The notes under the pieces were generated by a model, which saw only the letters and a program-made list of their open reading frames with translations, searched no databases and was not told where the DNA came from. The translations under genes were made by a program, and so were the position numbers. A stretch of 44,508 bases of DNA, from assembly GCA_002011745.1 (NCBI GenBank), contig MTOU01000026.1, positions 1 to 44,508 on the forward strand. The letters are read 5' to 3'. Shown here piece by piece: positions 1-44,508 of this stretch. The stretch's first letter is position 1. Each line of letters begins with the position of its first letter. Origin of the DNA: Nitrospirae bacterium JdFR-85 (GTDB lineage Bacteria > Nitrospirota > Thermodesulfovibrionia > Thermodesulfovibrionales > JdFR-85).

Positions 1-27
1 ATTTTAAAGGTTAAATCTTTTAGGTTT

Positions 28-47
28 AAGGGATGGTTGCCCTTTTT
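28..47 (+). terminator. weak rho-independent terminator of an upstream gene
   Basis: AAGGG at 28-32 can pair with CCCTT at 40-44 across a 7-nt loop, and the stem is followed by TTT. The stem is only 5 bp, so this is a tentative terminator for whatever lies left of the window. Confidence 0.35.
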
Positions 48-106
48 GTCAATTCTGAGGAAACAAGACCTTTTCGTGTAGATTATTTTTGAGGAATGCC
101 GTATTC

Positions 107-135
107 TTGACTAAATAGATCCATACCAGTATACT
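107..135 (+). promoter_or_regulatory. sigma70-type promoter of the solute cluster
   Basis: TTGACT (107-112), a 17-nt spacer and TATACT (130-135) form a near-consensus housekeeping promoter. The predicted start near 142 gives a leader of about 54 nt that ends in the AGGAGG ribosome site before the ATG at 196. Confidence 0.65.
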
Positions 136-195
136 TCTTATTATTCTTTTTGGCCAGGTTTTATAACTGGTGATAATTTTCTCAGGAGGTGGCTA

Positions 196-1407
196 ATGTC
201 AGACTTTTACCAGACAGGCGTAGTAGCAACACTACACAGACTGGGACAACCTGACCTTGACAGAATAGAGGCTGAGCTTTCATGGTACTCCAATGAGAGG
301 CCTATAGCCCTTGTATTACCCTCACTTTTCAGTGAGCTTCAAGGAGAGGCACTTAAAAGAATTGTAGAGGAATTGAAGAATGTTAAATATATACATGAGG
401 TTGTGGTCACCTTAGGACCTTCAAGTAGAGAGGAGTTCCTCTATGCAAAGGAATTCTTCTCTGTACTACCACAGAAGACAAGGATAATCTGGAATACAGG
501 CCCAAGAATATCAGAGATCTATGAATCTATAAAAGAGGCAGAGTTGCCCATTGGTGAGGAGGGTAAAGGAAGGTCTGCCTGGATGGCTTATGGTTATATA
601 CTTTCAGAACAGAGGTTTCATACAATAGTACTGCATGACTGTGATATCCTTACATACAACAGGGAGATGCTTGCAAGGCTATGTTATCCTGTTACAAATC
701 CAAATCTGGATTATCATTTCTGTAAAGGGTATTACAGCAGGGTAACAGATAGGATGCATGGAAGGGTAACAAGGCTTCTTGTCTCTCCTCTTATTCGTGC
801 ATTACAGAAGATACTCGGCTATAATAACCAACTCTTAGCCTTCTTTGATAGCTTTAGATATCCCTTAGCAGGGGAATTTTCTATGGTAACTGACCTCTCA
901 AGAGTTATAAGAATACCTGGAGACTGGGGGCTTGAGGTAGGTGTACTTGCAGAGGTTTACAGGAATACCTCTCTCAGAAGGGTCTGTCAGGTTGATATTG
1001 CAGAAAACTATGAACATAAACATCAAGAACTGTCTCCTGAAGATGCTTCAAAAGGCCTTCATAAGATGTGTGTTGATATCTGTAAATCTCTCTTTAGGAC
1101 ACTCGCCTCTGAAGGAGTAGTATTCTCTGAGGGTTTTTTCAATACCCTTATAGCTACCTATATGAGAACAGCACAGGATATGTTAAAAAGATACGAGGAT
1201 GATGCAGCCATTAATGGATTATTTTTTGACAGACATGAGGAGAGCCTTGCTGTGGAGACATTCACAAAGGGTATAAAGAAGGCAGCAGAGATAATAATGG
1301 AGGACCCTCTTGGAGTGCCTCTTATATCAAGCTGGGACAGGGTAACCTCAGCAGTGCCTGATATACTCAATAGAATAAGAAAGGCGGTTGAAGAGGACAA
1401 TGAGTGA
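196..1407 (+). CDS. gpgS: glucosyl-3-phosphoglycerate synthase-like glycosyltransferase
   Basis: This 403-aa protein resembles GT81/GT2-type enzymes that transfer glucose from an NDP-sugar to 3-phosphoglycerate, the first step to the solute glucosylglycerate. It shows the N-terminal VATLHRLG segment typical of these synthases and a metal-binding D148-C-D150 (DXD) inside a GT-A fold. No signal peptide or membrane segment is seen, so it is cytoplasmic. The ATG at 196 follows an AGGAGG at good spacing. It opens a + strand cluster with a mechanosensitive channel and trehalose genes, which fits osmotic or heat protection. No glucosyl-3-phosphoglycerate phosphatase is visible nearby. The acceptor could instead be mannosyl- or another glycerate; the family call is firmer than the substrate. 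Confidence 0.75.
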   Translation: MSDFYQTGVVATLHRLGQPDLDRIEAELSWYSNERPIALVLPSLFSELQGEALKRIVEELKNVKYIHEVVVTLGPSSREEFLYAKEFFSVLPQKTRIIWNTGPRISEIYESIKEAELPIGEEGKGRSAWMAYGYILSEQRFHTIVLHDCDILTYNREMLARLCYPVTNPNLDYHFCKGYYSRVTDRMHGRVTRLLVSPLIRALQKILGYNNQLLAFFDSFRYPLAGEFSMVTDLSRVIRIPGDWGLEVGVLAEVYRNTSLRRVCQVDIAENYEHKHQELSPEDASKGLHKMCVDICKSLFRTLASEGVVFSEGFFNTLIATYMRTAQDMLKRYEDDAAINGLFFDRHEESLAVETFTKGIKKAAEIIMEDPLGVPLISSWDRVTSAVPDILNRIRKAVEEDNE

Positions 1408-1411
1408 TTTA

Positions 1412-1420
1412 TGATATAAT
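1412..1420 (+). promoter_or_regulatory. extended -10 promoter of the MscS gene, probably leaderless
   Basis: TGATATAAT is a perfect extended -10 (TGnTATAAT) lying between the upstream stop codon and the ATG at 1430. Only 9 nt separate the hexamer from the ATG and no Shine-Dalgarno is present, so the transcript would begin about 3 nt before the start codon. The same 11-mer (TATGATATAAT) at the same distance precedes the HDOD gene at 22224. Confidence 0.6.
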
Positions 1421-1429
1421 AGAATACCT

Positions 1430-2485
1430 ATGCAAGAGTTGATTGAGATAAAAGATATAATAGTGCCTATTCTTGTCATCTTTTTCACCTTAACTGTACT
1501 TCTTATCGTAAGAGCTTTTCTAATACGTTTTCTACAAAAGTTCGCAAAAAAGACAGAGAGCAAGATTGATGATATTATAATAAAGGCAACAAGATTCCCG
1601 TCTATACTCTGGGCCTTTGCAATTGCCCTCTATATTGGTATTGCTATATCTCCAATCCCTGAAAAGTTTGGGTTTTACATTAACAGAAGTATATTTGTAT
1701 TTCTCATTCTTTCAATAACGATTGTTGCTGCTAACCTTTCAAGCAAACTCTTCAGAGAGTATTTAAACCGTGGAGTAGTTCAGATGCCTGCCACAGGACT
1801 TGTTAATGCTACTGTGAAAGGGCTGATACTTATAATAGGATTTCTCTTTATCTTAAGTGGTCTTGGTATCTCTATTACTCCTCTGATAACAGCTCTCGGA
1901 GTTGGTGGATTGGCTGTTGCCTTGGCTCTTCAGGATACTCTGGCGAATCTCTTTGCAGGGATTCATATAATTATGGAACGTAGCATCCGGGTTGGGGATT
2001 TTATAAAGCTTGAGACAGGAGAGCAGGGATATGTTGATGATATAACCTGGAGGGCGACAAGGATAAGAATGCTCCCTAATAATACCGTCATTATTCCCAA
2101 CAGTAAACTCGCTCAGAGTATTATCACAAACTATTATCTTCCTGAAAAACGCATGTCTCTGCTTATTCCTATTGGGGTGAGCTATTCCTCTGATCCTGAA
2201 CATGTGGAAAGGGTGCTGATTGAGGAGACAATGAAGGCAGCAGATGAGATACCAGGACTTCTGAAGGAACCCAAGCCTTTCGTCAGGTTTATCCCTGGAT
2301 TTGGAGAGAGTTCCTTGGACTTTACTCTCATATGCCAGGTAGCTGAGTTTGTTGACCAGTACCTGGTGCAACATGAGTTGAGGAAGAGAATATTCAAACG
2401 CTTCCAGCAAGAAGGAATTGAGATACCATTCCCCCACAGAACAGTATACCTTAGAGAAGAGAAAGATTGGGATAAATCGCTTTAA
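1430..2485 (+). CDS. MscS-family small-conductance mechanosensitive channel
   Basis: This 351-aa membrane protein has hydrophobic N-terminal helices followed by the MscS pore helix, visible as the glycine/alanine-rich GVGGLAVALALQDTLANL. The beta domain then begins at RVGDFIKLE and includes the conserved W-R-x-T-R-I-R and IPNS elements. Such channels open when membrane tension rises and release solutes after hypo-osmotic shock. The cytosolic C-terminal domain is complete. It sits 22 bp after the glycosyltransferase and 10 bp before the DUF5752 gene, so it may share their transcript as well as having its own promoter. Placing a release valve inside a solute-synthesis cluster fits osmotic balance. 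No ribosome-binding site precedes the ATG. Confidence 0.9.
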   Translation: MQELIEIKDIIVPILVIFFTLTVLLIVRAFLIRFLQKFAKKTESKIDDIIIKATRFPSILWAFAIALYIGIAISPIPEKFGFYINRSIFVFLILSITIVAANLSSKLFREYLNRGVVQMPATGLVNATVKGLILIIGFLFILSGLGISITPLITALGVGGLAVALALQDTLANLFAGIHIIMERSIRVGDFIKLETGEQGYVDDITWRATRIRMLPNNTVIIPNSKLAQSIITNYYLPEKRMSLLIPIGVSYSSDPEHVERVLIEETMKAADEIPGLLKEPKPFVRFIPGFGESSLDFTLICQVAEFVDQYLVQHELRKRIFKRFQQEGIEIPFPHRTVYLREEKDWDKSL

Positions 2486-2495
2486 TTATAAAATA

Positions 2496-3143
2496 ATGTT
2501 CGAATTTAAAAGCTGTATAAATATAATCAAGTCTACTGGTAAAAAGGCACATACTCTACAAGAACTAAGAGAACACCTAACCACTATCAGTGACGAGAGC
2601 ATATATCATCATGTCTATGAGTACTTCCTGAAAGGTCATAGACTCCTCTTCACAAATGACTTTGCCCAGTGGGTAGGAGACAACCTCGAAGATAGTGTAT
2701 TGTCCGAAAGACTCTCTAATATTGATCCCTATGCCTTCTCAACTGTTTCAGAACTTAGACAGGAGATAATAAACACCATTGATAACCACTTAAAGGAATC
2801 TCCTCTACCACGAGAGGCAAGACCCGGTGAAGAGTTCTATTTTAATGAGTCAGTGACTATTATATATCCTGTAGGTATAAGGGTGAGAAACCTGGCAGAG
2901 TTTCTTATTGCGATTCAACACATTGACAGAGGTTGTATCTACTATCATTTCTACGAAGCAAGAACACGGCTTGGAAACACTATGGATGACTTCTCCATGT
3001 GGATAGAGTATGCACTTCACAAGAAAGAACTTGCGGATAAAATAAGGGCAATAGACCCATTTATGCATGATATTGAGGGTATAAGGCATCGTATCACCAA
3101 TCTGGTAAAAGAAGAAGTTACAAAGGATATGGAGACGGTTTGA
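2496..3143 (+). CDS. DUF5752 family protein with internal duplication
   Basis: The start chosen is the ATG at 2496, 10 bp after the channel gene; an in-frame upstream extension would overlap that gene and lacks family similarity. The 215-aa product looks soluble. It matches my memory of DUF5752, starting with F-x-F-K-S-C and then TGKKAHTLQEL. Two related halves are visible: residues about 3-98 contain SIYHHVYEYF (36-45) and NDFAQW (54-59), and residues about 116-205 contain CIYYHFYEAR (147-156) and DDFSMW (164-169). Each half ends near an IDP motif followed by a helix. The function is unknown. The gene is embedded between MscS and trehalose synthase genes, which suggests a role in solute synthesis or its control; that is inference. 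Confidence 0.75.
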   Translation: MFEFKSCINIIKSTGKKAHTLQELREHLTTISDESIYHHVYEYFLKGHRLLFTNDFAQWVGDNLEDSVLSERLSNIDPYAFSTVSELRQEIINTIDNHLKESPLPREARPGEEFYFNESVTIIYPVGIRVRNLAEFLIAIQHIDRGCIYYHFYEARTRLGNTMDDFSMWIEYALHKKELADKIRAIDPFMHDIEGIRHRITNLVKEEVTKDMETV

Positions 3144-3144
3144 G

Positions 3145-4365
3145 ATGCTGAACGAATATGTGGGGATAGCTCCAAAGGGAGATCTTATCCTTATAAAGAG
3201 GCTCTGTGAGAAACTGAGGGGGAGAGATTTTTTACATATAAACTCTACAAGGGCAGGTGGTGGAGTTGCAGAGATACTGCAGAGGATGATCCCACTCTTG
3301 CAGGAGCTTGGTATAAATGCGAGGTGGGAGGTGATAGAGGGAGACAAGAGATTCTTCGATATTACAAAAAAGATTCATAATGCCTTACAGGGTTTTACAG
3401 AGGTTCTTACAGAGGAGATGTGGGAATATTATTTCTATGTGAATAAAGAGAACTCTTCCAAGATTGAGTTAGGAGCTGACGCGGTTTTTATTCATGATCC
3501 ACAACCTGCGCCTCTTGTGAAATTCAGACCTTCTAAGAGAAGAGGGATCTGGTTCTGGAGATGTCACATAGATCTATCTAATCCCCAGAAAGAGATATGT
3601 GACCGTCTGATGGAATATTATAATGAATATGATGCCTCGGTGTTTTCTGTCTCCAACTTTGCAATAGGGGAAAAATCACTCGAATTTATTATACCTCCTT
3701 CAATAGACCCTCTAAGTGACAAAAATGTAGAGCTTACAGAGAAGGAGATTGAAGATATCCTTTCTCCCTATAATATCCCTCTTGACAGACCCATGATACT
3801 GCAGGTATCAAGATTTGATAGATTTAAGGATCCCATAGGTGTTATAAAGGCATACAGGAATGTAAAAAAATACAATGATTGTATCCTTGTACTCGCGGGC
3901 AGCCCTGCTACAGATGACCCTGAAGGAGAGGTCGTCTTAAATGAGGTTAAGGAGTTTGCTGCAGATGATCCAGATATTTTTATACTTATGCTTCCTCCTT
4001 TCAGTGATAAGGTGATCAATGCACTCCAGAGAGCAGCAACAATAGTTCTTCAGAAATCTATAAAGGAAGGTTTTGGGCTTACTGTCTCAGAGGCGATGTG
4101 GAAGGGGAAGCCTGTGATAGGTGGTGCAGTGGGTGGGATTCCATTGCAGATAATCCATAGAGTAACAGGGTTTTTGGTACATTCAATAGAAGGAGCTGCA
4201 TTCAGAATAAGACAATTTCTTAACAGTCCTGAGATGATAAAGAGGATGGGGGAAGCAGGTAGGGAGCATGTGAGAGAGAATTTCTTGATAACTCGTCAGA
4301 TTAGAGATTATCTCTCACTCTGGTACTATATGGAAACAGGTATGAAAAGTGTATTTGAGGTATGA
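3145..4365 (+). CDS. treT: trehalose synthase TreT-like glycosyltransferase (GT4)
   Basis: This 406-aa GT-B fold enzyme resembles TreT, which makes trehalose in one step from NDP-glucose and glucose. The N-terminal half has HINSTRAGGGVAE and GINARWEVIEGDKRFF, both characteristic of TreT-like proteins. The C-terminal half carries the retaining GT4 EX7E motif in KEGFGLTVSEAMW. No signal peptide is seen. The ATG lies one base after the DUF5752 stop, and the gene's last four bases overlap the next start (ATGA), so translation is likely coupled. The length is normal for the family. It is a second, independent route to trehalose beside the downstream synthase/phosphatase. The enzyme may work reversibly, and the exact sugar nucleotide cannot be read from sequence. 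Confidence 0.8.
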   Translation: MLNEYVGIAPKGDLILIKRLCEKLRGRDFLHINSTRAGGGVAEILQRMIPLLQELGINARWEVIEGDKRFFDITKKIHNALQGFTEVLTEEMWEYYFYVNKENSSKIELGADAVFIHDPQPAPLVKFRPSKRRGIWFWRCHIDLSNPQKEICDRLMEYYNEYDASVFSVSNFAIGEKSLEFIIPPSIDPLSDKNVELTEKEIEDILSPYNIPLDRPMILQVSRFDRFKDPIGVIKAYRNVKKYNDCILVLAGSPATDDPEGEVVLNEVKEFAADDPDIFILMLPPFSDKVINALQRAATIVLQKSIKEGFGLTVSEAMWKGKPVIGGAVGGIPLQIIHRVTGFLVHSIEGAAFRIRQFLNSPEMIKRMGEAGREHVRENFLITRQIRDYLSLWYYMETGMKSVFEV

Positions 4366-6608
4366 TCTCAAATAAACTAAAGGCATTTCTTGACGGAGGG
4401 TTTGCAGAGAAGCCCTTGGTAGTGGTTACTAACAGGGAGCCCTATATCCATAAAAAGACCAACTCGGGTATAAAATATGAAGCTGCTGCAGGTGGAGTGG
4501 CTACGGCATTGGATGATGTGATGAAGGCTACTGGAGGGGTCTGGGTCGCCTGGGGTAGTGGTTCTGCAGACAAGGATGTGGTGGATGATAATAACAGTAT
4601 CTGGGTTCCTCCTGATGAACCTTCTTATATCTTAAAGCGTGTATGGCTTACGCCTTCACAGGTAGAGAATTACTACAATGGTTATTCTAACAGGGTCCTC
4701 TGGCCCCTCTGTCATATTGCACTCGAACGGGTCTATTTTAAAGAAAAATACTGGAAGGCATACAGAGAGGTGAATGAACTTTTTGCTAACTCTGTAATAG
4801 AGATTTCTGAGGATAATCCTGTTGTTTGGATACATGATTATCATCTATGCCTTGTTCCTGCTATCTTGAGACAGAGGAATCCCAACCTGACAATTGCACA
4901 TTTCTGGCATATACCATGGCCAGACTGGAGTGTGTTCAGGATATGTCCCCAGGCTGAAGAGCTTATTAAAGGGCTTCTTGGATGTGATCTGATCGGATTC
5001 CAGATTCCCCTTTTTGTAAAAAACTTCTTAGACTGTGTGAGCGAATGTCTTCCTGCTGCAGATGTTGATTACTTTCATTCTACCGTAAGGTTTGATGGAC
5101 ATCTCACCAATGTGAAGACATTCCCAATAAGTATTGATTTTGAAAAGTTTGATAGCACTGCATCAGATAAAAGTATCGAGAGAAAGATTAAAGAGATCAA
5201 AAGGGAGTATAATCTCGAGAATAAATATATTGGGATCGGCGTAGACAGATTAGAGTATACCAAGGCACTTATTAAAAGGCTACAGGCGATTGATCTCTTT
5301 TTTGAGAAATACAGGAGCATGAGAGAGAGATTTACATTTATCCAGATATCTGCATCCACCCGTATGCAAGAACCCTATCTAAGCTATAAAAAGGCTGTAG
5401 AGAAGATGATCGGAAAGATAAACGAGAAATTCTCAACTGACAGATGGAAACCAGTGATTTATCTTGACAAGAAGCTCTCTTATCCGGAACTTGTTGCCTT
5501 CTATAGAATGGCAGATGTTGCAATTATCAGTTCTATATATGATGGTATGAATCTTGTTGCAAAGGAATATATAGCCTCACAGATTGATAGAAAAGGGACC
5601 CTTATATTAAGTGAGCTTGCCGGGGCAGCAGAGGAACTTGAGGGTGCCATACTGATTAATCCTTATGATATAGAGAGCTTCGCAAAAAGTATATATAAGG
5701 CTTTGAAGATGTCATTCCAAGAGAAACAGAAGAGGATGGATATGATGAGAGAGCATGTAAAGGAGCATGATATATATAACTGGATCTCTGAGATTCTGAA
5801 GGAGATAATGATTCTTTCCTCAATCAAGAATAAAAAATGCCTTTATCTTTATAACAATCTGGATGAAGTATATACAACCCTTAAGGACAGAGATCTCTTT
5901 CTATTTTTGGATTACGATGGAACACTAACCCCAATAGTAGATTCTCCTGAAAAGGCGATGTTATCAGAGAGTATGAAGAGGACTGTAAAGGCTATTGCCG
6001 ATTATATCCCTGTGGCAGTAATAAGTGGCAGGGCCTTAGATGATATTAGAGAAAGGGTAGGGATAGAGGGGATTATATATGCAGGTAATCATGGTGCAGA
6101 GATATGGGATGGAGAGAAGGTGATCGTGAGTTATGAGGCAGAGACCACAAGACATATTCTTCAGGACTTTCTTGAGAGGTTAAAAAAAGTTCTCTCTCCC
6201 TTAAGAGGAGTAATTATTGAGGATAAAGGAGTAACCGCCAGTATTCACTACAGACAGGTGAGTATCAAAAACTTGAGTAAGCTTTTTAGGCTATTTAATG
6301 AGGTGGCAGAGGAATTTAAGGATATCTTCCGTATAACAACTGGCAAAAAGGTTTTTGAGATAAGACCCCTCAGTGCCTGGAATAAGGGAGATGCAGTGAA
6401 TTGGCTTTTAGATAGATTTGGGCCTGAAAGAATGCCCATTTATATAGGGGATGATGTAACTGATGAGGATGCCTTCCATACCATTGAAGGCAGAGGCGTT
6501 TCTATAGGTGTTGGAATAAACTGTAATGCTGATTATTATCTAAGAAGTCAATCAGAAGTGGAGAGATTTCTCAGAGAGCTTGTCACTTATCTTTCCAACA
6601 ATTGTTAA
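4362..6608 (+). CDS. bifunctional trehalose-6-phosphate synthase / phosphatase
   Basis: The 748-aa protein fuses a GT20 glycosyltransferase (about residues 15-490) to a HAD-type trehalose phosphatase (about 510-745). The GT20 part begins with VVTNREPYIH, has AAGGVATALD as its glycine loop and GVDRLEYTKAL in the sugar-nucleotide region. The phosphatase part shows the catalytic D517-Y-D519-G-T motif, an ISGR segment and the metal-binding GDDVTDEDAF around D697-D698. It should convert NDP-glucose and glucose-6-phosphate to trehalose-6-phosphate and then to trehalose in the cytoplasm. It overlaps treT by 4 nt and ends the cluster. Related GT20 enzymes make glucosylglycerol-phosphate, so the acceptor is likely but not proven. 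Confidence 0.88.
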   Translation: MISNKLKAFLDGGFAEKPLVVVTNREPYIHKKTNSGIKYEAAAGGVATALDDVMKATGGVWVAWGSGSADKDVVDDNNSIWVPPDEPSYILKRVWLTPSQVENYYNGYSNRVLWPLCHIALERVYFKEKYWKAYREVNELFANSVIEISEDNPVVWIHDYHLCLVPAILRQRNPNLTIAHFWHIPWPDWSVFRICPQAEELIKGLLGCDLIGFQIPLFVKNFLDCVSECLPAADVDYFHSTVRFDGHLTNVKTFPISIDFEKFDSTASDKSIERKIKEIKREYNLENKYIGIGVDRLEYTKALIKRLQAIDLFFEKYRSMRERFTFIQISASTRMQEPYLSYKKAVEKMIGKINEKFSTDRWKPVIYLDKKLSYPELVAFYRMADVAIISSIYDGMNLVAKEYIASQIDRKGTLILSELAGAAEELEGAILINPYDIESFAKSIYKALKMSFQEKQKRMDMMREHVKEHDIYNWISEILKEIMILSSIKNKKCLYLYNNLDEVYTTLKDRDLFLFLDYDGTLTPIVDSPEKAMLSESMKRTVKAIADYIPVAVISGRALDDIRERVGIEGIIYAGNHGAEIWDGEKVIVSYEAETTRHILQDFLERLKKVLSPLRGVIIEDKGVTASIHYRQVSIKNLSKLFRLFNEVAEEFKDIFRITTGKKVFEIRPLSAWNKGDAVNWLLDRFGPERMPIYIGDDVTDEDAFHTIEGRGVSIGVGINCNADYYLRSQSEVERFLRELVTYLSNNC

Positions 6609-6632
6609 TCTCATATTTTTAGTTAAAGGACT

Positions 6633-7877
6633 TCACCTTTGTGCCTGTAGAGTTTGAGGAACACCTGATAGTTTATTCATCATGTATTGTAGACTTTTTA
6701 CCCTTTTTGAGAAGATATCCATTCTGTTTTTCGGAACAGCCTTGGCTCTTGGCAGAGACATTTTAAGGGGATTTACAAACTTTCCAAAACGTTTTACCCT
6801 ATAGTCCAGATGGGGACCTGTAGCCATTCCTGTAGCCCCAACATAACCTATAATCTCTCCCTGTTTTACTTTCTTCCCTCTTCTTATACCCTTTTTTATC
6901 CTTGAAAGATGTCCATAATAGGTCTCATAACCATTGGGATGGCGTATTATCACACATTTACCATAATGACCCTTCCAACCCGCGAACTTCACTGTACCAT
7001 CGCCTGCTGAAGATACAGGAGTTCCGTAGGGTGCGGCATAATCCACACCCAGGTGGGGTCTATAAATCTTGAGTATAGGATGCTTTCTACGATAAGAAAA
7101 GCGGGAACTAATATATCTGAATCTAAGAGGAGCCCTTAATAATGCCTTCTTGAGAGATCTTCCTTTGCTGTCAAAATAGCCGGGTTTGCCGTCTATTTCG
7201 AATCTGTAAGCCTCATAACGCCTGCCATTGTTAACAAATTCAGCAGCAAGAATGTTTCCAAAACCTTTAAATACATTATCGAGCCACAGTTCCTCTACAA
7301 GCATCTTGAAGCTATCTCCCTCTCTCAATTCTGTTACAAAATCAATCTCTGACTCAAAGATATCTGCAAGTTCGAATGCAAGCCTAAGATGTTCTCTTGT
7401 CTCTCCTACTGCATATATGAGATTGTCTTTTATAGTGCCTGACAGAAGAGTATATCTCTTTGTATAAGGTACCTCTACTAATTCTGCATAAAAGCCATCT
7501 TCACCTCTGTAGACATTCAAATACTTGTTGTCGTTTACGGAATACTTAAGGCTTTCTATCATTTCTTTAGATTCGGCCTTTTTAGTAATAATTATGTAGG
7601 ATCTGCGAGGTTTTACCTTTGCAAGATTGAACACATCTTTTGAGGCATTGTATATTTCCTGTAATTCTGATAATGCCAGTCCTTCCTTTTTGAAAATATC
7701 ATAAAAGGTTTCACCTCTTCTCACAAGTCCTGCAATCTCTCTTTTATGTTCACTTCTGTCGTGTTCTATAATTAAGGAGAGCTGTTTATCTGCAGAGCCG
7801 CGTTCTGAAGGAGCTATCTGGTAAAAGAGAAGGACTACAATTGCCAGAAGCCCTACAAGAAAAGAAGACTTTTTCAT
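6633..7877 (-). CDS. M23 family cell-wall endopeptidase (MepM/Csd3-like)
   Basis: The ATG at 7877 gives a 414-aa protein starting MKKSSFLVGLLAIVVLLFY, a signal anchor. The upstream in-frame TTG at 7901 would overlap the -10 box and is rejected. After the anchor come a LysM/OapA-like region (RRGETFYDIFKK) and a C-terminal M23 metallopeptidase with H-x-x-x-D in HLGVDYAAP. It should cut peptide crosslinks in periplasmic peptidoglycan. The second zinc motif reads GPHLDYRV, with Asp where many M23 enzymes have His (HxH); I believe this variant recurs in related proteins. The gene is convergent with the trehalose cluster (24 bp apart) and divergent from the VanZ gene. Confidence 0.88.
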   Translation of the reverse strand: MKKSSFLVGLLAIVVLLFYQIAPSERGSADKQLSLIIEHDRSEHKREIAGLVRRGETFYDIFKKEGLALSELQEIYNASKDVFNLAKVKPRRSYIIITKKAESKEMIESLKYSVNDNKYLNVYRGEDGFYAELVEVPYTKRYTLLSGTIKDNLIYAVGETREHLRLAFELADIFESEIDFVTELREGDSFKMLVEELWLDNVFKGFGNILAAEFVNNGRRYEAYRFEIDGKPGYFDSKGRSLKKALLRAPLRFRYISSRFSYRRKHPILKIYRPHLGVDYAAPYGTPVSSAGDGTVKFAGWKGHYGKCVIIRHPNGYETYYGHLSRIKKGIRRGKKVKQGEIIGYVGATGMATGPHLDYRVKRFGKFVNPLKMSLPRAKAVPKNRMDIFSKRVKSLQYMMNKLSGVPQTLQAQR

Positions 7878-7884
7878 GTGGTTT

Positions 7885-7914
7885 ATTATATTTATTTGCA
7901 AAAACTTTTTTCAA
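7885..7914 (-). promoter_or_regulatory. promoter of the M23 peptidase gene, probably leaderless
   Basis: On the minus strand, TTGAAA (7909-7914), an 18-nt spacer and a perfect TATAAT (7885-7890) lie just before the ATG at 7877. Only 7 nt separate the hexamer from the start codon and no Shine-Dalgarno fits between them. Confidence 0.65.
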
Positions 7915-7925
7915 GAAACTATAAT
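7896..7925 (+). promoter_or_regulatory. promoter of the VanZ gene, probably leaderless
   Basis: TTGCAA (7896-7901), an 18-nt spacer and a perfect TATAAT (7920-7925) precede the ATG at 7935 by 9 nt. It overlaps the divergent M23 promoter, so the two polymerases would compete for the same 41 bp. Confidence 0.65.
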
Positions 7926-7934
7926 TATTCGGTA

Positions 7935-8273
7935 ATGGTCTCTAAGATAATCATCTTACTCTGGTTCTCCATTATTACATTAGCCTCTTTAATACCTGTA
8001 CCAAAAGGTGTCTCTATGGTCTCTGACAAGATTGTTCATTTTGCTATTTACTATACTACTACACTTTTATGCTTTCTTATCTTAAGAGTACGGTCTCTTA
8101 ATGGGTTAATAAAAATATCTGTATATATCTTCATTTATGGACTAATAATTGAATTCTTACAGCACCTAATCCCTGGACGGAACTTCAGTGTGGAAGATAT
8201 ATTTGCAAATACAGCGGGAATATACCTTTTTATACTCTCCTATTCACTTTTAAGTAAAGACGAGAAAGAGTGA
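7935..8273 (+). CDS. VanZ family membrane protein
   Basis: The start at 7935 gives a 112-aa protein, MVSKIIILLWFSIITLASLIPV. A longer frame from a GTG at 7878 would run through the promoter and is rejected. It has about four hydrophobic helices. The family signature is seen as a charged DKIVHFAIYY segment after the first helix and FLQHLIPGRNFSVEDIFANTAG near the end. VanZ-like proteins are integral membrane proteins of uncertain function, named for a gene linked to teicoplanin resistance; no van cluster is present, so resistance should not be assumed. It is alone on the + strand, and its tail overlaps the converging dgkA/PAP2 gene by 24 bp. Confidence 0.82.
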   Translation: MVSKIIILLWFSIITLASLIPVPKGVSMVSDKIVHFAIYYTTTLLCFLILRVRSLNGLIKISVYIFIYGLIIEFLQHLIPGRNFSVEDIFANTAGIYLFILSYSLLSKDEKE

Positions 8274-8948
8274 GAGAGTAACAGCAATGCCAAGTAGTGC
8301 ACCCAGTATGACTTCCCATGGAGTATGTACTTTTGTAGCAACCCTACTCTGTGCTATCATGATGGCAATAACAAATGTTAAAGCAGATACGAGAAAGTTC
8401 TCGCTTATGAAGGAGACAGATACCCATATAGAAAAAGACAGGGCCGCGTGACCACTGGGGAACCCACCCCTCAATGGATGGCCTTTCCCAAATTTGGCCT
8501 TTGTAATAACAACAAGAATTGAGACGATTACAAGAGATACAATTGCAGTCTCTTCATATGTATGTTTGGCAACTTTTAGCCCTTTTTTAAATACATCTTC
8601 TATATATGGGACAAGAATTATGTATCCAATAACCAAGGAGGAGAATGCTGTAATAAAGACTGCACCTGCTGCTATATCTTTTGCAATCCTTGCCTTCTCT
8701 TGTTTCTGAGGTGAAAGAAGATCTACTACAGACTCAATTGCTGAATTTATCATCTCTGCAAGAATCACCATGGTTGCTACTACAGCAATAAAAATAAACT
8801 CTACCCTGTTTACACCAAGTAGATAACTAAGAATAACAACCGTTGATGCAGCATACAGATGATATCTTACATGCCTCTGGGTTTTTGAGGCGTAGAGTAT
8901 TCCTTCAATTGCATTATTTGCCGAATCAATCCATCTTCTTAATGGCAT
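8250..8948 (-). CDS. diacylglycerol/undecaprenol kinase fused to PAP2 phosphatase
   Basis: The 232-aa membrane protein joins two lipid enzymes. Residues about 1-115 are a DgkA-type kinase, with three helices and the signature AEMINSAIESVVDLLSP. Residues about 120-232 are a PAP2 phosphatase with K-x6-R (KFGKGHPLR), PSGH and SR-x5-H (SRVATKVH). The last PAP2 motif ends in Glu (HTPWE) where Asp is canonical. The pair could phosphorylate and dephosphorylate undecaprenol or diacylglycerol, recycling the cell-wall carrier lipid; the exact substrate is not shown. The start overlaps the end of ybeY by 23 nt. It is the last gene of a long minus-strand run. Confidence 0.87.
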   Translation of the reverse strand: MPLRRWIDSANNAIEGILYASKTQRHVRYHLYAASTVVILSYLLGVNRVEFIFIAVVATMVILAEMINSAIESVVDLLSPQKQEKARIAKDIAAGAVFITAFSSLVIGYIILVPYIEDVFKKGLKVAKHTYEETAIVSLVIVSILVVITKAKFGKGHPLRGGFPSGHAALSFSIWVSVSFISENFLVSALTFVIAIMIAQSRVATKVHTPWEVILGALLGIAVTLSLFLVFT

Positions 8949-9384
8949 CGAGAAGCTCGGACTCCTTCTTTCGCATTGCTAAAGCCCGTCTTTTGTCCTT
9001 CTCATGGTTATAACCTAACAGATGGAGTAGTCCATGAATAAGAAGATGGTAAACCTCTTCTTCAAGTGTCTTCCCTTCTTCCTTCGCTCTTCTGTCTGCC
9101 ATGTGGAGATTTACTACTACATCACCAAGAAGCAATTCTCCTAATTTAGCAGCCTTCTTTATATCTCTCAGGGATGTATAGATGGGGAAGGAGAGTACAT
9201 CAGTTGTGGTATCTAAACCTCTGTAGGCCCGATTCAGATTCCTGATCTGGCGGTCATTGACAAAGAGAATACTCAGCTCAGTGCCTTGGAGTCCCAGAAG
9301 TTCGCCAATCCTTTGGAGTCGACGAAGTAAATCTTTCTTGTCTAATTTTACCTTTCGTTGTCTGTCTTTTAGTATCACTTTCAT
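8926..9384 (-). CDS. ybeY: endoribonuclease YbeY
   Basis: The ATG at 9384 (MKVILKDRQRKV) matches the usual YbeY N-terminus and gives 152 aa; a TTG nine codons upstream is less likely. The zinc-binding signature H-x3-H-x5-H is clear in HGLLHLLGYNHEKD, and TTDVLSFP is another family landmark. YbeY is a metal-dependent ribonuclease involved in 16S rRNA 3'-end maturation and ribosome quality control. An AAAGG-like ribosome site lies upstream, inside the preceding gene. It overlaps the pgpH-like gene by 107 nt, which is unusually long. The phoH - pgpH - ybeY - dgkA order is a common bacterial neighbourhood. Confidence 0.95.
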   Translation of the reverse strand: MKVILKDRQRKVKLDKKDLLRRLQRIGELLGLQGTELSILFVNDRQIRNLNRAYRGLDTTTDVLSFPIYTSLRDIKKAAKLGELLLGDVVVNLHMADRRAKEEGKTLEEEVYHLLIHGLLHLLGYNHEKDKRRALAMRKKESELLDAIKKMD

Positions 9385-10864
9385 GTTTTTTAACCTTTTC
9401 TCCAAAATCAAATCCAGGATAATCTACTCTTCTATGAAGTATTCCTGTAAGTATATATGTGAATCTCTTTTTTATGAGGGATATGTCTCTGAGTGTAAGT
9501 TCACAGTTTTCAAGCTGACCATCGATAAATATATGATTTACTATTCTATCTACAAGTGCCTCAATCCTTGCAGGTGTTGGATCCTTCAGTACCCTTGAGG
9601 CTGCTTCTACTGCATCAGCCAGCATTACCAAGGCTGCAACACGGGTCTTGGGTTTTGGTCCATGATAGCGGTAGTCCTCCTCTTTTGGTTCAGTATCTGC
9701 TGTATCTTTTGCCTTCTGATAGAAGTAGGTCATGAGACATGTGCCATGATGTTGCTGAATCACATCGATTACTGCTTCTGGCAGTTTGAACTCCCTTGCA
9801 ATCTCAACACCTTCTTTAACATGAGATGCCAGAATAATACTGCTCATATGGGGAGTTAGTCTATCATGTTTGCTTACTGTGCCTGTAAGGTTTTCTATAA
9901 AGTACTCTGGCATCTTTATTTTGCCAATGTCATGATAATAGGCACTGACTCTTGCCAACAGGGGATTTACCCCTATATCCTCTGCAACAGACTCTACGAG
10001 ATTACCAACGATTATGCTATGGTGATATGTTCCAGGAGCAGCAATCATCAGATTTTTCATCAAAGGATGATTCAGATCAAGGAGTTCCAGCAGTGTTATA
10101 TCTGTCGATACCTTGAAGAGATTCTCTATTACAGGTAGTATAATAGATACCATTGCGGAGACTACAATTCCAGACATTGATGCATATAAATAGGCATTAC
10201 GTAAGAACTCCATGTTGTCTATTCTTTTCAGGAGAATGATGCCTGTCAGAGTAAAGATATTTGTGATACTTATATATAATCCGGCCTTTAGGAGGTCTGT
10301 CCTTTTTTTACATTTTACCACCGCAAAAGACCCTACAAGACTGCCTAAGAATGCATATACAGGATACAGGGGCTCTAATGTCCATATTCCTGCAAGAAGG
10401 CTTGTCGTGAAGGAGAATATTATTGCAGTATGAAAGTCGAATATGAGAGTTACTATAACAGCACCTATTGCAATGGGCATTCCGTATAAAACAGCCTCTG
10501 AACTTTCAAGTCCTATTCCTTCAGAGAAGTTTATAAAGAAATAATAAAATCCTTTTGCCAGCAGGAGTGTAAAAGGAACCATTATTACTACAAGTAGAAT
10601 CATTCTATACTTTTTTATATAATCAGGTCTGTATCGCTTAATATCCCTGTAGAAAATATAGAAGAGACCTCCTGTTAATACGAGACTACCGAAGGTATTT
10701 ATCAGAGAGAAGGTATTAATTATAATCATAGATGTGACAAGACAGGCCAATACAGGTGGTAAATGTTTAAATATATCCCTAAGGATAATTTTTTTACCTT
10801 TGAGATGGATATCATTCTCTCTATCTGTCTGGATTTTCCTTTTTCCGTTTCTCCGCAATCTCAT
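9278..10864 (-). CDS. PgpH-like membrane HD phosphohydrolase, short form
   Basis: This 528-aa protein has a basic N-terminus, then about seven transmembrane helices (roughly residues 32-250), then a cytosolic HD domain with HHSIIVGNLVESVA and YYHDIGKIKMPEY. The architecture matches the 7TM-HD (PgpH) family, which includes cyclic-di-AMP phosphodiesterases. The large extracellular domain (7TMR-HDED) usual before the helices is missing, so it is shorter than typical members. The last 35 residues or so run out of frame through the start of ybeY and are rich in K, R, T and S. They look like read-through of a lost stop. The start overlaps phoH by 44 nt, with AAGGG upstream. The cyclic-di-AMP substrate is family inference. 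Confidence 0.85.
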   Translation of the reverse strand: MRLRRNGKRKIQTDRENDIHLKGKKIILRDIFKHLPPVLACLVTSMIIINTFSLINTFGSLVLTGGLFYIFYRDIKRYRPDYIKKYRMILLVVIMVPFTLLLAKGFYYFFINFSEGIGLESSEAVLYGMPIAIGAVIVTLIFDFHTAIIFSFTTSLLAGIWTLEPLYPVYAFLGSLVGSFAVVKCKKRTDLLKAGLYISITNIFTLTGIILLKRIDNMEFLRNAYLYASMSGIVVSAMVSIILPVIENLFKVSTDITLLELLDLNHPLMKNLMIAAPGTYHHSIIVGNLVESVAEDIGVNPLLARVSAYYHDIGKIKMPEYFIENLTGTVSKHDRLTPHMSSIILASHVKEGVEIAREFKLPEAVIDVIQQHHGTCLMTYFYQKAKDTADTEPKEEDYRYHGPKPKTRVAALVMLADAVEAASRVLKDPTPARIEALVDRIVNHIFIDGQLENCELTLRDISLIKKRFTYILTGILHRRVDYPGFDFGEKVKKHESDTKRQTTKGKIRQERFTSSTPKDWRTSGTPRH

Positions 10865-11819
10865 AGGCCCTTATAATCTCCTGTACAAGTTTATGCCTTA
10901 CCACATCTCTTTTTGTAAAATATATAAATTTTATACCTTCAATACCGCTCAGAATTTTTTCTGCCTCAATTAGACCTGAAATCTTTCCTGCTGGAAGGTC
11001 AACCTGAGTTATATCTCCTGTAATAACTGTTTTTGAATTGAATCCGAGCCTTGTAAGATACATCTTCATCTGTTCTGAAGTAGTATTCTGTGCCTCATCC
11101 AGAATTATGAATGCATCATTAAGGGTTCTACCTCTCATATAGGCAAGAGGAGCAATCTCTATAACTCCCTTTTCAATCAATCTCATTGCCTTTTCAAAAT
11201 CCATCATCTCATAAAGGGCATCATAGAGGGGTCTCAAGTAGGGATGTACTTTTTCATATATATCACCTGGTAGGTATCCTAACTTCTCTCCAGCCTCAAC
11301 AGCTGGTCTTGCCAGGACGATTCTGCTCACTTCTTTTTTCATCAATGCATTGATGGCCATAGCCATGGCAAGATAGGTCTTCCCTGTGCCTGCAGGACCA
11401 ATACCAAACACTATATCATATTTACGAATAGCCTCAATATACTGCCTCTGTGTTTCGGTTTTAGGAATTATGAATCTCTTTTTAGAAGAGACAGGCACAT
11501 GATTCAGAAAGAGGTCTTTAATGGATGTCTCTTCTCCTCTCTTTATGGCTAACAGGGCAAACATAATATCCTCTGGTTTTAGGTTGTAACCCCTGCTGCT
11601 TATCTCTTGAATCTCCTCTATCAACCTCTCCGCCTCTTTTGCCTCTTTCTCAGGTCCTTTTATAAAAATCTTGTTTCCTCTTGCACTTATAACAATACCA
11701 AACTGCTCCTCAATTAGACGTAGGTTTCTCTGCAATCCAGAAAAGAATATGTCTGAGTCCCTTCCTGAAATCTCCTTTTCTAGAATTATCTCTTTAACTG
11801 TTGGCTCTGTACTCTGCAT
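10821..11819 (-). CDS. phoH: PhoH family ATPase
   Basis: The 332-aa protein has an N-terminal KH-like nucleic-acid-binding region (about residues 25-95) and a C-terminal P-loop ATPase. The Walker A motif is GPAGTGKTYLA, and Walker B lies in AFIILDEAQNTT, followed by the helicase-like ITGDITQVDLP. PhoH-like proteins are cytosolic ATPases linked to RNA metabolism; in E. coli the homologue YbeZ works with YbeY, whose gene lies two genes downstream here. It follows the SPOR gene by 22 bp and overlaps the pgpH-like gene, so it is probably within the same transcript. The length is normal. Confidence 0.95.
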   Translation of the reverse strand: MQSTEPTVKEIILEKEISGRDSDIFFSGLQRNLRLIEEQFGIVISARGNKIFIKGPEKEAKEAERLIEEIQEISSRGYNLKPEDIMFALLAIKRGEETSIKDLFLNHVPVSSKKRFIIPKTETQRQYIEAIRKYDIVFGIGPAGTGKTYLAMAMAINALMKKEVSRIVLARPAVEAGEKLGYLPGDIYEKVHPYLRPLYDALYEMMDFEKAMRLIEKGVIEIAPLAYMRGRTLNDAFIILDEAQNTTSEQMKMYLTRLGFNSKTVITGDITQVDLPAGKISGLIEAEKILSGIEGIKFIYFTKRDVVRHKLVQEIIRAYEIAEKRKKENPDR

Positions 11820-11841
11820 ATTTTTAAAATACTAAAAGGGG

Positions 11842-12453
11842 TTAAGTTGAGCTTTCTGTCAATACAATGGCCTTAAGTCCTTCATTTCTTGTTATTTTTA
11901 TTGCCATATTTTCTGCCTCTGCTCTACTCTTAAACTTACCAACCCTCACTCTGTAGAATTTTTTGTCTCCTCCAGTCTCTACTATTCTTACTGTATAACC
12001 CTTCTTCTGTAATCTCCTTTTAAGGGCTTCTGCTTCAGATGAGATTCTGAAAGCACCGACCTGAATGGTATAGTAAACCCTTTTTGTTATTTTCTTTTCT
12101 TTTTTTTCTATACTCTTTTCTTTCTGTTCAGTCTTTGGAACTTCTGTAACTACTTTTGGAATCTCTGAAACTATCTCTTCCTGCTCTACTGTCTTACTGT
12201 CAAAGATTTTAGGCTCTTCTGTTTTGATACTTTCAGGTTCAGCCAGAGCAGGTATCTCCTCTTCTGCCTTTGATTCCATAGGAGTATATACTTCCATCTT
12301 TTCCTCTGATACTAATTCCTCAGAAACCTGAGACTTACCCACTATATATCCAAGGGTGAAACTAAATGTACTTACCAGAATAATAAAACCAATTAATAGT
12401 GCCTTGTCTGAAAACAGCCCCATGGGTATCTTATTATAAAATTTCATCTTCAT
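11842..12453 (-). CDS. SPOR domain membrane protein
   Basis: The 203-aa protein has one transmembrane helix near residues 18-40. A low-complexity Glu/Lys/Pro/Val-rich linker spans about 45-125. A C-terminal SPOR domain begins at YYTIQVGAFRISSEAEAL and contains YRVRVGKFKSRAEAE. SPOR domains bind denuded peptidoglycan glycan strands, often at the division septum. The topology implies a periplasmic SPOR domain tethered to the inner membrane. Its ATG overlaps the queA stop (ATGA), so translation is probably coupled. It could be FtsN-like, but the family is too variable to claim orthology. Confidence 0.9.
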   Translation of the reverse strand: MKMKFYNKIPMGLFSDKALLIGFIILVSTFSFTLGYIVGKSQVSEELVSEEKMEVYTPMESKAEEEIPALAEPESIKTEEPKIFDSKTVEQEEIVSEIPKVVTEVPKTEQKEKSIEKKEKKITKRVYYTIQVGAFRISSEAEALKRRLQKKGYTVRIVETGGDKKFYRVRVGKFKSRAEAENMAIKITRNEGLKAIVLTESST

Positions 12454-13454
12454 AGAATAAGCATACCATCCCCGTATGAGAAAAATCTATAACCTTTTCT
12501 TATAGCTTCATTATAGGCATTGAGTATATTATCTCTTCCTGCGAGTGCAGACACAAGCATTAGGGGGGTTGATCTTGGAAGATGAAAGTTGGTCACAAGT
12601 GCATCAACCACTTTGAATTTATATCCGGGGTATATGTAGAGGTCAGTTTTACCTTTGATTGTACCATTTGAGCTTTCAGTCCTTAGATATTCTGAGAAGA
12701 CTGATTCAAGAGCCCTTGTAACAGTGGTCCCCACTGCCACCACCTTTCTACCCTTGTTCTTTGTATCTGAAATGAGGGTTATAAGTTCTGAGGAGAGCTC
12801 GAAATATTCCTCCTCCATCCTGTGTTCCTCAACATTTTCAGTCTTTATAGGCATAAATGTACCGATACCTACATGCAGTGTCAGATATCTTATTATTACC
12901 CCTTTTGATCTGAGCTCTTCCAGAAGTTTTTCTGTGAAATGAAGCCCTGCCGTAGGAGCAGCAATAGAGCCCTCCTTTTGTGCATAAACGGTTTGATACC
13001 ATTGTCTGTCATCTGCAGATGGAGGACGTCGGATATAGGGAGGAAGAGGCATGTATCCATACTGCCAGAGATAATCAGTGATATCTTCAGAGTTGAATAC
13101 GGCTTTTTTACCATTAAATATCTCTGCTTCAAGGCCCTTTTTAAACAGAACCTTCCCTGTATATCTACCCTTTGAGAGAATATTATACTCACCTGGCCCA
13201 CACTTATCTACAATCAGTATCTCTATCCTTCCACCTGTAGGTTTTCTACCCAGCAGTCTCGCCGGGATAACCTTTGTATTATTCAGTATAAGCAGATCAC
13301 CTTCCGTAAGGTAGTTCTTAATTTCATAGAAATATCTATGCTCTATTTTCCCGTTTCTGTAGAGTACCATGAGTCTACAGTGGTCCCTTTTCTGTAAGGG
13401 TTTCTCTGCAATTAGATTACGGGGCAATTTGAAGTCGAATCTCTCAATTCTCAT
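12450..13454 (-). CDS. queA: SAM:tRNA ribosyltransferase-isomerase QueA
   Basis: The 334-aa protein begins MRIERFDFKLPRNLIAEKPL and contains NNTKVIPARLLGRK, APTAGLHFTE and LHVGIGTFMPI, all hallmarks of QueA. QueA transfers the ribose part of S-adenosylmethionine to preQ1 in tRNA, forming epoxyqueuosine in the queuosine pathway. It is cytoplasmic and close to normal length. It overlaps the spoIID-like gene upstream and the SPOR gene downstream by 4 nt each. queH, the next enzyme of the pathway, lies three genes upstream in the same run, so two consecutive queuosine steps are co-encoded here. Confidence 0.96.
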   Translation of the reverse strand: MRIERFDFKLPRNLIAEKPLQKRDHCRLMVLYRNGKIEHRYFYEIKNYLTEGDLLILNNTKVIPARLLGRKPTGGRIEILIVDKCGPGEYNILSKGRYTGKVLFKKGLEAEIFNGKKAVFNSEDITDYLWQYGYMPLPPYIRRPPSADDRQWYQTVYAQKEGSIAAPTAGLHFTEKLLEELRSKGVIIRYLTLHVGIGTFMPIKTENVEEHRMEEEYFELSSELITLISDTKNKGRKVVAVGTTVTRALESVFSEYLRTESSNGTIKGKTDLYIYPGYKFKVVDALVTNFHLPRSTPLMLVSALAGRDNILNAYNEAIRKGYRFFSYGDGMLIL

Positions 13455-14446
13455 TTTATTCTCTGGATAGTGGTTCCTGGATAGTAGTATTTCAGGATCT
13501 CTTTATAAGTTCTTCCTTTTTTTGCCATCTGTTGGGCACCCCACTGACAGAGTCCTACTCCATGGCCATAACCCTTGCCTTTAAAGATAAAATTATCCTT
13601 TTCCTGTTTAACCTTAAACCATGTACTTGGTAGCAGCCTCCATCCGAGCAGACGCCTAAAATCCTTGGCAGGTAGTATATATTGATCTCTCTTAGTAATA
13701 ATTGTGACATCTTTTACTCTGCCTGTAGGTGTATAAGAAGAAACCTCGATATCAAGGATATCTTTCTCTGATAAGAGTTTTTCTATGGTTTTCTTATCTA
13801 TTACTCTCTTCCATCTCCAGTATGGAGATATTGAACAGTCATTCTCTACTGATTTCAGATAGGGTATATCATAACCAAAAACCTCCTTCGCCTTCTCTGT
13901 GGTACCTCCACAGGTGGAATGATAAAGTGCTTCTATGAGTTTTCCTTTATATGTAAGTACTTCTCCTTTTGTATTCAATACTGCATAGACAACTCTACGA
14001 TTCTTATTCTCACCACTGTATATCTGGTGTAGAGTAGAGGATGTAAGGTGGAATAGGGCATTTGGGTTCTTTAATATATGTCTCAGGGCATAAGTCCGAA
14101 CCACAACTGCCTGTGCCTTCAAGGCTTCCATCTCCCACGATTCTGTTACCTCTGATGCAACCACACTCTCCACATATTCCTCCAGAGGTAGTTGATTTAC
14201 AAGATAGAGACCACCTCTGCCTCTGTATACCTCAATATTACCTCTGTATGAAATCCCTCCTACCATAAGCTGTCCCTTGATGTTACCGATCTTCTCGAGC
14301 CTTTCTTCAGGAGAAGGCTGAAGGGGAAATCTTTCATCGAGAATCAAGACCCTTATATATTTATGAGAATCATCTGAAGATAAAGAATTATTATGTATTA
14401 GGAGGAGTATTAATAGAGAGACAATTATACAAAGGAACTGTTTCAT
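13451..14446 (-). CDS. SpoIID/LytB domain protein, putative peptidoglycan lytic enzyme
   Basis: The 331-aa protein has a signal peptide (MKQFLCIIVSLLILLLIH) and then a SpoIID domain. The core segment is LPLEEYVESVVASEVTESW, whose Glu after VVAS aligns with the catalytic Glu of Bacillus SpoIID as I recall it. The C-terminal GKGYGHGVGLCQWGAQ is also diagnostic. SpoIID proteins are lytic transglycosylases acting on peptidoglycan without stem peptides. Homologues occur widely in non-sporulating bacteria, so sporulation is not implied. The gene overlaps both neighbours by 4 nt. It should act in the periplasm, alongside the SPOR protein that recognises similar denuded glycan. Confidence 0.92.
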   Translation of the reverse strand: MKQFLCIIVSLLILLLIHNNSLSSDDSHKYIRVLILDERFPLQPSPEERLEKIGNIKGQLMVGGISYRGNIEVYRGRGGLYLVNQLPLEEYVESVVASEVTESWEMEALKAQAVVVRTYALRHILKNPNALFHLTSSTLHQIYSGENKNRRVVYAVLNTKGEVLTYKGKLIEALYHSTCGGTTEKAKEVFGYDIPYLKSVENDCSISPYWRWKRVIDKKTIEKLLSEKDILDIEVSSYTPTGRVKDVTIITKRDQYILPAKDFRRLLGWRLLPSTWFKVKQEKDNFIFKGKGYGHGVGLCQWGAQQMAKKGRTYKEILKYYYPGTTIQRIK

Positions 14447-14670
14447 CTTCTACTTAATATCCAAAACAGTAGTGAAAGGAATATACTTATAAGGATACTT
14501 GTTGCTAAGGGGAAATAAAAGGTAAAGTTCTTTTTTTGAATGATAATATCTCCTGGAAGACGACCTATATAGGGAACCTTCCCTACAAACATGAGTAACA
14601 GACCGACCAGTATTACTACTAATCCAACTAAAATCAAGAAACGACCCATCTGCATCAGAGGATCTATCAT
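14443..14670 (-). CDS. DUF2905 family small membrane protein
   Basis: This 75-aa protein has two hydrophobic helices (about residues 9-29 and 52-72) joined by the conserved loop GRLPGDI followed by an F-x-F-P-L segment. It matches DUF2905, a widespread family without a known function. Its ATG overlaps the queH stop and its own stop overlaps the spoIID-like start, so it is embedded in the run. An internal ATG six codons later (MQMGRF) is an alternative start. The context gives no specific role beyond proximity to envelope genes. Confidence 0.85.
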   Translation of the reverse strand: MIDPLMQMGRFLILVGLVVILVGLLLMFVGKVPYIGRLPGDIIIQKKNFTFYFPLATSILISIFLSLLFWILSRR

Positions 14671-15209
14671 CTTCTCCTCCCTTTATGTAAATATCTCTCC
14701 TGTTCCGAATAGATACAACCACAGTACTTCTGTCTGTAAAGACCTAATTCCTTGGATATTCTCATCCCTTCTTTCCATCCTTCACGAAAATCTTCCTCGA
14801 AAAATTCTATATCAAACCTTTCCTGCAGTTCTCGTCCCTTTTCTATTATGATATCAAATTTCTGATAGGGACTTACAAGCAAACTGCTACTGAAGGCATC
14901 CATACCCATAGCCTTGGCAGTTTTTGCTGTCTCCTGTAGACGCCAGCTGTAGCAGAACTCACATCTGTTCTTCTCCTCATAAACAACCCTTCTTATAAAT
15001 TCTTCAAGGCCATACAGGTCTCTATAGATAATATCAACCCTCCAGAGCCTTTCCAATTCTTTAAGAGCCTCAAGTCTCATCTTGTATTCTGTATAGGGAT
15101 GGATGTTGGGGTTAAACCAGAACCCCTTGACCTGTATTCCCTTTTCTCTCATACTTTTAAGAGGATACAGAACACAATTGGCACAACATATATGAAGAAG
15201 AAGCTTCAT
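14667..15209 (-). CDS. queH: epoxyqueuosine reductase QueH
   Basis: The 180-aa protein shows the cysteine pattern of QueH (formerly DUF208): HICCANC at the N-terminus, CEFCYSWRL in the middle and YCGCIYSEQERY near the end. These cysteines hold the metal centres. QueH reduces epoxyqueuosine in tRNA to queuosine, replacing the unrelated QueG. The AAGGAT about 8 nt before the ATG at 15209 serves as the ribosome site. It is the first gene of a tightly overlapping minus-strand series that includes queA. A 9-bp inverted repeat lies 28 bp upstream (15237-15268). Confidence 0.94.
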   Translation of the reverse strand: MKLLLHICCANCVLYPLKSMREKGIQVKGFWFNPNIHPYTEYKMRLEALKELERLWRVDIIYRDLYGLEEFIRRVVYEEKNRCEFCYSWRLQETAKTAKAMGMDAFSSSLLVSPYQKFDIIIEKGRELQERFDIEFFEEDFREGWKEGMRISKELGLYRQKYCGCIYSEQERYLHKGRRR

Positions 15210-15236
15210 TGATGTTTATCCTTAAGTTTATAATAT

Positions 15237-15268
15237 TAAAGTTCTCTCAAAGTAGTTGAAGAACTTTA
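15237..15268. repeat. 9-bp inverted repeat upstream of queH
   Basis: TAAAGTTCT (15237-15245) and AGAACTTTA (15260-15268) are perfect complements around a 14-nt loop. In the queH direction the stem is followed by an A/T-rich tail running into the ribosome site. There is no T-run typical of a terminator. It may be a leader hairpin, an operator, or an end signal for the motAB transcript. Confidence 0.5.
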
Positions 15269-15279
15269 CATATTTTACC

Positions 15280-15381
15280 CTAAATATCCAACTTTTGGTC
15301 TTTTGTCCTTTCAATCAGGGTGTTTAGTCTCTTGGGCAGGAAAGGGACATCAGGTATGAGATTATTATTCTCTTGACTCAT
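15280..15381 (-). CDS. hypothetical 33-aa ORF overlapping the end of motB
   Basis: The ATG at 15381 lies inside the last codons of motB (17-nt overlap) and opens a 33-codon frame ending in TAG at 15280. The product begins MSQENNNLIPDVPFLP and is polar, with a possible amphipathic helix at its end (RLNTLIERTK). The segment would otherwise be non-coding. The start overlaps motB in the manner of translational coupling, but no clear Shine-Dalgarno is seen. I do not recognise it, and it may be chance. Confidence 0.35.
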   Translation of the reverse strand: MSQENNNLIPDVPFLPKRLNTLIERTKDQKLDI

Positions 15382-16072
15382 AGAATACAAACTCGACTCT
15401 ACGATTTTTTGCTCTTCCCTCCTCAGTATCATTTGAAGCAATAGGATAGGTGTCAGCAAACCCTGCTATATTAATTCTTTTTATATCAATCCCCTTGTCT
15501 TTTAAAAACAACAGGGCAGAGTAGGCTCTTGCTGCAGACAGTTCCCAGTTAGAGGAATATCTGCCCCCAACAATAGGTATATTGTCTGTATGACCTTCAA
15601 TAGAGACCCTGTAAGGAAACCTTTTCATCATCTCTGCAATCTTTTCAAGGATTGGGTATGCCTGTGGTTTTAACTCTGCTGTCCCAGTATTAAAAAATAT
15701 ACGTCCACGGACTCTTAGTATAACACCTCGGCCAGATGTCTCTATCTCTACATCCTCTTGTAGTCCATACTGTTTTACCATTGACTGAAGCTCCTCTTTA
15801 ATAAGATCATTTATATTTTTCTTCTCAACAGATGTTGCAAAGGGCTTTTCAAATTGGGTTGGAAGGGTGGTATGTTGAAATACACCTGTACCTACAGGCA
15901 TAAAACCGAGTGCCTGTTGGATTGAACCCATAGCATCTCTAAATTTGACTATGTCCATTGTAGCAAAAGACAGAAGAAGCACGAAGAAGGTCAGAAGCAG
16001 TGTTGAAAGATCGGCAAATGTAGTCATCCATGCACCCGAACCTGCACCTGTTGACTTTATCTTTCTATTCAT
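15365..16072 (-). CDS. motB: flagellar stator protein MotB
   Basis: The 235-aa protein has one N-terminal transmembrane helix, WMTTFADLSTLLLTFFVLL, whose Asp in FADL is the conserved ion-binding residue of MotB. A plug/linker region follows. The C-terminal OmpA-like domain (about residues 110-230) contains ISIEGHTDNIPI and the terminal KNRRVEFV that bind peptidoglycan. With MotA it forms the stator that drives flagellar rotation; H+ versus Na+ cannot be decided here. It starts 3 nt after motA. Both genes lie apart from the main flagellar cluster under a sigma28-type promoter. Confidence 0.95.
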   Translation of the reverse strand: MNRKIKSTGAGSGAWMTTFADLSTLLLTFFVLLLSFATMDIVKFRDAMGSIQQALGFMPVGTGVFQHTTLPTQFEKPFATSVEKKNINDLIKEELQSMVKQYGLQEDVEIETSGRGVILRVRGRIFFNTGTAELKPQAYPILEKIAEMMKRFPYRVSIEGHTDNIPIVGGRYSSNWELSAARAYSALLFLKDKGIDIKRINIAGFADTYPIASNDTEEGRAKNRRVEFVFYESRE

Positions 16073-16075
16073 TTT

Positions 16076-16831
16076 TTATTTCCCCAATTTTCTCTTTTTT
16101 GAAGGAAGAAAGGCGATTAATTTGTCCTGTAGAATGAGATGGTTTATTCCTTTAATTATTCCATCTATTCCTGCGAGAATTATCTCCATATTAAATTTTT
16201 CTTCTTTTGTCCTTTCCTCGAGTTTATCTGCTATAGGATTAAAGATTAGAAAAGCCATTAAGGCTCCATAGAATGTGGTGAGCAGTGCAACAGCCATGGC
16301 AGGTCCAATGGTTGAAGGATCATTCATTGTTCTCAGCATCTGAACAAGTCCTATAAGGGTGCCTATCATTCCCATTGCTGGCGATGTTGAACCCATAAAT
16401 CTGAAGATCTTCTGTCCACTCTCATGTCTTTCAACCATAGAGTCTATCTCTATTTTTAATGTCTGTATAATTTCTTGGGGTTCTACACCATCAACAGCCA
16501 TCCGAACAGCTCTTGCCAGGAAGGGATGCTTTATTTTTTCTTTCTCCAGAGCCAGCAATCCCCCTTTTCTTACCTTTACAGCAAGGTCTACTATTTGTTT
16601 GATTAGTCTATCAGGTGGCACGGTTTTGTCAAAGAATGCATTCATTGCTACATTGAAGGCAGAAAGAACCACATTTAGTTTTTGCATTATCAGAGTCGCC
16701 ATTATTGTTCCACCAACAACTATCATCAAGCCAGGAATATTCAAAAAAGCTGTAAGAGGACTTCCTAAGAGGATAGAGACTACAATGAGGACAACCCCAC
16801 CTATGATACCCACTATGGTGGCTATGTCCAC
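16076..16831 (-). CDS. motA: flagellar stator protein MotA
   Basis: The 251-aa membrane protein has four hydrophobic helices in the MotA/ExbB pattern. The second pair includes GSTSPAMGMIGTLIGLVQML and GPAMAVALLTTFYGALMA. The start is a GTG at 16831, preceded by GGAGGT at 7-nt spacing. MotA surrounds MotB and couples ion flow to torque on the switch protein FliG (not in this window). It is first in the motAB operon, and an evident sigma28 promoter lies about 60 bp upstream. Confidence 0.95.
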   Translation of the reverse strand: MDIATIVGIIGGVVLIVVSILLGSPLTAFLNIPGLMIVVGGTIMATLIMQKLNVVLSAFNVAMNAFFDKTVPPDRLIKQIVDLAVKVRKGGLLALEKEKIKHPFLARAVRMAVDGVEPQEIIQTLKIEIDSMVERHESGQKIFRFMGSTSPAMGMIGTLIGLVQMLRTMNDPSTIGPAMAVALLTTFYGALMAFLIFNPIADKLEERTKEEKFNMEIILAGIDGIIKGINHLILQDKLIAFLPSKKRKLGK

Positions 16832-16888
16832 AAGTAATACCTCCTTTGCTATATGATGTTTATAATTGATAGAGCTTTTATTTAATAT

Positions 16889-16915
16889 TTTTCGGAAGAT
16901 CCTAAAAAATCTTTA
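16889..16915 (-). promoter_or_regulatory. sigma28 (FliA) promoter of motAB
   Basis: On the minus strand TAAAGATT (16908-16915), an 11-nt spacer and TCCGAAAA (16889-16896) match the FliA consensus TAAAGTTT-N11-GCCGATAA at the most conserved bases (TAAAG, CCGA, AA). The predicted start is near 16882, giving a leader of about 50 nt. fliA itself lies at 34387-35124. Confidence 0.7.
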
Positions 16916-16964
16916 ATTAACCTTCCAAAAATCTTTTAAAAAAGAGAACTTTAGAGAGCTATAT

Positions 16965-16994
16965 TTGCAGGAGATAAAAAGAAGTAGGTATAAT
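16965..16994 (+). promoter_or_regulatory. sigma70-type promoter of serS
   Basis: TTGCAG (16965-16970), an 18-nt spacer and a perfect TATAAT (16989-16994) precede serS. The predicted transcript begins near 17001 with a leader of about 85 nt. I see no T-box or terminator in that leader. Confidence 0.65.
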
Positions 16995-17071
16995 ATTTGG
17001 CATAACGAGTATAAAGTGCCTGAATTACTTAAATAAAGAGTTTTTTGTGCTTTTATTAAATTTTATATTGA

Positions 17072-18355
<1,284 letters not shown>

Positions 18356-18361
18356 TCTTAT

Positions 18362-18733
18362 TTAAAATCTTATTCCTTTTTTCTTCAGAATATCAAGCTC
18401 CAGTCCTGCTGCATCTAAAAGTCTGACAATCTTATTTCTGGGGATAATATTAAATATAAATAGTACCAACACAAGGAGAAAAAGCCCTCCTTTAAACTGT
18501 AGCCCCCACCCTGTAATATTAATAAAAAAGAGAATGAGAAAGACATAACCAAGATAAAGGCTCCTTTCATAAGAGGTATCAAGGATTCTCTTCAATTCCA
18601 GAAATAGAGGTTTTTCTAACTCTGGGAAGTCCTCAGGAGAGAGTTGAGCCAGGACCTTTCTCCTTTTGACAAAAAGCAGGATAATAACTACCCCTGCCAC
18701 CAAGTATACTATACTCTCCAGATTCAGATACAT
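18362..18733 (-). CDS. hypothetical small membrane protein
   Basis: I do not recognise this 123-aa protein. It has an N-terminal helix (about residues 7-22) followed by a charged segment. Two more helices then lie close together (about 58-75 and 79-96), and the tail is basic. The pattern suggests an inner-membrane protein with a cytosolic middle loop. The coding frame is clean and its start is preceded by a perfect TATAAT only 5 nt away, with no Shine-Dalgarno. It is a single gene, convergent with serS and divergent from the tRNA-Ala gene. Confidence 0.65.
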   Translation of the reverse strand: MYLNLESIVYLVAGVVIILLFVKRRKVLAQLSPEDFPELEKPLFLELKRILDTSYERSLYLGYVFLILFFINITGWGLQFKGGLFLLVLVLFIFNIIPRNKIVRLLDAAGLELDILKKKGIRF

Positions 18734-18738
18734 AATAA

Positions 18739-18744
18739 ATTATA
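18739..18744 (-). promoter_or_regulatory. -10 box close to the start of the small membrane-protein gene
   Basis: A perfect TATAAT on the minus strand ends 5 nt before the ATG at 18733. A convincing -35 at normal spacing is not seen. If used, the transcript would start at about the A of the ATG; this is the weakest of the leaderless cases. Confidence 0.35.
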
Positions 18745-18814
18745 CTAAAAATCTCTTTTTAAAAGCTTCAAGTTTGCGTTGAGAGATGTCCTTTTTCTAA
18801 AATTAATATACACC

Positions 18815-18890
18815 GGGCGGTTAGCTCAGTTGGGAGAGCGCCAGAATCGCACTCTGGAGGTCGGGGGTTCGACTCCCCTACCGTCCACCA
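18815..18890 (+). tRNA. tRNA-Ala (anticodon CGC), CCA encoded
   Basis: A full cloverleaf can be drawn by hand: acceptor GGGCGGT with ACCGTCC, D-arm GCTC/GAGC, anticodon stem CCAGA/TCTGG, variable AGGTC, T-arm with TTCGACT, then A73 and an encoded CCA. The loop is ATCGCAC, giving anticodon CGC, and the G3:U70 pair is the alanine identity element. Positions 32 and 38 are A and C, which is atypical. A possible TTGCGT-N18-TAAAAT promoter lies at 18774-18803. Confidence 0.9.
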
Positions 18891-19048
18891 TTAAAATCAT
18901 TATTTTTCAATGAGTTAGCCAAAGATTATGTAAGGCCAAAGTGGCACCAACCTGTACAAAAAAATAGGTTCATTGGGGTATGGATCAGTTGACCATAGGA
19001 GACTTACTGAGAAGGTGGTAGAGGAGTTTTGGATTTCCTGTGGAGAGT

Positions 19049-19078
19049 TTGACAAAAGTCTGAGAGAGATTTTAAATT
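19049..19078 (+). promoter_or_regulatory. sigma70-type promoter of the coiled-coil/cdd/argJ unit
   Basis: A consensus TTGACA (19049-19054), an 18-nt spacer and TAAATT (19073-19078) lie 40 bp before the ATG at 19118. The predicted start is near 19085, at the edge of the palindrome at 19086-19104. Confidence 0.5.
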
Positions 19079-19085
19079 ATCTACG

Positions 19086-19104
19086 TTTAACAATTTATTG
19101 TAAA
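19086..19104. repeat. palindrome in the leader of the coiled-coil gene
   Basis: TTTAACAATTTATTGTAAA carries ACAAT and ATTGT as perfect arms around TT, flanked by TTT and AAA. It lies between the predicted transcription start and the GAGGAG ribosome site, where an operator could sit. A/T-rich palindromes also arise by chance. Confidence 0.3.
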
Positions 19105-19117
19105 GGTCTGAGGAGTA

Positions 19118-19372
19118 ATGGGAAATTTATTTGAAGATAAAAAGGAGGTAAAGGTGGAAACTCTTGGAAGTCTTGATGAAAAGATTACTACAGCAATTGA
19201 GAAGGTCAAGGCCCTGAAGGAAGAGCATAAAGTCCTGAAACAGAGAATTGAAGAACTTGAACAGATCATCAGACAGAAGGACGAGGAGATAGAGAGGCTT
19301 AGAAACGAAAAGACCTCGGTTAAATCTCAATTGACTGAACTTTTGGAAGAACTTGAAAGCATCCAGTTGTGA
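19118..19372 (+). CDS. short coiled-coil protein, possibly ZapB-like
   Basis: The 84-aa product is almost entirely a heptad-rich helix from about residue 17 on, with segments such as LKQRIEELEQIIRQKDEEIE. It resembles small ZapB-like division proteins in length and form, but the N-terminal 15 residues do not identify it and coiled coils mislead. A good GAGGAG precedes the ATG. Its stop overlaps the GTG start of cdd (GTGA), so the two are translationally coupled. It is cytosolic, with no membrane segment. Confidence 0.7.
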   Translation: MGNLFEDKKEVKVETLGSLDEKITTAIEKVKALKEEHKVLKQRIEELEQIIRQKDEEIERLRNEKTSVKSQLTELLEELESIQL

Positions 19373-19752
19373 GCACTCCCGAGATACTGTACCAAGAGGC
19401 CTGTGAGGCTCTTAAGTATGCAGATGCCCCTTATTCAGGGTTGAAGGTAGGAGTGGCAGTACTAACGGAGAGGGGTAAAGTGTATAGGGGTTGTAATTTT
19501 GAGAATCCCTCTTTGATGATGAGTCTCTGTGCAGAGAAGGTGGCTGTTTTAAAAGCACTTTCAGAAGGTGAAAAGGAGATAAAAGCATTGATGATTGTAT
19601 CTTCAGATGGAGATTACTGTCCTCCCTGTGGCTCCTGTAGACAGTTTATTCTTGAGTATACTCCTAATGCAGAGGTATATCTTGGTAGTAAAAAGGGGAT
19701 TAAAAAATATACTATAAAGGAACTCCTTCCCCATGCCTTCAAAAGAAGATAA
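19369..19752 (+). CDS. cdd: cytidine deaminase
   Basis: The 127-aa protein has the zinc site of nucleoside cytidine deaminases: C-A-E in SLCAEKVAVLKAL, with the catalytic Glu, and PCGSCRQFI. It hydrolyses cytidine and deoxycytidine to uridine forms in pyrimidine salvage. The form with three zinc-binding cysteines is typical of tetrameric enzymes. Translation starts at a GTG overlapping the preceding stop, and the gene overlaps argJ by 20 nt. The length is normal. Pairing with argJ does not suggest a shared pathway. Confidence 0.93.
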   Translation: MSTPEILYQEACEALKYADAPYSGLKVGVAVLTERGKVYRGCNFENPSLMMSLCAEKVAVLKALSEGEKEIKALMIVSSDGDYCPPCGSCRQFILEYTPNAEVYLGSKKGIKKYTIKELLPHAFKRR

Positions 19753-20935
19753 TATTTCTATACCAGAAGGCTTTCTATTCTCTGTAGCTTCAGCAAGAAT
19801 CAGATATAAAAATCGTAATGATATTGCCCTTATATACTCTGTAGTGCCTTCCAGAATTTGTGGGACCTTTACCACCAACAGAATCAAGGCAGCCCCTGTG
19901 ATTTTGGATATGAGAAAGATCAGAAGAGGCATTGGACAGGCATTATTCATAAACAGCGGAAATGCAAATGCATGTACAGGCACTCAAGGGTACAGGGATG
20001 CCGAGAGAATATGTAAAGAGCTTGCCTCAAGGCTTGGTATCTCTGAGAGAGATGTCTATCTCTCTTCAACTGGTGTGATAGGTGAGAGACTACCCATAAA
20101 GAATGTGCTCAGCTCTATTGATAATCTCATTAAAAATCTTGGCAGAGCTACACCGACAGATATAGCTAAGGCAATAATGACTACTGATAGATTCCCAAAG
20201 GTATACTCCAAGACAGTGGAACTTGGTTCATACAGGGGCAGTATCCTTGGTATCTGTAAAGGTGCAGGTATGATATCTCCAAAAATGGCAACAATGCTAT
20301 GTTTTATTCTTACAGATCTTGCTGTAGAGAGGGAGACATTAAAAAAGACTCTTAAGGAGTCTGTAAAAGAGACATTCAATCTTATCACAGTTGATGGAGA
20401 TATGAGTACAAATGATACCGTATTAATGATGGCCAATGGGGTTGCAGAGAATCCTTTAATAAAGGAGAGAGCTAAATTCTATAAGAGATTCAGGGATAGT
20501 GTACTTGAGGTTACAGATACTCTTGCAAGAATGATTGCCTCAGACGGAGAGGGTGCTACAAGGCTCATTATCGTGAGAGTGAAAGGTGCCAAAACTGCAC
20601 AAGAGGCATCAAAGGTAGCATTTGCCATAGCAAGGTCTCCTCTTGTGAAGACCGCTATATATGGGGCAGATGCAAACTGGGGTAGAATAATGGCAGCCAT
20701 TGGTTACTCCTCTGTTCCTGTTAGGGAAGAGCGAATTGATATAAGGATCAATGGAATAGAGGTAGTAAAGAAGGGGAGCGGTAGGGGTAGAGATATTGAG
20801 GCTAGCAGGAGTATCTCAGAGAGCAGCACTGTTGAGATAGAAGTAAACCTCCACCGTGGAAAAGCGACAGAAAGGATATATACATGTGATTTAACAGAGG
20901 AGTACGTAAGAATCAATGCAGCATACAGGACATAG
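19733..20935 (+). CDS. argJ: bifunctional ornithine acetyltransferase / N-acetylglutamate synthase
   Basis: The 400-aa protein matches ArgJ throughout, including GTFTTNRIKAAPV, NSGNANACTG and KGAGMISPKMATMLCFILTD. The proenzyme cuts itself between Ala and Thr in the MATML motif, exposing the Thr nucleophile of the beta subunit. ArgJ recycles the acetyl group from N-acetylornithine to glutamate in cyclic arginine synthesis, and bifunctional forms also use acetyl-CoA. The ATG at 19733 lies within the 3' end of cdd. The length is normal. No other arginine genes are nearby. Confidence 0.96.
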   Translation: MPSKEDNISIPEGFLFSVASARIRYKNRNDIALIYSVVPSRICGTFTTNRIKAAPVILDMRKIRRGIGQALFINSGNANACTGTQGYRDAERICKELASRLGISERDVYLSSTGVIGERLPIKNVLSSIDNLIKNLGRATPTDIAKAIMTTDRFPKVYSKTVELGSYRGSILGICKGAGMISPKMATMLCFILTDLAVERETLKKTLKESVKETFNLITVDGDMSTNDTVLMMANGVAENPLIKERAKFYKRFRDSVLEVTDTLARMIASDGEGATRLIIVRVKGAKTAQEASKVAFAIARSPLVKTAIYGADANWGRIMAAIGYSSVPVREERIDIRINGIEVVKKGSGRGRDIEASRSISESSTVEIEVNLHRGKATERIYTCDLTEEYVRINAAYRT

Positions 20936-20956
20936 ATTAGGACATAACCATTGAGC

Positions 20957-20986
20957 TTGACATTAAAATGGATGCTTATTTATATT
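20957..20986 (+). promoter_or_regulatory. sigma70-type promoter of tRNA-Val
   Basis: A perfect TTGACA (20957-20962), an 18-nt spacer and TATATT (20981-20986) place the start near 20993, about five bases before the mature tRNA. Confidence 0.65.
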
Positions 20987-20997
20987 TTTATTAATAA

Positions 20998-21072
20998 AGG
21001 CGCGTAGCTCAGGGGGAGAGCGCTACCTTGACGCGGTAGAGGTCGACGGTTCGAAACCGTCCGCGCCTACCA
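20998..21072 (+). tRNA. tRNA-Val (anticodon GAC), CCA encoded
   Basis: The cloverleaf reads AGGCGCG/CGCGCCT for the acceptor, GCTC/GAGC for the D-arm, CTACC/GGTAG for the anticodon stem, loop TTGACGC, variable AGGTC, and GACGG/CCGTC around TTCGAAA. A73 and CCA follow. Anticodon GAC reads GUC/GUU valine codons. The first pair is A1-U72 rather than the more usual G-C. Confidence 0.92.
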
Positions 21073-21143
21073 TTTTCTACTATTTCCTTCCATAAAATGG
21101 TGCTTACTTTATCTTTAGTAAAACTGTTAGGTAAAATAGGTCT

Positions 21144-22208
21144 ATGTTAATCTGGACTACTCCTGAATTAAAGGAATTAATTGGGAATGACTTTCCTCTT
21201 AAACTCTGCGATAGAGAGGATATAAAAGGGGATTTCCTTAGAAATGCATCACTGAATGATGGTGCAGTTATTCCTGCAGAAGAGGATTATCTTGAATTTA
21301 TTGCGCGTGTAAAGGCTAATGGTATAGAAGGTCCTATAATCTTCATTTCTTCAGGGGATTTTGAAGTCTCAGAAGAACTCTATTCTTACAATGCCATATA
21401 TTTTGATAAAGAGAAAGTAGACCCTTTATGGCTGCGAAGGCTGCTAAGATTTATCTTTAAAATTGCTTTGAGTAGAGGAATACCCGATATACATGTCAAG
21501 CCACCTGAATTCTCTACTGAAAAGCCTTCTGCAGACCGGCCTGTTGTGAATTCTACAAGAATAAGTGAAGTTATCAATTATATTATAGAAAAAGACATTT
21601 CCATTATAATATCTTTTGAGATTCCTGAAAAAGACAGGGCCGTTACTGTAAGAGGTGTTTGCAGGCTTAAGAAAGATGAGAAGGGTTTAAAACTCTATCA
21701 CTTCAGACCTGCATTGATTATAAAGGGCATGAAAAAAGATGCCTCTATTAAGACAGTTCTTCCTTACAAGGATACTGCCTATGAAACAACCATAATAATT
21801 AAAGAAGTGGGTGATCGTGAGGTTGTTGTATCAATTCCTGATTTTCTGCTGGTAGAGAGAAGGAGACATGTGAGGGTGGTCCCAAGTCCTCATAAGCCTG
21901 TAAGGTTATATATACTTATTCCTGGTGAGGAGACAATCTCTCCAGAAGTAGTTGATATTAGTCAGAGAGGGATAGGGTTTATAACTCCAAGGGAACTAAG
22001 GGTTAATGATGTCTATGCCTTCACCATTGTTCTTCCAGAACCTGAGGAGATTATTCTGAGCTATGGAATAATAAAGTATAAGGGTACTGTCTCTGCAGGC
22101 TACAGATATGGGGTTGAACTGAAGATTCATCCTAAGGATGAGGAGATAATTGCTCAGTATATAACAAAGAGAGAAGTAGAGATAATTGAGTTACTGAGAA
22201 ACCTATGA
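21144..22208 (+). CDS. PilZ domain protein, putative cyclic-di-GMP receptor
   Basis: The 354-aa protein ends in a PilZ domain (about residues 236-345). It has both cyclic-di-GMP binding motifs: R239-R240-R241-H-V-R244 and D271-I-S-Q-R-G276. The middle (about 125-235) looks like a YcgR-N-type beta domain. The first 110 residues resemble a degenerate receiver fold but lack recognisable phosphorylation residues. It is predicted cytosolic. PilZ proteins commonly link cyclic-di-GMP to motility or exopolysaccharide, and the flagellar genes nearby favour motility; that is inference. A TAAAAT lies 6 nt before the ATG with no strong ribosome site, another possible leaderless start. The HDOD gene follows by 15 bp. 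Confidence 0.85.
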   Translation: MLIWTTPELKELIGNDFPLKLCDREDIKGDFLRNASLNDGAVIPAEEDYLEFIARVKANGIEGPIIFISSGDFEVSEELYSYNAIYFDKEKVDPLWLRRLLRFIFKIALSRGIPDIHVKPPEFSTEKPSADRPVVNSTRISEVINYIIEKDISIIISFEIPEKDRAVTVRGVCRLKKDEKGLKLYHFRPALIIKGMKKDASIKTVLPYKDTAYETTIIIKEVGDREVVVSIPDFLLVERRRHVRVVPSPHKPVRLYILIPGEETISPEVVDISQRGIGFITPRELRVNDVYAFTIVLPEPEEIILSYGIIKYKGTVSAGYRYGVELKIHPKDEEIIAQYITKREVEIIELLRNL

Positions 22209-22214
22209 TATAAT
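22206..22214 (+). promoter_or_regulatory. extended -10 promoter of the HDOD gene, probably leaderless
   Basis: TGATATAAT is a perfect extended -10 whose TGA is also the stop codon of the PilZ gene. The hexamer ends 9 nt before the ATG at 22224 and no Shine-Dalgarno fits, so the mRNA would begin about 3 nt before the start codon. Confidence 0.55.
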
Positions 22215-22223
22215 CTCCTGATT

Positions 22224-23087
22224 ATGGAAAGAGAAGAGATTAAACGAAGAGTGTATTCAAAAATAGATGAGATTCCTACCCTGTCAGCAGTTCTTACTAA
22301 GTTGCTGAACCTTATAGAGAACAAACGGTGTGGTAGCCGGGATATAGCCGATGCGATCTCCCATGATCCTGTACTCACATCAAAGGTTCTTAAGGTGGCA
22401 AACTCTGCCTACTATGGATTCCAGGGTAGAATCACCAGTCTGACAGAGGCTGTAACACTTTTGGGATTTAATATGATCCGATCTATTGCATTGTCTATGA
22501 ACCTCATAAAGACACTCTCTTCTGGCAAAAGTTTTAAGACCTTCTCTGAGAAGGATATCTGGATACACAGCCTTACAGTTGCAACAGCAATGCAGGAGCT
22601 CTCCAAACAATATAATAGAGACTACAGTAGACAGGAATATGTATTCATAATTGGTCTTTTGCATGATATTGGAAAGATCATATTTGACCAGTTCTTTACT
22701 GAACTATTTGAGGCTGCTATCAGAGAGAGTTTTGAGAAAGGTTATGAGCTTTATGTAGCAGAGAGAAACATCATCGGAATTGATCACGGTGAGGTAGGAG
22801 GTATGCTTTTGAAGAGATGGAATTTCCCTGATGTGATAGTCTCTCCTATTGCATATCATCATTCTGAAAAGGTTCCCAAGAGGATTGATCCTGTAATGAT
22901 TTCATTACTTAAACTGGCTGATTCAGTTGCCCTCTCTTTTTATAAGGGTGATACTTCAGAACTTTCTGATAAATGCGCAAAAGAGCTTGAGTATCTCGAA
23001 ATGGAAGAGACAGTGATACAGGAACTTATAGAATACTTGGAAGATTCAAGGGACAGAATCATGGACTTCTTTAATGCTATAAAATAG
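22224..23087 (+). CDS. HDOD domain signalling protein
   Basis: The 287-aa protein is an HDOD domain (about residues 15-215) with VANSAYYGFQGRITSLTEAV, the central family landmark, and a LLHDIGKIIFDQF HD-like segment. HDOD proteins are related to HD phosphohydrolases but usually lack the full metal site; this one keeps an H-D pair and AYHH. They are cytosolic regulators often linked to cyclic-di-GMP, DNA damage or motility. It follows the PilZ gene by 15 bp and has its own extended -10. Its tail overlaps the converging GH13 gene by 11 bp. Confidence 0.9.
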   Translation: MEREEIKRRVYSKIDEIPTLSAVLTKLLNLIENKRCGSRDIADAISHDPVLTSKVLKVANSAYYGFQGRITSLTEAVTLLGFNMIRSIALSMNLIKTLSSGKSFKTFSEKDIWIHSLTVATAMQELSKQYNRDYSRQEYVFIIGLLHDIGKIIFDQFFTELFEAAIRESFEKGYELYVAERNIIGIDHGEVGGMLLKRWNFPDVIVSPIAYHHSEKVPKRIDPVMISLLKLADSVALSFYKGDTSELSDKCAKELEYLEMEETVIQELIEYLEDSRDRIMDFFNAIK

Positions 23088-25005
23088 ACTGTCTCTGAAA
23101 TTCCTTAAGAGGCGTTAGCCAGACTACATCATAAGGATAGACTGTAAGGTTAATTATTCCTTCATCTGCCATCCATTCCATTCCACTTACTATGTCATAC
23201 CAGTGTAGGGCATCTACATGAAGCTCTTTAAGAGGGATCTTCAGATGGCAGACCCTGTTTGAAACATTTACCAGTGTCAAAATATGCTGGTCTCTTTCAG
23301 GAGATACCCTATAAAGGGCAAAGACCTGTGGTGAAAGGTGAAGCACCTTTTGTGGTCCATTTGGATGGAATGCTCTCTGCCGAGTTCTTAATGTGATTAA
23401 ACGTCCCAGTTCTCTGTTAATCCTTGCAATCTTAGAGAAGGGTTCATTAAGTGCCCTATATATAGCCTCCTCATCTATTACTGAACGATTGATCTCTCTA
23501 TTTGAATGTGTGGCTAAAACAGCCTTAATATCGTTCTTTGTTCCTATAAGACTATGAAGATATATTCCTGGTACTCCCTGGATTATAAGACTTATTATTC
23601 TGGAGGCGACAAACCTCTTCACCTGATATGCAATATCTTCATCAGTGTCCTCTCGATTAAGGGCACTAAACCAGGTAATATTCAATTCATAGGGCACTGT
23701 CTCGCCTGTGCCAGACCTTCTATAGGAGACCAGGGCACCATGCTCTTTGGCTCTCTGTATAATAAATTCGATATCGGCTTCAGGAAGGATATCCCTGACA
23801 GCCATAAGGCCGATACCATCATGGGAATCTAAGAAATTAAAAAAAGCAGTAGTATCTGAAGGTTTTTTCAGGGTTGATACCCATTCAGAAAGTCTTGTGG
23901 CATCCTCTTTATAGAAGGTATAAAGTACCATTGGAGGAAGTGCAAAGTTATACACCATCTGGGCCTCATCAGTTCCGTCTCCAAAATATGAAATATTCTC
24001 TTCATGGGGTACATTAGTCTCTGTAACAATTGCCACTCTTGGAGCAACTACATCAAGGACATCGCGAATAAGTTTTATTATCTCATGAGTCTGGGGGAGA
24101 TTTGCACAGCTGGTACCCAGCTCATACCAAAGGAAAGTGGCAGCATCCAGTCTGAGAATATCTGCCCCTCTTCTCACATACATGAGGAGGACTTCCAGAA
24201 TTCTCATTAATACCTCAGGATTTTTATAATTAAGGTCAATCTGGTCAGGTGAGAAGGTTGTCCATACATAACGTGGACCATTCACTGTCTCATATCTTGT
24301 AAGGATATCCGTTGTTCTTGGTCTAAAAATGAGTTTTCTCTGCTGTTCTGTAATTTCATCTGGAGAGTTGAAGACTATAAAGAAGTCCTGATAATAGGGA
24401 TTCCCATTCAGGAACTCCTGAAACCACCTACTTTTTGAGGAAATATGATTAAATACACAGTCAAACATCAGTTTATACTTGGGCTTAAGCTCTTCCAGAT
24501 CCTCCCATGTGCCGATCTTGGGATCAACAGTCTCAAAATCAATTACTGAGAAACCTCTGTCAGAGGAGTAGGGGAAAAAGGGGAGTATATGGATGGTGTT
24601 AATATTTCCCTCTAAGTAGGTGTCACAAAAACGGGCAAGAGTCTTGATTGGTGAAGGGTCTTTGCCTTTGATGATATCACCATAGGTTATAAGGATTATG
24701 TCCTTTTCTGTAAACCGTTCATTTTTATTATAGGTTTCATCTTTTCTTATCATCTCCTCTGGTCTGTGGGCATGATGCACTCTCATGATACGCTCCAGTT
24801 CAGGCAGGTACTTCTTGGCTTTTTCTTCTCCATAAAGAAACTTGAGTCTATTTAGAATCCTTTCTCTTTTATGTGGAGGGATCTCAAGAGAGGGTTTTGA
24901 ATAATCTGGTTTCTTCTCATGTATAAATGATTTTCTGGAGATTACTACATTGTCCATGTCTCCATATTTTTTATCGGTTAAAAAGTGAGAAACTTTAGTA
25001 GACAT
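23077..25005 (-). CDS. GH13 sugar phosphorylase (sucrose/glucosylglycerate phosphorylase type)
   Basis: The 642-aa protein is a GH13 family enzyme of the sucrose phosphorylase subfamily (GH13_18) by overall pattern. The catalytic nucleophile is D287 in RLDAATFLWYELGT, the acid/base is E329 in TETNVPHEEN, and the third carboxylate region is D393-S-H-D396. There is no signal peptide, so it acts in the cytoplasm. This subfamily cleaves alpha-glucosides with phosphate to give glucose-1-phosphate, and members include sucrose, sucrose-6-phosphate and glucosylglycerate phosphorylases. A GpgS-like synthase in the same window makes glucosylglycerate attractive, but the substrate is inferred. Its ATG directly abuts the fliW stop, so it is the last gene of the csrA-fliW unit. 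Confidence 0.85.
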   Translation of the reverse strand: MSTKVSHFLTDKKYGDMDNVVISRKSFIHEKKPDYSKPSLEIPPHKRERILNRLKFLYGEEKAKKYLPELERIMRVHHAHRPEEMIRKDETYNKNERFTEKDIILITYGDIIKGKDPSPIKTLARFCDTYLEGNINTIHILPFFPYSSDRGFSVIDFETVDPKIGTWEDLEELKPKYKLMFDCVFNHISSKSRWFQEFLNGNPYYQDFFIVFNSPDEITEQQRKLIFRPRTTDILTRYETVNGPRYVWTTFSPDQIDLNYKNPEVLMRILEVLLMYVRRGADILRLDAATFLWYELGTSCANLPQTHEIIKLIRDVLDVVAPRVAIVTETNVPHEENISYFGDGTDEAQMVYNFALPPMVLYTFYKEDATRLSEWVSTLKKPSDTTAFFNFLDSHDGIGLMAVRDILPEADIEFIIQRAKEHGALVSYRRSGTGETVPYELNITWFSALNREDTDEDIAYQVKRFVASRIISLIIQGVPGIYLHSLIGTKNDIKAVLATHSNREINRSVIDEEAIYRALNEPFSKIARINRELGRLITLRTRQRAFHPNGPQKVLHLSPQVFALYRVSPERDQHILTLVNVSNRVCHLKIPLKELHVDALHWYDIVSGMEWMADEGIINLTVYPYDVVWLTPLKEFQRQSIL

Positions 25006-25389
25006 TTACTCAATGATCATTTGTATACCCTTCATCTTTGCCGCATTCAGAACTAAGGGACCTTGGAGATTAGCTATTACCTTCTGACCTTCAACCCTTA
25101 TAATCAAAAGTACAGCAAGGTCCTCTTCACGCTCTAATTCTATTAATTCTCTTGTCTTGTCATCTATACTGATTGAATAGTCTGAAACTACAATAGAAGG
25201 TTCTACCACAAGAAAGGCCACATCAGGGTCATCTACTGCCTGAAGCCACTTCAGTGGCGTGTCCTTGTGATCGAGAAGGACATAGTTCTTTATGTGACTA
25301 AATCCAGGAATTCCTTGAGGGAATTGGATTATTCTGTCTTTGTCTACCTCAAGTGTACCAAAACGGGTTGTCTTGAACTGGAGTTTCAT
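25006..25389 (-). CDS. fliW: flagellar assembly factor FliW
   Basis: The 127-aa protein shows the FliW pattern: a start with T-R-F-G-T, then FPQGIPGF and WLQAVDDPDVAFLVVEP. FliW binds CsrA and flagellin in a partner switch: free flagellin releases CsrA to block flagellin translation. It is cytosolic and close to normal length. It overlaps csrA by 4 nt (ATGA), and the phosphorylase gene begins immediately after its stop. The flagellin gene itself is not in this window. Confidence 0.95.
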   Translation of the reverse strand: MKLQFKTTRFGTLEVDKDRIIQFPQGIPGFSHIKNYVLLDHKDTPLKWLQAVDDPDVAFLVVEPSIVVSDYSISIDDKTRELIELEREEDLAVLLIIRVEGQKVIANLQGPLVLNAAKMKGIQMIIE

Positions 25390-25610
25390 TTTATCAACTC
25401 CTTTAATCTGGTGAAGGTTTCTATGGATTGAGATGCTGCCAGAAGATTTTCCCTTTTTACCTTTTCATATATCTCCTCTCTGAATATCCTTATCTCCAAA
25501 GGTGCCTCTATTGCCAGCCTCACCTGTCCTCCCTTTATTTCTACTACTGTCACGGTAATGTTGTCTCCGATCTTTATAGACTCTCCCTCTTTTCTTGTAA
25601 GAACAAGCAT
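25386..25610 (-). CDS. csrA: carbon storage regulator CsrA
   Basis: The 74-aa protein begins MLVLTRKEGESIKIGDNITV and contains VRLAIEAPLEIRIFREEIYE, diagnostic of CsrA. CsrA is a dimeric RNA-binding protein that recognises GGA motifs at ribosome sites and represses or stabilises target mRNAs, classically flagellin and carbon-storage genes. The ATG at 25610 follows GGAGAAT, itself a GGA-containing ribosome site that could allow self-control. It starts 32 bp after flgL and is coupled to fliW. Confidence 0.97.
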   Translation of the reverse strand: MLVLTRKEGESIKIGDNITVTVVEIKGGQVRLAIEAPLEIRIFREEIYEKVKRENLLAASQSIETFTRLKELIK

Positions 25611-25642
25611 TAATTCTCCATAACTACTATGAAAATTTTAAT

Positions 25643-26650
25643 TTATCTCAGAAAATCAAGAAGAGACATATTAATTATTTCAAAAGAGGAGTGTCTGAGG
25701 GCCTGAAGTGCTGCCTCTGTCTTGGATATTTCCGTAACAAGATAGGCTATATCAGCGTCCTCTGTATCAGAAAGGAGTGTTTCTAAGTCAATTATTCCAT
25801 CCTCATTTCTCTGCTCTTGGTATTCAACCATATTCAGTCTTGCCCCCAGCTCTGTTCTCACCTTAGTGAGTTGATCTGTAGCTTTATCCACTGGCTTCAG
25901 AAGTGCCTGTATCCTGGCAAGGTTATTGTTGTCAAGGGCCTCACCAAGAAGATTAACCATCTGTATAATATTTGAAAAACTGAAACTGTCAAGTACAGTT
26001 GTATTGTCACTGTCTCTTATCTCCACATTTATAGTAGTTCCACCTCCTGGTATATAATAAATATATCTGCCATCTTCAAGTTGAATAACTTCTGTGGAGT
26101 CCAAGGAGTAGGCGAAGGCCTCACTGCCAGGAACATTTGTAGCAACAAGGGTATTCCTGTCTATCAGGGCATTTATTATCCCCTGATCTCCCTCATAATC
26201 ATATGTAATAGAATTAAATGCAGGAATGTCTGTTCTGTAGCCTGAAAAGATATATCTATCTCTGAACTTTGTATTAGCAAGCCCTAAGAGGTGTTTCTTC
26301 AGTTGCATAACCTCTTTTGCTATTGCTGCCCTTGAGGTGGCATCCTCTTGTCCGCTCACCCCTGTAAGGGCCAGTTCCTTTACCCTTGTAAGGGTCTCAA
26401 CAGCGGCTGAAAGTGTCCTCTCACTGAACTGCAGATATGCCACTACATCATCCATATTCCTTTTCATCTGTTTGCGGATACTTATATCCACTTTATAGGC
26501 CATTGCCCTTGACAGTGCTACAACATCTGTTGAAGGTTTGTCTATCCTCTTGCCAGAGGCGAGCTGTTCATTAAGCTGAAGCAGTCTCTCCAGGTTCTCT
26601 TGAAGAGAATCTGCGATACTATTAAAGATTATAGATTGTGTGATTCTCAT
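25643..26650 (-). CDS. flgL: flagellar hook-associated protein 3 (FlgL)
   Basis: The 335-aa protein has the flagellin-like N-terminus MRITQSIIFNSIADSLQENL, with a long helix through residues about 20-60 (LASGKRIDKPSTD). The C-terminal helix ends in LSDTEDADIAYLVTEISK and LQALRHSS. FlgL joins hook and filament as the second junction protein and is exported by the flagellar type III system. Its ATG overlaps the flgK stop by 4 nt. The middle variable region is short. Confidence 0.94.
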   Translation of the reverse strand: MRITQSIIFNSIADSLQENLERLLQLNEQLASGKRIDKPSTDVVALSRAMAYKVDISIRKQMKRNMDDVVAYLQFSERTLSAAVETLTRVKELALTGVSGQEDATSRAAIAKEVMQLKKHLLGLANTKFRDRYIFSGYRTDIPAFNSITYDYEGDQGIINALIDRNTLVATNVPGSEAFAYSLDSTEVIQLEDGRYIYYIPGGGTTINVEIRDSDNTTVLDSFSFSNIIQMVNLLGEALDNNNLARIQALLKPVDKATDQLTKVRTELGARLNMVEYQEQRNEDGIIDLETLLSDTEDADIAYLVTEISKTEAALQALRHSSFEIINMSLLDFLR

Positions 26651-28263
26651 AGATTCAGTATAGTCTGTAGAATTTCATCAGTTACTCTAATCATCCTTGC
26701 ACTTGCCTCAAAGGCACGTTGGAACTTGATAAGATTCAATGCCTCTTCATCGAGTGAGACACCTGAGATAGACTCTCTTCTGTTTTTTATTTCATCAAGG
26801 AGGTTTTCTTCAAACCTTAGGCTGTCTGATGCAAACCTGCTTTTTGCACCAACTGTAGATACTATACCACTGTAGTAATCAGAGAAGGTATTGTCAGCAA
26901 GAGTAGTTATTGGTAGGTCAAAGAGCCTTGCTATGGCAAGGGCATTGGAATTGTCTCCTGGTAGGGTGGTATCAGAGGAGGCTGCAGCTATGCTGAGTGG
27001 GTCTGTTATTGCTACAGATGCATCTCTTATAACTCCTGTAAGAGGGCTTACAGTAAAACTGTCACTATCTGTTACAGTACCTGTAATCACTACCTCAATC
27101 CCTTCAAATACTATTGGACTGCCAGAGACATATACACCTGAGGTGACAAGAGTGCCGCTTTGTTTGTTATATACATAGTAGTTAGTACCCTCAAAGGTGA
27201 TGGTGTATTCATCAAGGGTGAGTTGATTCAGGTCAATTATACTTGCCGAGATACTGGCTCCTGGTGAATGGTCTTCAGTGTAGAGTTTCAGAGGGCTGAA
27301 GAAGTTATTTCCTGTTGTGCCATCAAGGCCATAGCCACTTCTGTGTAAGATATTTATCTCTTTTATAATAGAGGCGATAAGTCTTCTCAGTCCATAAAGA
27401 GGCTCATTCACAATATCCTCTCTTACGGCCAGTAGTCCTCCCAGTCTACCACCTTTGAGTTGCTCTGTTATGTCTGTATTGCCTATATAGATGTCTCTAC
27501 CACCAGTTGTATCTGTGCGTGTAAGAAGCCTTTTTGAATTTTCCTTCTCCACAAGATTTCTCATTCCGACTATTACAGTGACAGAGCCATCCTTATCTTC
27601 ATAATAAGATATGTCCACCAATTCTGAGAGTTCTAAAAGGAGTTGTTCTCTCTGATCCCTGAGGTCATTCGCCTTTTCATAACCAAGCCCTGCCTCCATC
27701 TGCATAATCTTTCCATTCAACCGTGCTATTTCTGAAGCTATAAAATTTATTCTCTCAACAATATCCTCTAAAGATGTATTAATATTATCCAGAGTGTCCA
27801 TGATTCGCTGTTCCATTCCTTTAGCAGTCATGAGCAGTGCAGCTGCTTTCTTGAGAAGAACGGTTCTATGAGGCACAGACTCGGGATTTGTGGCTACATC
27901 CTGCCATGCATTAGCGAATTCAGTCAATACTCCAGACAGCCCCGTATCTCTTGCCTCATTGAATATCTGCTCTATCTGGTTGAGGGACTCACTCAGGGCT
28001 TGAAACTTTCCTCTTGATTCTGTCTGTACAAGTAGTTGGTTATAGATAAACCTATCAAAATGTCTCTTAATACCTACAACCCTTACACCTCTGCCGAGAA
28101 ATCCCCCTCTGGTAGCCACAGGCCTTGCAGTCTCAAGAACCACTTCCTGTCTGTTGTATCCAGGAGTGTTTACATTTGCTATATTATGTCCTGTTACATA
28201 AAGGCCTGCTTGGCTTGCAAAAAGGGCTGACTTGCTTATATCAAAAAGACCTAATAAAGACAC
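26647..28263 (-). CDS. flgK: flagellar hook-associated protein 1 (FlgK)
   Basis: The start is set at the GTG at 28263 (MSLLGLFDISKSALFASQAG). It lies just downstream of AGGAGG and shares one base with the flgN stop (TAGTG); an upstream TTG would bury this ribosome site. The 538-aa protein has the rod/hook N-terminal signature NIANVNTPGYNRQEV and the C-terminal EEALNLIKFQRAFEASARMI. FlgK is the first hook-filament junction protein and is exported through the flagellum. Its chaperone FlgN is encoded just upstream. Confidence 0.95.
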   Translation of the reverse strand: MSLLGLFDISKSALFASQAGLYVTGHNIANVNTPGYNRQEVVLETARPVATRGGFLGRGVRVVGIKRHFDRFIYNQLLVQTESRGKFQALSESLNQIEQIFNEARDTGLSGVLTEFANAWQDVATNPESVPHRTVLLKKAAALLMTAKGMEQRIMDTLDNINTSLEDIVERINFIASEIARLNGKIMQMEAGLGYEKANDLRDQREQLLLELSELVDISYYEDKDGSVTVIVGMRNLVEKENSKRLLTRTDTTGGRDIYIGNTDITEQLKGGRLGGLLAVREDIVNEPLYGLRRLIASIIKEINILHRSGYGLDGTTGNNFFSPLKLYTEDHSPGASISASIIDLNQLTLDEYTITFEGTNYYVYNKQSGTLVTSGVYVSGSPIVFEGIEVVITGTVTDSDSFTVSPLTGVIRDASVAITDPLSIAAASSDTTLPGDNSNALAIARLFDLPITTLADNTFSDYYSGIVSTVGAKSRFASDSLRFEENLLDEIKNRRESISGVSLDEEALNLIKFQRAFEASARMIRVTDEILQTILNL

Positions 28264-28712
28264 TATGCCTCCTTGCAAAGGAGTCCACTGTCTGGTGTTA
28301 TTTCAAGACCCATAGATTTAAAGAAATCTGTAGTCTGGTGTAAATACTGAAGAGACCTTTCAATAAGTACTCTATTGATCCCATTTAATTCATGAATACT
28401 CTGAAGCAGAGATCGGAGTTCTGTCCTTAGTTTTATAAGCTCTTCATCACCTGTCATCTCATAGAGTCTTTCAAGGGTTATGTCATCCTCAAGAGTATTG
28501 GCATCCTTAAAGTCATTTATTAGCCTTATTCTTTCATCTTCATAGAGCTTGAGTTTCAGCAGCAGAGTATCCTTTTCCTTAGAGAGTTTTTCAATCTCAT
28601 CAGTCTTAAAATGGATCAGGCACTCCTTCTCTTTCTGGAGCAATTCAAGTAGTGCCCTACACCCTTTGAGCTGTCCTAAGAGAATTGATTTAATGAGTTG
28701 TAGGTGATTCAT
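28263..28712 (-). CDS. flgN: FlgN-like export chaperone
   Basis: The 149-aa protein is all helical, with hydrophobic heptads and a charged segment KTDEIEKLSKEKDTLLLKL that matches the FlgN pattern. FlgN is the cytosolic chaperone that delivers the junction proteins FlgK and FlgL to the export apparatus, and both are encoded immediately downstream. It overlaps flgM by 4 nt and flgK by one base. The sequence is weakly conserved, so position supports the name as much as similarity. Confidence 0.85.
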   Translation of the reverse strand: MNHLQLIKSILLGQLKGCRALLELLQKEKECLIHFKTDEIEKLSKEKDTLLLKLKLYEDERIRLINDFKDANTLEDDITLERLYEMTGDEELIKLRTELRSLLQSIHELNGINRVLIERSLQYLHQTTDFFKSMGLEITPDSGLLCKEA

Positions 28713-28999
28713 AGCTCCTCAATTAGTCTTTCAGCAATCTTTCTCGGATCAATCTGATACCCTCCTGCTTCTATAAGTGCCTTCAACTCTCTTACCCTGT
28801 CTTCTCTCACTTCTGGTAGACTCTTCACTTCTTCCATCAATTTTGCAATCTCTTTTGCCCTCTCTGAGATATCGACCTTATCATTTGTGGAAGTCCGTTT
28901 TACAGGTTTATTACCTTTAAGATTTTCAGTTCCTGTAACTTTATTAACACCTGACGTTAGTTCCTTGCCTTCTGGAAATCTCTTGTCATAAATCTTCAT
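28709..28999 (-). CDS. flgM: anti-sigma28 factor FlgM
   Basis: The 96-aa protein has the unstructured N-terminal half and the helical C-terminal half expected of FlgM. The core VDISERAKEIAKLMEEVKSL is followed by DRVRELKALIEAGGYQIDP. FlgM binds FliA (sigma28) until the hook is finished, and is then exported. An AGGAGG lies 6 nt before the ATG. A sigma28-like site 53-77 bp upstream would give the usual feedback. The gene starts a sub-operon flgM-N-K-L-csrA-fliW. Confidence 0.92.
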   Translation of the reverse strand: MKIYDKRFPEGKELTSGVNKVTGTENLKGNKPVKRTSTNDKVDISERAKEIAKLMEEVKSLPEVREDRVRELKALIEAGGYQIDPRKIAERLIEEL

Positions 29000-29051
29000 T
29001 CTAACCTCCTGTTAAGGTTATAAACATCTTATAAAACTTCTAATATTATTT

Positions 29052-29076
29052 TCGGTTTTTTTATACATTAACTTTA
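29052..29076 (-). promoter_or_regulatory. sigma28-like promoter of flgM
   Basis: On the minus strand TAAAGTTA (29069-29076) and CCGA plus A-rich bases (29052-29055 onward) resemble a FliA promoter. The gap is one base longer than in the motA site (13 versus 12 nt between octamer and CCGA). Predicted leader is about 42 nt. Confidence 0.5.
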
Positions 29077-29103
29077 ACAGAAACTTATCAAAACTGTCCT
29101 GGT

Positions 29104-29811
29104 TTATGTTTTTACTAAAAATTCCTCTGGATTTATATGTTTTCCATTGCATAATACCTCAAAGTGTAGATGTGGGCCTGTGGAGAGCCCAGAATTGCCT
29201 ACCAGAGCTATCACCTCTGCATCCTCTACTGTTTGTCCCTCTCTTACAAGGTTTACCTTGTTATGGGCATATTTTGTTATAAAACCATCGCCATGGTCAA
29301 TTATTATCAGATTTCCATAACCAGGACGTGTGCCACTGAAGATAACCCTGCCTCCTTTAACAGCCTTAATTTCTGTACCCATAGGTGCAGAGATATCAAT
29401 TCCATAATGAAACCTTCTCTTTCCAGTGACAGGATGAACTCTCCAGCCATAGGAAGAGCTTATCTGGCCTTCTGCTGGGAAGACTTTACGGTTGCTTTTA
29501 TCTGTAGGAGTTTCTTTAACATACTCCTCGTTTTCTTTTATAGTGCGACTTAGTTGTCTGAATAATACTTCTTTAAGGCCAAGACCTTTTTCAGACAAAA
29601 CTCTTGCAAGCTCTATGTCAATTATTGTGGTATATACATCCTTCTGGAAATCTCTTCTACTTGAGATATTTACTGTCTTTCTCATTGCCTTGAGAAGTTC
29701 ATAAACAAAGAGTGCCTCCATCTCTCTTGCAAGAGACCTTATTGTCTCAGGAGAGGGTTTCCCTGTTTTTGCAACATTGAGTAGCAGATCTATGTCTGGA
29801 ACAAAACTCAT
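29104..29811 (-). CDS. flgJ: FlgJ-type rod-binding domain fused to M23 peptidase
   Basis: The 235-aa protein begins with a FlgJ N-terminal rod-binding domain (about residues 20-90; LAREMEALFVYELLKAMRKT). It ends in an M23 metallopeptidase (about 115-232) with HYGIDIS and GPHLHFEV, a complete zinc site. FlgJ normally caps the growing rod, and in Gammaproteobacteria it carries a GH73 glucosaminidase that opens the wall. Here an endopeptidase that cuts peptide crosslinks takes that place. No classical signal peptide is seen, consistent with export through the flagellar pathway. The ATG overlaps the flgI stop by 4 nt. The peptidase could also be spliced in from a paralogue of the M23 gene at 6633, but the zinc motifs differ. 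Confidence 0.9.
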   Translation of the reverse strand: MSFVPDIDLLLNVAKTGKPSPETIRSLAREMEALFVYELLKAMRKTVNISSRRDFQKDVYTTIIDIELARVLSEKGLGLKEVLFRQLSRTIKENEEYVKETPTDKSNRKVFPAEGQISSSYGWRVHPVTGKRRFHYGIDISAPMGTEIKAVKGGRVIFSGTRPGYGNLIIIDHGDGFITKYAHNKVNLVREGQTVEDAEVIALVGNSGLSTGPHLHFEVLCNGKHINPEEFLVKT

Positions 29812-30926
29812 ATAATCTCCAGCTCAGCCCTTAGAGCTCCTGCTGCCTTAAGTGCCTGCAGTATAGCAATAAGGTCTCTTGGGCTCACTCCAAGGGCATT
29901 AAGTGCTTTGATTATCTCTCCAAGTGTGGTGCCTGAGAGTTCTACGACAGACATGCTCTCTTCCTTGACAGTTGTTTCTGTCTCTGGCACTACTACTGTT
30001 TCTGCTGATTCAGGTGCAAAGGGTGGGGGCTGAGAAACGGTATACTCTCTCTTTATCTCAATAGTGAGATTACCATGGGAGATAGCCACAGGTCTCAACT
30101 TAACCTTTTCACCTATTACAACAGTACCTGTTCTCTCGTTTATTATTACCTTTGCAGGGGTATCCACCTGGATCTGTAGCTCTTGCACCCGACTTAGAAA
30201 CTCTACAGGGGTATCTGCATACTCAACAGGTACTTTTACTATTACTGTAGAAGGATCTACAGCTCTGGCATAACCAGGTCCAGCCATATCATTTATCCTC
30301 TTTGCCACCTTTGATGCAAGAGAAAAGTCTGGATTTTTAAGAAACAGTCTGAACTCTCCATTGCCAAGTTCAAAGGAGGGCTCTCTCTCTATTATCACAC
30401 CATTTGGTATCCTTCCCACTGTGGGATGATTTTTCTGGACAGTGGCTCCTCCTCTGCCACCTACAAAACCACCCACTGAAACAGGTCCCTGTGCAAGGGC
30501 ATAGACCTTTCCATCAGGGCCTTTTAAAGGGGTGAGAAGTAAAGTGCCACCCTGAAGACTTTTTGCATCTGCAATAGATGAGACAAGGGCATCCACTCTC
30601 ATTCCTGGTTTAGGGAAAGGAGGTAGTGAGGCTGTTACAATAACTGCTGCTGAGTTCTTTGTCTTTATATCAGAGGCCCTTACAGTGATACCAAGTCTCT
30701 GGAGCATATTGGCTATCGCCTTTTTTGTGGCAGTTCCCTTGTCACCTGTACCATTCAATCCTATTACAAGCCCATAGCCTATAATCCTGTTTTCCCTGAA
30801 GCCTTCAAATTCGGCTATATCCCTTATCCGCTCTGCAGAGGCAGATAAGACACCGGGAAATATACTCATACTCAGCATGAGTATTAGAAACAGAAAGGTT
30901 AATATATTTGTTCTCAGAATGGCCAT
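29808..30926 (-). CDS. flgI: flagellar P-ring protein FlgI
   Basis: The start is set at the ATG at 30926 (MAILRTNILTFLFLILML), which opens a signal peptide likely cut after SASA; a longer frame from 30953 adds a charged lead that would spoil it. The mature part begins RIRDIAEFEGFRENRIIGYG, characteristic of FlgI, and contains GYGLVIGLNGTGDKG. FlgI polymerises in the periplasm as the bushing around the rod in the peptidoglycan layer. The 372-aa length is normal. It overlaps flgH by 13 nt and flgJ by 4 nt. Confidence 0.96.
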   Translation of the reverse strand: MAILRTNILTFLFLILMLSMSIFPGVLSASAERIRDIAEFEGFRENRIIGYGLVIGLNGTGDKGTATKKAIANMLQRLGITVRASDIKTKNSAAVIVTASLPPFPKPGMRVDALVSSIADAKSLQGGTLLLTPLKGPDGKVYALAQGPVSVGGFVGGRGGATVQKNHPTVGRIPNGVIIEREPSFELGNGEFRLFLKNPDFSLASKVAKRINDMAGPGYARAVDPSTVIVKVPVEYADTPVEFLSRVQELQIQVDTPAKVIINERTGTVVIGEKVKLRPVAISHGNLTIEIKREYTVSQPPPFAPESAETVVVPETETTVKEESMSVVELSGTTLGEIIKALNALGVSPRDLIAILQALKAAGALRAELEII

Positions 30927-31609
30927 ATCTTGTTCAGTATCGTACCGAGCCAACCAGGGCTCTGTGATGCCTGTATAATGCCCTTACCTACATAATAGAT
31001 CTCTGTGTCAGTTAATCTACTGCTCAGGACTGTGTTGTCCGAGTCTATATCCTCTGGTCTCACCATACCCCTGAGAATAAGTATCTGTCTCTCATTGTTA
31101 ATTACTATATCCTTTCTGCCTTCAAGTATAAGATTTCCATTTGGCATTACTTCAATAACCTTTGCTGTTATTGTACCTATCAACTTGCTGTTTCTCTTCG
31201 TTTTTCCACTACCCTTGAATGAATTCTCAAAGGAGCTCTTCACAGTAGGTGAGAAGGTATGACCTTTTCCATAAAGATTACTCAGGTTAAGATCCAAAGG
31301 AATACCGAATAAATCTGTAATTCCTACATCTATGCCTGACTCTCTGCTTACATCTGTTTCAGCATCTCCTGAACCAGATATATTCTCCACAATCTTTATT
31401 GTGACCAGATCATTGAGTCTTCTGGCCTTGTTGTCCTCAAATAGACTTGCCCTGTCAATCCATAAAGAGTTCTTTGACATGGGCCTTAGTGCCTCTTCTT
31501 TGTAGACATACTTTGGAGGTTTGGGAGGAAGCTTTGTTGTGGTTGTTGCACAACCTACAAGAATAAATACTAAGACCATTAATATCACAAATAGTAACTT
31601 TCTACTCAT
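30914..31609 (-). CDS. flgH: flagellar L-ring lipoprotein FlgH
   Basis: The 231-aa protein has a lipoprotein signal with the lipobox LVGC at about residues 16-19. The mature part contains SLWIDRASLFEDNKARRLNDL in two pieces and DLVTIKIVENISGSG, typical of FlgH. FlgH forms the outer-membrane L ring, so its presence indicates a Gram-negative envelope. Near the C-terminus VRPEDIDSDNTVLSS is another landmark. It follows flgA by 11 bp and overlaps the flgI start. Confidence 0.95.
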   Translation of the reverse strand: MSRKLLFVILMVLVFILVGCATTTTKLPPKPPKYVYKEEALRPMSKNSLWIDRASLFEDNKARRLNDLVTIKIVENISGSGDAETDVSRESGIDVGITDLFGIPLDLNLSNLYGKGHTFSPTVKSSFENSFKGSGKTKRNSKLIGTITAKVIEVMPNGNLILEGRKDIVINNERQILILRGMVRPEDIDSDNTVLSSRLTDTEIYYVGKGIIQASQSPGWLGTILNKIWPF

Positions 31610-31620
31610 CTTTACTCTCC

Positions 31621-32286
31621 TCAGAGGTCTATTCTCACAGTATTCTCATTAATCAATATGCCTATTACAGTCTTCTTTGTGCTCAGATTAATAACCTTTA
31701 CCAGTTCTCCTACTGATGCAGTCTCGTTCAGCCTTCCTGGGGCAGTGATCCTGAAGGTAGGTGTCTCAACCACAATTAATACAGGCTTACCTTTTCTGAT
31801 TAGTGGTCCATTGATCACCATAGATTCTCTTATAATTGTATTAGGGCTTATTGAGCGACTGACAGTTTTTCCCAGAACCTTCTCTGGAAGTCTTATAGCA
31901 TCAGAAGGAGCTCTGTCAGCCTCTACTATACCTATATAGAGATCTGCTCTTTCGAGTACCTCCCCTTTTCTCAAGAATCTCTTTGCAAAGACCACTCTCT
32001 CAAATCCCTTGATGGCTACTTTTACCCTTATCTGTCCTGTCTCTTTGTACTGTAAAAGTAGTACTGCTTTGTGTGGAAATACTTCCTCAACAGTTATTTT
32101 ATCAGGCAGATGTTTAGGTAAGGGTTTACTGGAGGTGATTCTACTTATCTGAACCTTCTCATAGGGGTAGTATTCTTTTATACATTCAAGAAGAAAAGTA
32201 TTTATATCTCCTGCACAATAAGAGGAGCTAATCAGTAGCTGAAGAAAGACACCTATAAACCATCCTATCAGAATATTCCTATGCAT
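31621..32286 (-). CDS. flgA: flagellar P-ring assembly chaperone FlgA
   Basis: The 221-aa protein has an N-terminal signal peptide (MHRNILIGWFIGVFLQLL) and a C-terminal SAF domain. Landmarks include FLRKGEVLERADLYIG and LGKTVSRSISPNTIIRESM. FlgA is a periplasmic chaperone that helps FlgI form the P ring, encoded two genes downstream. It begins 19 bp after flgG and is followed by flgH with an 11-bp gap. The family is poorly conserved in its first 80 residues, as here. Confidence 0.9.
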   Translation of the reverse strand: MHRNILIGWFIGVFLQLLISSSYCAGDINTFLLECIKEYYPYEKVQISRITSSKPLPKHLPDKITVEEVFPHKAVLLLQYKETGQIRVKVAIKGFERVVFAKRFLRKGEVLERADLYIGIVEADRAPSDAIRLPEKVLGKTVSRSISPNTIIRESMVINGPLIRKGKPVLIVVETPTFRITAPGRLNETASVGELVKVINLSTKKTVIGILINENTVRIDL

Positions 32287-32305
32287 CAGCTATCCCCACT
32301 TTGGC

Positions 32306-33094
32306 TTACCTCTTTAAATTGTTTATTGTCTGGAGTAACTCATCTGTTGCCTGCACAGCTTTGGAATTAATCTCAAAAGCCCTCTGGGCTGTTATCATAT
32401 TAACCATCTCTTCAACAATATTTACATTGCTCAGTTCTATAAAACCTTGTGCAATTGTACCCATACCTTCGCTACCTGGTGTTGCTGTTACAGCATCGCC
32501 AGAAGAATCAGTGGCAATAAAGAGGTTCCTACCTATAGGCTTTAACCCTCCAGGATTTATAAATCTTGCCAGCTCAATCTGTCCTATCTCCACAGGCTCA
32601 GTACTGCCACTCTGTATCACTGTAACTTTGCCATCAGCACCTATGGTTATACTCTCAGTATTTGATGGAATAGAGATTTCTGGTTCTAAGGGATAACCAT
32701 CAGAGTTTACAATTCTGCCTTCACTGTCCAGTTTAAAGTCACCTGCCCGTGTGAAGGCGACAGTTCCGTCAGGCATTAGTATCTGGAAGAAACCGTCTCC
32801 TTCAATAGCAAGGTCAAGACTGTTGGCAGTGCGTACAAAGTCTCCCTCTTGAAAAACCTTTTGGACAGATACTGGTCTGACACCAAGTCCAACCATTATA
32901 CCAGAGGGTATCTGAACTCCCTCGGCTGATACTGCTCCAGGAGTTCTCAGGTTTTGATACATGAGATCTTGGAAATCAGCCCTACTCTTTTTGTAGCCTA
33001 CGGTGTTGACATTGGCAAGATTGTGAGATATTACCTCAATATTCAGTTTCTGTGCCATCATTCCTGTTGAGGCTATAAATAACGCTCTAATCAT
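32306..33094 (-). CDS. flgG: flagellar distal rod protein FlgG
   Basis: The 262-aa protein begins [20 protein letters not shown] and has the rod signature [20 protein letters not shown]. The C-terminal half ends in [20 protein letters not shown], typical of FlgG. It builds the distal rod and is exported through the flagellar system, so it lacks a signal peptide. It follows flgF by 24 bp and precedes flgA. The length is normal. Confidence 0.97.
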
Positions 33095-33118
33095 TTCTGC
33101 CTCCCTGTATAGATCTCT

Positions 33119-33826
33119 CTAAACACTTCCCAGTTCGTTGTTCACCTTTGCTGCTGCCTCATCAAGAGTCTGGATAACCTTCTGAAAGGCCTCGAACTCC
33201 CTGAGTGTTTCTATCATCCTGACCATTTCTACAACCACGTCCACATTTGAGCTCTCAAGATAGCCCTGTCTTAAGAATGCCTCTGCTTCAAAGCCTTCTT
33301 CAGATGTTCTATATACCCCATTAGGAAGTCTCTCGAGTTTTGTATAGTCTTTAAAGTCAACCACCTTAATGGTACCTACAGGCAGACCGTTCACCAGTAC
33401 CTCTGCATTGTCTCGTATCTCCACCCTACCTTCTGGCAATATTATTGGTCCATTGTCACCAAGAACCCTTCTTCCATTATCAGTGATTAGATATCCTTCA
33501 CTGTCTCTCTTGAGATTACCTTTTCTTGTATATAGACCTCCCTCCAGGGCTATGAACCCCCTCCCATCTATGGCAACATCCAAGCTGTTACCAGTTTTTA
33601 TAAAACTACCCATAGAGAAATCTGTTCCAACATAAGAGAGACTGCTCATTATTTTCATATCTGTAGAAGATGTAAAGGGATCTGTACCCAAAAGATAGTC
33701 TTTGAATGACAGAAGCTGTCTTTTGTAACCTGTGGTGTCTGCATTAGCAAGGTTCTGGGCAATCATTTCAAGCTCCAGTTGTTTTAAGACTGATCCTGAG
33801 ACTGCTATATATATTCCTTTATTCAT
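33119..33826 (-). CDS. flgF: flagellar proximal rod protein FlgF
   Basis: The 235-aa protein shares the rod fold: MNKGIYIAVSGSVLKQLELE at the start, AQNLANADTTGYKRQLLSF near residue 25-43 and VDVVVEMVRMIETLREFEAF near the end. Length and position before flgG identify it as FlgF, part of the proximal rod. A sigma54-type site lies 15-31 bp before its ATG, giving a leader of only about 4 nt. It may therefore start a separate transcript flgF-G-A-H-I-J. Confidence 0.94.
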   Translation of the reverse strand: MNKGIYIAVSGSVLKQLELEMIAQNLANADTTGYKRQLLSFKDYLLGTDPFTSSTDMKIMSSLSYVGTDFSMGSFIKTGNSLDVAIDGRGFIALEGGLYTRKGNLKRDSEGYLITDNGRRVLGDNGPIILPEGRVEIRDNAEVLVNGLPVGTIKVVDFKDYTKLERLPNGVYRTSEEGFEAEAFLRQGYLESSNVDVVVEMVRMIETLREFEAFQKVIQTLDEAAAKVNNELGSV

Positions 33827-33840
33827 CGTTATTTAAATAA

Positions 33841-33857
33841 AGCAATTATAATGCCAA
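33841..33857 (-). promoter_or_regulatory. sigma54-type promoter of the flgF operon
   Basis: On the minus strand TTGGCATTATAATTGCT fits the -24/-12 consensus (YTGGCACG-N4-TTGCW), with GG and GC separated by exactly 10 nt. The two mismatches are at the C and G after TGGCA. Predicted transcription would begin about 4 nt before the flgF ATG. No rpoN or enhancer-binding protein is in the window. Confidence 0.6.
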
Positions 33858-33923
33858 TTTCTATGTCCTTAAAACAGTAGATTTCTAAAACCTTCATCGA
33901 GAGTCTGACAGGAAAATTTTTCC

Positions 33924-34259
33924 TCATTGAATCTTTTTACCATTCTGGACCTTCAATATGAGTTCAACCTCGCCCTTAGGGATATTAAGGATTCGGGATA
34001 TCTCATCACTACTTATGCCTTTGTCTGATAGGGCTCTCACTTCATTGTCTCTATCTCTTTTCTCCACCATCTCCTCCATTAATTCTGCCTTCTGCAGCAT
34101 CTGTTCAAGTCTATCTATCTTTTTATTTACAGTCGTCTCAAGGGATTTTAACTCCGAGATATTCTTTTCAAGCCTTTCGCATAGAAGAATAAGAATATGT
34201 AGAGCTTCCCTGAAGTCTTCTAAGGAGACCGTATTCTTTTTTAGAAATTTCTGAAACAT
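33924..34259 (-). CDS. coiled-coil protein with C-terminal HTH-like segment (DUF2802/DUF6115-like)
   Basis: The 111-aa protein has a long coiled coil (about residues 25-75) and a C-terminal helix-turn-helix-like motif, ALSDKGISSDEISRILNIPK. The pattern resembles DUF2802/DUF6115 proteins and the Bacillus SwrB C-terminus, which sit beside fliA in many flagellar operons. Here it lies two genes downstream of fliA, one base after the small lysine-rich ORF, with AAGGG as ribosome site. There is no N-terminal membrane anchor, which many relatives have. The function is unknown; an accessory role in flagellar assembly is inference. Confidence 0.75.
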   Translation of the reverse strand: MFQKFLKKNTVSLEDFREALHILILLCERLEKNISELKSLETTVNKKIDRLEQMLQKAELMEEMVEKRDRDNEVRALSDKGISSDEISRILNIPKGEVELILKVQNGKKIQ

Positions 34260-34260
34260 T

Positions 34261-34383
34261 TTAGACCCTTATATCCACTTTCCCTTGTTTCTTTTGTTTT
34301 TTCTTTGGTGGTTTTTTCGGCTTTATAGGTTTTTCTTGTTTCTTTATATTCATTGAAGCCTTATCTACTGATCTAACCTGCAT
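34261..34383 (-). CDS. small lysine/proline-rich protein in the flagellar operon
   Basis: An AAAGGAG overlapping the last fliA codons sits 6 nt before the ATG at 34383, opening a 40-aa frame that ends in TAA at 34261. The product starts MQVRSVDKASMNI, has a central run of Lys, Gln and Pro, and ends KVDIRV. The frame fills the gap between fliA and the coiled-coil gene almost exactly (3 bp and 1 bp), with good translation signals, so it is very likely real. I do not recognise a family. The disordered basic centre suggests binding to acidic partners or nucleic acid. Confidence 0.65.
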   Translation of the reverse strand: MQVRSVDKASMNIKKQEKPIKPKKPPKKKQKKQGKVDIRV

Positions 34384-34386
34384 TCT

Positions 34387-35124
34387 TTACTCCTTTAATA
34401 GATCCATTTTTAATTTGAGTTTTAAGAGTGCCTGATGATGTATCTGCGAGACCCTGCCCTCTGTAACACCGAGTATCTTTGCTACCTCCTTCATAGTCAT
34501 CTCCTCCCAATAATAGAGAGAAAGGACAAGCTTTTCTTTTTCTGATAGTTCATCAATCAGTTTTGCGATAAACTCCTTAAAGTTTCTTTCCTCGTATAAC
34601 TCCAGCGGGGTTTTTATAGAATTGTCAGCGATGGTCTCTCTTATATCGAGATTGTCTTCACTCCTTTCTGTGAATTCTTCAAATCTCATAGTAAATGATG
34701 TATTCAGTGACTGCAGTGTCCTGTAGTATTCATCCAGTGTGATGCCAAGCTTCTGGGCTACCTCCTCCGGTTCAGGTTGTCTACCAAGGTCTTTCTCCAT
34801 CTGAAGGGTTGTGCTCTTTATAGCATTCACTTTTTCTTTAACAGTTCTGGAGATGTCTTCATTTGACCTTAACTCGTCAAGCATTGCCCATTTGATCTTC
34901 TTTTTGATAAAGTACTCAAAGCTACCCAGTTCCTCTTTATATCTGTCTAATCCACTAAGGAGTCCAATTATTCCAGCACTTATCAGGTCATCCACTGTCA
35001 TATGTGGGGGCAGACGCCAGGCCAGTCTGCTGGCAGTATATTTTATATAGGGGAGAAAGTCTCTTACCGCTCTGTCCCTATTAACCTTAATATCTTCCTC
35101 TCTAATCCTATTCTGAGTAAGCAT
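34387..35124 (-). CDS. fliA: flagellar sigma factor FliA (sigma28)
   Basis: The 245-aa protein has sigma70 region 2 (FLPYIKYTASRLAWRLP and DDLISAGIIGLLSGLDRY), region 3 (MEKDLGRQPEPEEVAQKLG) and region 4 (LVLSLYYWEEMTMKEVAKIL with the HTH GVTEGRVSQIH). These are the compact features of FliA. It directs late flagellar transcription, and sites fitting it lie before motA and flgM. Its antagonist flgM is encoded in the same cluster. The ATG overlaps the end of flhG by 17 nt, with AAGGAG rather far upstream. Confidence 0.97.
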   Translation of the reverse strand: MLTQNRIREEDIKVNRDRAVRDFLPYIKYTASRLAWRLPPHMTVDDLISAGIIGLLSGLDRYKEELGSFEYFIKKKIKWAMLDELRSNEDISRTVKEKVNAIKSTTLQMEKDLGRQPEPEEVAQKLGITLDEYYRTLQSLNTSFTMRFEEFTERSEDNLDIRETIADNSIKTPLELYEERNFKEFIAKLIDELSEKEKLVLSLYYWEEMTMKEVAKILGVTEGRVSQIHHQALLKLKLKMDLLKE

Positions 35125-35965
35125 GAGCAGTCTGTCTCCTTGGAGTTCCTTTTGATAAAAGGTTTCCTATAAAAAACTGTAATGTTCCTTTTACATTATC
35201 TGAGGGTTCAAGTAACTTTTTAGCAATCTTCACAATATTTTTTGATGCAGCAGAGTTTGGATAGAGTTCTATAAAGGCCCTTTGAGAAGTTACTGCCTTT
35301 CTTACAGCATCATCATAGGGGATATAACCAAGGTAATTTAGTGATACACTAAGGAATCTTTCTGCTGCGAGTGAGAGTCTTCTGAAGGTCTCAAGTGCTT
35401 CTTCCGAATCTTTGGCATAATTCACAATTATGTTAAAGGTCTTTTCCTGGTATCTTGTAAAGAGTACCTTTATAAGGGCATAGGCATCAGTGATTGCAGT
35501 TGGTTCAGGAGAGGTAATTATAATGATCTCCTGGGCTGCAATACAGAAGAATGCTACATTTTCAGATATTCCTGCTGATGTATCAATCAAGAGGATATCT
35601 ATATCCTCATCATAGGCATCAAAGGCATCTAGAATCCTTATTCTTTGAAACTCATCAATGGCTGTAAGTTCTTGAACTCCAGAACTTGCAGGCAGAATCT
35701 TTATACCCATAGGTCCTTCGATTATTATGTCTTTCAGTTCCTTTTCACCCTTTAGAAGGTGAAGTATATTGTACTTTGGAGCCAGTTGTAGCAGCACATC
35801 TATATTGCTGAGGCCAAGGTCAGCATCAAAGACCATTACATTCTTCCCAAGCCTCCTGAAAGCCACAGCAAGACTGGCTACAAAGTTAGTCTTACCGACT
35901 CCACCTTTTCCGCTGCTTACGGAAATAGTCTTGATATACCTTTTCTGTTTCTTTTTCACAGCCAT
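35108..35965 (-). CDS. flhG: flagellar number regulator FlhG (MinD-like ATPase)
   Basis: The ATG at 35965 follows GGAGG at 7-nt spacing and is preferred to a TTG two codons earlier. The 285-aa protein has the deviant Walker A SVSSGKGGVGKTNFVASLA and the switch residues DADLGLSNIDVLL. FlhG (FleN, YlxH) is a MinD-type ATPase that sets flagellar number or position, in partnership with the GTPase FlhF encoded just upstream. A C-terminal amphipathic helix for membrane binding is not obvious; the tail is short and basic. Confidence 0.94.
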   Translation of the reverse strand: MAVKKKQKRYIKTISVSSGKGGVGKTNFVASLAVAFRRLGKNVMVFDADLGLSNIDVLLQLAPKYNILHLLKGEKELKDIIIEGPMGIKILPASSGVQELTAIDEFQRIRILDAFDAYDEDIDILLIDTSAGISENVAFFCIAAQEIIIITSPEPTAITDAYALIKVLFTRYQEKTFNIIVNYAKDSEEALETFRRLSLAAERFLSVSLNYLGYIPYDDAVRKAVTSQRAFIELYPNSAASKNIVKIAKKLLEPSDNVKGTLQFFIGNLLSKGTPRRQTAHAYSE

Positions 35966-35967
35966 AT

Positions 35968-37074
35968 TCAAACCTCCACCTCAGATAAGAAGTATCCTTT
36001 TCTTAAGATTAAATTCACAAGTTCTTGCTTATTGATAAACTCTATATCATCAGGAACTGTCTGTCCAGTGGTTATATAGGCAACAGGTTTCTGATACAGA
36101 AGTACAAGATTATAAATACTACCGAATCTTACTGCTTCGTCCACTTTTGTGAAAGCGAGACAGGTTATAGGAAGTTTTCTATAAAACCGTGATGCCTCAA
36201 CAAGCATGTCATCATCTGCATTTATACCCATTAAAAGATGTACCTCAAGAGCGAAAACTTCTTTAAGGTCTTTATCCTTCAGAATGCCTTTGAGTAGGGT
36301 GTTGAGTTCTTCTATATACTTTTGGTCGGAGGGTCTTCTACCTACAGTGTCAATGAATACAGTATCTTTTGTTATAGAGAGATTCTTTAATGCATTCTTG
36401 AGTTCATAGATATTTGAGGCAACAACTAAGGGAATTCCCAGAATTCTGGCATATATTCTTATCTGTTCTATAGCCCCGATCCTGTATGTATCGAGATTAA
36501 TGATTCCCACTCTTCTGCCTTCTCTGACTGCCTTAGCAGCCAGCTTTGCTACTGTTGTTGTTTTACCAACACCTGTTGGACCAATCAACATTACAGCCTT
36601 TCTGTGAAAGTCTCCGTTTCTAATATCTATTTCTGATGAAATCAAAGATGCAAGCTCCTCGAGAGTTTTTGCCTTCTCACAAAGTCGTAGTGCAAACTCA
36701 TCCCTTACAGCCCTTTCCTTCAGGTAATAGAACAGTCTTCTTTTATTTAAAGGAAGGGATATCTCGTATCCATTATTCCTCATCTCTTCAAGTGTGTCTT
36801 TCAGATTCATAAGTTCCTCTTTAAGTCTTAAGATTTCTTCTGTTGTTTCTGTAGCTGGTTCTTTTGGAGGTTTATTTATATCCCTGAACTGTGTAAAGTT
36901 TCTTCTGTACTCTGCAAAAGAATCCTCATAATCCACAGCAGCGGTTATTTCTACCCATGGTCTTAACCCTCTCTTTTCTTCTGTAGATATAATTATTGCC
37001 TCCTTACCCAACTCCCTTTTTACCAATTCAAGGGCTTCGCCAAAGGTTTTTGCCTTAAATTTCTTAATCTTCAT
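35968..37074 (-). CDS. flhF: flagellar GTPase FlhF
   Basis: The 368-aa protein has a basic N-terminus, a charged linker and a C-terminal SRP-type GTPase. The P-loop is LIGPTGVGKTTTVAKLAAK and the later motif is FIDTVGRRPSD, with Val where most SRP-type GTPases have Ala (DTAGR). TKVDEAVRFGSIYNL is the guanine-specificity region. FlhF recruits early flagellar components to the pole. It overlaps the flhA end by 11 nt and is 2 bp from the flhG start. The length is slightly short of the roughly 400 aa I expect. Confidence 0.94.
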   Translation of the reverse strand: MKIKKFKAKTFGEALELVKRELGKEAIIISTEEKRGLRPWVEITAAVDYEDSFAEYRRNFTQFRDINKPPKEPATETTEEILRLKEELMNLKDTLEEMRNNGYEISLPLNKRRLFYYLKERAVRDEFALRLCEKAKTLEELASLISSEIDIRNGDFHRKAVMLIGPTGVGKTTTVAKLAAKAVREGRRVGIINLDTYRIGAIEQIRIYARILGIPLVVASNIYELKNALKNLSITKDTVFIDTVGRRPSDQKYIEELNTLLKGILKDKDLKEVFALEVHLLMGINADDDMLVEASRFYRKLPITCLAFTKVDEAVRFGSIYNLVLLYQKPVAYITTGQTVPDDIEFINKQELVNLILRKGYFLSEVEV

Positions 37075-39103
37075 ACTTCACTACCCCTACGGTGTATATC
37101 TTTGCAGAAGGGACTATCTCAGCTGTTGAGAGTATTACAAGAGATGGAATAAATCTCTCCACAATCTTTCTCACAAATCTTCTTGACTGTGGAGAACATA
37201 GGATTATTGGCTGGATGTCCCTATATTTTTCGGACATCTCTTTTACTGCCTTCTCTATGGCCTGTAGTAGTTTGGCCATAATATCAGGCTTTATCTCTTC
37301 AGTCTTTTCTACTGACTCTGAGATAGCAAGTTCAAACCTTGTATCCAGTGTTAACACACGTAGACTACCATCAGGAGCAATGTGCTGTTTTGTTATAAAC
37401 CTGGCTAATGCCTGACGTACATACTCTGTAAGAAGCTCAATATCTTTTGTTATAGGGGCATAGTCAAGAAGTGTTTCGAGTATGGTGACTAAATCATTTA
37501 TAGGCACTTTTTCTCTAAGAAGGTTCTGCAGTACCCTCTGTACTCCTCCCAGTGTCATATGGGTAGGTATGAGTTCATCTACTATCTTTGGATAGGTTCT
37601 TGATACATTGTCAAGCATACTCTGAACCTCTGTTCTGGTAAGTAGTTCCCAAGCATGATTTTTTATCAGTTCTGTTATATGTGTAACGATTACAGTGGCA
37701 GGATCAACTATCATATACCCTTTTGCTCTGGCTACCTCTGTATTCTTCTCCTCTACCCAATATGCAGGCAGACCAAATGCAGGCTCCTTTGTGGGAATAC
37801 CCTCTATTTCTTCAGCACCCTCAGGGGCTACAGCGAGATAGTATCCCATCATTACTTCGCCTTTCCCCACTTCTATACCTCTTATGATGAAGGAGTATTC
37901 ATGAGGTTTTAGCTGAAGATTGTCCTTTATATGGATTGAAGGCACAACAAAACCGAGCTCTGAAGCGAGTTGCCTTCTCATCGCTTTTATTTTTGCAAGC
38001 AGTGGTGCCTCTTCAGGTTCCACAAGAGGTATCAGCCCATAGCCTATCTCTAAGGTGAGAGGCTCTATGGCAAGAAATGGTTCTATAGGAGGTTCTTCTT
38101 GGGGTATCTCTTCAGGTTCCTCTTCTTTTGTCACCTCAGTTGGTCTTGAAAGTACATAAGCCAGTGCAGCAAATGTTACAGAGATAATGAGAAATGGGAG
38201 CCTTGGCAGTCCTGGAATCACTGCCAAGGTTATAAGGATTACAGAGACGGTTGCAAGCGCCTTTGGATTTATTATCAACTGAGAGACTATATTTTTACCA
38301 AGGTCCATGTCTGAACCTGCCCTGCTGACCACAATTCCAGCAGATGTTGAGACAAGAAGTGCGGGTATCTGGGCAACCAGTCCATCACCAATGGTTAAAA
38401 TGGTATATGTTTTAGCTGCTTCTGAAATAGGCATATGCTGTTGTAGGGTGCCAATAATGAATCCACCGATAATATTTATACCTGTTATAATTAGACCTGC
38501 TATAGCATCACCTCTGACGAATTTACTGGCTCCATCCATTGCACCATAGAAGTCTGCCTCTTGAGAGATCAGTGCCCTTCTTCTTCTTGCCTCAGCCTCA
38601 TCAATAAGGCCTGCATTAAGATCGGCATCTATAGCCATCTGTTTTCCTGGCATTGCATCGAGTGTAAACCTTGCAGCTACTTCTGCTATTCTTCCTGCTC
38701 CCTTTGTTATAACCACAAAGTTAATAACCACAAGAATCAAAAACACGATTAATCCAACAGCATAATTGCCACCTACAACAAAATTTCCGAAGGACCTGAT
38801 AACCTGTCCTGCTGCGTCTGTGCCTTCATGTCCTTTAAGGAGAATCAGCCTTGTAGAGGCTACATTAAGGGCAAGTCTGTAAAGGGTTGCAAAGAGAAGC
38901 ACTGTAGGGAAGACCGAGAAGTCAAGAGGCTTCTTTACAAAGATGCTCCTTATAAGAATAACAATTGAGAGTGACAGTGAAAAGGAAAGAAGAATATCAA
39001 GCATAAAGGGAGGTATTGGCAGTATCATTACTGCCACAATCACTACTACCCCAAAAACAACGGTTATGTCAGACCTTTTCTGCAGAGTATCAATCACATT
39101 CAT
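37064..39103 (-). CDS. flhA: flagellar export gate protein FlhA
   Basis: The 679-aa protein has about eight transmembrane helices in its first 320 residues, including FVKKPLDFSVFPTVLLFATL and the conserved cytosolic loop RFTLDAMPGKQMAIDADLNA. A long cytoplasmic domain follows. FlhA forms the nonameric ring of the type III export gate and docks export chaperones. Its ATG overlaps the flhB stop by 4 nt. The linker after the last helix is rich in Glu and Pro (residues about 328-342). The length is normal. Confidence 0.97.
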   Translation of the reverse strand: MNVIDTLQKRSDITVVFGVVVIVAVMILPIPPFMLDILLSFSLSLSIVILIRSIFVKKPLDFSVFPTVLLFATLYRLALNVASTRLILLKGHEGTDAAGQVIRSFGNFVVGGNYAVGLIVFLILVVINFVVITKGAGRIAEVAARFTLDAMPGKQMAIDADLNAGLIDEAEARRRRALISQEADFYGAMDGASKFVRGDAIAGLIITGINIIGGFIIGTLQQHMPISEAAKTYTILTIGDGLVAQIPALLVSTSAGIVVSRAGSDMDLGKNIVSQLIINPKALATVSVILITLAVIPGLPRLPFLIISVTFAALAYVLSRPTEVTKEEEPEEIPQEEPPIEPFLAIEPLTLEIGYGLIPLVEPEEAPLLAKIKAMRRQLASELGFVVPSIHIKDNLQLKPHEYSFIIRGIEVGKGEVMMGYYLAVAPEGAEEIEGIPTKEPAFGLPAYWVEEKNTEVARAKGYMIVDPATVIVTHITELIKNHAWELLTRTEVQSMLDNVSRTYPKIVDELIPTHMTLGGVQRVLQNLLREKVPINDLVTILETLLDYAPITKDIELLTEYVRQALARFITKQHIAPDGSLRVLTLDTRFELAISESVEKTEEIKPDIMAKLLQAIEKAVKEMSEKYRDIQPIILCSPQSRRFVRKIVERFIPSLVILSTAEIVPSAKIYTVGVVKYED

Positions 39104-40134
39104 ACCATACCTCTTGCCTTATAAATATAAGCCAGGATTCTTGCCACTGCTCTGTAGAGTTCTTCAGGTATGTATGAACCTATCTTTAATTTATAAAGTG
39201 CCCTTGCAAGGGGTTTGTCCTCTACAATAGGCACAGAATGCAGGATAGCTATCTCTTTTATCTTTTCTGCTATGTATCCTGCTCCCTTGGCTATTACCTT
39301 TGGTGCAGGCATTTCATCTTTTTTATAAAGCAGTGCCACAGCGATATGCATGGGATTTGTGATAACCACTGTTGCCTTTGGTACCTCTTGCATCATTCTT
39401 CTACGCGCCAGCTCCTTCTGGATACTCTTTATCCTTGATCTGATAAGTGGATCACCCTCTGTCTCCTTGTACTCTTCTTTTAGCTCCTCTTTTGTCATCC
39501 TGATAGACCGCTCAAATCTGAATCTCTCATGTAGATAATCAAGTAGTGAGATGCCAGAGAAGGCTATAAACATAGTAAGCACAGCCTTTTTGATTAAACC
39601 TACTGCTGTCAACTCTATATTTGTAAAACTCATTGCTGGTGTGTAGGGTATTCTGTGGAGGGCATGTCTTACAAGAAAATAAAATATTATACCACCAATA
39701 CAGAACTTTAGAAGAGACTTCAGAAGCTCAAAGAGACCATGAAGGGAAAAGAGCCTTTTTAGACCATTAACAGGATTGAGTCTTTCTATTTCTATATTGA
39801 GAGGTTTCAATACTGGTCCTCCCTGAAGCAATCCCACCATTATTATCATGCTTACAGCCATACCAAAAAGCGGCAGAAGCAGAAGCATAGCTTCCTTAGA
39901 GGAGATACCAAGTACATACATGGGTTCTGTTCCATAATGCAGTCTCAGAATTTTTGCTGTAAGTAAAAGGGACCGATTTATTAGTTCTTGACCGAGTATA
40001 AAAAACATAATAATTACTCCACCTGTTGATGCTATTGACATCAGGTCTCTGCTTCTGGCAACCTGTCCTTTCTCTTTTGCCTTCTGTCGTTTTCTTGGTG
40101 TTGCTTGTTCTGTTTTTTCTTCGAATTCTGCCAT
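39100..40134 (-). CDS. flhB: flagellar export switch protein FlhB with atypical NPMH cleavage site
   Basis: The 344-aa protein has four transmembrane helices (about residues 30-200) and a cytoplasmic domain. The N-terminal EKTEQATPRKRQKAKEKGQV is classic FlhB. The self-cleavage site, normally N-P-T-H, reads N260-P261-M262-H263. The Asn and Pro needed for cleavage are kept, so processing is probably still possible. FlhB controls the switch from rod/hook to filament export. It follows fliR by 3 bp and overlaps flhA. Confidence 0.96.
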   Translation of the reverse strand: MAEFEEKTEQATPRKRQKAKEKGQVARSRDLMSIASTGGVIIMFFILGQELINRSLLLTAKILRLHYGTEPMYVLGISSKEAMLLLLPLFGMAVSMIIMVGLLQGGPVLKPLNIEIERLNPVNGLKRLFSLHGLFELLKSLLKFCIGGIIFYFLVRHALHRIPYTPAMSFTNIELTAVGLIKKAVLTMFIAFSGISLLDYLHERFRFERSIRMTKEELKEEYKETEGDPLIRSRIKSIQKELARRRMMQEVPKATVVITNPMHIAVALLYKKDEMPAPKVIAKGAGYIAEKIKEIAILHSVPIVEDKPLARALYKLKIGSYIPEELYRAVARILAYIYKARGMV

Positions 40135-40137
40135 CTT

Positions 40138-40890
40138 TTATGTGCCTGCTACTGTAAGTATTCTCATCAATTCATTTTTCATGGTATCGTAGGAACTTCC
40201 AAAGAGATATACATATGCAGGAATTGATATGATCAGAGTCAGAAACCCGATGAAAAAATAAACAGGATATCCCACAAAGAATATATTCATCTGTGGAACC
40301 GCCCTTGAGATAAATCCCATAACAATGTTTGTGAGCATCATCATAATGACAACAGGGGCTGCCACTCTAAGGCTTAAAATAGATAAATAACCTACAGCAT
40401 AAAGGAGCCTTGACAAGAGGGCCTCTATGTTAACTCTGCCAGCAGGAAGTATCTCATAACTCTTTACAAACAGAAAAATCACCTCATGGTGTATATCCAA
40501 GGTGAAGAAAGTGATTATTGCTATAATTCCCAAGAGTCTTGATAGCTCGTTTGATTGACCTACTTCGGGGTCATAGAAGGTGGCTATAGACATCCCGATC
40601 ATGTTGCTCATTAGCTGACCAGCCATCTCAGTAGCCAGGAATACCATCCTTGCCACTAATCCTAAGACAATGCCAAATATTATCTCTGTCGTTATTAATA
40701 AAGAGATATCGTTCACTGAAAACTTAACTTCTACAATAAAGGCGAGAATAATGGAGACAGAGACAACCAGCCCAATCTTAAAATTCATGGGTAAGATCTT
40801 GCTACCAAAGAAAGGCAATAGGGCGAATACTATGCTTGTCCTGAGAAGGATCAACAAAAAATTCACTATGTACTCTACCTGCACCTGCAT
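40138..40890 (-). CDS. fliR: flagellar export protein FliR
   Basis: The 250-aa membrane protein has about six helices and the FliR/SctT pattern, including FALLPFFGSKILPMNFKIGL and GQLMSNMIGMSIATFYDPEV. FliR is part of the FliPQR export-gate core in the inner membrane. It follows fliQ by 2 bp and precedes flhB by 3 bp, so it belongs to one transcript. The length is slightly short of the usual 255-265 residues. Confidence 0.95.
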   Translation of the reverse strand: MQVQVEYIVNFLLILLRTSIVFALLPFFGSKILPMNFKIGLVVSVSIILAFIVEVKFSVNDISLLITTEIIFGIVLGLVARMVFLATEMAGQLMSNMIGMSIATFYDPEVGQSNELSRLLGIIAIITFFTLDIHHEVIFLFVKSYEILPAGRVNIEALLSRLLYAVGYLSILSLRVAAPVVIMMMLTNIVMGFISRAVPQMNIFFVGYPVYFFIGFLTLIISIPAYVYLFGSSYDTMKNELMRILTVAGT

Positions 40891-40892
40891 CC

Positions 40893-41162
40893 TTACCTCA
40901 TATAAAGTGGAATATTATCAAAGAGGTTTATTGTGAAAGAGATTAATACCTTTGCTATCCATGGAAGAAAGATAAACAGACATAGGAAGACCGCTATTAT
41001 CTTAGGCACAAAGGTGAGGGTAAACTCTTGTATCTGTGTTACTGCCTGAAACAGGCTTACAACCAAGCCTGTAATAAGGCTCACAAGCAGTGCCGGGCCT
41101 GATACCAGAAGCACAGTTTTAAAAACCTCGGCTGAGATATCCTTAACCAGCTCCAATGTCAT
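40893..41162 (-). CDS. fliQ: flagellar export protein FliQ
   Basis: The ATG at 41162 overlaps the fliP stop (ATGA) and gives 89 aa starting MTLELVKDISAEVFKTVLLV, as expected. A longer frame from 41201 would overlap fliP and is rejected. The two helices and the segment SLFQAVTQIQEFTLTFVPKI are diagnostic. FliQ forms part of the export-gate core with FliP and FliR. Confidence 0.95.
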   Translation of the reverse strand: MTLELVKDISAEVFKTVLLVSGPALLVSLITGLVVSLFQAVTQIQEFTLTFVPKIIAVFLCLFIFLPWIAKVLISFTINLFDNIPLYMR

Positions 41163-41791
41163 TGGATACTCCTTACAAGAGATGTGACAACGAGGTTCCA
41201 TCCATCCACAAGTACAAAAAGTAAAAGCTTGAAAGGCATTGACACAAGCACAGGAGGAAGCATCATCATACCCATTGAGAGTAAAATACTGGAAACCACC
41301 ATATCTATTATTAGAAAGGGCAGATAAAGAATAAATCCGATCTTGAATGCTGTACTCAACTCACTTATGATAAATGCTGGCACTACAACCCTAAGTGGTA
41401 TCTCTTCTGGCTTCAAAGGAGGTTTTTGTTTTGAAAGTTTTATAAAAAGGGCAAGGTCTTTCTGTCTTGTCTGTCTGAGCATGAATTTTTTTAGAGGGGG
41501 CTCCACTCTTTTTACTGCTTCATATATTGTGATCTCTTTGTTAATATAAGGCTTAATAGCTTCTTCTGTAACAGTATCTATGGTGGGTGACATGATATAA
41601 AAGGTCATAAACAATGAAAGACCAATAATAACCATATTAGGAGGTATCTGCTGGCCTCCTATAGCCTGTCTCAGAAGGGAAAATACTACAACAATTCTTG
41701 TAAAAGATGTAAACATCACCAGCACAGAGGGTAACAGTGACAAAAGTGCCACTAACAGGAAAACCTCTATTGCCGGATCAGTGAATTTCAT
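41159..41791 (-). CDS. fliP: flagellar export protein FliP, short form without signal peptide
   Basis: The 210-aa protein matches the mature part of FliP, from VALLSLLPSVLVMFTSFTRI through MTFYIMSPTIDTV and LSTAFKIGFILYLPFLIIDM to the tail VDGWNLVVTSL. FliP proteins are usually about 245 aa with a cleavable signal sequence; here the frame starts directly before the first mature helix. The start overlaps fliO by 14 nt and no upstream in-frame extension is available from the neighbouring gene. Virulence homologues (SctR) also lack the signal, so function is probably kept. Confidence 0.94.
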   Translation of the reverse strand: MKFTDPAIEVFLLVALLSLLPSVLVMFTSFTRIVVVFSLLRQAIGGQQIPPNMVIIGLSLFMTFYIMSPTIDTVTEEAIKPYINKEITIYEAVKRVEPPLKKFMLRQTRQKDLALFIKLSKQKPPLKPEEIPLRVVVPAFIISELSTAFKIGFILYLPFLIIDMVVSSILLSMGMMMLPPVLVSMPFKLLLFVLVDGWNLVVTSLVRSIQ

Positions 41792-42113
41792 TACTTAAAC
41801 GCTCCTTTAAGATCTGTAAAAATCTCATCCTTTCATCAAGATTCTTTTTCCTGTAATCTGTCTCTATATCTCCTTCCTGTACAGTTTTAAGAAGTTTGAC
41901 CTCATTAGGAGTAACACCGAGAAAAAGCAGTTCGCGGCCTACTTTCATAACTGCCACTGCAATTCCTTTCCGTGGGTCCAGAGTATGATAGGCTATTATA
42001 TTTATCAGTCCTGACCTCTGTTGATGTCTTTTGGCTATAAGTCCCAGGACAACAAAAACTACCCCTATTGTTATCATTATGATTAAGATCGTTTGGAGAT
42101 AGAGATCCATCAT
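41778..42113 (-). CDS. fliO: flagellar assembly protein FliO
   Basis: The 111-aa protein has one N-terminal transmembrane helix (about residues 8-27) and a small cytosolic domain with YHTLDPRKGIAVAVMKVGRE and LLFLGVTPNEVKLL, both typical of FliO. FliO helps assemble the FliP ring but is not in the finished export gate. It overlaps fliN by 4 nt and fliP by 14 nt. The N-terminal periplasmic stretch found in some homologues is absent. Confidence 0.88.
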   Translation of the reverse strand: MMDLYLQTILIIMITIGVVFVVLGLIAKRHQQRSGLINIIAYHTLDPRKGIAVAVMKVGRELLFLGVTPNEVKLLKTVQEGDIETDYRKKNLDERMRFLQILKERLSNEIH

Positions 42114-42442
42114 TTCAATTGTCTTATCCTCTCCATCGGACTTATTATTTCCGAAATCCTTATACCAAACTTCTCATTGACTACTACAGCTTCCCCTCGA
42201 GCTACAAGTTTGTTATTTACAAGAATCTCCAAGGGTTCTCCAGCCAGTTTTTCCAGCTCAATTATAGAACCTTCTCCGATCTGCAATAGATCTTTCAAAA
42301 GCATTCTTGCTCTTCCTAACTCAACTGTTACCTCTAAGGGGATATCAAGAAGAAACTCCAGTTCCTTCAGATTCACCTCAGATTTTCCATTGTCCTCAGC
42401 TTTTTCGGTTTCAGGTTGTTGAGTTTTTTCTTCTTCACTCAT
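42110..42442 (-). CDS. fliN: flagellar motor switch protein FliN
   Basis: The 110-aa protein has an acidic, disordered first 25 residues and a C-terminal SpoA domain with LLDIPLEVTVELGRARML, LLQIGEGSIIELEKLAGEP and LVARGEAVVVNEKFGIRISE. FliN forms the lower part of the C ring with FliM and sets the direction of rotation. It starts 10 bp after fliM, and its tail overlaps fliO. No extra CheC-like domain is fused, unlike FliY. Confidence 0.96.
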   Translation of the reverse strand: MSEEEKTQQPETEKAEDNGKSEVNLKELEFLLDIPLEVTVELGRARMLLKDLLQIGEGSIIELEKLAGEPLEILVNNKLVARGEAVVVNEKFGIRISEIISPMERIRQLK

Positions 42443-42452
42443 AAGACACCTC

Positions 42453-43424
42453 TCAGTAAATTTTTGTTATTTTCACTGATTGATAACCTCTACTGTTGCC
42501 CACAATACCACCAAACTTCGTAACTCCTTGAACCTTTATAGGAATTTCCGCATCAACCCTTTTACCAGTGGCAAGGACATTGCCAACCTCGAGGCTTATT
42601 AGTTCTTCAAAGGTAAGTTCAATCTTTGCAAGCTCTGCTACAATCTCTACATGTGAGTTCAATATTGCATTTAATAGAGTATCAACCCATTTTTTATCGA
42701 TCCTGTCACGCTTCTGTTGTTGAAGTCTATGTGTTACTAAAAATGTATCCTTTACTGACTCTAACAAAGAAGGAGGGATACATAGAAAAGTCCTACCAGA
42801 GAAACCATTAAGAACAATCTGAAATTCCATTTTTATAAGAGAATCATTTGGAGAGAAAAGATTAATAAACTGGATATTGCTTTCCACCTTTAGCAGTTCA
42901 GGATTGAGAGATACAATGTCTTTAAAAGAATCAGAAATATCGTCAATTGTCAATTTTGCAATCTTTTTTATAATTCTCTGCTCTATTGGTGTAAAAGGTT
43001 TCTCTTTTATCTCTCCTGTTTTGGCCCTTGGACTACCGAAATAAAACTCCAGAATTACAGAGATAAGTTGAGCCTCTATTATAAAGAGAGCATGTATATT
43101 TAAAGGATTCATTTTGATGATGTTTATACTTGATGGTACAGGTGTCATCTCTGTAAGCTCTCCGAAGCTTATCACCTCCACTGGATTGATGTTTATGTCT
43201 ACTGCCCTGAGAATCAATGAAGAAAGAGATTCTTTAAAGGACTGAGCGAATTTTTCACTCACTCCATTTAAGGCAGACAGTCTGCTCAAAAGTAATGTGC
43301 CTTCTCTGAAGTCATACTTTCTCACTGTAATACTTCCATTTCTGGAAGGTTCTGTCTTGATCTTTCCATTCTGAACACCTTTAAGAAGTGTTTCTACTTC
43401 GGCCTGAGAGAGTATCCTGTTCAT
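42453..43424 (-). CDS. fliM: flagellar motor switch protein FliM
   Basis: The 323-aa protein starts with MNRILSQAEVETLLKGV, matching the CheY-P-binding N-terminal peptide of FliM (LSQ-E/D-I/V-x-x-LL). A CheC-like middle domain (about residues 45-230) and a C-terminal SpoA domain (about 250-320) follow. FliM links the chemotaxis signal to the rotor. It overlaps fliL by 4 nt. The retained N-terminal peptide implies that a CheY exists elsewhere in the genome. Confidence 0.95.
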   Translation of the reverse strand: MNRILSQAEVETLLKGVQNGKIKTEPSRNGSITVRKYDFREGTLLLSRLSALNGVSEKFAQSFKESLSSLILRAVDININPVEVISFGELTEMTPVPSSINIIKMNPLNIHALFIIEAQLISVILEFYFGSPRAKTGEIKEKPFTPIEQRIIKKIAKLTIDDISDSFKDIVSLNPELLKVESNIQFINLFSPNDSLIKMEFQIVLNGFSGRTFLCIPPSLLESVKDTFLVTHRLQQQKRDRIDKKWVDTLLNAILNSHVEIVAELAKIELTFEELISLEVGNVLATGKRVDAEIPIKVQGVTKFGGIVGNSRGYQSVKITKIY

Positions 43425-43894
43425 TGCATTACAAATTCTGTAAAATAAACACTTTTGAATACATCCCTGCCAACAGCCTGATTTGCCCTAAGAAGAATCT
43501 CATCTTTCAACTGCATCTTGCCCTCAGGACTTGAGATAGACTCTACAGATTTGCTACTTACAAGAGTGATAATAGCATCCCTTATCTGAGGAATCTTGCT
43601 GTCCACCATATCTTTGTACTCCTCTGCTGTTAGTTCTAATTGCATTGTGACCTTGAGAAATCTACCCTGTTCCATTAGATTGAGTATGAAAGGATCAAGA
43701 GGCACAAGAACAGATTTTGTTGCTGCCTCTGTGTGAGATGGCTCAGTGGAGGGTTTCTCCCCTTTTTTTAAGAAAAAGAAGTATCCACTCCCTGCTGCCA
43801 AAAGAAGTACCACTGCTACAATTGCTAATAGAAATAATTTGTTCTTTTTGGGTTTGGGTTGTTCTGAAGTTTCTTCTACTTTTTCCTCATCCAT
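43421..43894 (-). CDS. fliL: flagellar basal-body-associated protein FliL
   Basis: The 157-aa protein has a charged N-terminus, one transmembrane helix (about residues 20-42) and a periplasmic domain with LVPLDPFILNLMEQGRFLKV and the final DVFKSVYFTEFVMQ. FliL surrounds the stator and supports torque or stator retention. A good AAAGAGGTG precedes the ATG at 43894. It is the first gene of the long flagellar run in this window; its promoter should lie in 43895-44108, where I see only weak candidates and a hairpin. Confidence 0.93.
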   Translation of the reverse strand: MDEEKVEETSEQPKPKKNKLFLLAIVAVVLLLAAGSGYFFFLKKGEKPSTEPSHTEAATKSVLVPLDPFILNLMEQGRFLKVTMQLELTAEEYKDMVDSKIPQIRDAIITLVSSKSVESISSPEGKMQLKDEILLRANQAVGRDVFKSVYFTEFVMQ

Positions 43895-43940
43895 AGTTAC
43901 ACCTCTTTCTCAATTTTTTAGGATAGTTGTTACTCTTAGA

Positions 43941-43957
43941 GAGGGAGTAGCTCCCTC
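43941..43957. repeat. 17-bp palindrome upstream of fliL
   Basis: GAGGGAG (43941-43947) and CTCCCTC (43951-43957) are perfect complements around TAG. It is 47 bp upstream of the fliL start. Neither strand has a clear T-run next to it. It could be a regulator site for the flagellar operon or a transcript hairpin. Confidence 0.5.
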
Positions 43958-43973
43958 AGTGTCCATAATATTT

Positions 43974-43990
43974 TTCAAATATCATGCCTG
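43974..43990 (-). promoter_or_regulatory. weak sigma54-like site upstream of fliL
   Basis: On the minus strand CAGGCATGATATTTGAA keeps GG-N10-G and TTG spacing of a sigma54 site but has A where the conserved C of the -12 GC should be. It is listed only because the flgF site suggests sigma54 control; no better fliL promoter is seen. Confidence 0.2.
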
Positions 43991-44108
43991 TTAGGAAATT
44001 CCTTGAAATTACAGGATCTTAGGTATTATGTTCCTTGTTTCTGTCAAACAAATGACTATAGAAATGGGCGAATCAACAGGAGAGTGTTTGAAAAAATGGC
44101 AGTTTATT

Positions 44109-44408
44109 CTATGAGATAGGGATAAAAGTTGTTCTGTTTCTACCATTCTTTTTAGAATTATAGAGAGCTTTATCAGCTACAGCTATTAAGCATCCCTTAT
44201 CTATTTCTTTTCGAGGGTTCTGTATCGAAGTAATTCCTATACTTATTGTTACATTTATATTTTTATTATCAAATTTAAAGGATGTTTTCTCTACCTTTTT
44301 TCTCAATCTCTCAGCGACATTTATTGCCCCTTGGGGATTTGTTTCAGGTAGAATTATAGCAAATTCTTCACCTCCATAACGGGCGGCAGTATCTGATTTT
44401 CTTATATC
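44109..44408 (-). pseudogene. C-terminal remnant of a GGDEF diguanylate cyclase
   Basis: The frame carries the active-site motif RYGGEEFAIILPET (GGEEF at 44361-44375) and continues with VTISIGITSIQ and the family ending ADKALYNSKKNGRNR. It is thus the second half of a cyclic-di-GMP synthase domain. Reading upstream in the same frame, two stops appear (TAG at 44409-44411, TAA at 44424-44426), and the D-x-x-x-FK-x-x-ND half of the domain is missing. What lies further right, to the window edge, does not look like GGDEF. A sequencing frameshift is possible but would not restore the missing motif within the visible bases. Confidence 0.7.
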
Positions 44409-44508
44409 CTAAACTCCTCGCTTTTAGGCACATAATCTTAGAGACTTAAGTATGTCTTTCTGTTTTTTTGTTAATTCTGTTGTCATTCGTTCTCCATTGG
44501 AGAGTTCT

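Follow-up and report, generated by a model that had tools for sequence, protein, structure and literature searches.

Leaderless genes in bacteria are marked by -10 (TA-like) boxes placed next to the start codon, and a survey of such genes described a TG extension of the box in low-GC genomes as well as orthologs that differ in initiation mode (Zheng et al., 2011; PMC3160421). How bacteria translate mRNAs whose AUG is 5'-terminal or nearly so has been reviewed (PMC9031893), and leaderless mRNAs are still translated in the presence of kasugamycin (PMC4929434). The text of Zheng et al. (2011) names neither Nitrospira nor Thermodesulfovibrio, and we found no account of leaderless genes in the literature on Nitrospira, Nitrospirae, Thermodesulfovibrio or Leptospirillum.

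We analyzed a stretch of 44,508 nt, referred to here as the window, for which a sequence-only reading had proposed that a subset of genes routinely begins translation without a leader. That reading rested on an 11-mer, TATGATATAAT, before two genes and on TATAAT boxes before three others. The features concerned, with SD denoting a Shine-Dalgarno sequence, are as follows.

1410-1420, + strand: extended -10 element (TATGATATAAT) of the MscS gene, ending 9 nt before the ATG
1430-2485, + strand: gene for an MscS-type mechanosensitive channel (351 aa; Pfam MS_channel domains), without an SD
6633-7877, - strand: M23 peptidase gene (Pfam Peptidase_M23), without an SD
7885-7890, - strand: -10 box TATAAT of the M23 peptidase gene, 7 nt before the ATG at 7877
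12433-12438, - strand: TATAAT within the VanZ-like coding sequence (11842-12453), dropped from the set
18362-18733, - strand: gene of 123 aa without an SD, with orthologs in five relatives
18739-18744, - strand: -10 box TATAAT of this small membrane protein gene, 5 nt before the ATG at 18733
22204-22214, + strand: extended -10 element (TATGATATAAT) of the HDOD gene, separated from the ATG by 9 nt
22224-23087, + strand: HDOD-domain gene (287 aa; Pfam HDOD), without an SD

The only two exact copies of TATGATATAAT in the window were located at the spacing that had been claimed for them, with exactly 9 nt between each copy and an ATG (1430 and 22224). The expectation is 0.15 copies, and two copies were reached in 1 of 100 dinucleotide shuffles. 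As also claimed, the MscS, HDOD, M23 and 18733 genes lack an SD while gpgS and flgM have one, and the M23 and 18733 boxes were found at the proposed 7 and 5 nt. Both window 11-mers carry the TGn before TATAAT that characterizes an extended -10. The whole genome contains 13 copies of TATGATATAAT, compared with four of the reversed pattern used as a control. An ATG-led open reading frame begins 3-9 nt downstream of six of the 13 (L003, L006, L007, L011 and the two window sites), an SD-led start lies 27-30 nt downstream of two others (L002 and L005), and the remaining copies are distant from starts, intragenic or undecided. TATGATATAAT is thus a consensus extended -10 of this genome (TnTGn-TATAAT), used by leadered and start-proximal promoters alike.

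The sequence TATGnTATAAT can also be read as a two-codon mini-ORF, ATG-nTA-TAA, before the real start (1411-1419 and 22205-22213 in the window, and in L035 upstream of MscS), and at HDOD the ATG of this mini-ORF shares bases with the TGA that ends the upstream gene. A longer motif common to MscS and VanZ, TATAATnnnATACCTATG, was also considered and rejected, since it showed no genome-wide enrichment (11 copies versus 9 of the reversed pattern).

TATAAT itself occurs 76 times in the window against 46 expected; because the window is AT-rich, a lone TATAAT is weak evidence and the case is carried by the position of the boxes across the genome. The count of -10 distances had been set beforehand as the test of the proposal, and we applied it to 33 stretches (660 kb) of the same genome, chosen without regard to the motif, in which gene starts were called by an uncurated codon-usage script. 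A -10 hexamer with at least five of six matches ends 5-9 nt before the start in 38 of 242 SD-less genes, compared with 5-11 genes for each other 5-nt block, and perfect TATAAT is found there 17 times versus 0-3 times in the other blocks. The anticipated peak is thus present, and SD-less genes account for nearly all of it. At 6-9 nt there are 17 perfect sites, where the frequency at positions 12-45 of these upstream regions predicts 4.35, and the peak is absent from internal in-frame ATGs (1.1 perfect TATAAT at 6-9 nt). The signal drops sharply beyond 9 nt.

Starts with a proximal box have further properties in common. An SD accompanies only 3 of 41 of them, versus 278 of 482 other starts (p=8e-11); in SD-led genes the -10 boxes stand mostly from about 18 nt outward, as expected of leadered mRNAs. 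Proximal boxes precede 18 of 90 divergent genes, compared with 12 of 267 genes that follow a co-directional gene at short distance (p=2e-5). The TGn extension is present at 11 of 41 proximal-box starts and at 26 of 482 other starts at the matched position, and both the T at -5 and the TG that precedes the box are enriched. After background subtraction, the start-proximal class comprises roughly 30 of 523 genes (~6%, or about 1 gene in 16), which is an estimate from scripted starts.

Similar patterns were observed in relatives. The sister genome G001 shows the same peak, with 17 perfect boxes at 5-9 nt among 252 starts. In samples of more distant genomes the peak was smaller and lay at 5-6 nt for G027 and G036 and at 5-8 nt for G021; G030, G005 and G008 were thin. 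In whole-genome counts for a selection of genomes, the ratio of TATAAT-N5..8-ATG to TATAAT-N26..29-ATG was 1.25-1.68 for eight of the nine families tallied from the same order and 1.03 for the remaining one; three other families of the phylum gave 1.05-1.32. Of 45 ortholog pairs between our samples and those of G001, the pairs for SmpB and a penicillin-binding protein have leaderless-like starts in both genomes, and five pairs have one in a single genome. A box ending at 9 nt precedes 8 SD-less genes in our sample and 7 in that of G001; the corresponding numbers are 4 and 3 for a box at 8 nt, and 2 and 1 for one at 10 nt. This second 9-nt cluster is seen in the genus and is barely present in G027, G036, G021 and G030; the numbers are small, and a second -10 mode at 9 nt is suggestive. 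Taken together, the peak, the exclusion of SDs, the enrichment at divergent genes and the conservation across species support the proposal that a subset of genes routinely starts in a leaderless or near-leaderless manner.

For M23, TATAAT lies 5-8 nt before the ATG, without an SD, in 15 of 15 scorable family sequences, which are not independent because the genomes are related. A sixteenth sequence, unscored by the script, showed on inspection a box 6 nt before its first ATG. In an anchored alignment the hexamer and the following A are invariant and most adjacent columns vary. Outside the family, three of four orthologs are SD-led and none of the four has the box. For the 18733 gene, the Pfam search returned no match and conservation of the promoter was not clearly seen among the few orthologs. 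In three of these orthologs (L225, L226 and L227), the ATG follows a strong terminator-like hairpin (GGAGAGGG...CCCTCTCC) by about 10-20 nt, with no SD and no clear -10 between the two.

In G001, MscS retains the arrangement TATGTTATAAT-N9-ATG with a different 9-mer, and among the close orthologs compared only this sister species keeps the 9-nt design. The MscS orthologs of G004, G006, G013 and G003 have an SD, which in three of the four lies within the end of the upstream gene, and the SD-led starts of these relatives fall within one or two codons of ATG 1430. Between close relatives, MscS apparently switched its predicted initiation mode, from SD-coupled to near-leaderless. In other genera of the family (L038, L039 and L053), the MscS start overlaps the end of the upstream gene and is preceded by an internal GGAGG; the window has at 1380-1430 a short promoter-bearing spacer between the two genes, and the GGAGG of the relatives reads GAAGAGG. 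The extended -10 of HDOD overlaps the stop codon of ORF 21144-22208, the PilZ-domain gene just upstream. In further family genomes, the TATAAT before HDOD stands at 6 nt in two, stands at about 13-14 nt in two and is missing from two.

Two parts of the sequence-only reading did not stand. It had placed a TATAAT 9 nt before an ATG of VanZ, which proved to be an internal codon: relatives retain the start at 12453, where the gene overlaps the stop codon of its predecessor, and the codons spanning the TATAAT are conserved (KFYNKIP here, KFYHKIP and similar in relatives), which rules out VanZ as a leaderless gene. It had also assigned the leaderless genes to envelope and signalling functions. Predicted membrane proteins make up 11 of 38 proximal-box genes versus 169 of 485 others (p=0.6), and the Pfam matches (among them SmpB, a TsaD-family protein, TrmO, Cas1, an amidohydrolase, phosphoglycerate mutase, YchF, LysR and a ketoacyl synthase) spread over translation, tRNA modification, CRISPR, nucleotide, lipid and carbon metabolism, regulation and wall synthesis. 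Such a class is not supported by these counts and this spread, with signalling assigned from names only and no control set. Zheng et al. (2011; PMC3160421) likewise reported a lower leaderless proportion in the cellular-process and signalling categories.

The promoters of these genes are very probably of the ordinary sigma70 type, have a -10 box that stops 5-9 nt short of the start codon, and direct leaderless or near-leaderless initiation. With the usual sigma70 geometry, the first RNA nucleotide lies about 7 nt after the -10 box. Because the box, often TnTGn-extended, ends so near the start codon, RNA polymerase would initiate at the AUG or no more than about 4 nt before it: boxes at 5-7 nt would yield transcripts that begin at or beside the AUG, and a box at 9 nt would leave about 3 nt of leader. 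The mRNA would then be too short at its 5' end for an SD, and the ribosome would recognize the terminal or near-terminal AUG directly. The position of the boxes, with its SD exclusion, divergent-gene enrichment and conservation, is directly observed, and from it we infer the RNA 5' ends and the ribosomal mode. By this geometry the MscS transcript is expected to start near 1426-1427, and MscS and HDOD would be near-leaderless and not strictly leaderless because a 9-nt spacing gives a leader of about 3 nt. Operon transcripts may carry both genes as well, because their starts lie 22 and 15 nt, respectively, behind co-directional genes.

That proximity, at most 22 nt in each case, also favors the reading in which the MscS and HDOD boxes are not working promoters, and the genes are translated from longer operon transcripts through coupling to the upstream gene, with TATAAT present by chance in AT-rich DNA. 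The frequency of TATAAT in the window and the coupling of MscS to its upstream gene behind an internal GGAGG in other genera point the same way. Yet neither gene has an SD for coupling, the genome-wide peak argues against chance boxes, an exact extended -10 occurs twice at equal distance against so low an expectation, and G001 retains the MscS box despite its changed following 9 nt, which together make this reading unlikely.

We give very little credence to the view that the AT-rich element acts in RNA, as a site for ribosomal protein S1 or an A/U-rich enhancer of a leadered mRNA. S1 binding has been noted as a possible cause of the AT bias that non-SD genes show between about -20 and -10 (PMC5397173), but a positioned hexamer with TnTGn, the enrichment at divergent (first) genes and the sharp drop past 9 nt do not fit such a role. 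Miscalled start codons, with the real starts elsewhere behind normal leaders, are just as improbable as a general explanation: VanZ is one such case, but the HDOD start falls on the same residue in six family orthologs, the MscS starts agree within one or two codons, and in every relative a conserved signal-like segment follows the start of M23. Within the preferred reading of start-proximal promoters, it is also a long shot that the genus has two discrete leaderless geometries, with leaders of ~0-1 nt and ~3 nt (for a -10 box 5-7 or 9 nt away from the AUG), and that in the 9-nt class the TATGnTATAAT mini-ORF (ATG-nTA-TAA) lets read-through ribosomes terminate and reinitiate at the real AUG. 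If true, a single element would serve both transcript types.

Near-leaderless initiation thus appears to be a conserved minor mode beside SD-led initiation in a bacterial order for which we found no description of it in the literature, and MscS exemplifies an apparent change from SD-coupled to near-leaderless initiation among close relatives. Gene-start prediction and promoter searches in this group need to allow for -10 boxes right before the start codon. Many of the boxes described here differ from the extended -10 promoters (TRTGn-TATAAT) that occur in Bacillus in standing directly before a start codon, although TATGATATAAT matches TRTGnTATAAT exactly. The mechanism of the start-proximal promoter is already known (Zheng et al., 2011), and what we describe is one more lineage that uses it. 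Our genes have in common with the leaderless genes of that survey a -10 a few nucleotides before an SD-less start, a restriction to a minority of genes, a switch between SD-led and leaderless orthologs and the TG extension, and differ in the second cluster at 9 nt, seen in one genus. A start-proximal -10 and direct initiation at AUG, predicted here from sequence alone, are likewise shared with the leaderless transcriptomes of Mycobacterium and Deinococcus-Thermus; in those groups, however, about 20-40% of genes are leaderless (PMC3160421), compared with ~6% here, where the box is a near-consensus TATAAT and the SD is the main mode of initiation.
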